64,000 bases of DNA, from the NCBI GenBank assembly GCA_001247695.2, contig LGRX02034759.1, positions 1-64,000 on the forward strand, in the 5' to 3' direction. The notes beneath the pieces are model-generated. The model saw only the letters and a list, made by a program, of their open reading frames with translations, was not told the DNA's origin and did no database searches. The DNA comes from Cymbomonas tetramitiformis (taxonomy: Eukaryota; Chlorophyta; Pyramimonadophyceae; Pyramimonadales; Pyramimonadaceae). Made by a program: the position numbers and the translations under genes. Within the stretch, counting starts at the first letter, position 1. The number at the start of each line of letters is the position of its first letter. This document shows, piece by piece, positions 1 to 64,000 of the stretch.

Positions 1-29
1 GCTACTACAGTGAGCGGGGACCCAGCAGC

Positions 30-1172
30 ATGGCGTTCACCTTGGAGTACCTCTCCTCAGATACGCGCAAGTTCGACTGCTGCAGCTGGGAGACCTGGAA
101 CAGGGTGGCGGTGATGCACCGAGAACCATTGTCTGCGTTCACATCCTCGGTGGGCCCGGCGTTGCTAACTGAGGCACGTCGGGCAGAGGTGCAGGAGCGT
201 CTTCGAAACGACTTCATGAGGTGCCTGGACCCAATCGAGGGAGGGGATACAGGAAGTGAGGAGGGAGACGGCAGCATCTCAGGATACTCTTCCGACCTCG
301 CGGCTGTGGAGGGTGTGAGCACTCACACGGGTCGCACCAGAACACCGTCGCCGCTGACAGAGGATGAAGACAGCGTGGAGGTCATCAGTGAAAGACTGGT
401 TGGGCTGTCTGCCAGATTGGCGCACGGGGAAGCCGAGCTCGCGGCAAACCACCTCACCATGGCGGCTCTCTCGGAATCGATACAGGCGCGTCAGGCGATC
501 ATCAGAGAATATGAAGAGCGACCTCGTACTGCCCGCGCAACTGCGAGGATTGGAGCGGGAATGAGCACGCTTGGGCCAGACTGCCCGGGGCTTGATGGTC
601 GTGGTGGCACGCAAGCCACGACCACGCCGCCACCCTACTCTGGCCGAGTTCTCGGCGGGATATCAACCATGGGCTTGGAGTGCAACATGGCACAGAGACC
701 TGAGCACCATTCAATCAACGACATTCTGGGATCCCCGGCACATTCCATCTGCACGCAGCAGACTGAAGCCGTGCCTCCAGCTGCACAGGAGCAGGACTTC
801 TCCGTTTCATACGTGCCATCGACCCCGAGCTCTACAGCACCCAGCAGCCCGGAGCGTTCCAGTGGCTTCGTTGCGCAGGTCGGCACTCGACCTTCAGGCC
901 ATCCTACGGCGCGCCCGCAGAGTCCAACTGAAAGTGCCGCACAGCAGCGTTCACCACGGGTTGGTCAGCGCAGGAGGAGATCTCCGAGCCCCAGGGAAGG
1001 CGCTCATCGTCAGGACACGGCTCGCGGTCGGCATGCCGGCATGGGCGCGTCGCGTGCTCCTCAGAGACGCCAAAGTTATGATGAGATCTGGGAGGAAAGG
1101 AGAAGGGAGAGCGCCCTGGGGCCTTTTCAAGGGGGCACCGGGCAGGCTGCAGCCCGGCACGCCCGTCACTGA
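30..1172 (+). CDS. Gag-like ORF1 of the Gypsy element
   Basis: An ATG-started frame of 380 residues lies directly upstream of pol. Its position, low complexity, and Ser/Pro/Arg-rich C-terminal half (roughly residues 230-380) are what one expects of a divergent Gag. No CX2CX4HX4C zinc knuckle is visible, and no aspartic protease motif (DTG or DSG) follows. It might start upstream of the window, but an ATG is present at 30. The pol frame is already open at 1085, so the last 88 bases of this ORF overlap it in the -1 frame; this would allow a frameshift fusion. Assignment as Gag rests on position rather than on a recognised domain. Confidence 0.6.
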
Positions 1173-1237
1173 GAAGCAGCCCCGGCGAAAAGCCGGGCAC
1201 GCAACCCGCCAATGATAGGCGGGCGAAGCGCACTCAG

Positions 1238-4200
1238 GTGTGCTTCCTGCTCGTGGGGGTGTTCGTGCGCTTGCGTTGGCCGCAGCTGCCTCATTTTGCA
1301 GTGATGGCAGTGTGGATGGCTATGGAGGTATTCAGGTTTCTTGGTGAGGTCGTCGCCTGCTGGGCATTCCACGCTGAGGCGCCCCGCAGAGCCATGGCAC
1401 GCGCGTTGTGGGCCGTGCGCGCAACGCCACTCCAGCCATGGGCACATCAACAGGCGCCTCTCCGAGTGCTGTTGGCACTGGCCAGGCACCTACTGCTGTT
1501 GACCAAGGGCGCTCTTGAGGTAGCTGGGCTCCATCACGCTCGACGTGGGCTGTGGTACGTGCCGTTGATACGGTTCTGCCTCGTCATGCTCGCCATGCAC
1601 TTCACACACATGGTCGGCACTCTGGGGTGCGTCTTGACGGTTGGCGCCCACATTGTCCACCATGGGTTGCCATGCTCCGGCTCGATTCAAGATGGTGGCA
1701 CATTCGCCGCGCTGGAGACTCAGGTGGGTCGCGCGCTGGCGGTCGCCCAGCGGATCTTGGCCGCCGGGCCGGCTACGCTGGCCGCTGTTCCGCGGCATAT
1801 GCAGAAGCCGCGCTTTGCCGCTCGACTGCAGCGCCTGCAGTTCACTGCCGCTTGCTACCGAGTGGCGCACTGTGTCTATGTGATATCAGTCTTGGCGCTG
1901 GTGGTCTACGTGTCTGCAGGAGGAGGCCTGGGCCGTATGCAAGGGGGGTGGAAGATGTTGACTTGCATACTGACCCTTCACCCTCCAGTTAAACCAGTGG
2001 GTACCGGCAGAATTTTACAACTTTTGCTGCTGCTAGCGGTGGCTGCTTGGGTGGCCGTCGTGGCCCCTGGGGAGCCTCAGGGCGTGCTGACGATGGACAC
2101 GTGCTCGAGCTCGCCGATCAGATCTACCAGGACCGCCTGGGAAGACCAGAGGTCTTCGCGCCAATGGGACACCGGATGGGAGGCTATGGTGGCAGAGCAG
2201 GACGAGGTGCTTCCGCACACGGTGCTGGACACGTTACAGCCAGGGGGCACAACCAGGGTCACCAAGGACGAGGCCGCGTGGCTGGACACCGAGCTCAATG
2301 CCACCTTTGGAGGACATCCCGAGTTCACCGAGGAGAATTGGGAGGAGATGCGCAACGTGGTAAGGAGGTGCAGCTACTGCTTCGCCAACAAGCCGCAGGA
2401 CATCAAAGGCTACCATGGGGGCGCGACACATGCGACCTTCGCCATCCCTTTCAAGGACGAGACTAAGGTAGCTTACCAACGACCGAGGAAGTACAGCCCG
2501 GGAGAGCAGGAGATCATCGACCTGCACTGCAAGGAACTGCTGGAATATGGCTTCATCGAGCCGGCTTCGCAGCACTGCAGACACGCCAGCAACGTGGTGG
2601 TTGCGGGGAAGAAGGATCACGACACTGGACAGTGGACCTCGACGAGATTCTGCGTCGACCTCCGATCTACGAATCGGTTGTCGCTGAAGGATAATACGTT
2701 ACCACACCGTCCAGAAGAGCTCTACCAGCGCGTGGCCAAGGCCAAGTTCAAGACTACCCTGGACGCGACCAAGGCGTTCCACCAGATTCCCATGACCACT
2801 GAGGAGGACAGGGACAAGACAGCGTTCTGGTGGGGCAACCAGCTTTATCGCTACACATCCATGCCGTTTGGAGCAGCCGGAGCAACCGCAGCCTTCATCA
2901 GGATCATGGACTACGAGCTACGTCACCTGCAACACTGCACGGTGGCGTACGTCGATGACGTGTGCATATACTCAGACACCGCTGAGCAGCACATCAAGGA
3001 TGTGGAAGCCGTGCTTCGCACTTTGGGGGATGCAGGGATACGCCTGCATTCGGGCAAGTCAACCTTCGGGTCAGCCACGGTGGACTTCTTGGGCTACCGC
3101 ATCGGCTATAACACCATTGGCGCGCAGGACATCAAGTGCAAGGCCATCCAAGAGCTGCCCAAGCCCGAGGACAAAACTGGAGTACGCTCCATCCTTGGAC
3201 TCATGAACTACTACAAAGGTCTGGTGGGGGAACCCATGGGACCCAACTACTCAGAGATGGCACGACCATTGAACGACCTGCTCAGAAAGGAAGTGTTGGA
3301 TGTCAAGGGAGCTTGGGGGAAGGATCAGGACCAGGCATTACAAGCATTGAAGGATGCCCTGTGTTCGGGGAGATGTTTGAAGCCCATTGATTACAGCAAG
3401 CCCATCTTCCTCTACACAGACTGGAGCAACCATGGCATTGGCGCAGTGCTGGGGCAGAAGGACGAGAATGGCGTAGAACACATCTGTGTGGTCATCAGCC
3501 GCTCGCTGTCGAAAACCGAGAGACAGTACGCGAGCTTCCAGGGTGAGATGCTGGCAGTGGTGTGGGCCATCCGCACATTACGACAGTACCTGCACGGGAT
3601 CCACTTCACGCTGATCACCGACCATTCGCCGCTCACAACACTCGTGGAGAAGGGTGACCTACAAGGTCAACACCTACGCTGGGCCATCAGCCTCCAGGAG
3701 TTTGAGTTCACGGTCCAGTACCGACCAGGTCCGAAGAATGAGAACGCGGATGTGCCATCCAGGTATCCACTGCCCAGCACCGCAGACGAGACTGGTGCCC
3801 GTTTGGACCGGGAAGGGGACCGAGCCAGGGAAGCGGGGCGTGCCGAGAGGCCAACGCGCTGCTTCACAGACGCCATTTGCTGGGAAGTGACCAGGGAGCC
3901 ACCACTTGGCCCCGAAGTAAGCCCAGAAGCTCAGGGGGCCAACTACTGCGAGAACATGGTCAGGGAGCAGCTGGGGACCAGTGCAGTCCATCGACTGTTT
4001 GATGTACACTACCAAGAAGAGCTGGAGTGTAACAAGGGGGGCATGTTTGACACTGACCACCCGGAAGTGGCCAGGTGCTCGGGCAGGTTGACTCGGGTCG
4101 CCTGGGATGCCCTCAGCCAGGTACGGCCGATCAGGGGTATGCATTCCGGAGGCTCACCAGCGATATACGGCGACGAGACCATGGAGGGTGGTAAGCTCAA

Positions 4201-7200
4201 AGTGCCGAAGAAGATCGACACGAGAGTGATTGACAAGAGCTTCTTCCGGGAAGCCAGAGAAGAGGGCGTGGTCTGCTATGAGCCGTGTGGGGGCCTGTGT
4301 GCTGGACTAGAGATGCTCTTGCGCTGCGGAGTTAAGGTTAACAAGTACCTCTACCAGGACATCTCGAAGTCCAGCCAGACGGTAGCCAGGGCCAGGTGCA
4401 TGGCGCTCAGCCGCCGTCATCCTGACTTGTTCCGTGCCGAGGCAGCCCACTTGGAGCAACTGCCCAGCAACATCGAAGACACCAGCCTCAGTGACCTTGT
4501 ACATGCAGGGGCATTGAGTGGAGAGCAGTGGGTCATGGTGTGTGGATATCCATGCCAGGACCTGTCACCAGCTGGTAAGCTGGCTGGTCTGGAGGGCAGG
4601 CACAGCAGCCTGTTCTACCAGGCAGTGCGAGTCCTCTCCACGCTGCAACAGCTGCAGCCTCAGAGACCGCCAGCATATGTGCTGGAAAACGTTTCTCCGC
4701 TGTCACACAAGGAGAACTCGAAGATCAGGAAGGAGGTGTTCCCCATCATCAACAGCGTGGGGGGCCAGCCGGTGTCCTTTGACGCGGCGCGCGCGGGATC
4801 ATACGCGCATCGTCTACGAGCATATTGGAGCAATCTGTTCCAGAATCAGCAGTTCAATCTGGTGATGGAGCGGGTGGACAGCCCACCAGACAGATACGTG
4901 CGCGATATTCTGCAGCGAGGCTGGAAGCCACGCAGGGTCGTCACAGGAGACAGGAAGCCTCACTACACCGCCAACGTTGTGGGGGAGCCTATGAGAGTAT
5001 TGCCAACCATCTTGGCGACACAAAACTCTCGTGCTTTTCGCGCACCTCGCGCAGGCACAGTGGTAAGGAAAGGAGATGATGATGAAGTGGGGGAGACCAG
5101 AGAGGTTAACCTGGACGAGAAGGCAGTTGCCATGGGGTACAGCGCAGGTGAGCTACGCGCGGCACATGGCATGAAAGACGAAGAATTGGCAGGAGTGCTT
5201 GGCCTTGCTATGGACCGAAGAGCAATGGAGCTATTGTATGCGATTGCCGAGGTCAGCACGACCAAACTGCCGAAGAGTGAGGAGAGTGAGGAGGAGGAAC
5301 ATGGCACGCTAGTTGCCATCCCCATCGCGAAAGCCACCAAGGTGGCTGCCACCTCCGAGGGCACGGCTGAGCCGGTGCGAGCCCAACTAGCAGAGTGGAT
5401 CACCAGTTCCAGCGGCTACACCCAGCCAGTCGCGCGACGCCTCAGCCATCAGGACTGGGAAGAACGACTGCAACGCATGTGCAGCCAAGGACAGAAAGGT
5501 ACACAGGGGCTAGGCACCGCCGACGCTGTTCCACGCCGCAGGCAGTGGAAGATGGCCTCCATGAAGCTCGCGGGCTACGAGGCACGTCACCGGCAGGCCT
5601 TTTCAGGACCTGGAGGCAAGCCAGCAGAGACGAGCTCAGCCCCAGAATGGGCACCAGTGACAAAGGAGAAAGAGATGAGGCTGCCTAAGCTGCCCGACAC
5701 TACGAGAATGGTTGCCATGCTAGCCAGCGTAACCAACCAGGAGTCATTCCGAGAAAGATACCCCGATATACACGAGGACGGGCTATGCCTCGCGTGGATC
5801 AAGTCAGGAGGAAGAGTGGAGGTGCCCAAGGAGGAATATCACAGGGTAAGGAAGAGGGCAGCGCGTCACCGTTGGGACGAGCTCATGGGCGAGCTATACA
5901 TGGTCACTGTCAGTGGTAAGGAGCTGCTGGTGCCCAAGCCCTGTGACAGGATTCAGTTGGTGCGTGAGTACCATGAGAGGACTGGCCATTGGGGCATCAG
6001 GCGGACATTGAACCTGTTGTGGCAGCGCCATTACTGGGCAGGCATCAAACAGGATGTGCAAGCAGTGGTCACTCAGTGCCAGACTTGCCAGAGGGTGAAG
6101 ACGCACTATGCACGGGAGGAGGCGAATCTCACGCCGCTGGAGATCAAGTCCTTCATGTATCGCTGGTCCCTGGATTTAGCGTGGCCCACGAAACGCGTCA
6201 CGAAGGCTGGGAACCAACGCGTCTTGGTCATGATTGAGCACTACACGCGATTCGTTGTGTGCGTTCCAATCCCCGACAAGGAGGCCGCCACCATCGCCAA
6301 CGCATTTCGCTATCATGTCCTATCCGTGTTTGGGGCGCCTGCAGAATGTTTGGTGGATGGGGGCACAGAGTTTGAAGGTGAGTTCTCTGCTCTATGCGAG
6401 CAGTGTCTCATTGACCGAAGAGTGACTTCACCGAGTTCCCCAGAGAGCAATGGCTTGACTGAACGGGTGGTACGCACCCTCAAGTTTTGCTTCAAGAAGA
6501 TGGCCCTCGACAAGGGCCTGGACTTCGAGTGGGATGAGATGCTCTGGTCACTCGTACTCAGCTACAACGCAGCTAGGCAGCAGTCCACTGGAGGGGCGCC
6601 ATTCACCTTGCTGTTCGCTCAGGAAGCCACGGTGCCACCGGATCTTCGTGCTCGACCCGAGTTGGACTTTGGGAAGCAGGAGGAGAAGACACTGGCTGAT
6701 GATCTGTTACAGCGAGCCGCCATCGTGAAGAGGCTCATGGTACATGCGGGGTGCAACCTGGAGATCGCTCAGCACCGCGACACTTTACGGTACGAGCACA
6801 GGAGGAGTGGCAGTTACGAGCCGAAGCCGCACCAGTTCAAGGCAGGCGATTTCGTGTATATACGACAACAACCGCGCTCTGGCATGGAGGTGGCCACCAA
6901 GTCAGCCATCCTGAAGATAGTCAAGGTGCAAAGAGATGGAGTGGTAGTGTTGGAGGACAGCACGAAGCTGCGGGAGAAGAGCACAGTGCAAAGTATTGCG
7001 CCATGTCACTTACAAGTGAAAGACCAGTACGACTGCAGTGCAGCCATTCCCAGCAAGCATCTCGCGTGTGAGGTGTGTATGCGGACAGATGGGGAGGCAG
7101 CCATGTTGCTGTGTGACACCTGTAACCGTGGTTATCACACGTGGTGTCTGAATCCAGCGCTGGATGGAGTACCTGAAGGGGATTGGCAATGTCCCAAGTG

Positions 7201-8281
7201 CTTAGGTGGGACCGTGGTGGCAGCCGCCGCCGAGGTGAGCGCGTCAATCGTCGACAAGATGGCGGCCATGGAGCTGCAGCTGAGAGAGAAGCTGGGATCA
7301 GATGTGGTATTGTTGCCTGCAGACGTAGGTCCGCATCGTGCAGTGAGGCCGGGACGTGAAGACCCATGGCAGGCGCTGACCTCGCGGCAGATGCTCAGAA
7401 AAGAAGGGAGCATGGGGGATCTTCCTGACAGAGTGGCCTGGGAAAACCAGGAGGAGCTCAGCAGAGTGATCACAGAAGTGATGCCAGGATTCTGGCATGA
7501 GGGCCATCGTACCATCTTGAGCAGGGAGTGTGCAGAGCAGCACACTCGCGCGAGAAGTCTCCGCAAGACGTCCACGGTGCAGGCCATGAGCCCTGAGGAA
7601 GTGCAGAAGAGAGGAGATGTGACGCAACTGAGCAGAGCTCAGGTGAAGATTGCCAGTCAACTGGATTGGGGCTTAGAGTTGGTGATGACAGTTCCTCAGG
7701 AGGTCAGACGTTTGGCGCACGAGGTGACTTGGGAGAAGATCACACAGGTATGGGATCCTTGGGCTGGCACAGGTGTCATTGGCAAGGTTATGTCGCTGGA
7801 ATGGCCTCACCTGAAGGTTATGAACAATGATTGGAACCCGCAGTTGAAGTGGCACGAAGCCCTTAATGCTTTACAACCGGGCAATTATCGAGCCTGGAAG
7901 GAGAAGTATGGGGTGTGTGACGCGATGGTGACCTCACCCTGGTTCGCAGTGCTGGATATTGCGTTGCCATTGGCAGTACTGGCCAGCCGAGTGGTGGCTT
8001 GTATTCATGTGCCATCGCACTACATGACAGATATGACAGAGAGCAGGGCACAATACTTTCGTAAGCTGTGTCACGCTGGACGTTTACATGTGATTGGGCA
8101 TTTGGAGCATGGACCCATTGGCAGAAGATGCATGTGGGTCATGGTGTTTCGCAACCCTTTGACAAGAGCCAGGATGTTGCGAGGAGGAGAAGCTTCTGGA
8201 GTGGGTATGTTTACCTTCAGCATGGGCAAGTTCGCAATGGATGGTGTTACAACAGAAGATGCTGAGCAAGCTCTTGTCTAA
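1238..8281 (+). CDS. pol: Gypsy polyprotein: RT, RNase H, C5-MTase, integrase, PHD finger, second MTase-like domain
   Basis: The frame has 2347 residues, given here from a GTG at 1238; there is no ATG near the start and the frame is open back to 1085, so a frameshift from ORF1 is likely. Residues 1-290 are rich in hydrophobic segments. RT has YVDD at 571-574. RNase H has TDWS from 727 and NADVPSR near 836. The DNMT3-like methyltransferase spans about 1005-1345. The integrase HHCC zinc site uses H1579, H1584, C1614 and C1617; its catalytic triad is D1646, D1707 and E1742. A C4HC3 PHD finger spans 1944-1988. The C-terminal Rossmann-type domain has DPWAGTG from D2173 and SPWF from S2233. The product would be cut into enzymes for reverse transcription and insertion. 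No protease motif was seen. Confidence 0.95.
4253..5272 (+). other. Cytosine-5 DNA methyltransferase domain inside pol
   Basis: The domain sits between RNase H and integrase. Motif I is [15 protein letters not shown] near residue 1012. Motif IV is [18 protein letters not shown] with the catalytic Cys at residue 1106. Motif VI is LENV with Glu 1150. Motif VIII is HRLRAYWSN with Arg 1192 and Arg 1194. A C-terminal motif IX/X-like stretch ends near residue 1340. All residues needed for C5 methylation are present. The RLRAYWSN segment and the overall spacing look most like DNMT3, although it has PCQ where animal DNMT3 has PCN. The expected role is methylation of cytosine in the element's cDNA or in host chromatin; which one is inference. 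Confidence 0.92.
7064..7201 (+). other. PHD finger in pol, after integrase
   Basis: A complete C4HC3 zinc pattern runs from Cys 1944 to Cys 1988, with the typical [15 protein letters not shown] core. PHD fingers usually read histone H3 tails. Next to integrase it could target insertion to marked chromatin, much as chromodomains do in other Gypsy elements. The targeting role is inference. Confidence 0.9.
7700..8281 (+). other. C-terminal SAM-dependent methyltransferase-like domain of pol
   Basis: DPWAGTG (from residue 2173) matches the SAM-binding motif I of adenine methyltransferases. NNDWN near residue 2196 fits the acidic residue after strand 2. SPWF at 2233-2236 sits where (D/N/S)PP(Y/F/W) is expected, with the second Pro replaced by Trp. 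It could be an N6-adenine methyltransferase relative, possibly altered or inactive. DIRS elements also carry an adenine-methyltransferase-like domain, so this may be a shared retroelement module. Confidence 0.65.
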
Positions 8282-8305
8282 TGTCTGTACTACCAGTGGC
8301 AGCTA

Positions 8306-8316
8306 CAGATGGGGGA
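8306..8316 (+). promoter_or_regulatory. Polypurine tract of the Gypsy element
   Basis: A G-rich purine run (GGGGGA) lies immediately before the TG of the 3' LTR, the expected place for the plus-strand primer. Confidence 0.7.
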
Positions 8317-8918
8317 TGTTGAGAAAAAGAGCTTGCACAAGTGGTGAGAAGAGATAAAGAGATATCAAAAATTTTGAGATTTTGTATAGCTACAGTAGCA
8401 AGATAACTGTGCAGTCATATAAGGAAGCATATGCAAAGTCGAGCTTGTGTTGTATAGGCACTGACAATAAGTAAGACTGTCTAGTAGTAGGGCTAGAGGG
8501 TTGTGCTTTGTGTGGACGCTTCGTGCATAAGTTCGCGACAGCTGACACAAACCACGGCTTATCGTGTACCTCAGCCGGGTTGTGACACTTGCTGTAGCAG
8601 TCTCTGTGACGAACGTATGACACGCGCAGTACGATACGCGCGAGGAGTTATGACAGTGACGAGATACGGATGGGTGTTACACTTGTTTGGAGATAGCGAG
8701 AATAAGTAGGGCGGCGTAGTGAGAGTGAGCAGACGCTCATTTTTGTTTTGCCTTCGTAACAGTGATTCCGAGAATAACCAGGACTCGCTTAAGACCGCGA
8801 AAACAGCAGTGTTATGAGATAATTAATAAGATACAGTATTCTTATGCTTGTAAAGATATACATTTGTGGACTTCTCCTTGTGCGACTGCGTCAGAACTGT
8901 AATTAACAGTCTTTTTCA
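8317..8918 (+). repeat. 3' LTR of the Gypsy element
   Basis: The repeat begins TGTTGAGAAAAAGAGC directly after the polypurine tract and ends in CA at 8917-8918. Its length is 602 bp. Its first 224 bp recur at 8920-9143 with no indels, which fixes the left boundary. Confidence 0.85.
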
Positions 8919-8919
8919 A

Positions 8920-9143
8920 TGTTGAGAAAAAGAGCTTGCACAAGTGGTGAGAAGAGATAGAGAAATATCAAAAATTTTGAGATTTTGTATAGTCACAGTA
9001 GCAAGATAACTGTGCAGTCATATAAGGAAACATATGCAAAGTCGAGCTTGTGTTGTATAGGCACTGACAATAAGTAAGACTGTCTAGTAGTAGGGCTAGA
9101 GGGTTGTGCTTGGTGTGGACGCTTCGTGCATAAGTTCGCGACA
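8920..9143 (+). repeat. Truncated second copy of the Gypsy LTR
   Basis: The first 224 bp of the LTR are repeated one base after the end of the first copy, with only scattered substitutions and a constant offset of 603. It stops abruptly at 9143, where DIRS-type sequence begins. It could be an older LTR into which the element inserted, or a tandem LTR broken by a later rearrangement. Confidence 0.85.
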
Positions 9144-10098
9144 TGGAACCAGAGCATACTCATGGGCCCGAAAAATCATACCAGAGGCCGTCTTAACCAC
9201 AGAGAAAGTCTTGGCCGCATTGGCCACATACTGCAGATACAAGGCCACCGTAACCGGGTCAGCCACCACCGCAGTCCGAGGGGGGTCCCTCTCAGCACAC
9301 CACCGCTGGTACCGCACAAAAGCCCGGGCATACCCATCAATGGTGCCCTGCTTCCTAGTCTCCAGCACCGCACCCCGGATGTCCCGCAGAAGCTGCCGCT
9401 CCAGAGGGTCCGTCTCCGAGAACCGCAAGCCATCCCAAAACTCCCCAGTGCCTATGGTGCCTGCAGAAAGGGCAGACCCCGCAAGAGCCCACGGCCCCAA
9501 GAACACCTCTCACAGCCACCAAGAGTGCAACGAACGAGACCCGAGGCCCGCGGGCTCCCTCTCATCAAAGGAAACCCGCACCACCAGGACCCGAAACCGA
9601 GGCAACCCCACCCCCCGCTCATTGGCCCTGCCAAGACCAGGGAGAAAGGTATCCGCAGACGGCTGGAGCTCAGTCCACTGGACCACACAATCAGCCAAAT
9701 GCACCCCATCCGGGCACAGCAGCACCCACCACGGCTGGAAGACCCACATAGGGGCCACCACCGTAGCAGCCGCCCTCTCCGCCTGTAGAAACAGGAGAAG
9801 CCTGCCAATCAACCGAAAAGGAGGGTTGCACCAATTCACGTGCTCCCTCCAATCCGACTGACTGAAAGTATCCACCCCAGAGGTGCCGGGGCAGTACCAT
9901 GCACTGTTGAAACGGGGCAACAGACAGTTCTTGTCTGTAGCAAACCGATCACAGGTGTGCCAGTACCCCCCAGCGATCCAAGGATCCAGGAACTGAAAGA
10001 TGGCCGGATTCAGCATCCAGTCATCATAGTCCTGGATCTTGGACAGACCGTCCGACCGAACCTCAAACTCCCTGGGAACCCACAAGGACGACGGTAGG
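9144..10098 (-). pseudogene. DIRS-type retrotransposon fragment: RNase H end, adenine MTase domain, tyrosine recombinase start
   Basis: Read on the minus strand, the fragment starts with the end of an RNase H domain (WVPREFEVRSDGLSK). It continues with the DIRS methyltransferase region (DRFATDKN, RFNSAW, and the catalytic NPPF near 9820-9830). A frame break follows at 9506-9510. It then has the N-terminal SAM-like core-binding domain of a tyrosine recombinase. This order is specific to DIRS/PAT-type elements. Reverse transcriptase and the catalytic recombinase half are missing, so it is dead. It is bounded by a truncated Gypsy LTR on one side and by the LTR of TRG-4 on the other. The family call is firm; the clade within DIRS is not. 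Confidence 0.85.
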
Positions 10099-10106
10099 CT
10101 ATTTAA

Positions 10107-10349
10107 TGCGAGAAAGACAGATACTACTGTCCGGCTAAGCTCGCTGAAGATCAAACAGATAATCGCATAACTAGTGTCTGGCCGAGGCTTTATGCTCTCG
10201 GAAACCCAGACAGTGAAACAAGACTGTACTACTGTATTGTACTACTGTACAGTACAGTGCTAGGATGTCACTGACACGATACGGAAGCAGGGTCAGGCTA
10301 GGGGCTAGTCAGAGCCCATAATAACTAAGCCTAAACCCGAAGTCCAGCA
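10107..10349 (-). repeat. 3' LTR of TRG-4
   Basis: This 243-bp copy is nearly identical to 18376-18617. On the minus strand it begins TGCTGGACTTCGGG and ends CTCGCA. Confidence 0.9.
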
Positions 10350-11595
10350 CACCACCCGTGGGTGTGACTGCCTAGCAAAGCAGGTACAGGATAATACAGC
10401 CACGAAATAATAAACAAACACCTAACATTCACTTCGGTGGAAACCGATCACTGCTAGCTGGGTGCCGGGGTCTTGACCCGGTCATCCCACTACTGGGCTA
10501 AAGGTAATCAAGCTGCCAGGATAACTGCTAGGAAACTCAGCCACTTTGAGGCTGGTCAGGATGGCTGAGTTCAGCGGTCGGGACATAAGCACAGAAGAAC
10601 CCCGAAGTGAATTGTAAGTTGCCTCCCACAAATTGAGCACCATCAGACCCAAGCGGGTAAGGTGGATCCGTAGCTGAAAGCAAAGTAACAGAAGACTGTA
10701 AAGATTCCAAAACCACCGAAGAACTCAAATAAGCAGAATCCCACGGCGGTTTGAGCATTGAAGAAGAAGACAGAAGAACTCCATCATCTGACGGCCAATC
10801 ACGGATGCCTGCAGCACCAAGTGGTGGAATCGAAGCAAAGAGATCTCCAGTAGACCGACGGACGGTGGCTCCGGGCTCAACCAGGCCCCTGTCACCACCG
10901 CCCACGGTAACCAGAGACGCCGTAGCACTGGCCAGCAAGGAGCAACAAAGCACGGAAGCCATCAACGCACATCGGAGAAAACTCGGCGGAGTCCGCGGAC
11001 GGTACATCGGAGCCAGACCGCCACTGGCTGCTGGCGATGCTCCCCCGTCAGAGTCATGCTCAAGAGTGCCGAAGGAGCCAAAAGCCACTTGCTGCCCGCC
11101 GCCAGAGCCATTGTCAGAGCCGTGGTCATTGTCAGAGACTTCAGAGACAGTGTCAGAAGCCTCAATCCTCATGCCAGCAAACAGCGGAGCCGTCGCAGAG
11201 CCGGAGATGCCAAGCTGGAGTGACGGGACAGAGTCAGGCAAGCCAAGAGGGTCAGGGATAACCACCGGCGGGTCATGAGCCGCAGGCACACCACCAGCGA
11301 CGAGTGCAGAGGGATGCCGAACCGCAGGCGGTGGCGGAATCGAGCCCTGTGCACCCGAGTGGAACGTGGCCAGACCAAACTGAGCCATGCCGTCATCGTC
11401 AGCCGCCGCCTCCTGAGCGGAAGCCGCCGCATCCTGAAAGTGCCGCAGAGATGTGGGCTCAGCCGTCACAAAAAAATGTGCCGACAGCTCACACACCTCT
11501 GGAAGACCCTCCATAGTGCAGAGCGACTCGAACATCCGGGTTTTTTTGATGCGAATAAATTCCATATAATTACATAAGTCGGTCCACTGCAGCAT

Positions 11596-12840
11596 ATTGG
11601 ACGCAGACCAAAAGGGCGTGTAAATAGAATATAAATGGTACAGCGCGTATTTTCTGAATCAGATGACAAGATTCGCCATCAGTCGTATAATTAATGCAGG
11701 CCGTCTTTTTTGAACCACAATACAGCGACCGTGTCATGCACCACGTTAACGTTATCCGTGATATATCCAAACGGATGACGGAAGACGCATGGATACGCGG
11801 ACCGGCAGGAGGTGTCACATTTACGGTAGAATTATTAAAAACGGGAGTGATTTCCAATCGGCGGACATCGTGTATAATTCGGAAAATGGTGCTGCACGTT
11901 GGACGTCACATATTCACTGTTCACGACGTCGTACTGAATACTCGCAGGTTATGGATTTCGATATCAACATACGGCACATGCATGACACGCTGGGAAATCT
12001 ACCAAACATGAAATCTGAGGAATTTATACTCGTATCATACAAAGCATGAAGACTTGATGGGATTTGGACTCCGCGGACGAACTCTTGCAAGCGTATGCTA
12101 GTCACGATGAATACAGGTGTCACATGATGCGGGGTCGCGACACGGAGCCGTATTCCATCGGAGAATGATGTGACATGACACTGACGAGAGACAAACACAA
12201 GTCATCCTCGATGCCAGAATTCGATGGAAGATGAAACCGATGAAAGTTGGACGCGTGGAGGTTTCATGCGGCATTTTTACGAGAGAGGGGTTATGCACTT
12301 ATTACATCCAGAAACATTTAAAATCCCATGCAGTGACACTTTTGTGTTTTGAACATACCCGATACCGCACGTTTGCCCACAGTCAAACTCTCCGTCTACT
12401 GCAGAGTTACGTACCCAGCATATTCAGAATTACGTCCGTTGTGTTTAGGGGTTGCTTGGAAAACAAATGAATTTAGTCGCTTGGAAAACAAATGAAGTAA
12501 ATTTCTAGGTTTGGAGAGTGTGCGCGACGAGTGAACTCTAGAGTGAAATAGCGTTTTCAATTCGCCCAACGGTAAGCTTCGATGTCTTTTTGCGCCCAAA
12601 GTAAGAGAAAATTACGATTGATATTGCGAGGTCAAGAAAATCTAAGGTTGCGGGGCAAGAGATGGTAGGACTTTCAATTTTGTCCAAGCACTGCCCCTGG
12701 GCGCTTTTAGGGCCTAAAAGCGCCCGATTTTGAAAATCCAGTAAAAGGTAGCAAGGCATACGCACACGCCAATAAAATTGTTCCCCCTTGGTTCAATTTA
12801 AGCGTAAACTCTATCGGGTTACGCCCCCAACCGAATATGT
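11596..12840. other. No gene seen; AT-rich interior of the 5.2-kb insertion
   Basis: Only short unrelated frames occur here. There is no splice-supported coding and no family match. Confidence 0.5.
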
Positions 12841-12845
12841 GACGA

Positions 12846-12927
12846 GTGGCATTAGCTCAAGAGCTCACAGCTCACAGAGCGCCAGACCTAAAGGTCTGGA
12901 GATCTCAGTTCGAATCTGAGATGCCAC
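12846..12927 (+). tRNA. tRNA-like sequence (pseudogene or SINE head)
   Basis: A perfect 7-bp acceptor stem (GTGGCAT with ATGCCAC) encloses a D-arm stem (GCTC/GAGC). It also has a CCAGA/TCTGG anticodon stem and a perfect T arm (CTCAG, loop TTCGAAT, CTGAG), so the B box AGTTCGAATCT is intact. Two departures argue against a working tRNA: the D loop is about 18 nt, caused by a small GCTCACA duplication, and the anticodon loop is 8 nt (CCTAAAGG; TAA would read Leu codons). It lies inside a mobile insertion, so a tRNA-derived SINE head is also possible. Confidence 0.5.
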
Positions 12928-13017
12928 ACGCTCAAGGTGCGTTTTCTCCACCCTTTATGTGCATCGTGCAAGACTAGCATAGCCATATTTTCCATATTAG
13001 CCATATTTTCATCAGGT

Positions 13018-13420
13018 GTTAGGGTGCTGCTTTCAAGGAGCACTCTTATTCCTGCAGATCGACGCGCCCTCTTGCAAAAGAGTGGAGCTCTCTCGAGGAA
13101 TGAGGTGGCGCGCCCAGCAGTTTTCGTTTCTTTTTGGGTAGCCTTTTGCCTTGGAGCCCTGCAAAGCGTGCAGATCGAAGTTTTCACCATTTGTTAGGGT
13201 GCTGCTTTCAAGGAGCACTTCGTTCCTGCAGATCGACGCGCCCACTTGCAAAAGTGTGGAGCTCTCTCGAGGAATTAGAAGGCGCGCCTAGCAGTTTTCG
13301 TTTCTTTTTGGGTAGCCTTTAAGGAGCACTTTTAGCCTGCAGATCGAGCGCCCCCTTGAAGATTAAGGGTGGAGCTCTCTCGAGGAACTAGAAGGAGCGC
13401 CCAGCGCATAGGACTCTATT
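13018..13420. repeat. Tandem repeat, about 175-bp unit, roughly 2.5 copies
   Basis: GTTAGGGTGCTGCTTTCAAG recurs at 13018 and 13193. A third, shortened unit starts near 13319. Each unit holds CTGCAGATCGA and GGAGCTCTCTCGAGGAA. Confidence 0.85.
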
Positions 13421-14157
13421 TTTTCTATCTAAGCATGACGACTAGATTGTATTTCTTAAGGTAGTAATGCTTGCAATTTATCCTAGAAGGGTCTAAGGGA
13501 ATGTATGTGTGCTTCCTGTGTAAGGTGTCGAGGTAAAGATGAGCTTGCAGCGAAGGACATGAAGTGGAAGGTAAGTGTCCGCCGGCATTTAAGTTTCTAA
13601 TAAGCACATATGGCTTGCATGACCAAGCATAAGTTTCTAATCGAGCATAAGTTAAAATTCCAGTTGAGCTTAAGTTTGAAGCCCCTCGGAAGAAAAGTGC
13701 ATAGCATATTCGCATAAAACCCCATGACCCTAGTGCAGAGCATATGGAGGGCCCTTTCAGCCACGCACCAGGCAGAGGGTGCAAAGTTTTTCAGTTATGC
13801 TTGTTCGCGCCAAACCCTTGTGTGCATATGCCATCCTGAGCAATATCTGTGCTACTTAGATAATGCAAAGAAGCGGAATCAAAGCCCGCGTTGTGAAAAG
13901 AAAACACGTGCATAAATAATGGTTAGGAACACAAGCGGACTCATACCCCGCTAGGGAAGATACCAATGGGCATAGTGGAAGTAATGTATAGATGGGTCAT
14001 GCACTTCTCGCGGCGACACCCCATAGGATTTCTGCCGAAATAGCATCCGAACGCGTGCGAATCATGGAAAATGGATCGGACTATCGTTTTCCTCGACATC
14101 GAATTGTGTTTAGGCACATATATATATCATAGTTATATGTTATATATATATCAATAT

Positions 14158-14910
14158 TGAAATTAATCTCACTTGTCGCCAAATCATAGGGTTATTAGTT
14201 TGTTCGTCAAAATCGACATGTTCAGTCGATGGGGCTGCAAATGCGCGCACTATATGAAGTGACATATTAGAACATCTTGACATATCGAACGCGGCATTCC
14301 GATCATTTTGGACTTGAAACTGAAATTAATTTTTCACTTGTCGCCAAAGCCGCATAGGGTTATTTATTTGTTCGTAACGAGTCGACATGCTCTATCGATG
14401 GGGCTGCAAATGCGCGCACTATATGAGGTGATATATAAGAACATTTTGACATATCGAACGCAACATCCCGATCATTTTGGACTTGAAACTGAAATTAATT
14501 TCATCATAGCGGGTTATTAATTTGTTCGTAAAAGTCGACATGCTCAGTCGATGGGGCTACAAATGCGCGCACGACTATATGAGATGATACATGGGAATAT
14601 TTTGACATATCGAACGCAGCATCCCGATCATGAAATTGCACCCAACACACAAGCTTATCCATACGAACATATTGGCATATCGAACACATGAATCCGGTCA
14701 CGTTTCATCCGAAATTGAAAATTATTTTCTAGCGGCGCCCGCCCGCCATACCGATAGGGTTATTGTTATGGGACTAACTTTTGATGTACTCGGCCTTTGG
14801 GGGTGAAATTGCACCCAACACACAAGCTTATCCATACGAACATATTGGCATATCGAACACATGAATCCGGTCACGTTTCATCCGCGAAACTGAAAATTAT
14901 TTTCTTCGTC
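14158..14910. repeat. Degenerate tandem repeat, about 165-220-bp unit, 4-5 copies
   Basis: Units start with GAAATTAAT near 14158, 14321 and 14490, then in diverged form near 14711 and 14886. Each contains ATGGGGCTGCAAATGCGCGC or CATATCGAAC. Two later units share a block beginning TGCACCCAACACACAAGC at about 14638 and 14808. Confidence 0.75.
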
Positions 14911-15385
14911 TCGAGACCTCCTAATAAGATTATGGGGGGCGCGATACTAATGGAGGGCCCATGACGGTACCGCGATAGACCCCCCCAACTAGCACATAAT
15001 TTCCTTAATAACACGGTGAAATCAAGGGGGGTAACCCCTCCCCCCCCCCGCCCTTCCCGAACATTTTCATACTTAACTCCCCCCCCACCCCCATTTACAC
15101 CCATATTTACAGATACAAGATACTGCAGTACTCATATTCGATATTGATACGGACTTACTTAGTATCAGTATGAGTATCATACTCCATACTGTACTCGATA
15201 CTGAACACATCGCGAGCACGACGCGACGTGACGATCGACGCCTACGCCTCGAGCGATGCGATGCCCATGTGACGGGAGCGGGACATTCTTTCGGGACCGA
15301 TGATGACGTGAGTTGACTCGCGCACCCGAATTCGAGAACGAAGCAGTAGGAACTATTAAATTTCACGAACTCCGTGGTATGCATT

Positions 15386-15452
15386 AAAGAAGACTGGCGG
15401 CTGAACCACTTGCATGCACAGCAGCGGGTCTTCTCACCCGTCAGTCTTCTTT
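15386..15452 (+). other. Strong hairpin followed by a T run
   Basis: A 15-bp stem (15386-15400 with 15438-15452, one G-U pair) closes a 37-nt loop, and the 3' arm runs into TTTTT. It could be a small structured RNA or a snapped-back repeat. No family is recognised. Confidence 0.4.
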
Positions 15453-18375
15453 TTGTTTCCGTGCTGTTATTTCAAACGTTCGTTTTAAATACTGATCACA
15501 CACGCCGTGTATTCACAGGTTGGGTTCGCTGGAGTCTGCTAACGGCGAACGGTCCAAACCTCGCAAGGTATTTTTTTACAATTTAGGCACCCCCTTTTGC
15601 CTCCTGGCGATTTCCAAAATCCACTACAAACCATCAAAGCAGTGGGAGCGGTTGCTAAAACTTGTCTTCGCAAGTGTAAATGAGACAAAATATATTGTGG
15701 CCCCCACTCTGTATGTGACCATTGGTTGAAACAACGAACGTCCTTGTGCGAAATCACGTAACGTGATTTTTGGGAACTTATTTTGGGTTGAGAAATGCTT
15801 CACGGATCTGTGGTGAGGGGGAAATATTCCCACTGCACAGACTGTCATATTTCTCTGGTTGGAAAGTCTTTCACTGACCGAACGTTTGCTTGTGTGTGTT
15901 TCAGGTATGGCTGTTATCATATCAATGTGGAAAGGAGTGGGACGCGAAATGCCATGTTTGTTTCATTAGATGAATTAGCCTAGACCCTGCTTTGAAAAAC
16001 GTTGACCTCTGCTACAGTTGATAGATGCAGGCGTAAACTAGTATTTTTGTAAACTTTTAATTCTGTTTGCGCAATGCTTTCAGTATCTTATCGGCGCGCT
16101 TCGTTTGTCTTGCTGTAGAGTCCGATGCTTGTACACGCGCATTCGTTAAGTTTAGGGCCACGCACGCAGCGTATCTCGTTCATAACTCGGAGTGCTGCGA
16201 AGTAACGCATGCACGCTTGCTGTGGACTAGCACATCGAGGCAGCTACACTCAGCCGTGAAATACATCTACTGCTGAGTGGTACTGTACTTACGTTCGCAC
16301 ATCGAAAGCACACAGCAGCGCGTCATGTGATACATATATAATGCAAATATATTACATATATATGCGCGATGCATACTACCTGCAACTATTCCGGATCCAC
16401 AAATATACAGCATACTTACACGATATGTAGTATGCTGCATACTTATGGATCCACAAATATGCAGCATACTTACGAGATATGCAGTATACCGCATACTTAC
16501 GGGTGTCGCAACCATAATGCGCATAAATACGGGGGGTGCATAAATTCCGGAGATTTGCTGTATGTACCTTTTATGCAGGAGTTTTACACAAGGTGTATAC
16601 ACCCGTAATTATGCGGGTGCTGCAAGCATAATGCGCATATATGCGGAACCCATCTCAAAGCCGAATCTCTACGTAAGTTATGCAGGGCAAAAAAACCCGG
16701 ATGAAGGCATGCTCATCCCCAGCGTCATAGAACCGCTGGAAACGAACAGCCAGGCAGTCAGTCTCATAGTCCTCAACTGCACCACAATAGTGGGCAGACT
16801 GAGGACCGCCGTTGGGGCATTCAGCATGCCAGTGTTTCAAACCACTTTGTGCACACTCCGCATTTCTGCAGTGAGGCACGAAGGCACCGCTCTTCTTGTC
16901 AAACGAGACAGGAGAAGCGGTGCCAAGTGGCTTAACACCAGCACGATGATGCTTAGCAGCAGAGCGGGTAAGGTGCTTGCCCGCAGGCGGTACCCCTTCC
17001 CGCTTCTGCCGCTTTAGGTCACGAATGTCCTGCTGCATGCGCTCCAGCTGCTTCTGCAGACTGGACAACGCCGCAGCTAGGTCAGCCGCGCCATCGCCGA
17101 ATGACAGAGCAGAAATAGGGGCGCCAGAGACTTTCAGGCCGTGGCGGAACTGCTCCCGCACACGAGCCTGAATAGTCAAAAGAGACACGCCCTGCCGCTG
17201 GTCAGCTCGAGCCAAGGAATTAGCCAAATCACGGTACAAAGCCGAATTGCCGAGAGCCTTGAGAAACTGCCGCTTCACCGCGTCCTCTGGCAAGTTGTGG
17301 GAACGCTGAACGTCCCGCAACAGGCCATTGAACTCACGGATGCCACGGTCAGGATCTCCGCTGCCGGGGATGCGAACCGCCAGCAGCGACTCAAAAGAGT
17401 CAAAGGGCTCTGAGCGTTCCTGGAGCATGCGTACCACCTCTAGGGCAGCACGCTTGCCATCTCCAGGAACGTCAGACCCAGAGGCCTCAAGCCAATCACG
17501 AGCAGGCGAGCCAGGCCGAGCCAGAAAAGTCAAAGCCGAGAGCAGCAGCTCATTCGCCTCATGCCTAGCCTCAACAGCCATGTTAGCCAGGTCAAAGAGG
17601 GGAGCAAATGCTTGTGACTGGAGCAGGAATTGCGTGCGCAACTCATGCATGAGCTGCGAAAAATGTCAACTGCCGAACTGCGTCTGTCTCCGTTCCAGCG
17701 AAGCGCTCCGATTTGTCTCCGAGAATTTTGGTAGCAACCACCTTCGCAACCTTCCTGTCAAAATTGTCTCGAGCAAGCTGCTGACATTTCTCAAGAATCT
17801 CTCTCGCAGCTGCGGTGGTCGGAGCCGGCAGCTGCGGTATGTGTGGTGTCGCAGTGTGCTGCGCACCCACATCATCAAAAATCGTCTCTAATCTACGGAC
17901 GCGAGACCGCGTCATTCTATTCGCTGTAGTAACCATGATGGAGAGACTACGGAAGAGCTGAGCAAGCGAGGGTGGTGGCATAAGATTTCCCACAGCGGCC
18001 AGACAACTTGTAGAAGCCTCAGCAGAACAAGATCAAAATTCACAGGTCGTGAGCGTAAGCATGAGAGCGGCCAAAATCCGCAACGTGTGGAGCGACCTCG
18101 CCAGAGCTAGTGGCACACGAAGCAAATCAACTCTCGTTGCGACGATACTGCTGCAAAAAAAATAATCCGTCAAAAATTGTTGATCCCCTGCGCAGCGAAG
18201 GCGAGCACAAGGCGTGCCGCCATCACTGCCAAGCTAAAAGGCCATACCGTGAGAATAACACACCACCGCCCAAGTGGGCGCTCAGCCCCTCCTACGTCCT
18301 ACTTAGCCGAACATGGCAACAGCAAGGCGCTGCGCCATCATCAGAACCACCGGAAAGCCGGTGCGGGCCATAACC

Positions 18376-18617
18376 TGCGAGAAAGACAGATCCGCTGTCC
18401 GGCTAAGCTCGCTGAGAATCAAACTCATCATCACATAAACAGTGTCTGGCCGAGGCTTTATGCTCTCGGAAACCCAGACAGTGAAACAAGACTGTACTAC
18501 TGTACTGTACTACTGTACAATACAGTGCTAGGATGTCACGGACACGATACGGAAGCAGGGTCAGGCTAGGGGCTAGTCAGAGCCCATAATAACTAAGCCT
18601 AAACCCGAAGTCCAGCA
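18376..18617 (-). repeat. 5' LTR of TRG-4
   Basis: This 242-bp partner of 10107-10349 is followed on the minus strand by GGTTATGGC, the family's primer-site-like sequence. Confidence 0.9.
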
Positions 18618-18629
18618 AGATATACATGT

Positions 18630-18823
18630 TGCTGGATTCAGTGACCCGTAGGTCATAACTTACTCTGACTCCCCGGTAGCTGTACCAGTACTCGTACAGT
18701 ACTAGGTGACAGATACCTAGGTCACAGACCGCCTTATATTCGTTTATCTCTTATAATCAGTTTACACTTGTATGAGAACTATTCAGTGACCACCCGATAT
18801 AATACGGTATATTATATCTCACA
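18630..18823 (+). repeat. 5' LTR of TRG-1
   Basis: It begins TGCTGGATTCAGTGAC and ends ATCTCACA. It is followed by GGTTATGGGGTATTACCCC, where the first eight bases resemble a half-tRNA-iMet primer site and the whole is nearly palindromic. Confidence 0.92.
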
Positions 18824-19671
18824 GGTTATGGGGTATTACCCCGCTTTTCTCACTGCTGACTTTGCCATGCTTGGCTAAGCTTTTCCGCTTGGCGGGGCGT
18901 TGGGGCCTCGCGAGATGTTGGATCGGCCACTTTAGGGCGTGCGGTTTAAGCTAAGTTGCGGTGAGATTTCGGATTGGGACTTTCGGCAACTTCTTCGAGT
19001 GTCCGCGTTGGATTTCGTTTTTGACTTGGACTGATCACCCCTGTCGACATCTCCTTGGCCGTCGCGTATCCGACTTCGTTGATTTCGTTCGACCCCATCT
19101 TATTGTACTTACTCCGCAACTGCATTACCGTCGCCCGCCACCTTACGATTTGCGCCTCGCCTTTTCCCCAACCCCCCTCCTATAGGAATTTATTCTGATG
19201 ACTACATCCTCAGTTGGTACACCTGCCGTGGGCGCTAGAATGCGCCTTCGGATTCAATTTTTGCTAGGAACGTGGGTGCTCGCTATAAGAGCACCCCGCA
19301 GTCAGCGAAGGTCGTGCTCGCTGCTGCTGACAGGACTCGCGGCAATGCCGTGTGACAGTCGTCCTGGGACACTGACGTTGTGAAGCGTGTCGCGAAGGAC
19401 ACATTGGGAACGAAGGCGTCTTCGTTTTCAGGGAGTGAGCCACATCGTCAACTACTTTGGGACTCCTTGGTGACTGCCTTGGAGGCCTCTTTCGTCAACA
19501 AGGACACCGCCAGCGAGGATATCTTTGACCTCGTGGACGTCACCAAAGAAGTGCACCCCATTTACAACGACATTTTGCTTCGTGCTTTGGTGTCTTTGAC
19601 GACTCCCCACTCTCCAGCTCGAAGGTGGGTTGACGCTTCGGCCCGAATTTCTCCTCGTGACGGTAAGCGAG

Positions 19672-19930
19672 TGCTGAAATCTGTATAGGCAGCCCTGACC
19701 GGGAGTCCCGGTGCAGGCCCCTATGACAGATTCCTAGGTAGCCAACACTGGACCGTGACTGATCCGTAAGCCTGTGCTGTGACACACCGAGTGTCACAGG
19801 TAGCTAGACTCGAGACCGTTCCGACTTCGTGACCGTTCCGGGTATATCTAGCTTAGGGTTTATTTCTTATATGAGTTTATCTATATTGGTTCACTGACTG
19901 TCTGATATCTTGAACCGGGATATTCCAGTA
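19672..19930 (+). repeat. 5' LTR of TRG-3
   Basis: This 259-bp copy pairs with 23320-23578 with only a few differences, so the insertion is fairly recent. Confidence 0.92.
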
Positions 19931-20329
19931 GGTCGTGGACCCATTCCACGCCATATTCCACAGCTAGTTTGGCCATGATTGGCTAAAGCAGCCGCTTGGA
20001 GAGGTGGTGCGCGGCGGCGCGTTTGGGGACTCACGGGAATTTTGAGATGAGCTGTTTGCGGTGAGCGTCTTTGAGCCGCAGCTATGGGGGTTCGACCTGG
20101 ACCGGGCCTAGTCGACGCAATGTTCATTTACGGTATTACGCTTGCCCTGATCCCGCTTGCTGCCGATTTTTGGGCTGGTGGCTCGAGCACCTTCGACCTC
20201 GACGACGTCTTCCAGTGCCCCTCGCTCGCATGGCTCTACCGCTCCTTCCGTGACTGTGGCGTCGGATCTTCCCCACGACATTACCCGAACGCGCCCCGTC
20301 GTACCACCTCCCATCAGGCTTTCAGAGTT

Positions 20330-23272
20330 ATGGGTGTTACCACCAGAGCAAAGAAGTCCCTCACGAGGGACAGCGACATTGATGCCTCGTTGAGGCTTAT
20401 CGACGGGGTTCGGAACAGCCCGACGGTGCGGACTCCGACCGTTCCGACCCCCAACCCTGCTTCGAACGAGGACGCCGACGTGGCCGTCAGGCGTTACTTG
20501 CAGGAGCAGGCGAGGCTGACCGACGAGATCTACAAGGCACGTCTTCATCGTGCCTGGGCCAAGAGCGTCCGCGAGGACGTTCTTGGTGACAAGAAACACC
20601 ATTTCCGCGGTACGGACGACGCTGGCCTTCTGTCCGACCTGGTGGTGCAGCTACGTACGGAGTTCGAGTCAGCTGGGCTGGAGCTGAAGTCCTTTGATCT
20701 CGACGACCCCCTTACCCCGGTTGTGAGCCGGGTGAATGGCCTTCTATACGACGTGCTGGCTCTCGTGGTGGAGAAGCACAGCAACGCGTATGTCTGGCTC
20801 ACTGGTACGGATGCTTCGTCTGACCGAGATGGCCGGCGAGCTTTGGTCGACATCATCAAGGGCTGCGTGCCGGTGGCGCTGCGGGAGTCGCAGCAAGAGG
20901 AGCATGCGGCCTTGCGTTACCCCGCGAACGTGGACCCGCAGCCGATCTTGGCGCGGGAGCAACGTTTGGTGCGGGACAACAAGGCCTCCGACTGGACACC
21001 TACGGAGGCTACGCGTAAGCTGAGCCTGTACACCAGGCTTGACCCGGCGTTCTACGCCGCGGTTAAGGTGCGCTACCCCATGGCTGCTGACTTGGCCCAT
21101 GTACCGTTGGCCTCGCTCCGCTCCATGGTGGTAGAGATCTACCAGGCTTGGGCTCAGACTGACACGGGGAAGGCGGCTTCTGGAGCGGACGGCATCTCCG
21201 CGCACCTCTCCAGCAGCGAGTACGACGCCCTCCTCGTGAAGATCACGGAGCTCAAGGAATTGGTGCAGCGGCAGCACGGGGAGGGCGCTCCGGTGGTGCG
21301 GCAGCAGCGGGTGCAGCAGCGGCAGCAGCAGCAGCAGCGTGCGCAGCATCCGAAGGGGTTCCGTATGTGGCTACTGCCCGACGCTCCAGTCCTACCACAA
21401 GGACCGAAGTAAAAGGGGGCTAGCCGCCACGATTTTTCGATGTAGTTGATGTTTGAGTGCTTAAAGATCATCGTTGGGTGCCCAAATATTTATTAAAAAC
21501 ATGTGCCGGGTGATATACTCGATATGGGTATGCACTTGTGAGGGCTGAAGAGGTGGGGGTAAAATTAATTCAAATTAAATAAAAAGGCCAGTCCTACCAC
21601 ACGGACCGAAATGTTTCTCACGCTAGCTACCTCCACGAAGGTCCTGTGAAAATTCGAAGACACATGTTGTCAAGTTCGCGAGCTGCTCTTTCTGCAGTGT
21701 CTTGTCAAAAAAAATGATCGGAGGTCATCTTCGCCCTTAAAATATCGGTTGAAGTTGCCTGGGTATACAAAATCCGAAAATGTCACTGTGGTGTGGTTGG
21801 AATTTAGTGATTTTTAACGCTACCCATGCTTAATGTTGATAACGTAGCATGAAATTGCGACATTGTTTAGGCAAGCGGGCAAAGGGGTACTCAGTTTAGG
21901 TCCCAATGAGACTACAATCCGGAGGATAGGCACTAGGAGCATCAAGAGGATGGTTTAAAAAATTCCCGCGCGTCCGGTCCTTGTGATAGGACTGAACGAG
22001 ATTCCAGTCCTTTCACAAGGACTGTCGGGCAGTAGCCATATGGGGCAGCACAAGGCGCCGCCCGTGGGATTCGACCGAGAGGACCAGCGAGCGAAGCCGT
22101 TCTGCGGCAGGTGCAAGAAGGCAGGCAAAGGTGAGAGCTATCACTTCTACCGCGACTGCCCGTTGGGCGGGCGCCAACACCCGCCCACCTCTGCCGCGGC
22201 ATTCTGCATTCCTATCGACGAGGAGGACGCGGAGGGGGTGCATGCGCTTGCCATGTGTGCACTCTTCCAGCAGGCAGCGGACGATGGCGCGGAGTCCTTT
22301 GCTCGTGCGGCCGCCGCGTACGGGCCGCCTGCGGTGCTTTGTGCGGGAGCGGTGGGCGGCATCGACGTGTCCGCCTACGGCTTCGCGGTGGAGCAGCAGT
22401 CAGCTTCCGACGAGCCCGTAGGAGACGACATTCTTCGACGGCTCGACGATCTTGCCGCGGAGGTTCACTCCGCGGCCAATCACCAGGTGCACTTCACACA
22501 CGCATCTTTCCCGCCTCCTGACGGCATCGAGCAGCAGGCTTCGGCTCTGGTGTGCGGACCCGCCACGGCGGGGACCACGCCGGAGGAGCAGGTTCCGGCA
22601 GGTGGTGCGGCGGCATCGGCATCCGCCGTGCCGGCCCCTGCTATGCCTGTCTCGCAGGGAAAGGATGTGAAACCCGCGCCACTGCAATCGGCGCGGGTAA
22701 CCACCACAGCGGACGCGGACGGTGAGTTCGCGGGGTTCGTTCAGACCGTCAACCACGCCGCCATCGGGCAGGTTGATCTCACGGGTTACGACACGGACGA
22801 TTACGAGGACCTCGCCGACGGCAGCTTCATCGTGAAGCCGCGGACTCCGGCCATTTCGGCAAATCATGCGTCGGAGTCCGCGACCCACGTGCCTCAGTCT
22901 GGTGGTGCTTCCCGCACCTACGGATGTGGCAAGCCGCCATGGGGCTTCCCCGCACACGCGGGCCCGTGGGGATTTCATTACTTTGTCTCTCTCTTTCTTT
23001 TGATCTCGATCATGGGAGTGGGAGCTGCCGCCTACACGGCGGCCAATGACATCGACTCTGTGCAGGTATCGGGTCGGGCTGCACCGCAGCCTGTGCTGTG
23101 CAGGGGAGACTTATGCATCTACCCCGGTATATCCGAGCTGGACCCCGTCACTCTGGTTGCAGTACTGCACTCCCTGGGTGCTGCGACGGTGGTTCACCGG
23201 CCGCCTGACCCACTGGAGAGCAGTGCTGCAAGCTACTACCGTCACCCTAGCTCCTACCCTAACTTATCTTGA
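20330..23272 (+). pseudogene. TRG-3 gag-like protein, split in two by a TIR element
   Basis: It starts at ATG 20330, in a sequence shared with TRG-5. The frame runs into the TIR element at 21368 and resumes at 22043. Removing the element plus one 4-bp duplication leaves 2268 bases, exactly 756 codons in frame, so the gene was intact when hit. The N-terminal half is alpha-helical and charged, with a Gln-rich stretch before the break. Next comes a zinc-knuckle-like C-X2-C-X9-H-X4-C, a long Ala/acidic region, and one membrane segment near 22977-23040. The likely role is Gag; the membrane segment is unusual. Confidence 0.85.
21368..22038. mobile_element. TIR element, copy 1 (671 bp)
   Basis: The ends are TGGCTACTGCCCGAC and the inverse, flanked by TATG (21364-21367 and 22039-22042). 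Inside each end lies CCTACCACAAGGAC or a variant, itself a second inverted motif. There is no coding capacity. A 4-bp duplication with these termini was not assigned to a superfamily. Confidence 0.88.
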
Positions 23273-23319
23273 CTTCTCTGACTTACCTGTCAGTCACCAC
23301 CCACAGTGCTGGGGTGGTG

Positions 23320-23578
23320 TGCTGAAATCTGTATAGGCAGCCCTGACCGGGAGTCCCGGTGCAGGCCCCTATGACAGATTCCTAGGTAGCCAACACTGGA
23401 CCGTGACTGATCCGTAAGCCTGTGCTGTGACACACCGAGTGTCACAGGTAGCTAGACTCGAGACCGTTCCGACTCCGTGACCGTTCCGGGTATATCTAGC
23501 TTAGGGTTTATTTCTTATACGAGTTTATCTATATTGGTTCACTGACTGTCTGATATCTTGAACCAGGATATTCCAGTA
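23320..23578 (+). repeat. 3' LTR of TRG-3
   Basis: This is the partner of 19672-19930, preceded by the G-rich GGGGTGGTG tract. Confidence 0.92.
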
Positions 23579-24283
23579 GCGAGCTCTGTTAGAGATCACC
23601 AAGCGGCTCCTGCCGCCTGGACATCGACCGCTACGCCACCACGAAGAGCTCTTGAGCATTTCTTTTGGTTCGTCTGATGACCCTGAGCCCTTGGTCGCGC
23701 AATTTGACGAATGCCTGAAGGCTATCGCGGCTAGCGGAGCGGGTCCCCTGGACGGCGAAGCCGCCAAGAGGCAACTATTGGCGGCACTGGACGCCGAGTT
23801 CTACAAAGAGGTAATAACACCACTTCGCCTGGACACTGAGCTGGCGAAAGTGGGCATCGAGGAAGTTTACACCCACGTTCTGGAGGTGTGGTGGTGTGCG
23901 AACCCGAATGGCCCTCCCGACCGCCCTAAGGTTGCACCTATCCCGGCGCACACGCCTCTCGGATTGGCCTACACAGGTAACGAGCAGAGTGGCATTTCGG
24001 ACTTCCTCGAGGAGTTCGCTCGTGTTATTGGTGAGGCCTCTACCCTGCTTCCCTCCCTACGACAAGACGAGCGAGATGTTTCCCTCAACACACCACCGCC
24101 ACGGAAGGATTCTCACCGTCCGCATGGAGGCGGTGGTGTGAGATTTCCACCGTCCAAGTGGCGTGATGAACGAAACCGTCGTACGGACGGTAAGTTTCAC
24201 GGACGTGACCGTCGCGTGGGATGGAAGCACCGCTTCGCGACATCCCCACTCCCGAAAGGCGGGAATTGGCCTCAGGGTATTAG

Positions 24284-25365
24284 TGGCTACTACCCAAATT
24301 CATAGTCCTACCACAAGGACCAATGGGCAATTGCGGTTTCGATCACTAAATCGACTATTTGAGGCACAGGTAATATTTGCACATGATATTCATGAGTTAA
24401 ATGAATTTTATTTCTTATAGCGGCGGCCCCCATGAGACTTTAGGTGTGTGGTTGAACGACACGCTTTAGGGGTGTAATTTCACCAAAAGCTTGAAGAAAA
24501 TGGTGGTCCTACCACAAGGACCACCGTATTTTGAGTATTAGGAGTCACATGCGGGGCTCACGGTGATGCTCATGGTTATACATCTTGAGTTTATGACCAA
24601 ATAAGATAACTGAATCGGTTACTTCGCACCCTCATCACCATTTCCGCTCTATTTCAGCATGGCGCATGTTCAACACAATGCAAATTCCGAATTTAGTGAA
24701 TTTCGGACTTTAGAAATTGGCATTCATCCATTCTAAAATGTACACGCCAGTCGAAAAATAAGATATTTGGATGATGTTAGACTTTCAGAAATTCGCAATA
24801 CATATATACTTGAAGATTTAATGTGCCGCACACACCAACCTTGCGATATATGCCCTCTAGCAAGCAATTATGATGGCTGGCTGGTCAGCTCGCGTGACCA
24901 CTGTTTTAGGGGGGAAACCAACGAGCCAATATATTAGAGGGGAAGCCAACGAGCCAACGAGCCAATATATGCATTCCAACCGGGCCTACCGCCCAAATAT
25001 GATTGGGACATATGTATAGGTTCAATTTGATGGTATCCGCGCAGGTGTAGTGTTGATATATGATTGGTAAAAAATTATTGAAGATGAGTCACTAATTTGC
25101 CACATTTTGAATGTTCCAAAAACTCCATTTTGAAAAAAATTGAGTGTAGAGGTTTGAAGTGGGTTCGTCATGGATATATGGGATGGATATAGGCCAAACC
25201 AGCGTTCAAATAAATTAAAAATATAGGACCTATATATACCACCTTTCATTGGTTAGACACCACAAATCACGGGAGATGGCCAATTAAATTATCAGAACAA
25301 TGGTCCTCGTGGTAGGACCAGATCGTCGATTTGGTCCTACCACAAGGACTGCGGGGCAGTAGCCA
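24284..25365. mobile_element. TIR element, copy 2 (1082 bp)
   Basis: It has the same family ends as copy 1 (TGGCTACTACCC and GGGCAGTAGCCA) with TTAG duplications at 24280-24283 and 25366-25369. It interrupts TRG-1 gag. Four copies of a tCCTACCACAAGGACC-like motif lie inside (near 24305, 24508, 25302 inverted, and 25333). The interior is AT-rich with no gene. Confidence 0.88.
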
Positions 25366-26805
25366 TTAGAGCGCAGGGTGCTAGGAGCATCTCATTTCAC
25401 TCCGCATCCTCGGCCTTCGTACAGGAGTGCCCGCTCTGCCCTGGACACTTTCACGACACTGCACGTTGCCCTGAGGTGTGTGGTTCGTGCGATATTGGGC
25501 TACGTGATGCCGCCATGGACTTGGACGAGGTGGTTTCCGCCTTCCAAACCGCCTTCGACAACGAGAACGACGAAGAATTCGCTGACCTATGCCACGAGCA
25601 CGACCAGCCCGCTGGTGCGTACCGACCCTGAGCCCTTCACCTATCCGGTGCGGCACGACGTGGGATTACGTGCCCACTATGCGGGCTTGGGTCATGGTGC
25701 TTCGGAAGCCGGCATGGAGGGTGTACTTTCAGATGCACGCGGCGTCCTTGAGTCCCTGCGGTCTGCGGCTACGGCTGCACAGGTCGGTGGTGCCGCCACC
25801 GGCGGTAAACAGCAGCCTCTGCACATCGGTACTTTGTCAGTACCGCAGGTGGTGTGCGATGCGCCACCACCTGCCAATCACGAGATCGACGCTAGGCTAT
25901 ACCCTGTTTCGGCATCGGACCCTGCTTCTTTCGGATCCCCTTTCGAAGAACCGCTCCATGTCACTTTTATGGACCAGGTAATGCCTTCATGCCCTGACAC
26001 CTCTCTTAAATTGTGCTCGATTGACTCGGTTCACGAGTCGATTCACCCGAGAGAGCTTTCCGTGATCGACGATGACGACGACTCCGACAGTTTTTCTTAT
26101 TCCGGAGACGAGATTCCCTCGGCCCCACCGGCTACACGGTCACGTGTCGGTGTGGCAACATTGCCGAGGGTCTTCTCTTTCGCATCTCTAGCCCTGCCCG
26201 CGCTCATGTGTCTTGCATGTGTGTCGGCGGTTCAGGGTTCGGTGGTGCTCGATCGAGCCCCTGAATTCACCGCAGCAGTACATCCCGCTGAGGTAACTGC
26301 CAACAGTCTGCCTGCCTTGCCGTACACTTTTCCTTTCGGCAGGCCTTTTCCTTTTGAAGTTTCGGCAGGCTTGAACTCGGACTTTCACTTTTGTGGATTC
26401 CTAAATTTGCTCTACGAGTCTTCTTCTGGACTCTGGCTTCTGGATTATGGTTCTGGCTTCTGGTTCTGGACTCTGGCTTCTGGACTCTGGTTCTGGATTA
26501 TGACTTCTGGACTCTGGTTCTGGTTGGACATCTTTGACACTGACGACTTCTTCAACTCTGGTGAACTCTGCAGCTTTGTGGACCACTTTGAAAGTGGCTG
26601 AGTAGCTTTGAGATTGAGCTGTAGGAACTTAGCTTGTGAGCAGTTTCCTAGCAGCAGTTTTAGAAAGGGACCGCCCTGGCTAAAGCACAGGCCTCCCTCT
26701 AGCAGTTTCCAGCTACGAGCTGTTTGTTGTTTCGGAACAATTTGCTTTGTCTGTGCTCCGCTCTCTGCCACCTGTAACAGCACTATGTACAGTCACAGGG
26801 TGGTG

Positions 26806-26998
26806 TGCTGGATTCAGTGACCCGTAGGTCATAACTTACTCTGACTCCCGATAGCTGTACCAGTACTCGTACAGTACTAGGTGACAGATACCTAGGTCAC
26901 AGATCGCCTTATATTCGTTTATCTCTTATAATCAGTTTACACTTGTATGAGAACTATTCAGTGACCACCCGATATAATACGGTATATTATATCTCACA
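26806..26998 (+). repeat. 3' LTR of TRG-1
   Basis: This 193-bp partner of 18630-18823 differs by about one indel and one or two substitutions. It is preceded by CAGGGTGGTG. Confidence 0.92.
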
Positions 26999-27003
26999 CA
27001 TGT

Positions 27004-27339
27004 TTCACGTTTGCATCCTTGGCATCTATGCAAAGTATGAGGAGCATTAAGTGAGCATAAGTCCTAGGCTGTTTTGGTTTTTGGTTCATGGCGCATTCGC
27101 GACCTCTTGGGGTGTGGAAGTCGAGGTTGGTTTAAACCAACCTTGCTTGGGATGAAACCCAACCACATCGGATTACAATCCTGTTCATGATTCCAGCGGA
27201 ACCCATGGGTTATGGGCTGGGTTGGATTTTTTTAAAAAACCCAGCCCATGGATATCATCGTAATAAAAACCCCAGCCCATGGATATGCATTTTTTTAAAA
27301 CCCACGAAACCCGCGGTACCCACGTGGATATCCATTTAG
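27004..27339. other. Flank between TRG-1 and Repeat X; no gene seen
   Basis: It contains short imperfect repeats of AACCCAGCCCATGGATAT near 27235-27290 and nothing with coding character. Confidence 0.5.
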
Positions 27340-28048
27340 GGTGTTACTTGCCATCAGTAACCCTAAAATATGTTAAATTAAAGCAGTATGAACATTTCCC
27401 CAAGAAATTGAAGGAAAACTGTATTTAATTTTTCACTGTGTATCACGTGGTTTTTAGGAGGTATGTTACACCCCTGTAACTGTACACGTGAATATATATA
27501 ATATTAGGGTGTTACAGGTGTTGTACTATTATGAGCATATTTTTCAATAGCTAATAGAATAGGGTAACGAAAAAAATGATGACCATAACCATTTTTTTGA
27601 CAGGCATTTCAAGTTTTTCACGTATTTTAGTACAACCACTTTAGTATACCCATAGGTGTTACACACCTGATATTTAGGGTGTTACATGAGATATGACCAT
27701 GCACATTATGTTTTTGAGATACCTTAATAGGTGTAAAATCACAATTCGAGATAAAATGGGGTCGGAATTTCAGTTTTGAAATTTATCGCCAACGATTTTT
27801 ACCCATTTTCCACCTTTTTTGGCCAATATATATATATATATCTCAGTATATATATCTTGGTGTGTGTGTGTGGAATGTGCAAGTCACAGAACTCATGCAA
27901 ATTATCTCACTTTTGCACATGGTATTTTTCATGGCATAATAGTAAAGATATCTGATGGTCAACATCCGTGGTTGAACATATATATGGGTTTTACTGATTT
28001 GAAACCCATGGAAGTTGGTCCACTTCCCAATGATAAATTAGGTGTATC

Positions 28049-28244
28049 TGCTGGATTCAGTGCACCGTAGGTCATACCGTGCATGACTCCGTTCGACTGT
28101 ACCAGTACTCGTACAGTACTTGGTGACAGATACCTAGGTCACAGATGCATTATATATTCGTTTACCTTTATAATCGAGTTTACACTTGTATGAGAAAAGG
28201 ATTCAGTGACCACCCCGATATAATACGGTATATTATATCTCACA
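28049..28244 (+). repeat. 5' LTR of TRG-2
   Basis: It begins TGCTGGATTCAGTGCACC and ends ATCTCACA, then GGTTATGGGGTATTACC follows as in TRG-1. Inside is the palindrome-rich CCAGTACTCGTACAGTACT. Confidence 0.92.
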
Positions 28245-28615
28245 GGTTATGGGGTATTACCCCGCTTTTATCACTGCTGACTTTGCCATGATTGGCTAAG
28301 CTTTTCCGCTTGGCGGGGCGTTGGGGCCTCGCGAGGTGTTGAATTGGCCACTTTAGGGCGTGCGGTTTGCACCATGTTGCGGTGAAATTTCGAGTTGGGA
28401 CTTTCGGCAACTTCTTCGAGTGTCCGCGTTGGATTTTGTTTTAGACTTGGCTTGATCACCCCTGTCAACATCTCCTTGGCCGTCGCGTATTCGACTTCGT
28501 TGATTTCGTTCGACCCCATCTTCTCCTTACTCCGCAACTGCATTACGGTCGCCCGCCACCTTACAATTTGCACCTCGCCTTTTCCCCAACCCCCCTCCTA
28601 TAGGAATTTATTCTG

Positions 28616-31000
28616 ATGACTTCATCCTCCGTTGGTACACCGGCCGTGGGCGCTAGAATGCGCCTAGACTCTATTTTTGCTAGGAATGTGGGTGCTCGCT
28701 ATAAGAGCACCCCGCAGTCAGCGAAAGTTGTACTCGCTGCTGCTGACAGAACACGCGGCAATGCCGTTTTGCAATCATCCTGGGACACTGACGTCGTTAA
28801 ACGTGTTGCAAAGGACACCTTAGGTACTAAGGCGTCCTCATTTTCCGGAAGTGAACCTCATCGCCAACTTCTTTGGGATTCCTTGGTTACTGCCTTGGAG
28901 GCATCATTTGTCAACAAGGACAACGCCAACGAGGACATCTTTGACCTCGTGGACGTCACCAAGGAGGTTCACCCGATCTTCAACGACATTTTACTTCGTG
29001 CGTTGGTCTCTTTGACAACGCCCCACTCTCCAGCTCGAAGGTGGGTTGACGCTTCGGCTCGGATCTCTCCGCGCGACGGTAAGCGTGCCCTCCTTGAGGT
29101 GACCAAGCGGCTGCTGCCGCCTGGGCATCGGCCGCTCCGCCACCACGAAGAACTCTTGAGCATTTCTTTTGGTTCGTCTGATGACCCTGAGCCCTTGGTC
29201 GCGCAATTTGACGAGTGTCTAAAAGCTATCGCGGCTAGCGGAGCGGGCCCCCTGGACGACGAGGCCGCCAAGAGGCAGCTGCTGGCGGCACTGGACGTCG
29301 AGTTCTACAAAGAGGTGATTACCCCACTTCGTCTGGACACTGAACTGGCGAAGGTGGGCATCGAAGAGATTTATACCCACGTTCTGGAGGTTTGGTGGTG
29401 TGCGAACCCTAATGGCCCTCCCGCCCGCCCCAAGGCAGCCGCACCTGTCCCGACGCACACGCCTCTCGGGTTGGCCTACACGGGTAGCGAGCAGAATGAC
29501 ATTACGGACTTCCTCGAGGAGTTCGCTCGTGTGATTGGTGAGGCCACTAACCTTCTTGCCTCCCTACGACATGACGAGCGGGATGTTTCACGAGACGCAC
29601 CGCCGCCACGGAGAGACTCTCACCGTCCGCATGGGGGCGGTGGTGTGAGGTTTCCACCGTCCAAGTGGCGTGATGAACGTAACCGTCGTACGGACGGTAA
29701 GTTTCACGGGCGTAATCGTCACGTGGGATGGAAGCACCGCTTCGGAGCGTCCCCGCTCCCGAAGGGCGGGAATTGGCCTCAAGGTATTAGGGCGCAGGGT
29801 GCTAGGAGCATCTCCTTTCACTCCGCATCCTCGGCCTTCGTACAGGGGTGCCCACTCTGCCCTGGGCACTTTCACGACACTGCACGTTGCCCTGAGGTGT
29901 GTGGTTCGTGCGACGTTGACTTGCGTGATGCCGCCGTGGACTTGGACGAGGTGGTTTCGGCCTTCCAGACCGCCTTTGACAACGAGAACGACGAGGAATT
30001 CGCTGACCTATGCCACGAGCACGACCAACCACTGGTGCGTACCGATCCTGAGCCCTTCACCTATCCGGTGCGGCACGACGTGGGATTGCGTGCCCACTAT
30101 GCGGGCTTGGGTCATGGTGCTTCGGGCGACGGCATGGAGGGTGTGCTCTCGGATGCACGGGGCGTCCTTGCGTCCCTGCGGTCTGCGGCTACGGCTGCAC
30201 AGGTCGGTGGTGCTACCGCCGCTGGTAAGCAACCACCGCTACACATCGGCACTTTGTCTATGCCGCAGGTGGTGTGCGATGCGCCACCACCTGTCAATCA
30301 CGAGATCGACGCTGGGCTCCACCCGGTTTCGGCATCGGACCCTGCTTCTTTCGGGTCCCCTTTCGAGGAGCCACTGCGAGTGTCCTTTATGGACCAGGTA
30401 ATGCCAACATGCCCTGGCACCTCCCTTAAATTGTGCTCGATTGACTCGGATCACGAGCCAATTCACACGGGAGAGCTTTCCGTGATCGACGATGACGACG
30501 ACTCCGACGGTTATTCCTTTTCCGGAGACGAGATTCCCTCGGCCCCACCGGCTACACGATCACGTGTCGGTGTGGCAACATTGCCGAGATTCTTCTCCTT
30601 TGCATCTCTAGCCCTGCCCGCACTCATGTGTCTTGCATGTGTGTCAGCGGTTCAGGGTTCGGTGGTGCTCGATCGAGCCCCTGGATTCACCGCAGCGGTA
30701 CATCCCGCTGGGGTGACTGCCAACAGTCTATCTGCCTTGCCGTACTGTTTTACTTTCGGCATTTCTTTTCCTTCTTTGATTTCGGCAGGTTTGAATTCTG
30801 ATTTTCAATTTTCGGAATTCCTGATTTTGCTCTACGAATCTTTTCCTGCCTCTGGCTTCTGGTTCTGGACACTGGTCTCTGGGCTCTGGTTCTGGATTAT
30901 GACTTCTGGACTCTGGTTCTGGTTGGACATCTTTGACACTGCCAACTTCTTCAACTCTGGTGAACTCTGCAGCTTTATGGACCACTTTGAAAGTGGCTGA
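28616..31000 (+). CDS. TRG-2 Gag-like protein with zinc knuckle and membrane segment
   Basis: An intact 794-residue frame begins at ATG 28616 after a 371-bp leader. Residues 1-300 are a helical, charged region shared with TRG-1, 3, 4 and 5. Residues 320-390 are rich in Arg, Gly, His and Pro. A canonical CX2CX4HX4C zinc knuckle starts at Cys 412. An acidic, Ser-rich region follows, then a hydrophobic segment at about 660-682 (FASLALPALMCLACVSAV). The C-terminus ends in Trp/Phe-rich repeats of SGLWFW type (about 740-775). The knuckle supports RNA packaging. Membrane anchoring or an envelope-like role for the C-terminus is inference. There is no protease, RT or integrase. Confidence 0.88.
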   Translation: MTSSSVGTPAVGARMRLDSIFARNVGARYKSTPQSAKVVLAAADRTRGNAVLQSSWDTDVVKRVAKDTLGTKASSFSGSEPHRQLLWDSLVTALEASFVNKDNANEDIFDLVDVTKEVHPIFNDILLRALVSLTTPHSPARRWVDASARISPRDGKRALLEVTKRLLPPGHRPLRHHEELLSISFGSSDDPEPLVAQFDECLKAIAASGAGPLDDEAAKRQLLAALDVEFYKEVITPLRLDTELAKVGIEEIYTHVLEVWWCANPNGPPARPKAAAPVPTHTPLGLAYTGSEQNDITDFLEEFARVIGEATNLLASLRHDERDVSRDAPPPRRDSHRPHGGGGVRFPPSKWRDERNRRTDGKFHGRNRHVGWKHRFGASPLPKGGNWPQGIRAQGARSISFHSASSAFVQGCPLCPGHFHDTARCPEVCGSCDVDLRDAAVDLDEVVSAFQTAFDNENDEEFADLCHEHDQPLVRTDPEPFTYPVRHDVGLRAHYAGLGHGASGDGMEGVLSDARGVLASLRSAATAAQVGGATAAGKQPPLHIGTLSMPQVVCDAPPPVNHEIDAGLHPVSASDPASFGSPFEEPLRVSFMDQVMPTCPGTSLKLCSIDSDHEPIHTGELSVIDDDDDSDGYSFSGDEIPSAPPATRSRVGVATLPRFFSFASLALPALMCLACVSAVQGSVVLDRAPGFTAAVHPAGVTANSLSALPYCFTFGISFPSLISAGLNSDFQFSEFLILLYESFPASGFWFWTLVSGLWFWIMTSGLWFWLDIFDTANFFNSGELCSFMDHFESG

Positions 31001-31203
31001 GTGGCTTTGAGGTTGAGCTGTAGGAACTTAGCTTGTGAGCGGTTTCCTAGCAGCAGTTTTAGAAAGGGACCGCCCTGGCTAAAGCACAGGCCTCCCTCTA
31101 GCAGTTTCCAGCTCCTAGCTGTTTGTTGTTTCGGATCTTTGGACTTTGTCTGTGAGCCGCTCTCTGCCACCTGAACAGCACTCCGTACAGTTACAGGGTG
31201 GTG

Positions 31204-31396
31204 TGCTGGATTCAGTGCACCGTAGGTCATACCGTGCATGACTCCGTTCGACTGTACCAGTACTCGTACAGTACTTGGTGACAGATACCTAGGTCACAGA
31301 TGCATTATATATTCGTTTACCTTTATAATCAGTTTACACTTGTATGAGAACTTATCAGTGACCACCCCGATATAATACGGTATATTATATCTCACA
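31204..31396 (+). repeat. 3' LTR of TRG-2
   Basis: This 193-bp partner of 28049-28244 is preceded by ACAGGGTGGTG. Confidence 0.92.
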
Positions 31397-31562
31397 GTAT
31401 CAACTTTAAGTGGGTCAACCACTTAAGTGATAACTTGTCAGAACCTATGATCTATTTGGGCATATGGTTGTGCACTGAAAGAGTATCAAAATGATATCTT
31501 TAGTTTCCAAATAGATCAGGACATAGCGTGATAATAAATCTAAGCAATCTCACACAACACAA

Positions 31563-33002
31563 TAGTGTGTGTGTGTGTGTGTGTCCACAACAACCTCTAT
31601 CAGTTCAACATGTAGTTACTGATCTGAGAATGTACATGCTTATTGTGCTGATCAATTCTGAATCAATTGTCACAATGCAATGTTGCTGTTGTTGTTGCTC
31701 CAGCGATGATATGTGAGACGAATGGACAATGCCCAGCAGTGACCAGCTGCTTATCTGAGCATTGTATAATGCCTTCGGGTCTGGAGATTTCTCCATCCAG
31801 CCCTACAGCATGTTGGTTGATTATGTCCCTTATCTATCGCCATCACTTGACATCCAGCTGCTATCGTGATCAAGCTGGATGGTACTACGTATTATGTGTT
31901 GATATGATTATTGATCATTACACTTTCGAGTCAGTGCATTGTCAACTTACATAGTAGTGTCAGTGATTATTTATTACACTTGTGAATCAGTGTAATGTCA
32001 TATACTTAATGATACATAAGTTGCAGTGACGTGTGTAAGCAGTGACTTATGTTCATGTACTTTCTGATTGAGTACATGTGTGTGTGTGTGTGAGATTGTG
32101 CTACTACACACACTTGTATACAAGTGATTACTGGTATTACACTATACCAAGATGATCTATCATATAGGATGATCTGTATACCAATCACAGAGTATATCTA
32201 ACATGATGTATATCAGCTTAGCAGTGATTGTAATCCTGCCTATTCTCATCTACAGTGATGAGTTGCTTGGTCTATTTCACATATAGTTCCGGTGAGCTAG
32301 CCTTTCAGTGATCCACAATAGAACGAATATACTCATCCCGAATACTAGCACTTAGCTTTTTCTCTAGATGTCACCCTGCTGAAAAGTGGGCTGAGCCCCT
32401 TTGTGGGCGCGCTATAGCAGAGGGAGTAGCCCCTGGTGTTTTCACTAGCCTGCTCTGCAGGGATACCGCACTCTCAGGACTTTGTCCCCTTTGCTAACGT
32501 AAATGTTTTATTATGTTTTATTATTATTATTATTTCATCCCAAATCCTGTGTCAGAGTATATCGAGCTAATTATTGTGTTAAAGACCACCTTCAGGCACC
32601 TTACACTATATGGGTTTAAATATAGTTTACATGCACAACAGGTGTGCTTATGTGCAATGTCTGATGCATCGTGATACGATGCCATATATCCCAGCTGCTA
32701 TCGTGATCAAGCTGGTTTATTTATTACAGCTGCTAACGTGATCAAGCTGTATGCATAATGTATGCACATGTCACAATGATACAGTTGCTCAGTATAATAA
32801 TGTACATGTGATGTAATGTACATCTGCTGCATGCACCCAGTATATACTCAATGATTGTGTATACTGCAAGTGTGTGTGTGTGTGTGTGTGTTGCTGCAGG
32901 TATTATATCACCGCACACTCAATAATTGTACACACTATGATATTGCTGCTAAGCATCCATTTATCTGTCATGCGGAGTGTGTGTGTGTGTGTGTGTGTGT
33001 AA
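31563..33002 (+). repeat. TG microsatellites within Repeat X copy A
   Basis: Pure TG runs lie near 31565-31584, 32078-32092, 32870-32890 and 32978-33000. Their CA counterparts appear in copy B near 60115-60130 and 60220-60230. There are no genes between them. Confidence 0.85.
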
Positions 33003-34194
33003 GCTACTCACACAGCAGGTATGCAGTACACACTCATGATTGCAGGTTTGTATGCGAATCTGAAGGTGAATGGATTATAATATCTCGCGGCAAGCATCAG
33101 AGACTTGTATGGCATGCTGCAATATACTGTCATCATGCGTCATCTGTTCATGATAATTCCAGCAGGTATACACATATTCTGTCAAGGATATCATGATGCG
33201 CGCAGACGAGTGATTATTGCAACTTATTTGAAATGACGGTATTTTGATGACATCATGCACACTGATCTCGTCATCAAAAACTGCAAGGTAATCGTTGTGT
33301 ACAGAAGGCGATTTATTGCGATCATCAAAGTCGCTATGGTGCGCGCTGCTAATAATGAGCACATCTTGTCGCAATATGAACAGCATATGATACAAATGCC
33401 ATTTTTCGCGCGGAACATATTCTGAGGATGACTTTTTCATCCGCGTCTCAATATGTCGATTTTCGTACAACTGCGAATCGTAACTGCGCGTATATGTGAT
33501 CGCTGCGCATATGTATGCTGCATGACACCTTATCGCGCTGTATAGGTGACGATATGTACGATCTGCGACTGCGAATATGACGATGTCTCTTCGCGCACAA
33601 TTCTCGCTGTTGATTATGCAGCGGTCTATATTATCCGGATATGTCGATATATGTGCGATTGCGACGCCTGATATTATTCGCGCTCCGCAAACCTGCGCAC
33701 ACAATATTCAATATCTACTGCTGCACTCACACTAGATTGTCCTCGTTCTCGCCTTGACGAGCATAATACCAACTGATAAGGTCTCGCTAGCAAGCGAATA
33801 GATATGGCATGATAGCACGGATGTTATTGAACAATAACAACTCGTGCAGCGTAAGTGCGGGTGATGAGTGCAGTGCTTCGTCCGAAGTGACTGCTGTAGC
33901 TCAATGCTACCTCATTATACGCACGTGCCCTGCATCTCATAGATGCCACCGCAATCGGGTTGTGAACCCAAGGCATTGGTCGAACAACGTCAGTATCGGC
34001 TGAACGAATAAGCCATATGATACTCACATGCTTGTTCAGAACATGCTTAAAGCGAAGATGAGTTTTCTCCGAACCATTCGGTTCTTCAAGGTCCCATCTT
34101 GCTTTGCCATCTCGAGTCCAGAATACTGGCCTCTCGATGACAGGTGTCACTCAAGTCTCACCTTGAGTAAATGACAGATGATATGATTGTACAT

Positions 34195-35728
34195 TGCTGG
34201 AAACAGCACAACAGACAGTGGGGACCCGAGAGCCGACGGAACAAACGGATCACTAAACTCGGATATAAGAACGATATATACCCGAGATGAGTGACACAGG
34301 CTGACCACCGAAGATGACATACAGGAATGACACTAGACTGTACGAACTAGTCGTAGTGTCAATTCCAGCACACCACCTCATCTGAGGTGGACCAGCTAGT
34401 GACACTCACCACCCTAGCTACTAGAGTTTACAGATAAATGTCAAGATGTTAAACTCCAGGAAGCTAGTCAAAGTCACAGGTGGCAAGATGAATGTACAGG
34501 CTAGCAAAATAATACTGCTAAGCCTCGGAGATTGCTAGGACCAATTCCTGTCTGCTAAAATTAATGCTCTGCCAGCTAGTGGTGGGTGCTCCCACAAATC
34601 TCGCCTGTTTGCATGTGATGGAGAATGCTAAAAGAATTCTGCCTGTCGGTTTAGCTCTATACTTCTGCGAACTGTAGAGGTCTCTTGCCATAAAAATGTT
34701 CGTCTCAATTGGTAAAGCTGCCCGCTAGTGGTGAGAATTTCAGCAACATCCTCTGCCCAAAACTACAGCAAGTGGTGGAGATAGACAACGTGAGCACCGC
34801 CTGTCTGTTTAGAAAACTAATAGTAGTCATCACCAGAATTGAAACCAGCGCCTTCCTCGAAATAAGTCTCTTCATCATAAAACCAGCACCACCAGTGTCG
34901 TCGGAATCGTGGGCTCCTGCCTCCCAGGCAGCCCACTCCTCTGCGGTGTAGACATCCTCGTCGCTCTCGTACTCAACGGCAGGTTCATCCTCAAAAGAAA
35001 CTCTGCCAACTGAAAAGCCATTTTGCGGTAAAAACTCTTCCCCAAGCGGGGCCTCGAAACCTCCGCCATAAGAATCCTGCTGAAAACCTGTGTCCAGCTC
35101 GGAATCCCGTTCCAATCGTTCGGTCGAAAAATGCGGAGCGGCCAAGTGGCCATAGTGCTCCTCCTCTACCTCACAACTGCCATCGGAATCGTCGAAATAC
35201 CCGAGTGGGTACCCCGATTCATCCTCTTCTTCACTACTCAAATACACTTCATAATCTCGCCGCCCAGAGCCCATATAGGAAGCTGCAACTGGAGGTGCAT
35301 GAATGTAATGAACTTCGGTTACCACAGGAGGGGCCTGTGGCACCATCTCGCTTGCCCTAGTGGCACTAGGCAAGGGTCTAGTGGTGGAAATCTGAGTCGA
35401 AACTGATTGTTGCGCCAAAACTGCCGGCGCATCGCCCACTCCTACTTCGCAAAACTTTCCGTTCGAAATTCCAGAACCAGCGGTCTCGGACGAGACACCA
35501 CCAACTTGTGGCTCACTAGCCACCAAGATGTGCAAAACTATCGGAGAATACGCGGTAGAATCCGCTGAGATCTGAGTCGCCCCACGGAAATGCGAAATAG
35601 CCGCATGCATGGAAGTGCACAAGGAAATGAACTGCGATCTTTTGAGAGTTCGCACTCTCGCAAATCCAGAGTCAACAGACGCCAAAAGAGCCGAAAGCTC
35701 CTCACTCGAAGAAATCTGCATTCCAGCA
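34195..35728 (-). mobile_element. TRG-6: TRG element lacking its 5' LTR but with target duplication
   Basis: It is inserted into Repeat X copy A with the 5-bp duplication TACAT (34190-34194 and 35729-35733). The empty site is at 58926-58930. The minus-strand 3' LTR is 34370-34195 (176 bp, ends TGCTGGAA and TTCCAGCA), preceded by GAGGTGGTG. The other end starts TGCTGGAATGCAG, which runs straight into gag coding sequence, so the 5' LTR, leader and gag N-terminus are missing. Confidence 0.88.
34705..35728 (-). pseudogene. TRG-6 gag-like protein, C-terminal part only
   Basis: The frame is open from the element's right edge and stops at 34705, giving about 340 residues. It is acidic and Ser/Glu-rich, with a hydrophobic segment (LVSILVMTTISFLNRQ) near the C-terminus, as in the other TRG Gags. 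The N-terminal domain and zinc knuckle are absent. The apparent ATG at 35733 lies in the target duplication, so it is not a native start. Confidence 0.75.
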
Positions 35729-35774
35729 TACATGTCATAGTCGACCGTACTGACGACTGTCTGTCATTATAATA

Positions 35775-35880
35775 TATGACATGACTCGACATGACATGAC
35801 ATGACATGACATGACATGGTATGACATGTCTGACAGGTATGACACGTATGACATGTATGACACATGTGTCATCGGTCATA
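35775..35880. repeat. Degenerate TGACA/CATGA pentamer tract at the end of Repeat X copy A
   Basis: Five or more ACATG units are followed by looser copies, ending at the repeat boundary ACCCTGACA. The same tract is inverted at 58810-58895. Confidence 0.8.
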
Positions 35881-35889
35881 ACCCTGACA

Positions 35890-36491
35890 GTTTGCGGGAT
35901 AACGCAACGCGGCGTGCTCCTCCTGCTGCGACTCTCGTAGCGCCACTGGAACACAGCCCTTGATGATGTCGATAAGGGCTCGCCGCCCATCCCGGGCAGT
36001 CGAAGAATCGGTACCAGTCAGCCAGACGAACGCGTTGCTGTGCTTCTCAATCACTAGAGCCAGAACGTCGTAGAGAAGTCCATTTACCCTGTTGACCACG
36101 GGTGCCAGAGGGTCGTCGAGGTCAAAGGCACGTAGCTCCAGACCAGCCGACTGAAACTCCGTACGCAGCTGCACCACCAGGTCGGACAGAAGGCCAGCGT
36201 CGTCCGTACCGCGAAAATGATGTTTCTTGTCGCCAAGAATATCCTCACGGATACTCTTGGCCCAAGCTCGATGTAGCCGCGCCTTGTAGATCTCGTCGAC
36301 GAGCTTGGATTGCTCCTGCAGGTAACGTCTGACGGCCACGTCCGCGTCCTCGTTCGATGCAGGGTTGGGGGTACCGGAACATAAGGCGTGGCCGCCGTTG
36401 GCGTGTTCCGTACCCCGTCGATCAACCTCAGAGAGGCGTCGATGTCGCTGTCCCTCGTGAGGGACTTTTTGGATCTCGTAGTGACTCCCAT
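35890..36491 (-). pseudogene. TRG-5 gag-like protein, N-terminal fragment with frameshift
   Basis: It starts at ATG 36491 with the same opening as TRG-3 Gag. The frame shifts near 36375, and from there the sequence follows TRG-3 closely up to the RYPAN segment, where Repeat X truncates it. About 200 residues are represented. Confidence 0.85.
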
Positions 36492-36885
36492 CTCTAGATA
36501 AGCCTGAGGGGAGGCGGTACGTTGCAGCACGTTTGGGTAGGGTCGCGGGAAAATGCGACGTCACAGATAGTTACGGACGGAACGGTCGAGCCATGCGAGC
36601 GAGGGGCAAAGGAAGATGTCGTCGAAGTCAAAGGTGCCAAGGTCACCAACCCAAAATTCGGTAGCAAAAGAGCGTGCAGAAAACCGTGAATGAACATTGC
36701 GACGACGAAACCCGATCCAAGCCGGCACCCCATAGCTGCGGCTCAAAGTCGCTCACCGCAAGCTGCTCATCTCATAATCCCCACTGATGCCCAAACGCGC
36801 AAACGCGCACCACCTCTCCGAGCGGCCGTTTAGCCAATCATGGCCAAACTAGCAAGTGGAATAAAGCGTGGATGGGGCCACGACC

Positions 36886-37138
36886 TACCGGAATATCCTA
36901 GTTCACTAGATATCAGAGGGTCCTGAACTGTGTGGATAAACTCGCATAATAAATAAACCCTAAGCTAGATATACCCGGAACGGTCTCGCAACGGTCTCGG
37001 AAACTAGCCTGCCTGTGACACAACGTGTGTCACAGCACGAACCTATAGATCAGTCAGCCGTCCAGTGTTGGTCCCTAGGGTCTGTCATAGGGGCCTGCAC
37101 CGGGACTCCCAGTCAGGGCTGCCTATACAGATTCCAGC
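36886..37138 (-). repeat. 5' LTR of TRG-5
   Basis: It is related to the TRG-3 LTR throughout. The very first bases differ (AGCTGGAATC instead of TGCTGAAATC), so the outer end may be mutated or clipped. Confidence 0.8.
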
Positions 37139-38564
37139 TGAAAAAAAATGTTGTTTATCGTGACACTCGTCATTATAATGCATGTGCAAAGTTTTGCTGC
37201 GTTGGGTATATGGGAATATACCCGCGAACGCATCAACCGCCGTTGAAAGTGACCTTCACCGCCTTAGATAACGGGCCACGACTCTCCAGCGATTTGGACA
37301 CGATAGTTGTTGCAAAGCGACAAATTCTACCAAACGAGAAGGATCGGATCGACGACGAACCGACGATGAATTGGCGTTCCTCGGCGGTTTGCTCGTTGCC
37401 GCATCCGGCGCACGAATAGGATGAATTAGCGCTAGCGTTCCTCGTTTTGGCCCATCTCGTCGAACGAAAAACTGTTCGTCGTTTCCAGAGAGGAAAACAA
37501 GAAGGCTCCTAGTTTCGTTCCTCGATTCTGATTGGTGGATGAAAACGGGAAAGCTGAAAACGGGAGGAGGTTTCCGGTCTAAAATGGGGGGTCCGATGCC
37601 ACATCGCACATGGCGGATTTGAGACAGTCGTTTCAAATTTGGTTATACCTGAAAATTTCAGGTATATACCCAAAGTTTTGGGTTTATCCGGCCTCGATAC
37701 GACGATACGAGGTAGTTATGGCTGCCACGTCAGACAATGTGCCTAGTATTGTCCCGGAGTCAGCGACAACTGGGTATCGAGCCCGGATATACCCATAGAA
37801 TACCCGGGTTTTTCAAATAGTATATCCATAGGTATCGACCGATACCTGGGTATCGAAGAATCGAACCCGGATATTCCCGAATATGTCCCGGAATCCCGAT
37901 ATGCGATATCGGATATCCGGATATATTTCGCTCTGCTCTGTGACTGTGAACAGTATTTGAGTACAATAGAGTATTCCCTTTCCCCGTGACCCCTTCCCCG
38001 CGTTCAGCTTTAGAGTTTACAGTTTGTAGTGATTTTCCTCGAGGCGTCGGAAAACACGACAGTCGATCTTGAACAGTTGTCAAAGATCGACAGACGAGAG
38101 ATCGGAGTGTACAGTGTTACAATCGAATGTCACATGTATTTGAATTTCTCAGGATTGAAGTTTGGGCACGCGAAGACGCGTAAAAAAGATCCTGCCTCCT
38201 CGCCACGTACGCCTTGTGCGTACGCAGAGTTATGATGACAGACCAATAAGCTTTCATTATTCCTCAGGTTTTCATGTGCCCTTTCCCCTGTTTTCTGAGT
38301 TCTGTCGTAACTTTCGTAAATACTGCATCTCTGTATTCATAAATCAAACCCATACTGTATCTCAATCTGTCGCGTGTCGGTTCCAAACGGGAGACATTAG
38401 TCGGAGATGCTGTACGCACATTTCTGAGTGATGGCATACCTGTGTGACCTGATTGTGCTAGTTTAAAAAGACACGCGATAATCTTTGGCATTCGTTCCCT
38501 GGCTAGGTCTCGATAGCAGAAACTGAAACATAACTTTCTCCCGTACGTAACAAAACCACGACGC
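37139..38564. other. Upstream region of the phosphatase gene; no gene seen
   Basis: It contains a cluster of short direct and inverted motifs of the type CCCGGATAT and GGTATATACCC between 37640 and 37930. It presumably holds the promoter of the gene that follows; no box was identified. Confidence 0.4.
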
Positions 38565-41500
38565 ATGAGCAGTCTGGGTAGTCTTGGCCAGGTGAAGCTA
38601 ATAAGGTATCTCCAGTTAGCTGTGACGAAAAAGTTGCGCCCTCCTTTAGCATGCAAAGGGTTGGAGGCAACAGCACGTAAAGCATCATCGCTTACATATT
38701 GCGGCATCTCAGGAAAGGCTGTTCCAAGGAATTACTCAGGTAAAAAGAACGGTGGACTAAAACCTCCTAAGATTGAGACTCTCGACGTCGGTGACGTATG
38801 CTCGGACGGTACGACAGGAGACTGCATATTCAATATTCCCTTTCCCCCCATGTTTTCCGTTTATAGTGTTACGTGTTTACGTCGGAGACCAATGAATCTG
38901 CCGGGGTCACAACCAGGTCGAATTATTGTTATTGGGGACGTTCACGGCTGTTGCGGCGAGTTGTTGGACCTGCTGGAAAAATGCGATAGAAGGACACAGG
39001 TTGCCCTTTATACGATGTTTTCGATATAGCCGTTTGATGCCTGTTGTCAATCCGGAATATATGTACAGCTCTCAACCTGAAATGAAAGCCGCGCAATGTC
39101 TCATAACCTTCCACCTTTATTTTAACCAGGATCTCGTGATATTCGTTGGAGACCTCGTGAATAAGGGTCCCGATTCCGCTCGCGTCTTGGCAGAGGTGAC
39201 TCCAAATTGCTCGATTTTTGTCAATATTAAGTAGCTGAATGAGATTCGCAAGGATGATAGCTCTTTCATTCTTGCGTATTTGTACCTCCATACGGAGGCG
39301 AACATGAATATTGGCATTGCCTCTCAGAAATCGAAGTCTCCAGTGACTCTTCCCCGTACTCCGGCCGCTGAGCCGAAAGAAGAACGCTGTTCTACTCATC
39401 CACTCCAAACGCGGATGAAACACGTTGTCGCGAGTCGTGCAGCGTCCTGAGGCACTCCATGGGTGCGGGAACAGGCGCGTCGGATCGGCGCCCTGGCTGT
39501 CCTTGGTAACCACGATGCCGCGGCGCTTCAGGCCTACGAGAAGTGGCTCGCAAACCCCAGCATAGCTCTCGCCCCGAAGTATCAGTGGGTACAACGCTTC
39601 TCAGAAAGTCCCTCTCTCAATCTCCCGAGATCCGCGCGCCTCCTGACGTTATTTTCGACTCCTTCGTCTCAAAGAGAAAAATGCGTTTCCTGGATCCCAG
39701 GGTAACTTTGAGCGTATGAACAGCTATTAATAGAAATGTCCCTACGTTATCAATCCTGGATAAGTTCGAAATTGAGGTGTTACAGATGGGGAGTTTGGAC
39801 ATCAACAGGTGGAGGAGCTCTGTCCCGAAGATGTTGCCTGGCTACGCGCATGTCCGTTGAGCCTTGCAATCCCGTTCCACGACGCACTAGTTGTGCATGC
39901 TGGACTGGTGCCAGGTGTTGGCCCTGGCTGCGTGAAGCTTATTTCTTTCCCGGAATCCTTTTTAGTCGCCCGCGTAGTCCTAAGTTGACTTAAACTCTTG
40001 TCCATAACTGGCGTGTGCAACAAAACTAGGGCCCAGGAGTGAGTGTCGGGCTTCACGCCTTATGCGCACGCCCGTTTGATCGCTTTGTGTTAATCCAACT
40101 ATTTTCATCAGATCTTTGCAGTGTGTCGCTCACGGGTGGTGTCCCTAGATTAGTGCTCTCAGTGTGTTCATCAGGATCGGCAGTTTTTACCTTGCCACTG
40201 CTCTGCAACGCACCGAGCCTCGCGGAGCTGTAGTAACTGTTTGGAATGGTAAGCTCCCAGATCAGAAAGGGAACGTAAGGAGTCGCGAGCTCCCAGGAAC
40301 AAGGACTCAGGATCACCCTGGGGTACAGGTTTGCCTTTGAAGAAGCAATCCAGGAAAAATATGTACAAGATACGTGACGTGGTTCCTGACGGGTAAGTGG
40401 AGTGCCCCACACACGACATCCGGCCAGAATGTGCTCGTAGTGTTTCAGTGGCCACCTTGCCGCAATCTAGCACGAGAACAGGCGACCTGTTGCCTTTTAG
40501 ATATTCACTTGGGAAGTGTTGTGTCCGTCACGTTGGAGCTGTCGTGCCTTGTGCGGCCATACTTGCAGAGACACTCGAACGGGGTTTTCCTACCTCTACA
40601 GAACGAAATCAGAGCATTTAGCAGAAATGCACATCTGAGTTGAGCTAATGACATGAGCCTTACCAAAGTCGGAGGACTTCATCATCGATCGGCCTACTTG
40701 GACAGTCCCCAGCAGCGATGGGGAACTGATCTCAATCTTCGACACCCTCTGAGCACCACCTCCCCTCGAACTAAAACATGTTGTGACATATGTGGGCCTC
40801 ACCACGTCGATCCATGGGCCAGCTCACCAGGGCTATGGTAGAAACCCATTTGAGTGACCCTGCCAGGGTGTCGCTGGCCAGGAGCGGATGGGCAGCCGTG
40901 AAGAAAGGCGGCCTCGGCCCTCCGGGACGGGCTTTTCCGTGGGCATCCCGATGGCAGGGCCCTCAACACATTATCTTCGGTATCTTCCCTCAAGGACCCC
41001 TTGTGATGCTCCCCCCTTCGTCGTGCACAATGCTCACACAGGCGCCATCGGTGCCCATCTGGAGCCCCTTCGTCGTGCACGATGCTCACACAGGCGCCAT
41101 CGGTGCCCATCTGGAGCCCCTTCGTCGTGCGCAATGCTCGCACAGGCGACATCGGTGCCCATCTGGAGCCCCTTCGTCGTGCACAATGCTCACACAGGCG
41201 CCATCGGTGCCCATCTGGAGCCCCTTCGTCGCGCACGATGCTCACACAGGCGCCATCGGTGCCCATCTGGAGCCCCTTCGTCGTGCACTATGCTCGCACA
41301 GGCGCCATCGGTGCCCATCTGGAGCCCCTTCGTCGTGCACAATGCTCGCACAGGCGACATCGGTGCCCATCTGCAGCCCCTTCGTCGTGCACGATGCTCA
41401 CACAGGCGCCATCGGTGCCCATCTGGAGCCCCTTCGTCGCGCACGATGCTCACACAGGCGCCATCGGTGCCCATCTGGAGCCCCTTCGTCGTGCACGATG

Positions 41501-43201
41501 CTCACACAGGCGCCATCGGTGCCCATCTGGAGCCCCTTCGTCGTGCGCAATGCTCGCACAGGCGACATCGGTGCCCATCTGGAGCCCCTTCGTCGTGCAC
41601 AATGCTCACACAGGCGCCATCGGTGCCCATCTGGAGCCCCTTCGTCGTGCACAATGCTCGCACAGGCGCCATCGGTGCCCATCTGGAGCCCCTTCGTCGT
41701 GCACGATGCTCACACAGGCGCCATCGGTGCCATCTGGAAGCCCCTTCGTCGTGCACGATGCTCACACAGGCGCCATCGGTGCCCATCTGGAAACCCCTTC
41801 GTCGTGCACGATGCTCACACAGCGCCATCGGTGCCCATCTGGAGCCCCTTCGTCGTGCACAATGCTCGCTGGCGCCATCGGTGCCCATCCTGGAGCACCC
41901 CTTCGTCGTGCACAATGCTACTTCCAGGCGCCATCGGTGCCCATCTGGAGCCTAGTCGTGCGCGTACCGCTGGCGCCATCGGTGCCCATCTGGAGCCCCT
42001 TCGTCGTGCACAATGCTCGCACAGGCGCCATCGGTGCCCATCTGGAGCCCCTTCGTCGTGCACAATGCTCGCACAGGCGCCATCGGTGCCCATCTGGAGC
42101 CCCTTCGTCGTGCACAATGCTCACACAGGCGCCATCGGTGCCCATCTGGAGCCCCGCACCGTATAGTAGAACGTCCATAGAGGCGCTACCCTTCGGAGGA
42201 TGTTGCTGGCAGGGTGTGGGCAATGGATGTGGCAGGGCATGACGCTGGCAGGGTATGGGCAATGGATATGGCAGGGCATGACGCTGGCGGGTATGGGCAA
42301 TGGATGTGGCAGGGCATGACGCTGGCGGATATGGGCATGGATGCGGCAGGGCATGACGTCTGCGGGGTGTGGGCAATGGATGTGGCAGGGCATGACGCTG
42401 GCGGGTGCGGGCAATGGATGTGGCAGGGCATGACGCTGGCAGGATGTGGGCAATGGATGTGGCAGGGCATGACGCTGGCGGGATGGTGGCAATGGATGTG
42501 GCAGGGCATGACGCTGGCAGGGTGTGGGCAATGGCTGCGGCAGGGCATGACGCTGGCGGGTGTGGGCAATGGATGTGACAGGGCATGACGCTGGCGGGTG
42601 TGGGCAATGGATGTGAGGTGATGGCAATGGATGCGGCAGGGCGTGATGCTGGCGGGGTGTGGGCAATGGATGTGGCAGGGCATGGCGCTGGCGGGTGTGG
42701 GCAATGGATGTGGCAGGGCATGACGCTGGCGGGGTGTGGGCAATGGATGTGGCAGGGCATGACGCTGACAGGGGTGTGGGCAATGGATGCGGCAGGGCAT
42801 GACGCGCGCCGGCTTTTGCAACGTTATACATATGCAACAGGTACGGAACTCACTGTTGCAAGGATGCCTTTAGCGCACATTTGTACCTGTTCATGCATTA
42901 CGTTGTCATTGTACCCGGTATGTGGATACAGAGGCAAACCATTGCCCATGCAGGCGTGTCTTTTCGCTGTTGGCTTCGCCACGATGTCATGCAGCCATGC
43001 ATCGCAACTGGACACGACACGCACAATGACATCTCTTTCTGATGTGGTACAGGCCTGGACACTGCATGTGTGTATGGTGGTGAGCTGACTGCCTGCATTT
43101 TACCCTCAGTAAATGATCTCCGGACCTCCGGCATGAGGAGTGATCCAGCCATGTGGCAGTTTGTGGCAGTCAAGGTGAGGGTCTCCAAGGGCGTTCGGTG
43201 A
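38565..43201 (+). CDS. ApaH-like metallophosphoesterase (ALPH), eight exons
   Basis: Exons read 38565-38999, 39130-39195, 39475-39588, 39809-39914, 40329-40392, 40882-40979, 42796-42840 and 43053-43201. All introns are GT-AG, and phases match throughout for 358 residues. Metal-binding motifs appear in order: GDVHG (D125, H127), GDLVNKG (D153), GNHD (N179, H180), HAGLVPG (H235) and GHDARRLLQ (H296), with LDTACVYGGELTAC after them. This is the PPP/ApaH fold. Bacterial ApaH cleaves diadenosine tetraphosphate, and the trypanosome relative ALPH1 removes mRNA caps; the substrate here is unknown. Residues 1-109 precede the domain and could be a targeting peptide; ATG 38892 is an alternative start. 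The exon 3 acceptor and the final exon end are the least certain points. Confidence 0.88.
41014..42162 (+). repeat. Minisatellite 1 in ALPH intron 6: 52-bp unit, about 22 copies
   Basis: The unit begins CCCCTTCGTCGTGCACAATG, contains GGCGCCATCGGTGCCCATCT, and repeats every 52 bases. Variation is mostly single-base, with a few short deletions near 41730-41960. The period is not a multiple of three and the units lack stops, which creates long false reading frames on both strands. Confidence 0.97.
42204..42795 (+). repeat. Minisatellite 2 in ALPH intron 6: 38-39-bp unit, about 15 copies
   Basis: Each unit contains CAATGGATGTGGCAG followed by GGCATGACGC. The last unit runs into exon 7, whose acceptor and first ten bases are the same sequence. 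The array therefore repeats the splice acceptor. Confidence 0.95.
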
Positions 43202-44160
43202 CTTTTGCTCTTCTGCAATCGATTTTTTAAGTTTTGATGATTGTCCACTTTCACAATGTATGGCTCATAGTGAATATGTGCGCACTGGACCATTTGAAAA
43301 TGGTGCCAACGTCCCGCCTGCTTGCATCAGCCAGTGCATGCCCGTTGCACCATGCCCAATATGCGTCAGCAAAGTTGTGAGATTGTAGAGGGCTTGAGCA
43401 TCACTCATCGAAATAGCCGATACCAGGACTGATTATATTGACTGCCCTCACTCGTTTCATTTGTGAAATGCATCCAGTGGGGTTAAATGGATCTGGTTTG
43501 ATATCTCATCTTGACCGATTTTTCATTATATTCCTCTGCAGGCATGTGATGTTTATCAAGAACCAATCGAACCAGTCATTCATGGAAAAAGGCAGCAAGA
43601 AGGGATGCAATCTTGGCTGTGGGAGCTCTAATAGGTAGTGTATTCTGCGGACATCAGCGCCTGCTTTATTCAAGAACACGTGTGTTATTAGCTGGCTTTG
43701 AGAGCCTTTGCTCGAAGGCCATATTGATTCTTTTTTTGAGCCAAGGATACTCAATGGTGACAGTGTGTGGCCACATGCATCTATGCGATTCCATTTGTCC
43801 AGATTCCAAAATTCCCCCCCAAGAGTCACTGGTCTACAGTTTGCACAGTGTGTATCTGCGTTTCACATATTCGGGTTGATTCCCGGCACTTTCCCAACGC
43901 ATTGAGATATATATCGAGATGGTTGTGGATGACATGATATTGGAATAATCTAACAGCCCCGAAATATATTGCGCCGTCCGTCTCCATCGTCATCATTCAT
44001 CCTTCGTATATGCGTGTGCACTGTGAACCTTTTAACTTTTTACAATTAATGAATTAGTTGGCCAATATGCAGACCGGGGGATGGCATAACTCAGGCTACG
44101 AAGCGAAGCCGCTTACCGTACTTACATCATTGATTTTAAGCACGGCATCGAAAAATCGAA
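43202..44160. other. Downstream of the phosphatase gene; no gene seen
   Basis: There is no frame with coding character and no repeat family was recognised. The 3' untranslated region of the preceding gene probably lies at the left. Confidence 0.45.
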
Positions 44161-44164
44161 AGAT

Positions 44165-44640
44165 TTACAACTTGAGACCCCTGCTCTTTCTGTTTTAGAG
44201 CCATTGCCCATTTTCGTCTCGGTTCGCTGTACGTGTTATGAATTTAGATATGAGGCATCTCTATGATCCTCTCCGTTCGCTTTTTGGTTTATGTGCTGTG
44301 TAGGAGGAAAGCGAACGGAGATTGATTCGGCAAAGCTCGAGTCGCAACGAACGACTATGAGTCTATGACTACTATGCTAAACTGTCGATCCGCCGACGAA
44401 CGCGCGCGCCGAAGGAACATGCCGCATCAGCGACTTCAGCGCCCGCGGAGCCAGAGCCAGAGTCAGCGCCAATGCCAACGTCATTGCCATCGCCCGCGCC
44501 ATCGCATGATGAACACCCTAAAGCAAACGATGTGAGCGCATGCGCTCGCTGTTTGTAATGCTGCAATGATCGACTTCAGATGGTCTAGCGGAGAGCTCTT
44601 TTTTGAGATCGACGAGCAAGCCTAGACATCTGCGCTTTAT
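44165..44640. repeat. Dispersed repeat R, copy 1
   Basis: It shares blocks in the same order with 50435-50890: CTGCTCTTT, CTCCGTTCGCT, AAGCGAACGGAGATTGATTC, GACGAACGC, ATGCGCTCGCTGTTTG and a terminal TCTAGCGGAGAGCTC block. A 13-bp perfect hairpin (CTCCGTTCGCTTT with its inverse, about 44267-44324) lies inside. Confidence 0.8.
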
Positions 44641-44689
44641 GTTTTAGAACCCGTCCCAATACCACTGACCTTTATGATCAGCACCCAGG

Positions 44690-45570
44690 GCAAATTGCCT
44701 TACTTTAATCAGCAGCAGCGCAGCAGAGCTCGAATCCCAATGGGCGACACAGACGAATTTTCAATCTCACGATCGCCAGACGCTAACGATGGCAGTGCCA
44801 TTTGCGTGCATTTACCGCGACGCCACCCACGCGTTATGGCATGGCATGTTGGGACCCAAAACACGAAGCACTGTCGCGCACAAGATCGTACGGTCATGAA
44901 TGATGCACATGTTCAGAATGCGAGCACCACAGCGCGCCACGTCGGAATTGTCATCGATGTTTACGATGGAACCTCGGCGACGACGATTGCACTAAAATGT
45001 AACGCGCGCGACACAAAGAAATGCAAGCAACTCGGCGCGCCACGTCGGGATGGGAATCGGTCATGCTGTTAAAAGATGCTGTTGGTAGCGCTAACTGTCA
45101 TGCAACCGTTAGATCATGAGCTAAAGACAATGTGCCACAATTTTGACGACCTAGATTGCGCCAAATTACGGTAATTAGCGCTAATTACCAATTGGCCATC
45201 AGTTCATTAGTGACCATCCTTCCAGCAGTTTATTTCTTATATATATTCAGTATCGCTAATATTCGGTGGCGCACCCGTAGTGGAGATCTCATATTTGAGA
45301 TCGTCAGCGCCTAGCACCTTACTTACTTAATCAGCAGCAACGCGCGAATCCCAACGGGCGACGATGACTGAAGCTCGGTCCGACGAACGCCGGGCGAGGA
45401 CGCCGCAGCAACACAGCGATCCTCAAGCAGACGATGCCCGCGCATGCGCTCGCTGTTTGTAATTAAAATAACGAATGATGAGATGATCCAACGATCGGAT
45501 TTCATACTTCAGATGGCCTAGTGGAGATCTCAACTTGAGATCGACAAAGCCTACTAGCTTTACAATCTAC
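44690..45570. repeat. Dispersed repeat R, partial copies 2 and 3
   Basis: AATCAGCAGC, CGAATCCCAA and GGGCGAC occur at about 44708-44750 and again at 45329-45363. The second is followed by GACGAACGCC, ATGCGCTCGCTGTTTGTAAT and GGCCTAGTGGAGATCTC, ending near 45557. Confidence 0.65.
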
Positions 45571-46900
45571 AAAATATTGAGTTGCAACAGTCACCTTTAT
45601 GGAAGGATTCGGGAGTACTTCTGCATTATATTTCAACTACCCTCGCGTTTATGAAGCCACTTGCATCATCATATTTTGAACAGGACGCACACGGTTCACA
45701 ATACTCGTATGCATGACGCAGCTACATCTCGCATCAGCAACTATATTTGCAGGTGCTGTTTCGCAGCACTTCGCCATTGGCGCCATATCTGTGACCAGTC
45801 GTCGCCACGTCCTTAATGAATGCGTGTGCATCAGCCGTAACAACAGGCGCCGGCATCGTGATCGTCAGCACACATGCAATCGCAAGCATCAACGTTTGTT
45901 ACCAGGTCCGTTATGTTAAGATATGCGATGGGTGCGCTGATGATATGGACGTGGCTGTGCATAAAGTGCGCGCGAGGTGACAACCAGTAAAGCAGCACTC
46001 GCATAATTATGTGATTTCGAGTCTACCGTGTATGCGTGTGGCACCGATCAGTCGTGTCGCCGTGTCGTGGATCGCGCCCTTGTCTGCCCGCGCCCACTAC
46101 GTTATCAAGCCGAACGACGAACCGAATACATGCATATACGTAATGACGTGGTGGTGTATTTCGTCGGTTGGCGTTTCGTAGCCGGGTATATACAAATAAA
46201 CGGATATGAAGTTGCAGGCGTACATAAATGTGCATGGAGAGACGAATGACGATCATCGATGTGGAAGGATCTCGGATGTTTGACAGTCGCATCGTTACCG
46301 TCGTCACATCGTTTAAAACAATGACCGTTGCTAGCATATCCCGTGGTTTAATAATTCGGACAGCGTGTAGACGTGCGAACAAGTCGATTAATCATCATGT
46401 AATATGAATTTGCAGGTGCGCATATTTAGATGGACGAACTATATTCATATATGGGTGTGTGACTGTGTGTGTGTACGCGCGCAAGCATACTAACGATACT
46501 ACTAATGCTACGAAAAATGAATATGCAGGTATATATATATATATATACAACCGTGCTCTGGGGCCACGGCCTGGCCATTTCAAATATAGTATACTGTGCG
46601 CCCGCTATACGAAAGCGGGTTCCGATGAAAAAATATGCGCGCCAGCGTGTGTGAAATGCATTACGCGTATACACTTATATATGGATCGATATGAAACTGT
46701 TAGGCGTTCAGGGTATGTATGTATTCAGGCGGGTTATCGACCACAGCTCAACAATGTTCCTGATTCAATCGTCCAATCACGCATGCGATAGCACGAAAGT
46801 CATCGCCCCGCTCAATCAGCAGCATCACTCAGTCAGACTAGTCAGGAAGATATCTGCGTGTATATTGATATATTCATACCGCGGTTCGGTATTTGCACCA
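45571..46900. other. No gene seen; TG and TA microsatellites
   Basis: It contains TA runs (46530-46548) and short TG runs. Several short motifs TTGCAGGTG or ATGCAGGT recur (45750, 46210, 46414, 46524) without a clear unit. Confidence 0.4.
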
Positions 46901-46923
46901 TCGCAATTTCTGCACTATCACAG

Positions 46924-48450
46924 ATGGGCGCTATTCAGATACTGCCGGTCTGTCTTTCAGGAGGCACAGCAAACGGCGATCAAGCTGCCGCTGGCCGTGC
47001 CAAGGTATCCAAATACGGCGATCGAATGAATACCGCACCAACTGCAGCGCATGCATCTGGAGGCGATGGTGGGAGTAGTAGATCTGAAGTCGAAGTGGAT
47101 TGTGCTCCGACGCCGAGTTTGGCTGCAGAGACCTCTTGCATAGAGTAAGCACACAATGTCAAATATTCATCAGATTTCAAGAGTATACCGGGATGTATAT
47201 TCGTTTGCTGCGCATTGTTTAAATTGCTGCTCGCAGCATTGAAATTGGATTGCATACGTTCACACAATACCAATTGTGATCGTTCATCGGTACCACGTGT
47301 CATCACTTTCGTTTTACTAGTTCGTCGACGCGGATGCCACATTATCATCATGTATTGCATTGTGTACTTATCGTAGGGCGGTAATGCCAGTTTCCTTACT
47401 TCGTGAACTTTGCTAATGGGAACTTGATGATATTGATGACACTAATCATATGATTATGGGTGACGGAGGATGACATCAATCAGCATCACTCTGCCCTCCG
47501 AGAATTTCCGGGGTACACTGTTGCTGGATCAATATCAAAACATGGATGGCACATACGACATATATGTAGCTGGAGTAAAACATGACAGCCAGCTTGCAAA
47601 GGTACGCACACACCGCATCGCCCTCACCCACCCACCAATTTGTGTGTGTAAGTAACTATCCGCACACAATTGATCAACAGATTCTGAAGTCGATCAGACC
47701 GGATGGATGCGCTGCAACACAATGCAGAATTAATGTACTCTAGCGATCTAGCACAGCATAGAACAGCATAGATTGTAACATAACCGCCGTGGGCCCTAAA
47801 TATTTGGAATATTCAAATTTGGCTACATGGACCTGCCAGCAGCACCTTTAGCAAGCACACCTTAAACTAAGTCATAGCGCAGTAACCTGATTCGTCCCGA
47901 TGGGGACCAGCATGTATCATTGGTGGCTAGGCCCTTCGGACTGCACATGGTGCTCATACGGCTTGCAGGATGTGTGGGCGCTACTTTGTGATAGGCCGGC
48001 ATTCAACCTGGGCAAATTTTACGTGAAATTTCCAACCCAGCAAAGCATGGAGATATGTGGGTTTTGAGAGAGCACCCGTATCTATATGAGCGGCTGCAGT
48101 ATGTCAAGAAAGCTGTCAGCTCTACGCCCCTTAAGCAAGTGAGGTTAGTCCTGGATAAACGACCACAAATTACAGAAGAAATGGTGGAGCAGGCGGCTGG
48201 ACGCACGAAGCCCAAGCGGATGACAGATCAATATGAAGGCGATGAACTCAGCAGTGCTGATAAGAGGGACGCTGATGCATTTATGCAAATTGAACGACCT
48301 GATTTGTACTCCGGCAGTTGGGCTGGGGATGAGTATATTGGAGGGCGATGGAATGTGCTCACTGTTATGATGGCTCTGGTTGGAGCGGTGACTGCAATCG
48401 GCTTAATTTTTGCCATAGCAACGAAAGGTGTTTTGTGGGGTTTGATGTAG
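46924..48450 (+). CDS. Possible three-exon gene for a small single-pass membrane protein, frame conflict in last exon
   Basis: Candidate exons are 46924-47144, 47469-47601 and 47969-48450, with GT-AG borders and agreeing phases at the first two junctions. The last exon has one frame that reads well to 48058 and then stops. A second frame from 47995 runs well to 48450 and ends in a hydrophobic helix (VLTMMALVGAVTAIGLIF-like, residues 100-125 of that frame). The two are one base out of register near 48045-48055, so this is either a pseudogene, an assembly error or two different exons. The C-terminal helix and short tail suggest a tail-anchored membrane protein. I do not recognise the family. 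Confidence 0.4.
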
Positions 48451-49302
48451 CAAAAGCCATCGTTTTATAATGATACAGAGAAAATAGTGGAGTCATTGCA
48501 CGGAATCTGTATGAAGAATTATGATGGCTTGGTTTTATGTCGCGAGCCCACGACATACTGTGGGTTGCATGTTGATGAGGTACGGCGCATATTGAACTAT
48601 GGTCTTTTACAATTATAAAATGCTATGTGTGAATCATATAAAGCACAATAAAGTATGTCTTGCATGTCAAATCGGTGTCCGCCCGTAATTGCAACCTGTG
48701 GTTTGTAAGACCTGGAGGAATACACAATTGTCTCAAAACTGTTACGTACGTACGCATGTAGCAAAATAACATTTCAAGGTGTTATTTACTGCTTTATCTG
48801 AAAACCCCTCCATATTTAGAAATATAGTAGGTGTGATTATTTGGCTTTGTGTGCGGCTCGAGTATGGCTTGACACGTGGAAATCCTGACCTTGACTACGG
48901 ATCATCTTGATCGAGCGCGATATGTCGTTGTCTACCCATCGACGAGACAGTATTGATGGGTCAAGCTGTTGAGGGATGATGATGAATCCATAATCAACGG
49001 AATATATGGGAACCGCACAAACCACTGTGGCATCGTTGACAGATCGAGGCCATCCCTGACTGTAGAACCAAGTGTTTTGCTGATTTTCAGGCCTCGCCAC
49101 GCAGCCCTCATGGGGACACCCTACGCTACTTGTGCACGCAAAGCCACAGCCAATTTTTTTTTAATCATCGACAGTGAGACTTCGTCCAAGAGTTATTTAT
49201 AGAGGGTACAATTTTTCCCGCCTTGCACGACCTCCCGCTGGGGTGCAGCCAACGTCTCCCGGATCATCATGATCTGCTGTTTTAGCGCTGAAACTTACGG
49301 GA
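48451..49302. other. No gene seen
   Basis: AT-rich sequence downstream of the preceding gene, without coding character. Confidence 0.4.
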
Positions 49303-49305
49303 TTA

Positions 49306-49552
49306 GGGCTGTTCCATTTATTGTCGCAGGGGGGTTAGGATTTCCGTTTTGTCCGCTGGGGTGGTGGGGTCACGTGATGGCGCTGTCCGCTGGGCAGGTG
49401 TTGTCCGCTGGGTGGGTGGGTATGGGTTGCTAAAGGTAACAGTGGAGAGTGTCCGCTGGGGAGGTGGGGGTCAGAAGAAATGATGTCCGCTGGGGTGGTG
49501 GGGGGTCAAGTGCCATATCCTAACCCCCCTGCGACAATAAATGGAACAGCCC
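49306..49552. mobile_element. Tourist-like MITE (PIF/Harbinger type)
   Basis: Perfect inverted repeats of at least 36 bp begin GGGCTGTTCC, and TTA flanks both sides (49303-49305 and 49553-49555). A 3-bp TWA duplication and a GG(G)-CTGTT start fit PIF/Harbinger. The interior is G-rich, with about five GTCCGCTGGG units. Confidence 0.75.
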
Positions 49553-49574
49553 TTAGGAACATCATTTGTGAATA

Positions 49575-49782
49575 TGTTGAGGTGGGGCACGCGGCGAGTG
49601 GTCTATTGAGGTGGGGCAACGCCGAGTGATGTGTTGAGGTGGGGCACGCGGCGAGTGGTCTGTTGATGAGGTGGGGCGCACGCGGCAAGTGGTCTGTTGA
49701 GGTGGGGCACGCGGCGAGTGGTATGTTGAGGTGGGGCACGCGCCGAGGTAGCGGTGTGTTGAGGTGGGGCACACGCCGAGTC
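49575..49782. repeat. Minisatellite, about 29-bp unit, roughly 7 copies
   Basis: The unit reads TTGAGGTGGGGCACGCGGCG plus a short AGTGGTCTG-like spacer, with small length changes between copies. Confidence 0.85.
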
Positions 49783-50434
49783 TAATATGCATACGCTTTG
49801 TCTTTGGCAGCCACCTCGCGTGGAGTCGCACGCGCTTGTTCATAGCGTTTGCGGGATGTTGCGATCCCGCAACCTCCCGCAATATTCGAACAAGCGCATG
49901 GAACAAATGTCGCTCATAGGATGCTCGGCTATGGAACTCTTTGCCTACTCACACATATGCCCTCTTAAAAGCAAGCATATGCGTGGGCGCGCTCGCTTCC
50001 GAGGTGACATGGTCGGAAGCGTCACTTGAGTCAAAATGTTCTCCGCTCCCCGCAAAATGATCATCCCGACGTAGAGAGCAAATCTTTCGGGATGCTTCAT
50101 ACTAGGATTGAATAGTACCATATGACGGTAACGAGTGCAATTTAATGTGTTATATCATGAGAATCTGCGTTAAAACGTCACTCAATAATGCAGTTCTTTA
50201 ACCTCAGGGGGCAAAAGTTGCTGTTTCAGAAAGTTGAACATTGAACCTAAAGAAAAACAAGCGTGATCTAACGGTCGGAATTTCGATAATGAAATATGTT
50301 GATCGCAGTCCGTCCGTTTCATTCGCTTTCTTGGGTACCGTCGTCTTCGAGTTTTAAAGTGGGGAATTATAATTAAATCTGTCAAGATTTTCACAGTATT
50401 TTGTGCGGTACCCAGAATATAGTATCGGGGTGGT
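49783..50434. other. No gene seen
   Basis: There are no coding or repeat signatures beyond an inverted GCGGGATGTTGCGATCCCGC near 49850. Confidence 0.4.
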
Positions 50435-50890
50435 CGATTCTTAACCCCTGCTCTTTATGTTTTAGAACCATTTTCCGTTTTCATCTCCGTTCGCTGTACG
50501 TGGTGCGAATTTAAATCTCGGCCATCAAAATCTCCGTTCCCTGTTTTGTTTATTTGCTATGTATGAGGAAAGCGAACGGAGATTGATTCAGCAAAGCAAA
50601 GCTCAAATCGCAACGAGCGACTATGATACGTTGTTGATCCGACGAACGCCAGAGACAAATGCCGCAGCGACTTCAGCGCCTGCAGAGCCATCGTCAGAGC
50701 CATCGCCAGCGCCAATACCAACGCGTCATCGCCACCGCCCGTACCATCGCATGATGAACAACCTGAATCAAACGACATCTGCGCATGCGCTCGCTGTTTG
50801 CAATGCTGCGATGATCGAACGATCATATGTCAGACTTCATATGGCCTAGTGGAGATCTCTTTTTTGAGATCGACCAAGCCTAGTTCTTAT
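50435..50890. repeat. Dispersed repeat R, copy 4
   Basis: This is the best-preserved partner of copy 1. It ends with GGCCTAGTGGAGATCTC, a T run, GAGATCGACC and AAGCCTAG. The AGATCTC/GAGATC arms can pair across the T run. Confidence 0.8.
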
Positions 50891-52490
50891 CAACTTCCCC
50901 CAGTTCTTGTAAGGATGAGACATGTTCGCTGATCGAAATTGTTACAATTATGAGTGCCGAATGCATAACCAATCAAGATTGTTCGACTTATTAGGATCCG
51001 GGCTTTCACAGGCATGCAATCGAATTAGGTCGGGATGATATATCAAATATTGGCGACTATGATAAATGAAATTATGTTGGCCCATGCCCATGATTCCTCC
51101 CCCCTCTGCCCACTCAACTTTTGGCGAGACAAAAAGATTTACCATCGAAAATATTTAGGGGTTCAAAGCGAATGATCGAATGAGCGTTAAAGGCCCAAAT
51201 AAGTCTTCAATCGAACCGGTTTCGGATCTACTTCGGACGCTTGCTTTATGATCGGGTTCGTACACATTGCACAGACAACGTACAGGCGTCATGCACTCAC
51301 CACGGACAGGTATCGCACACAGTTAACGCACGAAGGTCGTGACGCGTCTCGGACAGACAACATACCTACGTCACCAGGACTCTCATGGGGGCGTCAAGAG
51401 TCAGTTGCTGCCGGCTTTACACTATTTATTATTTATTAACAATTCAATAGCTCTTACCGTTTTTAGGAGGGGATATCCGTGATCATTTTTTGTTGCTGCT
51501 CACAGTTTCTTGAAGGGTTCGGACCAAGGAATAATACATTCGACATCCACTCAAGAATTTCCCAAATATATACCAATTATATATATATATATATATATAT
51601 CAATTGCAACAATACGCAAATCGGTTTACCATCAATAATTAAAGCAAGAAGTAAGGACACCAATCAACGATTTGAACTGCGCGATTTATCGGTAGTGGAA
51701 GACAGCCACTCGCACAAAGGGTTCACAACATCCATTCATGCAACCGTCAGACATGAAATTCATGCAATGGGGCAATCCCTCCAACAGTAATGCAGCTCTC
51801 TAATCACCATCACTGTCATCATCAAATATCTCCTCACCGGGAACACTCTGCGGAGCTTCTCCCTGTGACACAACACAACACGACGGTTCCCCTCTTGCTA
51901 TTGCCTTGATTAAGAACAGGAGCAACAGATGTTTAAAAAAACAGGATAGCGACTTCACAAGACAAGGCATTTGTAACTGCTAAGCAATAATAATAAAAAA
52001 GGCTGAGGTTGGAAGCACGCCAACACCTTATCCCAATCTTTTAATTTACTTCGCCCGGTCAAGAAGTCGTCTCGGAAGACCTCCCAGCTGCTTGTATTAG
52101 CCGCCTTCAAAATCCAGCCGCCTCCAAAGGCAATGGTCAATTTCCCTTTCGGGTCGCACCCTGTCCTTCGTGCGAGCCTTAAAAACTTACATTGCGGTCA
52201 GCCGCTCCTACCAGAAGCTCTGTGCAGCCCTCAGAGCAATACAACGGAAGTCGACCTAAGTTTTCCACGTGCAACGCAAACAGCGCGCCAAGACCTAACT
52301 TGTCGACACCTCTCTATTGTGTGCTGCTTAGCCTCCGTGGTAGTGATGCTGACTTGTCCGCCCGCAAGCAGAGCCCCGGCGAGTCAGTGTCCGGCAGCCG
52401 GGGGCTCCAGCACGTGAGCCTCGGCAACTGGAGCACCAGCAGGCAGCCAGCGGGTGAGACCGCGGGATGTGCTCTGGCAGGGAATGGTTC
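50891..52490. other. No gene seen; TA microsatellite near 51580
   Basis: A pure TA run lies at about 51579-51600. GC content rises sharply from about 52150, approaching the next minisatellite; a promoter region is possible but unproven. Confidence 0.4.
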
Positions 52491-52496
52491 CGACGT

Positions 52497-52810
52497 TTCG
52501 GCCGCGCGGTGCTTGCGCTCCGGCTTCGGGGGAAGCGTTCGCCGTCTAGCCGGCGCCGTCTTGCCGGCGCAGTGTTTGCGCTGCGGCTTCGGGGGAAGCG
52601 TTCGCCGTCTAGCCGGCGCAGTGTTTGCGCTGCGGCTTTGGGGGAAGCGTTCGCCGTCTAGCCGGCGCAGTGTTTGCGCTGCGGCTTCGGGGGAAGCGTT
52701 CGCCGTCTAGCCGGCGCAGTGTTTGCGCTCCGGCTTCGGGGGAAGCGTTCGCCGTCTAGCCGGCGCAGTGTTTGCGCTCCGGCTTCGGAGGAAGTGTTCG
52801 CCGTCTAGCA
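52497..52810. repeat. GC-rich minisatellite, 49-bp unit, about 6 copies
   Basis: The unit contains TTTGCGCTCCGGCTTCGGGG and AAGCGTTCGCCGTCTAGCCG. One unit carries an extra CGCCGTCTTGC. The period of 49 explains the overlapping open frames here. Confidence 0.92.
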
Positions 52811-53382
52811 CCATCCGGGCGTCGGAACACTCCCCATTTCTCGGGCACTCCTGTGAAAGACCGGCAAAAAGCGACCTACCGGCTGAGGCTGAGAAGCGGG
52901 CAGCATCTCGAGCGCCGTTTTCGCCCCGGGGCTCTTCATCGCCGCACCACGCAGCTCCGTCAGGAAGCTGCTCTTGCTCTGCGCGGAGACTGCGCCACAG
53001 CTTCCGCACACTTTGCCTCCTCAGGTCCCGTGGGCCAGGGGCGCGCCGCGCACCGAGATCGCTTCCGCGGCTCCGTGGCGATCACCGTGTTCGCATCATT
53101 GACTGGGATTTCAAGTGAACGAAAAAGCAATGCGAGCTACTTCGCCTGTCGTGATAATTTAACGCGCAAATTAACTCTCCATCTCGACGTCTGCGTTCGA
53201 TGTTTCCTTTGGGAACGAAGGGTACAGCAAAACCGATCGCTCCTGAGCTGTTATCCTAAACGAAATCATGTTCTTGCTGACGGCAGCAGCAGGACTCCAG
53301 AGGAGGCATGGTATATCGTGGGCCGAGTTTAGGGTTGCTGAACCCTCTCGTGTGAACATGCCATGACACGAGCTGTCTGCAT
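52811..53382. other. GC-rich stretch, no gene assigned
   Basis: Frames are open but of uncertain meaning. The 3' part of the RRP15-like transcript (minus strand) may extend here. Confidence 0.35.
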
Positions 53383-54427
53383 TAAACCGCCAAACCAGCA
53401 AGTCCATGCATACAAAAGGCTAAACACCGATATGCCGGCTCTCTCAGATGCTCACGTGTCGGCGCGGCCCGGCCCTCCTCTTCTTCGATCTCGCGCTGCT
53501 CCTTCCGGACCTGTAAGACCAACAGGCTGCTTCAGGGTGGCGCCGACGACCGTGGAGAACTGACAAGGCACAGCCTCGAGACGCGCCGCCTCCACGTGGC
53601 AATGTGGCGTACCCTAGGCCAGAGCTCGGAGTGGTTGAACTGTAGGGGGTCACAGACGGCGGCGGGAGCCGAGATAAAAGGGCAGCGCATCTGGCGGTTT
53701 CCAGAGAAGAGGGTGTACAGCGATTCGCTCGTGAACACACGTACCGCATTGAAAAGGCCGACAACGCCTTTGGTGCTCGTGATAAGAAGGCGGCGCTCGT
53801 AGGCATCGGACTCAGGATCCTCTCCAGGTTTGGTGGCAGGCACATGACCGCGATGTTTGAGCTGCAGCCAGAGACTGAGCTGATTAGGTTGAGGGAACGT
53901 GCATATGGCACAAAGGGCCATAGGGTCTAGATCACGGAAGATGATATGCAGACGCAGTATAGGTTTTTGTTTGGTTACATGCACATCCAAGCTGCGCATT
54001 CGGAACCCTAACGTCGTTCTGAGTCGCGGATATCAAATAAAGAGCAAATCACGCACAGCGCCAAGTATTCGATAATGCACACTTAGTGAGCTGGCACAGC
54101 TGGATTGCACACCGCTTTGCGACGTTCTCGGCCAAGTCGGACATCTGATTGCGCGAGTGCTTCCTCTTTTTCTTCTTGCGATTTCTGCTTAGCCTTCTTC
54201 TCAAGTCTTTCTAATGCCCCCTGTGAATGAAGTTACGCAGAATCCACTTGTGAGAGGAAAGCTGTGCTAGCGGATCAAGAGAGCTGGTGTGAGGACTGCC
54301 CAGGCTTGTGCAGTTGTACCTGGCCCTTCAGGTTTCTCTTGCCCAAGATTTTCGCAAACGCCCCCCCAAGGCTCGCAGAAGAGGCAGCCTGAGGTTTCGC
54401 AGACTTCATTTTCCTTTCTGAATCCAT
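53383..54427 (-). CDS. RRP15-like ribosomal RNA processing protein, at least four exons
   Basis: Minus-strand exons are 54427-54320, 54220-54113, 53861-53745 and 53510 to a stop at 53383 (or a GTGAGC donor at 53455). All borders are GT-AG and all joined in phase 0. The first exon has GGAFAKILGKRN, the conserved start of the RRP15 domain. The second is a Lys/Glu-rich helix. The third has ERRLLITSTKGVVGLFNA, the family's signature (GVVxLFNAV). The fourth continues VRKEQREIEEEE. In yeast and humans RRP15 acts in the nucleolus in 60S pre-rRNA processing. ATG 54425-54427 is a possible start, but an upstream exon with the usual acidic N-terminus may be missing. The C-terminus is uncertain. Confidence 0.7.
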
Positions 54428-55250
54428 ATCTGCAGCTGCAACGCCCGCAGAACACACATGATGAAGCGCAGTGGGCCGCTCGTCGAAAGTCCTGTTAACC
54501 GGACAAGGAGGGGGGGATAGTAACCCTACGTGCACGGTACACGTACTTCTGCATATGCGACACACACGCTGGTCGACTTCGTCTCAAACAAAATAAAAAC
54601 AGGTTAGATTATTCTCTGTCCACTGTTTAAGATCATAGCAATTCAGGAAGCAACACAACCAATTCCACTCCGAGCCTTATTTTCGTTGTTTCACGTTGTC
54701 ATGTGACTTTGCGCCTTGCACAAAAGCAATGTTGTGGAATTACCGCTCGGTTGTGGACGCGATTTAAGAACAGCACGCGAGGAAGAGCACGTCAAAAGGA
54801 TTAAACGCAGCGGCGGATCCAGGTGAAAGTGCGACTATTCATTCAGACGTGCCAATCTATTCCTCAGAGCAAGGTTTCCATACACTACAAGGAATTTTCG
54901 ATGTAAGTGCACTGAATTATGAGTCGCGTGGTATAGAAACCTTCGAGAAATAATAAGAAAGTTCTCAAACTGACGGTCTAATGCCAATTGCGGGCGATTC
55001 CGAAACGGTATGCACGGCGATACAACATAGAGGTAGAGCTCTAGATGTCCGCCAATCCACACACGTTTTTTTATATGGTCGCGGTATCGAGAAATCATCG
55101 AATAGCGACCGGATTTTTTCCATCATTGACCTCGATGAGTTGCCTAGGCCGCGGGGTATGCCCGGTTGTCATGCCATGACGTATTTCGTCATCTTGGGGG
55201 CTCAGGCCATAGGGTATGTTTGGCAGGCATGTCGTCCGCCCATCCACACA
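54428..55250. other. No gene seen
   Basis: The upstream region of the RRP15-like gene presumably lies at the left. No repeats were recognised. Confidence 0.4.
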
Positions 55251-55705
55251 CGAGATAGAGCCTTAACCCTTAAAAAACAGTTTGGGTATGCGTGTATAGA
55301 GTGCCCAAATGGCCATATAAAATCATGCCCAATGGTAGGATACCTCTAGACGCATGCTAGAAGTAATATACCATGTATATGTGTGCATATGATGTCTGAA
55401 ATGCTTTTAGATATATGATGTCTGAAATGCTTTTAGATTCATGGTGGAAATCAGGTAATTTTCAAATGTGAATATCCCATACCAGCATACATAGCCTTAA
55501 CCCTTAAACAACAGTCTGGGTATGCGTGCGTATAGAGTGCCCAAATGGCCATATAAAGTTATGACCAATGGTAGGATACCTCTAGACACATGTTAGAAGT
55601 GATATATCATGTATATGTGTGCATATGACGTCCGAAATGCTTTTAGATTCATGGTGGAAATCAGGTAAGTTTCAAATGTGAATATCCCATACATAGCCTT
55701 AACCC

Positions 55706-56956
55706 TTGGGCCTGGCCAGAATTTTTAAAAAATTTATTCAAAATATAGGTCAGAATTTTGGCCAAAAAAAATGTCAAAATTTTGAAAAATATAGGTGCTT
55801 CGTAGGGAAAATTTAAAAGCGATATCACCGTTCGGTCATTTTCCCCTTAACACTGGGGAAATTTTGAAAAATATAGGCGCTGTAAATTGAGAATACCCCG
55901 CCAAACTGCGATTTGTCATCGGCGATCTGACTGCTCAAACCTCTAAACCTCTTTCTCCGCCTCCAAACCTTCACACGATCACACCAGGAAGACCAAAGAC
56001 CTCAGGACTCAGGAAAAGATGCTCGTGGCCGATTATTTTTCTTCCGATGGAGGATCAGATTCAGACTCAGCTCCAACTCTCCGCCCAGTCCATTTGGATA
56101 TGCAGTCTTTCTCGTCGGGTGACACACGACATGACGATGAGCGTGCGCCTACGAGGCTTGAGCTTGCGTACGAGCGCACCCGCTCCCGGCCCCTCACCAA
56201 CGCGTTCGACCAGTTCAAGCGAAAGCGTGGTCCTCATCTCGCCAGCGGAAATACTGAGGGCCCAGCTCTGGCTGCGCATGAAAGAGATAGAACTATTAGG
56301 GGAAAACCCCCTAGTGGCACAAAGCGTGCAGGAGGGGGTATCCGCATCACGAAGGAGCCGAAGATTCAGCCTTCTCAAAGATTGAAGGAGTTCCCCAACC
56401 ATTGTTTGCGCATCTCGGGTGGGAAGTTATTTTGCTCGTGCTGCAAGGAGGAGTTGTCCCTCCTCAAGCAATCTGTGAAGACCCATGTCTCCAGCGCCAA
56501 GCACTCCCTCGCCAAGGACAAGTATGTTCAGCAGCGTCAAGATGACGCGCACATCACCGATGTTTTGACCGAGTACTTTACGGAGCACAACGACGAGGCG
56601 ACTGCCGGCTTGGAACCAGAGGTTCATCTATACCGGTATCGTGTGACTGAGAGTCTGTTATTTGCTGGGGTGCCTATATCTAAGGGTGATTATTTACGTC
56701 CACTTTTGGAGCGCGCTGACATCAAGCTGACTGGCTCTGAGCACTTGCGCCAGTATGTTCCGAAGATCGAGAGCTTGGAGTTCGAACATCTCCATCATGA
56801 GCTTCAGGGTCAGAGCGTATTCTTCATTTTAGAGCAAAAAAAAATTAGGAAAAATATAGGTGCCTTCTCAAAATGGGAGGGAAAATATAGGTGCTTCCTG
56901 GAAAAATTTCAAAAAAAAATATAGGTGAATTTAGGAAAAATATGGGCCAGGGGCAA
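55706..56956 (+). mobile_element. hAT-type element with truncated transposase
   Basis: An 8-bp duplication CTTAACCC (55698-55705 and 56957-56964) flanks imperfect inverted ends: TTGGGCCTGGCC against TTGCCCCTGGCC, both followed by an AT-rich ATTTTT run. Subterminal AAAATATAGG motifs repeat at both ends (55745, 55787, 55870; 56850, 56884, 56920, 56936). The element is 1251 bp and carries only the N-terminal zinc-finger part of a transposase-like protein, so it needs a helper. Confidence 0.85.
56019..56924 (+). CDS. Truncated hAT-like protein with BED-type zinc finger
   Basis: A 301-residue frame starts at ATG 56019. A C-X2-C-X13-H-X5-H zinc site (C139, C142, H156, H162), preceded by a hydrophobic lead, resembles the BED/CGGBP1 finger used by hAT transposases to bind DNA ends. 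Residues 170-265 continue as a helical region. The frame then runs into A-rich subterminal repeats and stops. The RNase H-like catalytic domain and dimerisation region are missing. It could act as a DNA-binding repressor; that is speculation. Confidence 0.65.
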   Translation: MLVADYFSSDGGSDSDSAPTLRPVHLDMQSFSSGDTRHDDERAPTRLELAYERTRSRPLTNAFDQFKRKRGPHLASGNTEGPALAAHERDRTIRGKPPSGTKRAGGGIRITKEPKIQPSQRLKEFPNHCLRISGGKLFCSCCKEELSLLKQSVKTHVSSAKHSLAKDKYVQQRQDDAHITDVLTEYFTEHNDEATAGLEPEVHLYRYRVTESLLFAGVPISKGDYLRPLLERADIKLTGSEHLRQYVPKIESLEFEHLHHELQGQSVFFILEQKKIRKNIGAFSKWEGKYRCFLEKFQKKI

Positions 56957-57469
56957 CTTAACCCTTAAAAAACAGTTTGGGTATGCGTGTATAGAGTGCC
57001 CAAATGGCCATATAAAGTTATGACCAATGGTAGGATACCTCTAGACACATGTTAGAAGTGATATATCATGTATATGTGTGCATATGATGTCCGAAATGCT
57101 TTTAGATTCATGGTGGAAATCAGGTAAGTTTCAGATGTGAATATCCCATACATAGCCTTAACCCTTAAAAAACAGTTTGGGTATGCGTGTATAGAGTGCC
57201 CAAATGGCCAGATAAAGTCATAACCAATGGTAGGATACCTCTAGACACATGTTAGAAGTGATATATCATGTATATGTGTGCATATGATGTTTGAAATGCT
57301 TTTAGATTCATGGTGGAAATCAGGTAAGTTTCAAATGTGAATATCCCATACATAGTAGCCTTAACCCTTAAAAAACAATTAGTCAAGTGCCAGTGCCCGA
57401 GGAGCAAATATTTCTATGGAAGGATCCCCACGGTAAAGGTTAGGAAGACCGCGGGAACACATATTTCTA

Positions 57470-58732
57470 TCAGGTATCAATTATCTTTGTTGTACGTACC
57501 ACGCTAAACAGTGTTGGTGATATCACCCAGAGCAATACCAGTTGCAACTGTGCTAGCGGGCACGGTCGCACACGCACTAGGTAGAGACTCGGGTGCGGTG
57601 CCAACAACAATATTTTAAGACAAGGGTGCTCCTGCTGCGCTTGACTCCGTCCTTGTGGGTGCCTGAGCCTGTCTCTGCACACCAAGGCTCTATATCGATA
57701 TTTCCGATAACCGATACTATCGATATGTCGTATTTATCGCCGATTATCGGATTGCAATATCAAACTATCGATTGTGCAGGTTTTGATGTTCCATATTTTA
57801 TTTATAACAAATTACATATAAATGCCCAAATAATCGATTATTTATCGATTGTGCCGATTATCGATACCATTTTTCGGATATCGGATAGTATCGATACCAA
57901 AAAACCAAACCGATATAGAGCCTTGCTGCACACGTGCTCGCTTGCGCGCCTCCATCTCAGCTTTTTTCTCCTGGCTCAAACGCTCCCTCTCACGTTTTTT
58001 GCTCTCGCGCTCCGCAGCTTTCTCCGCAGCTTTTTGCGCCTTCTCCTCCTCTCGACGGACCTTCTCAGCCTCCTTTTCTATTTTTTTCAACTCAGCTTCA
58101 CAAGCCCTAAATATCTAGGCCTGCCCTGGTTCCTCAGCCTCAGGATCCTCCTCCCGAGGATTCGCCTCCTGCGCGAGGCGCTCGAGCTCTCGAGCGCATG
58201 CAGCAAACATTTGTTGCTGGTCCAAGTTGTCTTGCCTCCTTCGCTCTGCCTCCTCCGCGTGAGCAAGCTTTTGCCGTAACCCAGTAGCGGGCACCGATCC
58301 CCACACTTGTGTCGCCTTTCGTTTGCTAGTGCCAACGGTAGGGATTTGTGATGAAGTCGAAATTGTGCACATGCATATCTCCTCGGGAGACAGGGGTTGT
58401 GACCGCAACCTAACCAACTCCTCACGCAACAGCTTTACCTCCTGCTCCTCCAACTTTTGTGTGCGAGTGTGGAAGGTACCTACCACGTAGTGGCCAGCAA
58501 GAGTGGCGGACAGTGGGTTTGGGGCCTCATCGCTGGTGATAATACGGCTGAGATCTATACTGTACCTATCACCTCCAGTTGAAACCATAATCCCTAATTC
58601 CAGTAAGGTCGCTTTCAGTTTGCTGAAATAGCTTAGGGAGACCTGCTTCGCCAACCACGTGGCCCTGCTGACCTCCAACGCTGAATAGCGTTTCTCTCGC
58701 ACCTCAGGATGTCTAGCGAAAAAAAACATCAT
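57470..58732 (-). pseudogene. Coiled-coil protein gene, broken by a stop codon and a hAT MITE
   Basis: The frame reads from 58732 down to an in-frame TAG at about 58117, then continues in the same frame through a Lys/Glu/Arg-rich coiled coil to the MITE boundary at about 57934. The first half has a region of mixed helices, then a heptad-like stretch around 58400-58470. The coiled coil after the stop is rich in EKKAE-type repeats. No domain was recognised. The upstream edge is 60 bases from Repeat X copy B, which may have truncated it. Confidence 0.5.
57683..57925. mobile_element. hAT-type MITE (243 bp)
   Basis: Perfect 15-bp inverted ends (CAAGGCTCTATATCG) are flanked by the 8-bp duplication CTGCACAC (57675-57682 and 57926-57933). 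The interior is full of ATCGATA and ATCGGATA motifs in both directions, so the whole element can fold back. Confidence 0.9.
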
Positions 58733-58793
58733 AAAAATGCCGGCCTGGACAACCGGCGCTTAAGATGCTGCGCTCAGCCTTGGACAGTCCGAT

Positions 58794-61700
58794 TGTCAGG
58801 GTTATGACCGATGATATATGTGTCATACATGTCATACGTGTCATACATGTCATACCATGTCATGTCATGTCGTGTCATGTCATATATTATAATGACAGAC
58901 AGTCGTCAGTACGGTCGACTATGACATGTACAGTCATCATTTGTCATTCACTCACCTTGAGTGACACCTGTCATCGAGAGGCCAGGTTGTGGCATCGAGA
59001 TGGCAAAGCAAGATGAAGTCTTGAAGAACCGAAAGTGTTCGGAGAAAACTCATCTTCGCTTCTAGCATGAACTGAACAAGCATGCGAGTATCATATGGCT
59101 TATTCGTTCAGCCGATACTGATTGTTCAACCAATGCCTTGGGTTCACAACCCAATTGTGGTGGCATCTATGAGATGCGGGGCATTGCGTAAATGAGGTAG
59201 CATTGAGCTACAGCAGTCACTTCTGGAGAAGCACTGCACTCATACCCACACATACGTTGCGTGAGCTATTAACGTTCAATAATAGCCTCGCTATATATCA
59301 TATATCATTTCGCTTGCTAGCGAAGCCCTAAGAGTGGTATTCTCTGACTCGTCAAGGCGACGAACGAGGACGCATCAAGTGTGAGTGCGGCAGTAGAGAT
59401 ATTGAATTTTGTGTGCGCAGGTTCGCGGAGCGCGTATATTATACAGGCGCTGCAGTCGCACATATATCAACATATCTCGCATAATATCGACCGCTGCGGA
59501 AAAACAGCGAAAACAGTGCGCGAGGAGACATCGTCGCAATCGCATTTGTCCGTACATATCGTCTGAGATAACAGCGCGAGAAGGTGTGCATACAGCATGC
59601 CGATCGTACATATGCGCTGCTTTCATTCGCAAATTGTACGAGATGCGACATATTGAGACGCGGATGAACAAATCATCATCAGAATATGATCCGTGCGAGA
59701 AATGGCATTCGTATCATATGCCGTACATACTGCGACAGAGATATGCTCACCATTCGCAGCGCGCACATCAGCGATTCATCAAAGTCGCAATAAATCGCCC
59801 ATCAGCACTATATCGCTCAGTACAGTTTTGATGCGTACACTGATCTCGTCATCAAAATATCGTCATTTGCACCATTTGAAATGAACGTTGCAAAAATCAC
59901 TCGTCTGCGCGCATCATGATTACCTTGACAGGATTGTACATACCTGCTAGAATTGTCATGAACAGATGACGCGCAATGATGGTATAATATGCAGCATGCC
60001 ATTCAAAGTCTGTGATGCTTACACATATGAGATGGTGTTTATTCATTCACTGTCAGATTCACATACAAGCTTGCAATCATAAGTGTGTACTATATGCTGT
60101 GTGAGTAGCTATACACACACACACACACACTCAGTATGACAGATAAGTGGATGATGTGCAGCAAACATCATAGTGTGTACAATTATATGAGTGTGCAGTG
60201 CTTATAATACTTGCAGCACCACACACACACACTTGCAGTATATACTAATCATTCAGTATATACCAAGTGCATGCACCATTCATTATTATACTGTGCAACT
60301 CATGCAGTTTGATTTCACTTTGTTATACAGTGACATGTGCATGCATTTATGCATAAACCAGCTTGATCACGATAGCAGCTGTCATGCATAAACCAGCTTG
60401 ACCACGATAGCAGCTGGTATATATGGTCTCATATAACAATGCATCAGACATTGCACATAGCATACCTGCTGTGCATGTAAACTATAAATGAATCCATATG
60501 GTGTAAGGTGCCTCTTCATGGTCTTAACACAATAATTAGCTCAGTATACTCTGACGCAGGATTTGGGATGAGTATATTGTTCTATTGTGGATCACTGAAA
60601 GGAATGCTCACCGGAACCATGTGTGAAATAGACCCAATCAACTCATCACTGCAGATGAGATATACAGGATTACAGTCACTAACTAAGTTGATAAACATCA
60701 TGTTAGATACATGCTGTGAGTGGTATACAGACCATCCTATGTGATAGATCAACTTGGTATAGTGTAATAAATCAGTAATTACCTATATACAAGTGTGTGT
60801 AGTAGCACAAATCCCACACACACACACATAGTGTACTCAATCAGAAAGTACCTTACATAAGTCACTGCATACACAAGTCACTGCAACTTATGTATTGTTG
60901 TAATACTGATATCATTAAGTATAATGACATTACACTGATTCATAAGTGTAATAATCAAGTCACTGACACTACTATGTAAGTTGACAACACACTGATTCAT
61001 AAGTGTAATGGTCAAGTATCATATCAACACATAATACATAGTACCATCCAGCTAACACATGTGCGAGCTGGATGTCAAGTGATGGCGATAGATATGAGAC
61101 AGGATCAACCAACATGCTGAAGGGCTGGATGGAGATATCTCCAGACCCGAAGGCAGTATACAATGCTCAAATAGCAGCTGGTCACTGCTGAGCATTGTCC
61201 ATGCGTCCCACACACGCCATTGCTGGAGCAACAACAACTTCTACATTGCATTCTGACAATTGATACAGTATTGATCAGTTCAAATGCATGTAACTCTTTC
61301 AGATCAGTAAATCACATTGACATCTGATAGAGGTTGTTATAGACAACCACACACACACAGTGTGTGTGACACCGCTTTGATCTATTTATCAAGCTTTGTC
61401 TAAATCTACTTGGAAACTAAAGATATCACTTGATACTCTTTCAGTGCACTGCCATATGCCCAAGTAGATAATAGGTTACTGACAAGTTATCACTTAAGTG
61501 ATTGACTCACTTAAAGTAGATACACCTACTTATATCATTGGGAAGTGGACCAACTTCCATGGGTTTCAATCAGCAAAACCCACATGTGTGTGTAACCACA
61601 CATGTTGACCATCAGATATCTTCACTATTATGCCATGAAAAATACCATGTGCAAAAGTGAGATAAGTTGCATGAGTTCTGTAACTTGCACATTACACACA

Positions 61701-62240
61701 CACACCGCTATACATATACTGTAGTATATGTATAAGTGGCCAGAATGGTGAAAAATGGGTAAAAACCCATTGCGGGAGATTTCAAAATTGAAATTCGGAC
61801 TCCATTTTTTCACGGATTATCATTTTATACCTATTAAGGTATCTGAAAAATATCATGTGCACAGTCATATCTCATGTAACACCCTAAATACCAGGTGTGT
61901 AACACCTAGGGATGTACATAGTTGCTGTAACTAAATACGTGAAAAACTCACACGTATGATTTGAAAATGAAAATTTGGGTTTCATTTTTTTCGTTACTCC
62001 ATTTTATTAGCTATTGAAAAATATGCTCAAAATAGTACAGCACTTGTAACACCCTATAACTATGTTAAATCACGTGTACAGTTACAGGGGTGTAATACGA
62101 TACCTCCTAAATGCCACGTGATACACAGTGATATATTAAATGCAGTTTTGCTTCAATTTCTTTGAAAAATGTTCATACTGCTTTAATTTGACATAATTTA
62201 GTGTTACTGATGCCCAGTAACACCCTAATGTCACTGTTGG
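58794..62240 (-). repeat. Repeat X copy B, inverted relative to copy A
   Basis: It starts TGTCAGGGTTATGACCG with the pentamer tract directly after, and runs to about 62240, where similarity with copy A at 27340 ends. Unlike copy A it has no TRG insertions and shows the empty sites at 58926-58930 and 61519-61523. It contains CA microsatellites and several short frames that are not conserved as protein between copies. Confidence 0.8.
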
Positions 62241-64000
62241 TGATAAGGGTCACTGTAACACTATATACCCTTAAATGCCGCTATATAATAGCAAAACACT
62301 TTGTGTTTGGCATTTATGTCATACTGAAATCAGCACAGTTATGACAATATATCGCGCAACAACCCAAGAACTGTAGGGCAACAACCCAAGGACTGTAGGG
62401 CAACAACCCTAGAACTGTATAAGCTGCTTCCTATAAGGACTGCATACTACATTATGAGGTATTAAGGCACTTGACAACTGCCTGTGTGTTCACACTTCCT
62501 TGAGGAGGGAAGAAGGTGGATAGGATCACACACATATCCATTTTATATTCCGATCTGGTGATTTCTGATAGATTGCTTTTGATAAAACCACTGCATCCAC
62601 AAGTAACGTTGAATTCTGTACAACGTTAAACCCACCGTCACTAACAAAGTGTAAACTCGGATGGGAAACTACATCCCAATGACTATAAGTTAACTATCGA
62701 TCAGCATTTACATCCTTGAGTAAGTGCGGAATGCTGAACTATATATATAATATATAACCTGATACCATGCTTAATTGCATATCCTGGATCAGAAGATGAT
62801 AGTTATATAATGTATATATATATCCCACCTGATACACTTTGGCACTATAGCCGTACATAAGAGTGGGAAGGACAGGTGCATCGCTGTAGGACTGGTTGAT
62901 ATAGTCCCAGTACTGAAGGCAGAATATTGCACCCGAATAACAACTGATAACTGTTGGTGACCACCATGCAAAACCTTCCAAGCGTAACTCCTTTGTCCTA
63001 AGATGCAAGTGAATTATTCATAATATGTTGACCTCACATAAAAGCATTCTGAGGAAACCCCTATATATTCATATGAGTGGCCATCACTACAAATGACATG
63101 GGTTTCGAATCGTCGAAATGCGTATAACTCCGATGAATTCATTAGTACAGAACAGCTGCTGAGATTATTCCTCCGGCTGGATTGCATTCATTCACAATCC
63201 CTGTACATTCCAGTGACAAAATTTTGCACTGGACTGATCACGCCACATTTGGTATAATCTGTGATATATAAATCATCAGAGAAAGCGTTGCAATCAGCAC
63301 AATGCTGTCTAACTCACAAAGATGAGTAATATATTTCCTCAGATGTAATAAATTGAGGCACAATGTGACCTACGCTAAAATCGTGTATGCTCGGGCACTG
63401 TATTGTGACCTGCGCTAAGATCGCGTATGCATGGACACAATATGACTCGTGCCGATGACGTGGACATATTTCATGACTGCCACGACATCACATCTGAAAT
63501 CAATAAATCACTCAGAGAGAAGGTGTTAACATCAGTATAACACCATTATACATATAGTCATGAGGAATTTAAAGAAGACACAGTCTCTCCGATATTGACA
63601 AACATGGTACACATATTACCATGCTCTCTGATCACATATTTGATATCCCACAGCATACGATGATGGTAATAGCAAACCACTTCGCCGCTGGAGGGTAGTG
63701 TTGTATTTTATACAGCACATGCATGGGCACTACTATATGACCCACGCAGATGACGTGAATTCGGGCTGCATCCCAACGATTGCAATGCACCTTCGGTGCA
63801 ATGGGCTGCATCCCGAGAACTACTGTCCAGCTTCATACATTGAGGTCGGACCTCTGTTGTATTTAAACGGCGCTTGACAACCGCCTAGCAATACACTTCC
63901 TTGAGGGGGGAAGATGATAAGCTAAAAATACAACTAAAAACCAAATAAATAATAAAACAAGTAAGTTGCATCATTGTTTTTGTTTTGGTAATCATGACTA
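62241..64000. other. No gene seen; diverged short repeats
   Basis: A block with CTTGACAAC-GCC and CACTTCCTTGAGG-GGGAAGA occurs at about 62466-62512 and 63867-63912. GCAACAACCC is repeated three times near 62356-62410. GACC-GCGCTAA-ATCG-GTATGC occurs twice near 63367-63430. Confidence 0.5.

What the first reader, a model, noticed from the sequence alone, without database searches (positions are those of the whole stretch)
4253..8281. Gypsy polyprotein with two different methyltransferase domains and a PHD finger
A single uninterrupted pol frame contains a DNMT3-like C5 methyltransferase with all catalytic motifs between RNase H and integrase. After integrase it has a PHD finger and a second SAM-binding domain of adenine-methyltransferase type. 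Retrotransposons with captured cytosine methyltransferases have been reported in Symbiodinium and Klebsormidium, as far as I recall. The combination with a PHD reader and a second methyltransferase in one polyprotein would amount to a self-contained write-and-read chromatin module on a mobile element. The combined role is inference.
Basis: partly seen in the sequence, partly recalled or inferred. Interest (0 to 1): 0.92.

Follow-up and report, generated by a model that had tools for sequence, protein, structure and literature searches.

The report
Retrotransposon with two methyltransferases and PHD
A mobile element present in many near-identical copies in the genome of a marine green alga, which database matches name as Cymbomonas tetramitiformis, encodes in one long protein its copying and pasting enzymes, a DNA cytosine methyltransferase domain, a PHD finger that would read histones, and a second domain predicted to be a methyltransferase acting on adenine or the cytosine amino group, so it likely marks its own DNA and chooses its landing sites by chromatin.

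Summary
Window 1085-8281 is one open frame of 2398 codons in the order RT, RNase H, C5-methyltransferase, integrase, PHD, second methyltransferase-fold domain. It is no one-off: 20 of 20 scored genome copies span the frame at 98-100% identity, 19 without a stop, and a second subfamily keeps the order. Database matches name the host as the green alga Cymbomonas tetramitiformis. The element has split direct repeats (A-ORFs-B-A-B), TGTC...GACA ends and 4-bp target duplications in 5 of 5 copies with both junctions read. Of 144 polyproteins from algae and metagenomes, 114 carry RT, DNMT, integrase and PHD in order; 78 of 82 with enough C-terminus have the second domain, but only 29 of 79 keep its motifs by a simple pattern. 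The closest known element, KnitGypsy-Dnmt3, shares Gypsy pol, Dnmt3 and DIRS-like repeats; what I read of it names no PHD or second methyltransferase. Roles of the added domains are inferred. Verdict: a real, widespread, apparently undescribed variant of a known kind.

The parts
1..1172 (+). 3' end of the gag-protease frame (starts upstream of the window; frame read from base 3, stop TGA at 1170-1172)
   Evidence: Translation from base 3 to the stop, stop position by script. In the copy on C1224 the same frame opens at L009:3477 and holds a CCHC-like knuckle and a DTGA protease motif; Pfam sees the protease only below cut-off.
1085..8281 (+). pol frame, 2398 codons, in the -1 frame relative to gag, overlap 1085-1172
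   Evidence: No classical X XXY YYZ slippery heptamer in the overlap, so how pol is reached is not known.
1202..2104 (+). hydrophobic, probably membrane-spanning N-terminal part of pol (residues 40-340)
   Evidence: Read by eye; homologous stretch found in 14 of 38 polyproteins, 13 of them named Cymbomonas and one an unnamed gene model (P0046).
2696..3103 (+). reverse transcriptase (RVT_1 match)
   Evidence: Pfam 2.2e-21; YVDD motif at residue 622.
3314..3703 (+). RNase H
   Evidence: Pfam RT_RNaseH 7.2e-32 and RT_RNaseH_2 2.7e-29.
4247..5254 (+). C5-cytosine methyltransferase, DNMT3-like; catalytic Cys is residue 1157 (4553-4555)
   Evidence: Pfam 1.4e-10; PDB profile best DNMT3A 4.8e-12; motifs.
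5945..6664 (+). integrase: H2C2 zinc-binding domain and DDE core (D1697, D1758, E1793)
   Evidence: Pfam; catalytic residues and spacing.
7067..7201 (+). PHD finger, C4HC3 complete
   Evidence: Pfam 1.3e-10; pattern; nearest PDB PHDs KMT2C/MLL3, CHD4, KMT2D, KDM5-type.
7502..8254 (+). second domain, predicted class I methyltransferase fold (motif I DPWAGTG residues 2224-2230, motif IV TSPWF 2283-2287)
   Evidence: Model m2b95a89c5e14 and fold searches; homologues.
8305..8316 (+). polypurine-tract candidate (acagatggggga) directly before repeat B1
   Evidence: Same stretch in the 7 other copies read (L002-L008) and in L052 of the second subfamily, with one change in L051.
8317..8540 (+). repeat B, first copy
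   Evidence: Direct repeat with 8920-9143 at 97%; ends ...GCGACA.
8543..8919 (+). repeat A, 3' copy; its 5' partner A1 would lie upstream of the window
   Evidence: Matches the 5' end of 6 of 6 other copies whose 5' side was fetched, at 94-98%.
8920..9143 (+). repeat B, second copy; 3' end of the element

Best explanation
The window holds the 3' three-fifths of a Ty3/Gypsy-type retrotransposon, by database matches of a green alga, whose Pol protein carries a DNMT3-like cytosine methyltransferase domain, a PHD finger and a second domain predicted to fold as a methyltransferase, which likely let the integration complex methylate the element's own DNA and settle in histone-marked chromatin. Shown: the domain order, the catalytic residues, the split repeats, the 4-bp target duplications, the many near-identical open copies, and the wide recurrence of the order in other algae and metagenomes. 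Inferred: (1) pol is made by a -1 shift from the gag-protease frame; (2) reverse transcription yields cDNA whose terminal repeat is the B-A unit, since a polypurine stretch sits directly before B1; (3) the DDE integrase joins the TGTC/GACA ends of the A and B repeats, which meet in a palindrome GACAGCTGTC at the B-A junction, so integration likely proceeds from a circular or joined cDNA; (4) the PHD, placed after the integrase where chromodomains sit in chromoviruses, tethers the complex to histone H3 tails; (5) the DNMT methylates CpGs of the new copy, which would keep it quiet and tolerated, and the second domain adds an adenine N6 or cytosine N4 mark, or methylates the element's RNA.
Against: No activity, expression or methylation data were available here. 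CpG depletion could be the host's own methylation; the test had no DNMT-free control family, third codon positions alone give p 0.054, and A/T sites show singleton transitions as often as CpG sites (55 of 2978). The Pro of PCQ is replaced by Glu, Ser, Asp or Ala in 96 of 138 rows, so catalysis in the lineage may be altered. The second domain's motifs pass a simple pattern in only 29 of 79 rows, and its tree distances do not track the other domains beyond permutation (r 0.17-0.24). Some supported splits conflict between domains, for example 7 of 32 RT splits with the DNMT tree, so there may have been exchange. The circle model predicts a mirror form A-B-A-ORFs-B about as often as A-ORFs-B-A-B; none was seen in the 6 copies whose 5' end was read, at least three of which have the full form, so it is incomplete. 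Near-identical copies were ranked by protein score, which lowers within-family pN/pS; between subfamilies synonymous sites are near saturation.
Confidence: 0.5

Rival explanations
1. The DNMT domain is kept for a structural or nucleic-acid-binding job in the Pol complex (for example base flipping or cDNA binding) and methylation is weak or absent.
For: The Pro of PCQ is replaced in 96 of 138 rows and the second domain is often degenerate; the isolated KnitGypsy-Dnmt3 domain gave no methylation in yeast, which its authors call inconclusive.
Against: Catalytic Cys, Glu-Asn and the Arg pair are nearly invariant, and the window's copy has the full PCQ and ENV. SymbioDIRS-Dnmt3 domains did methylate CpG in yeast.
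Confidence: 0.2
2. The methyltransferases act on host chromatin or on competing elements and viruses rather than on the element itself, as a selfish or defensive modifier.
For: Cymbomonas carries many endogenous viral elements (PMC10675990), and a defence role for transposon methylases has been proposed in print (PMC6338049).
Against: Fusion inside Pol places the activity in the integration complex; element CpG depletion points at the element, weakly.
Confidence: 0.15
3. The C-terminal domain is an RNA methyltransferase (METTL5- or KsgA-like) that marks the element's transcript.
Against: DNA enzymes are tied with it (PacII 14.1, Vibrio methyltransferase 14.0) or little lower (HsdM 13.7, M.TaqI 13.6), so the list does not separate them.
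Confidence: 0.15
4. The extra domains are chance captures carried along without function in recently amplified copies.
For: Copies are near-identical, so recent amplification alone could keep frames open.
Against: The same order recurs in relatives with DNMT identities of 35-62% across algae and metagenomes, and dN/dS of about 0.1 between subfamilies matches that of integrase.
Confidence: 0.03

Closest known systems
KnitGypsy-Dnmt3 of Klebsormidium nitens (de Mendoza et al. 2018, PMC5890265; parts 1-3 of 7 read, plus passages)
   Same: Dnmt3-type domain inside the Pol frame of a Gypsy element, conserved key residues, purifying selection, repeats arranged as in DIRS elements.
   Different: The paper's main text has no occurrence of PHD, and what I read names no second methyltransferase in it (supplements not seen). 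Its host is a streptophyte, here a chlorophyte.
SymbioDIRS-Dnmt3 and SymbioLINE-Dnmt of Symbiodinium (same paper)
   Same: Retrotransposons carrying a C5 methyltransferase; SymbioDIRS has DNMT and RT in one frame and split repeats.
   Different: SymbioDIRS has a tyrosine recombinase in a separate frame, SymbioLINE is a LINE; no PHD or second methyltransferase mentioned in the parts read.
DIRS-type elements with Dam-like adenine methyltransferases (mentioned in PMC5890265 and PMC6338049)
   Same: A retrotransposon-borne adenine-type methyltransferase and split direct repeats.
   Different: Here a DDE integrase with 4-bp duplications, and no Dam-family match for the second domain.
Chromoviruses and Tudor-bearing Gypsy elements (PMC12477816, passages)
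   Same: A histone-reader domain fused behind the integrase.
Algal DNA transposons with a ParB plus N4/N6 methyltransferase protein (PMC12477816, passages)
   Same: An algal mobile element carrying an amino-methyltransferase.
   Different: A separate protein of DNA transposons, not part of a Pol polyprotein.
Cymbomonas genome descriptions (PMC5741210, PMC10675990; passages)
   Same: The 2015 paper notes a cytosine DNA methyltransferase among very high-coverage scaffolds and links such domains with repeats.
   Different: The passages do not describe the element; the 2023 main text has no occurrence of 'methyltransferase'.

Membership tests
Ty3/Gypsy LTR retrotransposon | Pol order RT-RNase H-integrase with DDE integrase and H2C2 zinc domain | tested here: met
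Ty3/Gypsy LTR retrotransposon | 4-6 bp target duplication, TG...CA ends | tested here: met
   TGTC...GACA and 4-bp duplications in 5 of 5 copies with both junctions.
Ty3/Gypsy LTR retrotransposon | Two identical flanking LTRs | tested here: not met
   A1-ORFs-B1-A2-B2 split repeats instead; I therefore call it Gypsy-type.
Ty3/Gypsy LTR retrotransposon | RT places inside Ty3/Gypsy in a tree | not tested
   No reference RT set was aligned.
DIRS-type (tyrosine recombinase) retrotransposon | Split direct repeats | tested here: met
DIRS-type (tyrosine recombinase) retrotransposon | Tyrosine recombinase, no target duplication | tested here: not met
   No PF00589 in the pol or gag frames; 4-bp duplications. 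Antisense frames inside the element were not scanned.
DNMT3 family C5 methyltransferase | Motifs I, IV (PCQ), VI (ENV), VIII, IX, X | tested here: met
   assignment of motif names is recalled.
DNMT3 family C5 methyltransferase | Closest to DNMT3 among known C5 methyltransferases | tested here: met
DNMT3 family C5 methyltransferase | De novo CpG methylation activity | not testable with these tools
   Needs an assay.
PHD finger | C4-H-C3 zinc ligands | tested here: met
PHD finger | Binds histone H3 tail | not testable with these tools
   Needs a peptide assay.
N6-adenine / N4-cytosine amino-methyltransferase | Class I SAM fold with motif I after strand 1 and motif IV after strand 4 | tested here: met
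   Predicted model and motif positions.
N6-adenine / N4-cytosine amino-methyltransferase | (D/N/S)PP(Y/F/W) motif IV | tested here: inconclusive
   TSPWF in the window and the other Cymbomonas rows that cover it; SPPF in several relatives such as P0068, P0083, P0106, P0147.
N6-adenine / N4-cytosine amino-methyltransferase | Sequence match to a known family | tested here: inconclusive
   None for the window copy in PDB or NCBIfam; among 19 aligned members one matches MethyltransfD12 at 0.002 and one N6_N4_Mtase at 0.0053.

The most novel reading that the evidence does not exclude
An old, still spreading lineage of green-algal retrotransposons travels with a complete chromatin kit in its Pol protein: two chemically different DNA methyltransferases that write marks on each new copy and a PHD finger that reads histones to steer it, and it integrates through a DDE integrase from circular cDNA cut at a palindromic repeat junction.
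Probability: 0.25. Interest if true: 0.88.

Novelty: new variant of a known kind. Interest (0 to 1): 0.68.

Why it matters
Transposons are usually victims of DNA methylation; an element lineage that carries its own writers and a reader lets one ask directly whether self-methylation helps an element persist. The breadth found here (237 proteins at E 0.001 or better in one search, 120 listed, with Haematococcus lacustris and Monoraphidium neglectum among the named) suggests that the Klebsormidium case is not isolated, and that one ancient capture in green algae against repeated capture can now be tested. The DDE integrase with split repeats also bears on the old question whether circular cDNA can be an integration substrate.

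Tried and rejected
A first AlphaFold job on an alignment of Cymbomonas-rich fragments gave a poor model (mean pLDDT 48.2); only the second was used. An early guess at a dinoflagellate host was dropped when homologues named Cymbomonas; the spliced-leader pattern is absent from the window. Rfam found nothing in the window at gathering thresholds or in the 5' leader of another copy up to E 1. PADLOC, PHROGs and the locus scans of viral and genome contigs were not used. No Klebsormidium name appears in the 120 of 237 listed proteins, so kinship with KnitGypsy-Dnmt3 stays open. Both protein searches that built the family set used the DNMT region as query, so DNMT presence there (144 of 144) is by construction, and elements without DNMT were not looked for. 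A methylation-signature test was weak and partly against. The viral fold library gave only general methyltransferase matches. From the list no absence is claimed.

A first motif script failed on coordinates and was rerun with a wider domain; my early domain bounds 1080-1490 cut off motif I.

Full report
What is there. The window begins at the first base of contig C24634 of the host genome, an 851.7-Mb assembly. Bases 1085-8281 are one open frame of 2398 codons. Pfam finds reverse transcriptase, RNase H, a C5 DNA methyltransferase, the integrase zinc domain, the integrase core (just under its cut-off) and a PHD finger, in that order. Homologues of up to 94% identity to the C-terminal part and 98% to the DNMT are named Cymbomonas tetramitiformis, a marine prasinophyte green alga (abstract of PMC5741210).

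The element. Comparing copies shows that it ends at window base 9143 and begins about 6.4 kb upstream of the contig start. In the copy on C1224 it runs from 130857 to 146387, about 15.5 kb. Its repeats are split: a repeat A of about 385 bp at the 5' end, then gag-protease and pol, then B (about 225 bp), A again and B again. Outer ends are TGTC...GACA, and five of five copies with both junctions readable have a 4-bp target duplication (GCAA, ATTG, GCTT, ACCC, TGTG; read). Two of those five (C23501, C25345), and one copy read only at its 3' side (L007, with the same 3' flank as C23501), lack the inner A-B pair. A polypurine stretch stands directly before the first B in 8 of 8 copies read; it is identical in L052 and has one change in L051 of the second subfamily, where a repeated B was found in two of three loci (L051, L052; not in L053). 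B meets A in the palindrome GACAGCTGTC in 7 of 7 other copies where that junction was read, with one base changed in the window's copy. This arrangement is that of DIRS elements, but the integrase is of the DDE kind and no tyrosine recombinase domain was found in either sense frame.

The cytosine methyltransferase. Residues 1055-1390 carry PCQ, ENV, the HRLRAYW motif VIII that resembles DNMT3, and motifs IX and X. A profile of nine diverse members finds DNMT3A first (4.8e-12), then DNMT3B, DRM (2.8e-8), HhaI (7.7e-6) and DNMT2 (0.38); no DNMT1 chain appears among the 54 matches. I call it DNMT3-like on this ranking; no tree was made.

Not a one-off. In the host, 20 of 20 scored copies span the frame at 98-100% identity and 19 have no stop. 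The second domain was found in 126 of 126 scored matches, 125 without a stop, out of 3492 first-look candidates, so the counts are lower bounds. A second subfamily has 25 scored copies with frames of 2231-2525 codons, one with a stop. Between subfamilies, dN/dS is 0.11 for the DNMT (one comparison; the other was saturated), 0.08-0.09 for PHD and 0.10 for the second domain, like integrase (0.10) and above RT (0.04-0.07). Three of four linkers have pN 0.32-0.39, the fourth 0.18-0.20, against 0.09-0.24 for the domains. Synonymous sites are near saturation, so these are rough.

Breadth. Two DNMT-region searches gave 143 polyproteins besides the window's own; one search listed 120 of 237. Named hosts include Cymbomonas, Haematococcus lacustris and Monoraphidium neglectum; a gene model coded Chrzof1 is, from memory, Chromochloris zofingiensis; most are metagenomic and unnamed. 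Of 144, 72 show RT-DNMT-integrase-PHD-second domain and 42 the same without the last; 78 of the 82 with at least 200 residues after the PHD block have the second domain. In 58 complete members, trees of RT, DNMT, integrase and the block of integrase tail plus PHD agree by distance (r 0.60-0.77), with some conflicting supported splits (7 of 32 RT splits against the DNMT tree); the second domain's distances do not agree beyond permutation (r 0.17-0.24), although half of the supported RT splits (16 of 32) are present in its tree. Results against a simple write-and-read story: 96 of 138 rows, Cymbomonas included, lack the Pro of PCQ, Glu being commonest (80); and only 29 of 79 second-domain rows keep both motifs by a simple pattern, four rows being incomplete there and a few others failing by one residue.

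Mechanism. The position of the PHD behind the integrase suggests tethering to chromatin, as recalled for chromodomains of chromoviruses. Its nearest solved relatives are PHDs of KMT2C, CHD4, KMT2D and KDM5-type proteins, several of which are known, from memory, to bind H3 tails. The DNMT, held in the same protein, would methylate the cDNA or new copy. The element's CpG depletion (0.74 against 0.95, at different base compositions) and a twofold excess of CpG over other C/G transitions among eight copies (p 0.038; third positions p 0.054) agree with methylation of copies but cannot tell the element's enzyme from the host's, and A/T sites show transitions just as often. The polypurine stretch before B implies that reverse transcription sees B-A as its terminal repeat, whereas integration uses the A start and B end; a circular or joined cDNA cut at the B-A palindrome would produce the observed copies. 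The absence of the mirror form in the six copies whose 5' end was read is a point against the simplest version.

Prior work. De Mendoza et al. 2018 (PMC5890265; three of seven parts and passages read) describe KnitGypsy-Dnmt3 with DIRS-like repeats in Klebsormidium and Dnmt-bearing DIRS and LINE elements in Symbiodinium. Morozov et al. 2019 (PMC6338049; passages) state that methylase-bearing Gypsy and DIRS elements occur in groups including green algae, without details in the passages. The Ectocarpus transposon survey (PMC12477816; [quoted passage not shown] A survey of microalgal DNMTs (PMC9998398; passages) found no DNMT3 in green algae of its transcriptome set. The Cymbomonas papers (passages) note a cytosine methyltransferase in high-coverage scaffolds but no such element. 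Eight literature searches showed no paper that I could see to describe the DNMT-PHD-second methyltransferase combination; only open-licence papers were searched, hits were judged from listings and the passages named, and supplements were not seen.

Verdict. A real, abundant and widespread retrotransposon variant; the domain identities are well supported, the base specificity of the second domain is open, and the roles are inferred.

Noticed in passing
Relatives P0054-P0182: The Pro of the catalytic PCQ motif is replaced, mostly by Glu (80 of 138 rows), while the Cys stays; a C5 methyltransferase clade with ECQ or SCE motifs.
   Followed up: partly
window 1202-2104: Pol opens with about 300 residues rich in hydrophobic, probably membrane-spanning stretches between protease and RT; some metagenomic relatives have hydrophobic stretches in the same place, by eye.
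   Followed up: partly
L009:2930-2962, 3148-3180, 3428-3460: Three copies of a short hairpin-like repeat (ccagggacgga..tccgtactggta) in the 5' leader of another copy; no Rfam match.
   Followed up: partly
window 8526-8548: B and A repeats meet in a palindrome (GACAGCTGTC in other copies) that looks like a joined-ends junction, with a DDE integrase rather than a tyrosine recombinase.
   Followed up: partly
L027-L033: Seven C5 methyltransferase frames of 383-401 residues without interruption, on seven contigs, with a bacterial or viral look by eye; possibly of endogenous viral origin.
   Followed up: no
P0102, P0121, P0134, P0141, P0152: Some relatives carry a precomputed G-patch domain (PF01585).
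   Followed up: no
P0026, P0027, P0070, P0071: Between PHD and the second methyltransferase-fold domain, or near the end, a Tudor- or chromo-barrel-like stretch by eye; not tested.
   Followed up: no
P0173: A family member is filed in NCBI as a metagenome-assembled bacterium (Minisyncoccia); probably algal DNA in a bacterial bin.
   Followed up: no
window 41013-42155: Long tandem array with a period of about 52 bp, copies 90-98% identical, overlapping several long open frames.
   Followed up: no
window 9096-10241 (minus): Antisense open frames directly downstream of the element, with a 243-bp stretch repeated at 18376; no Pfam match, looks by eye like a tyrosine-recombinase element.
   Followed up: partly
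window 1085-1172: gag and pol overlap by 88 bp in different frames with no classical slippery heptamer.
   Followed up: partly
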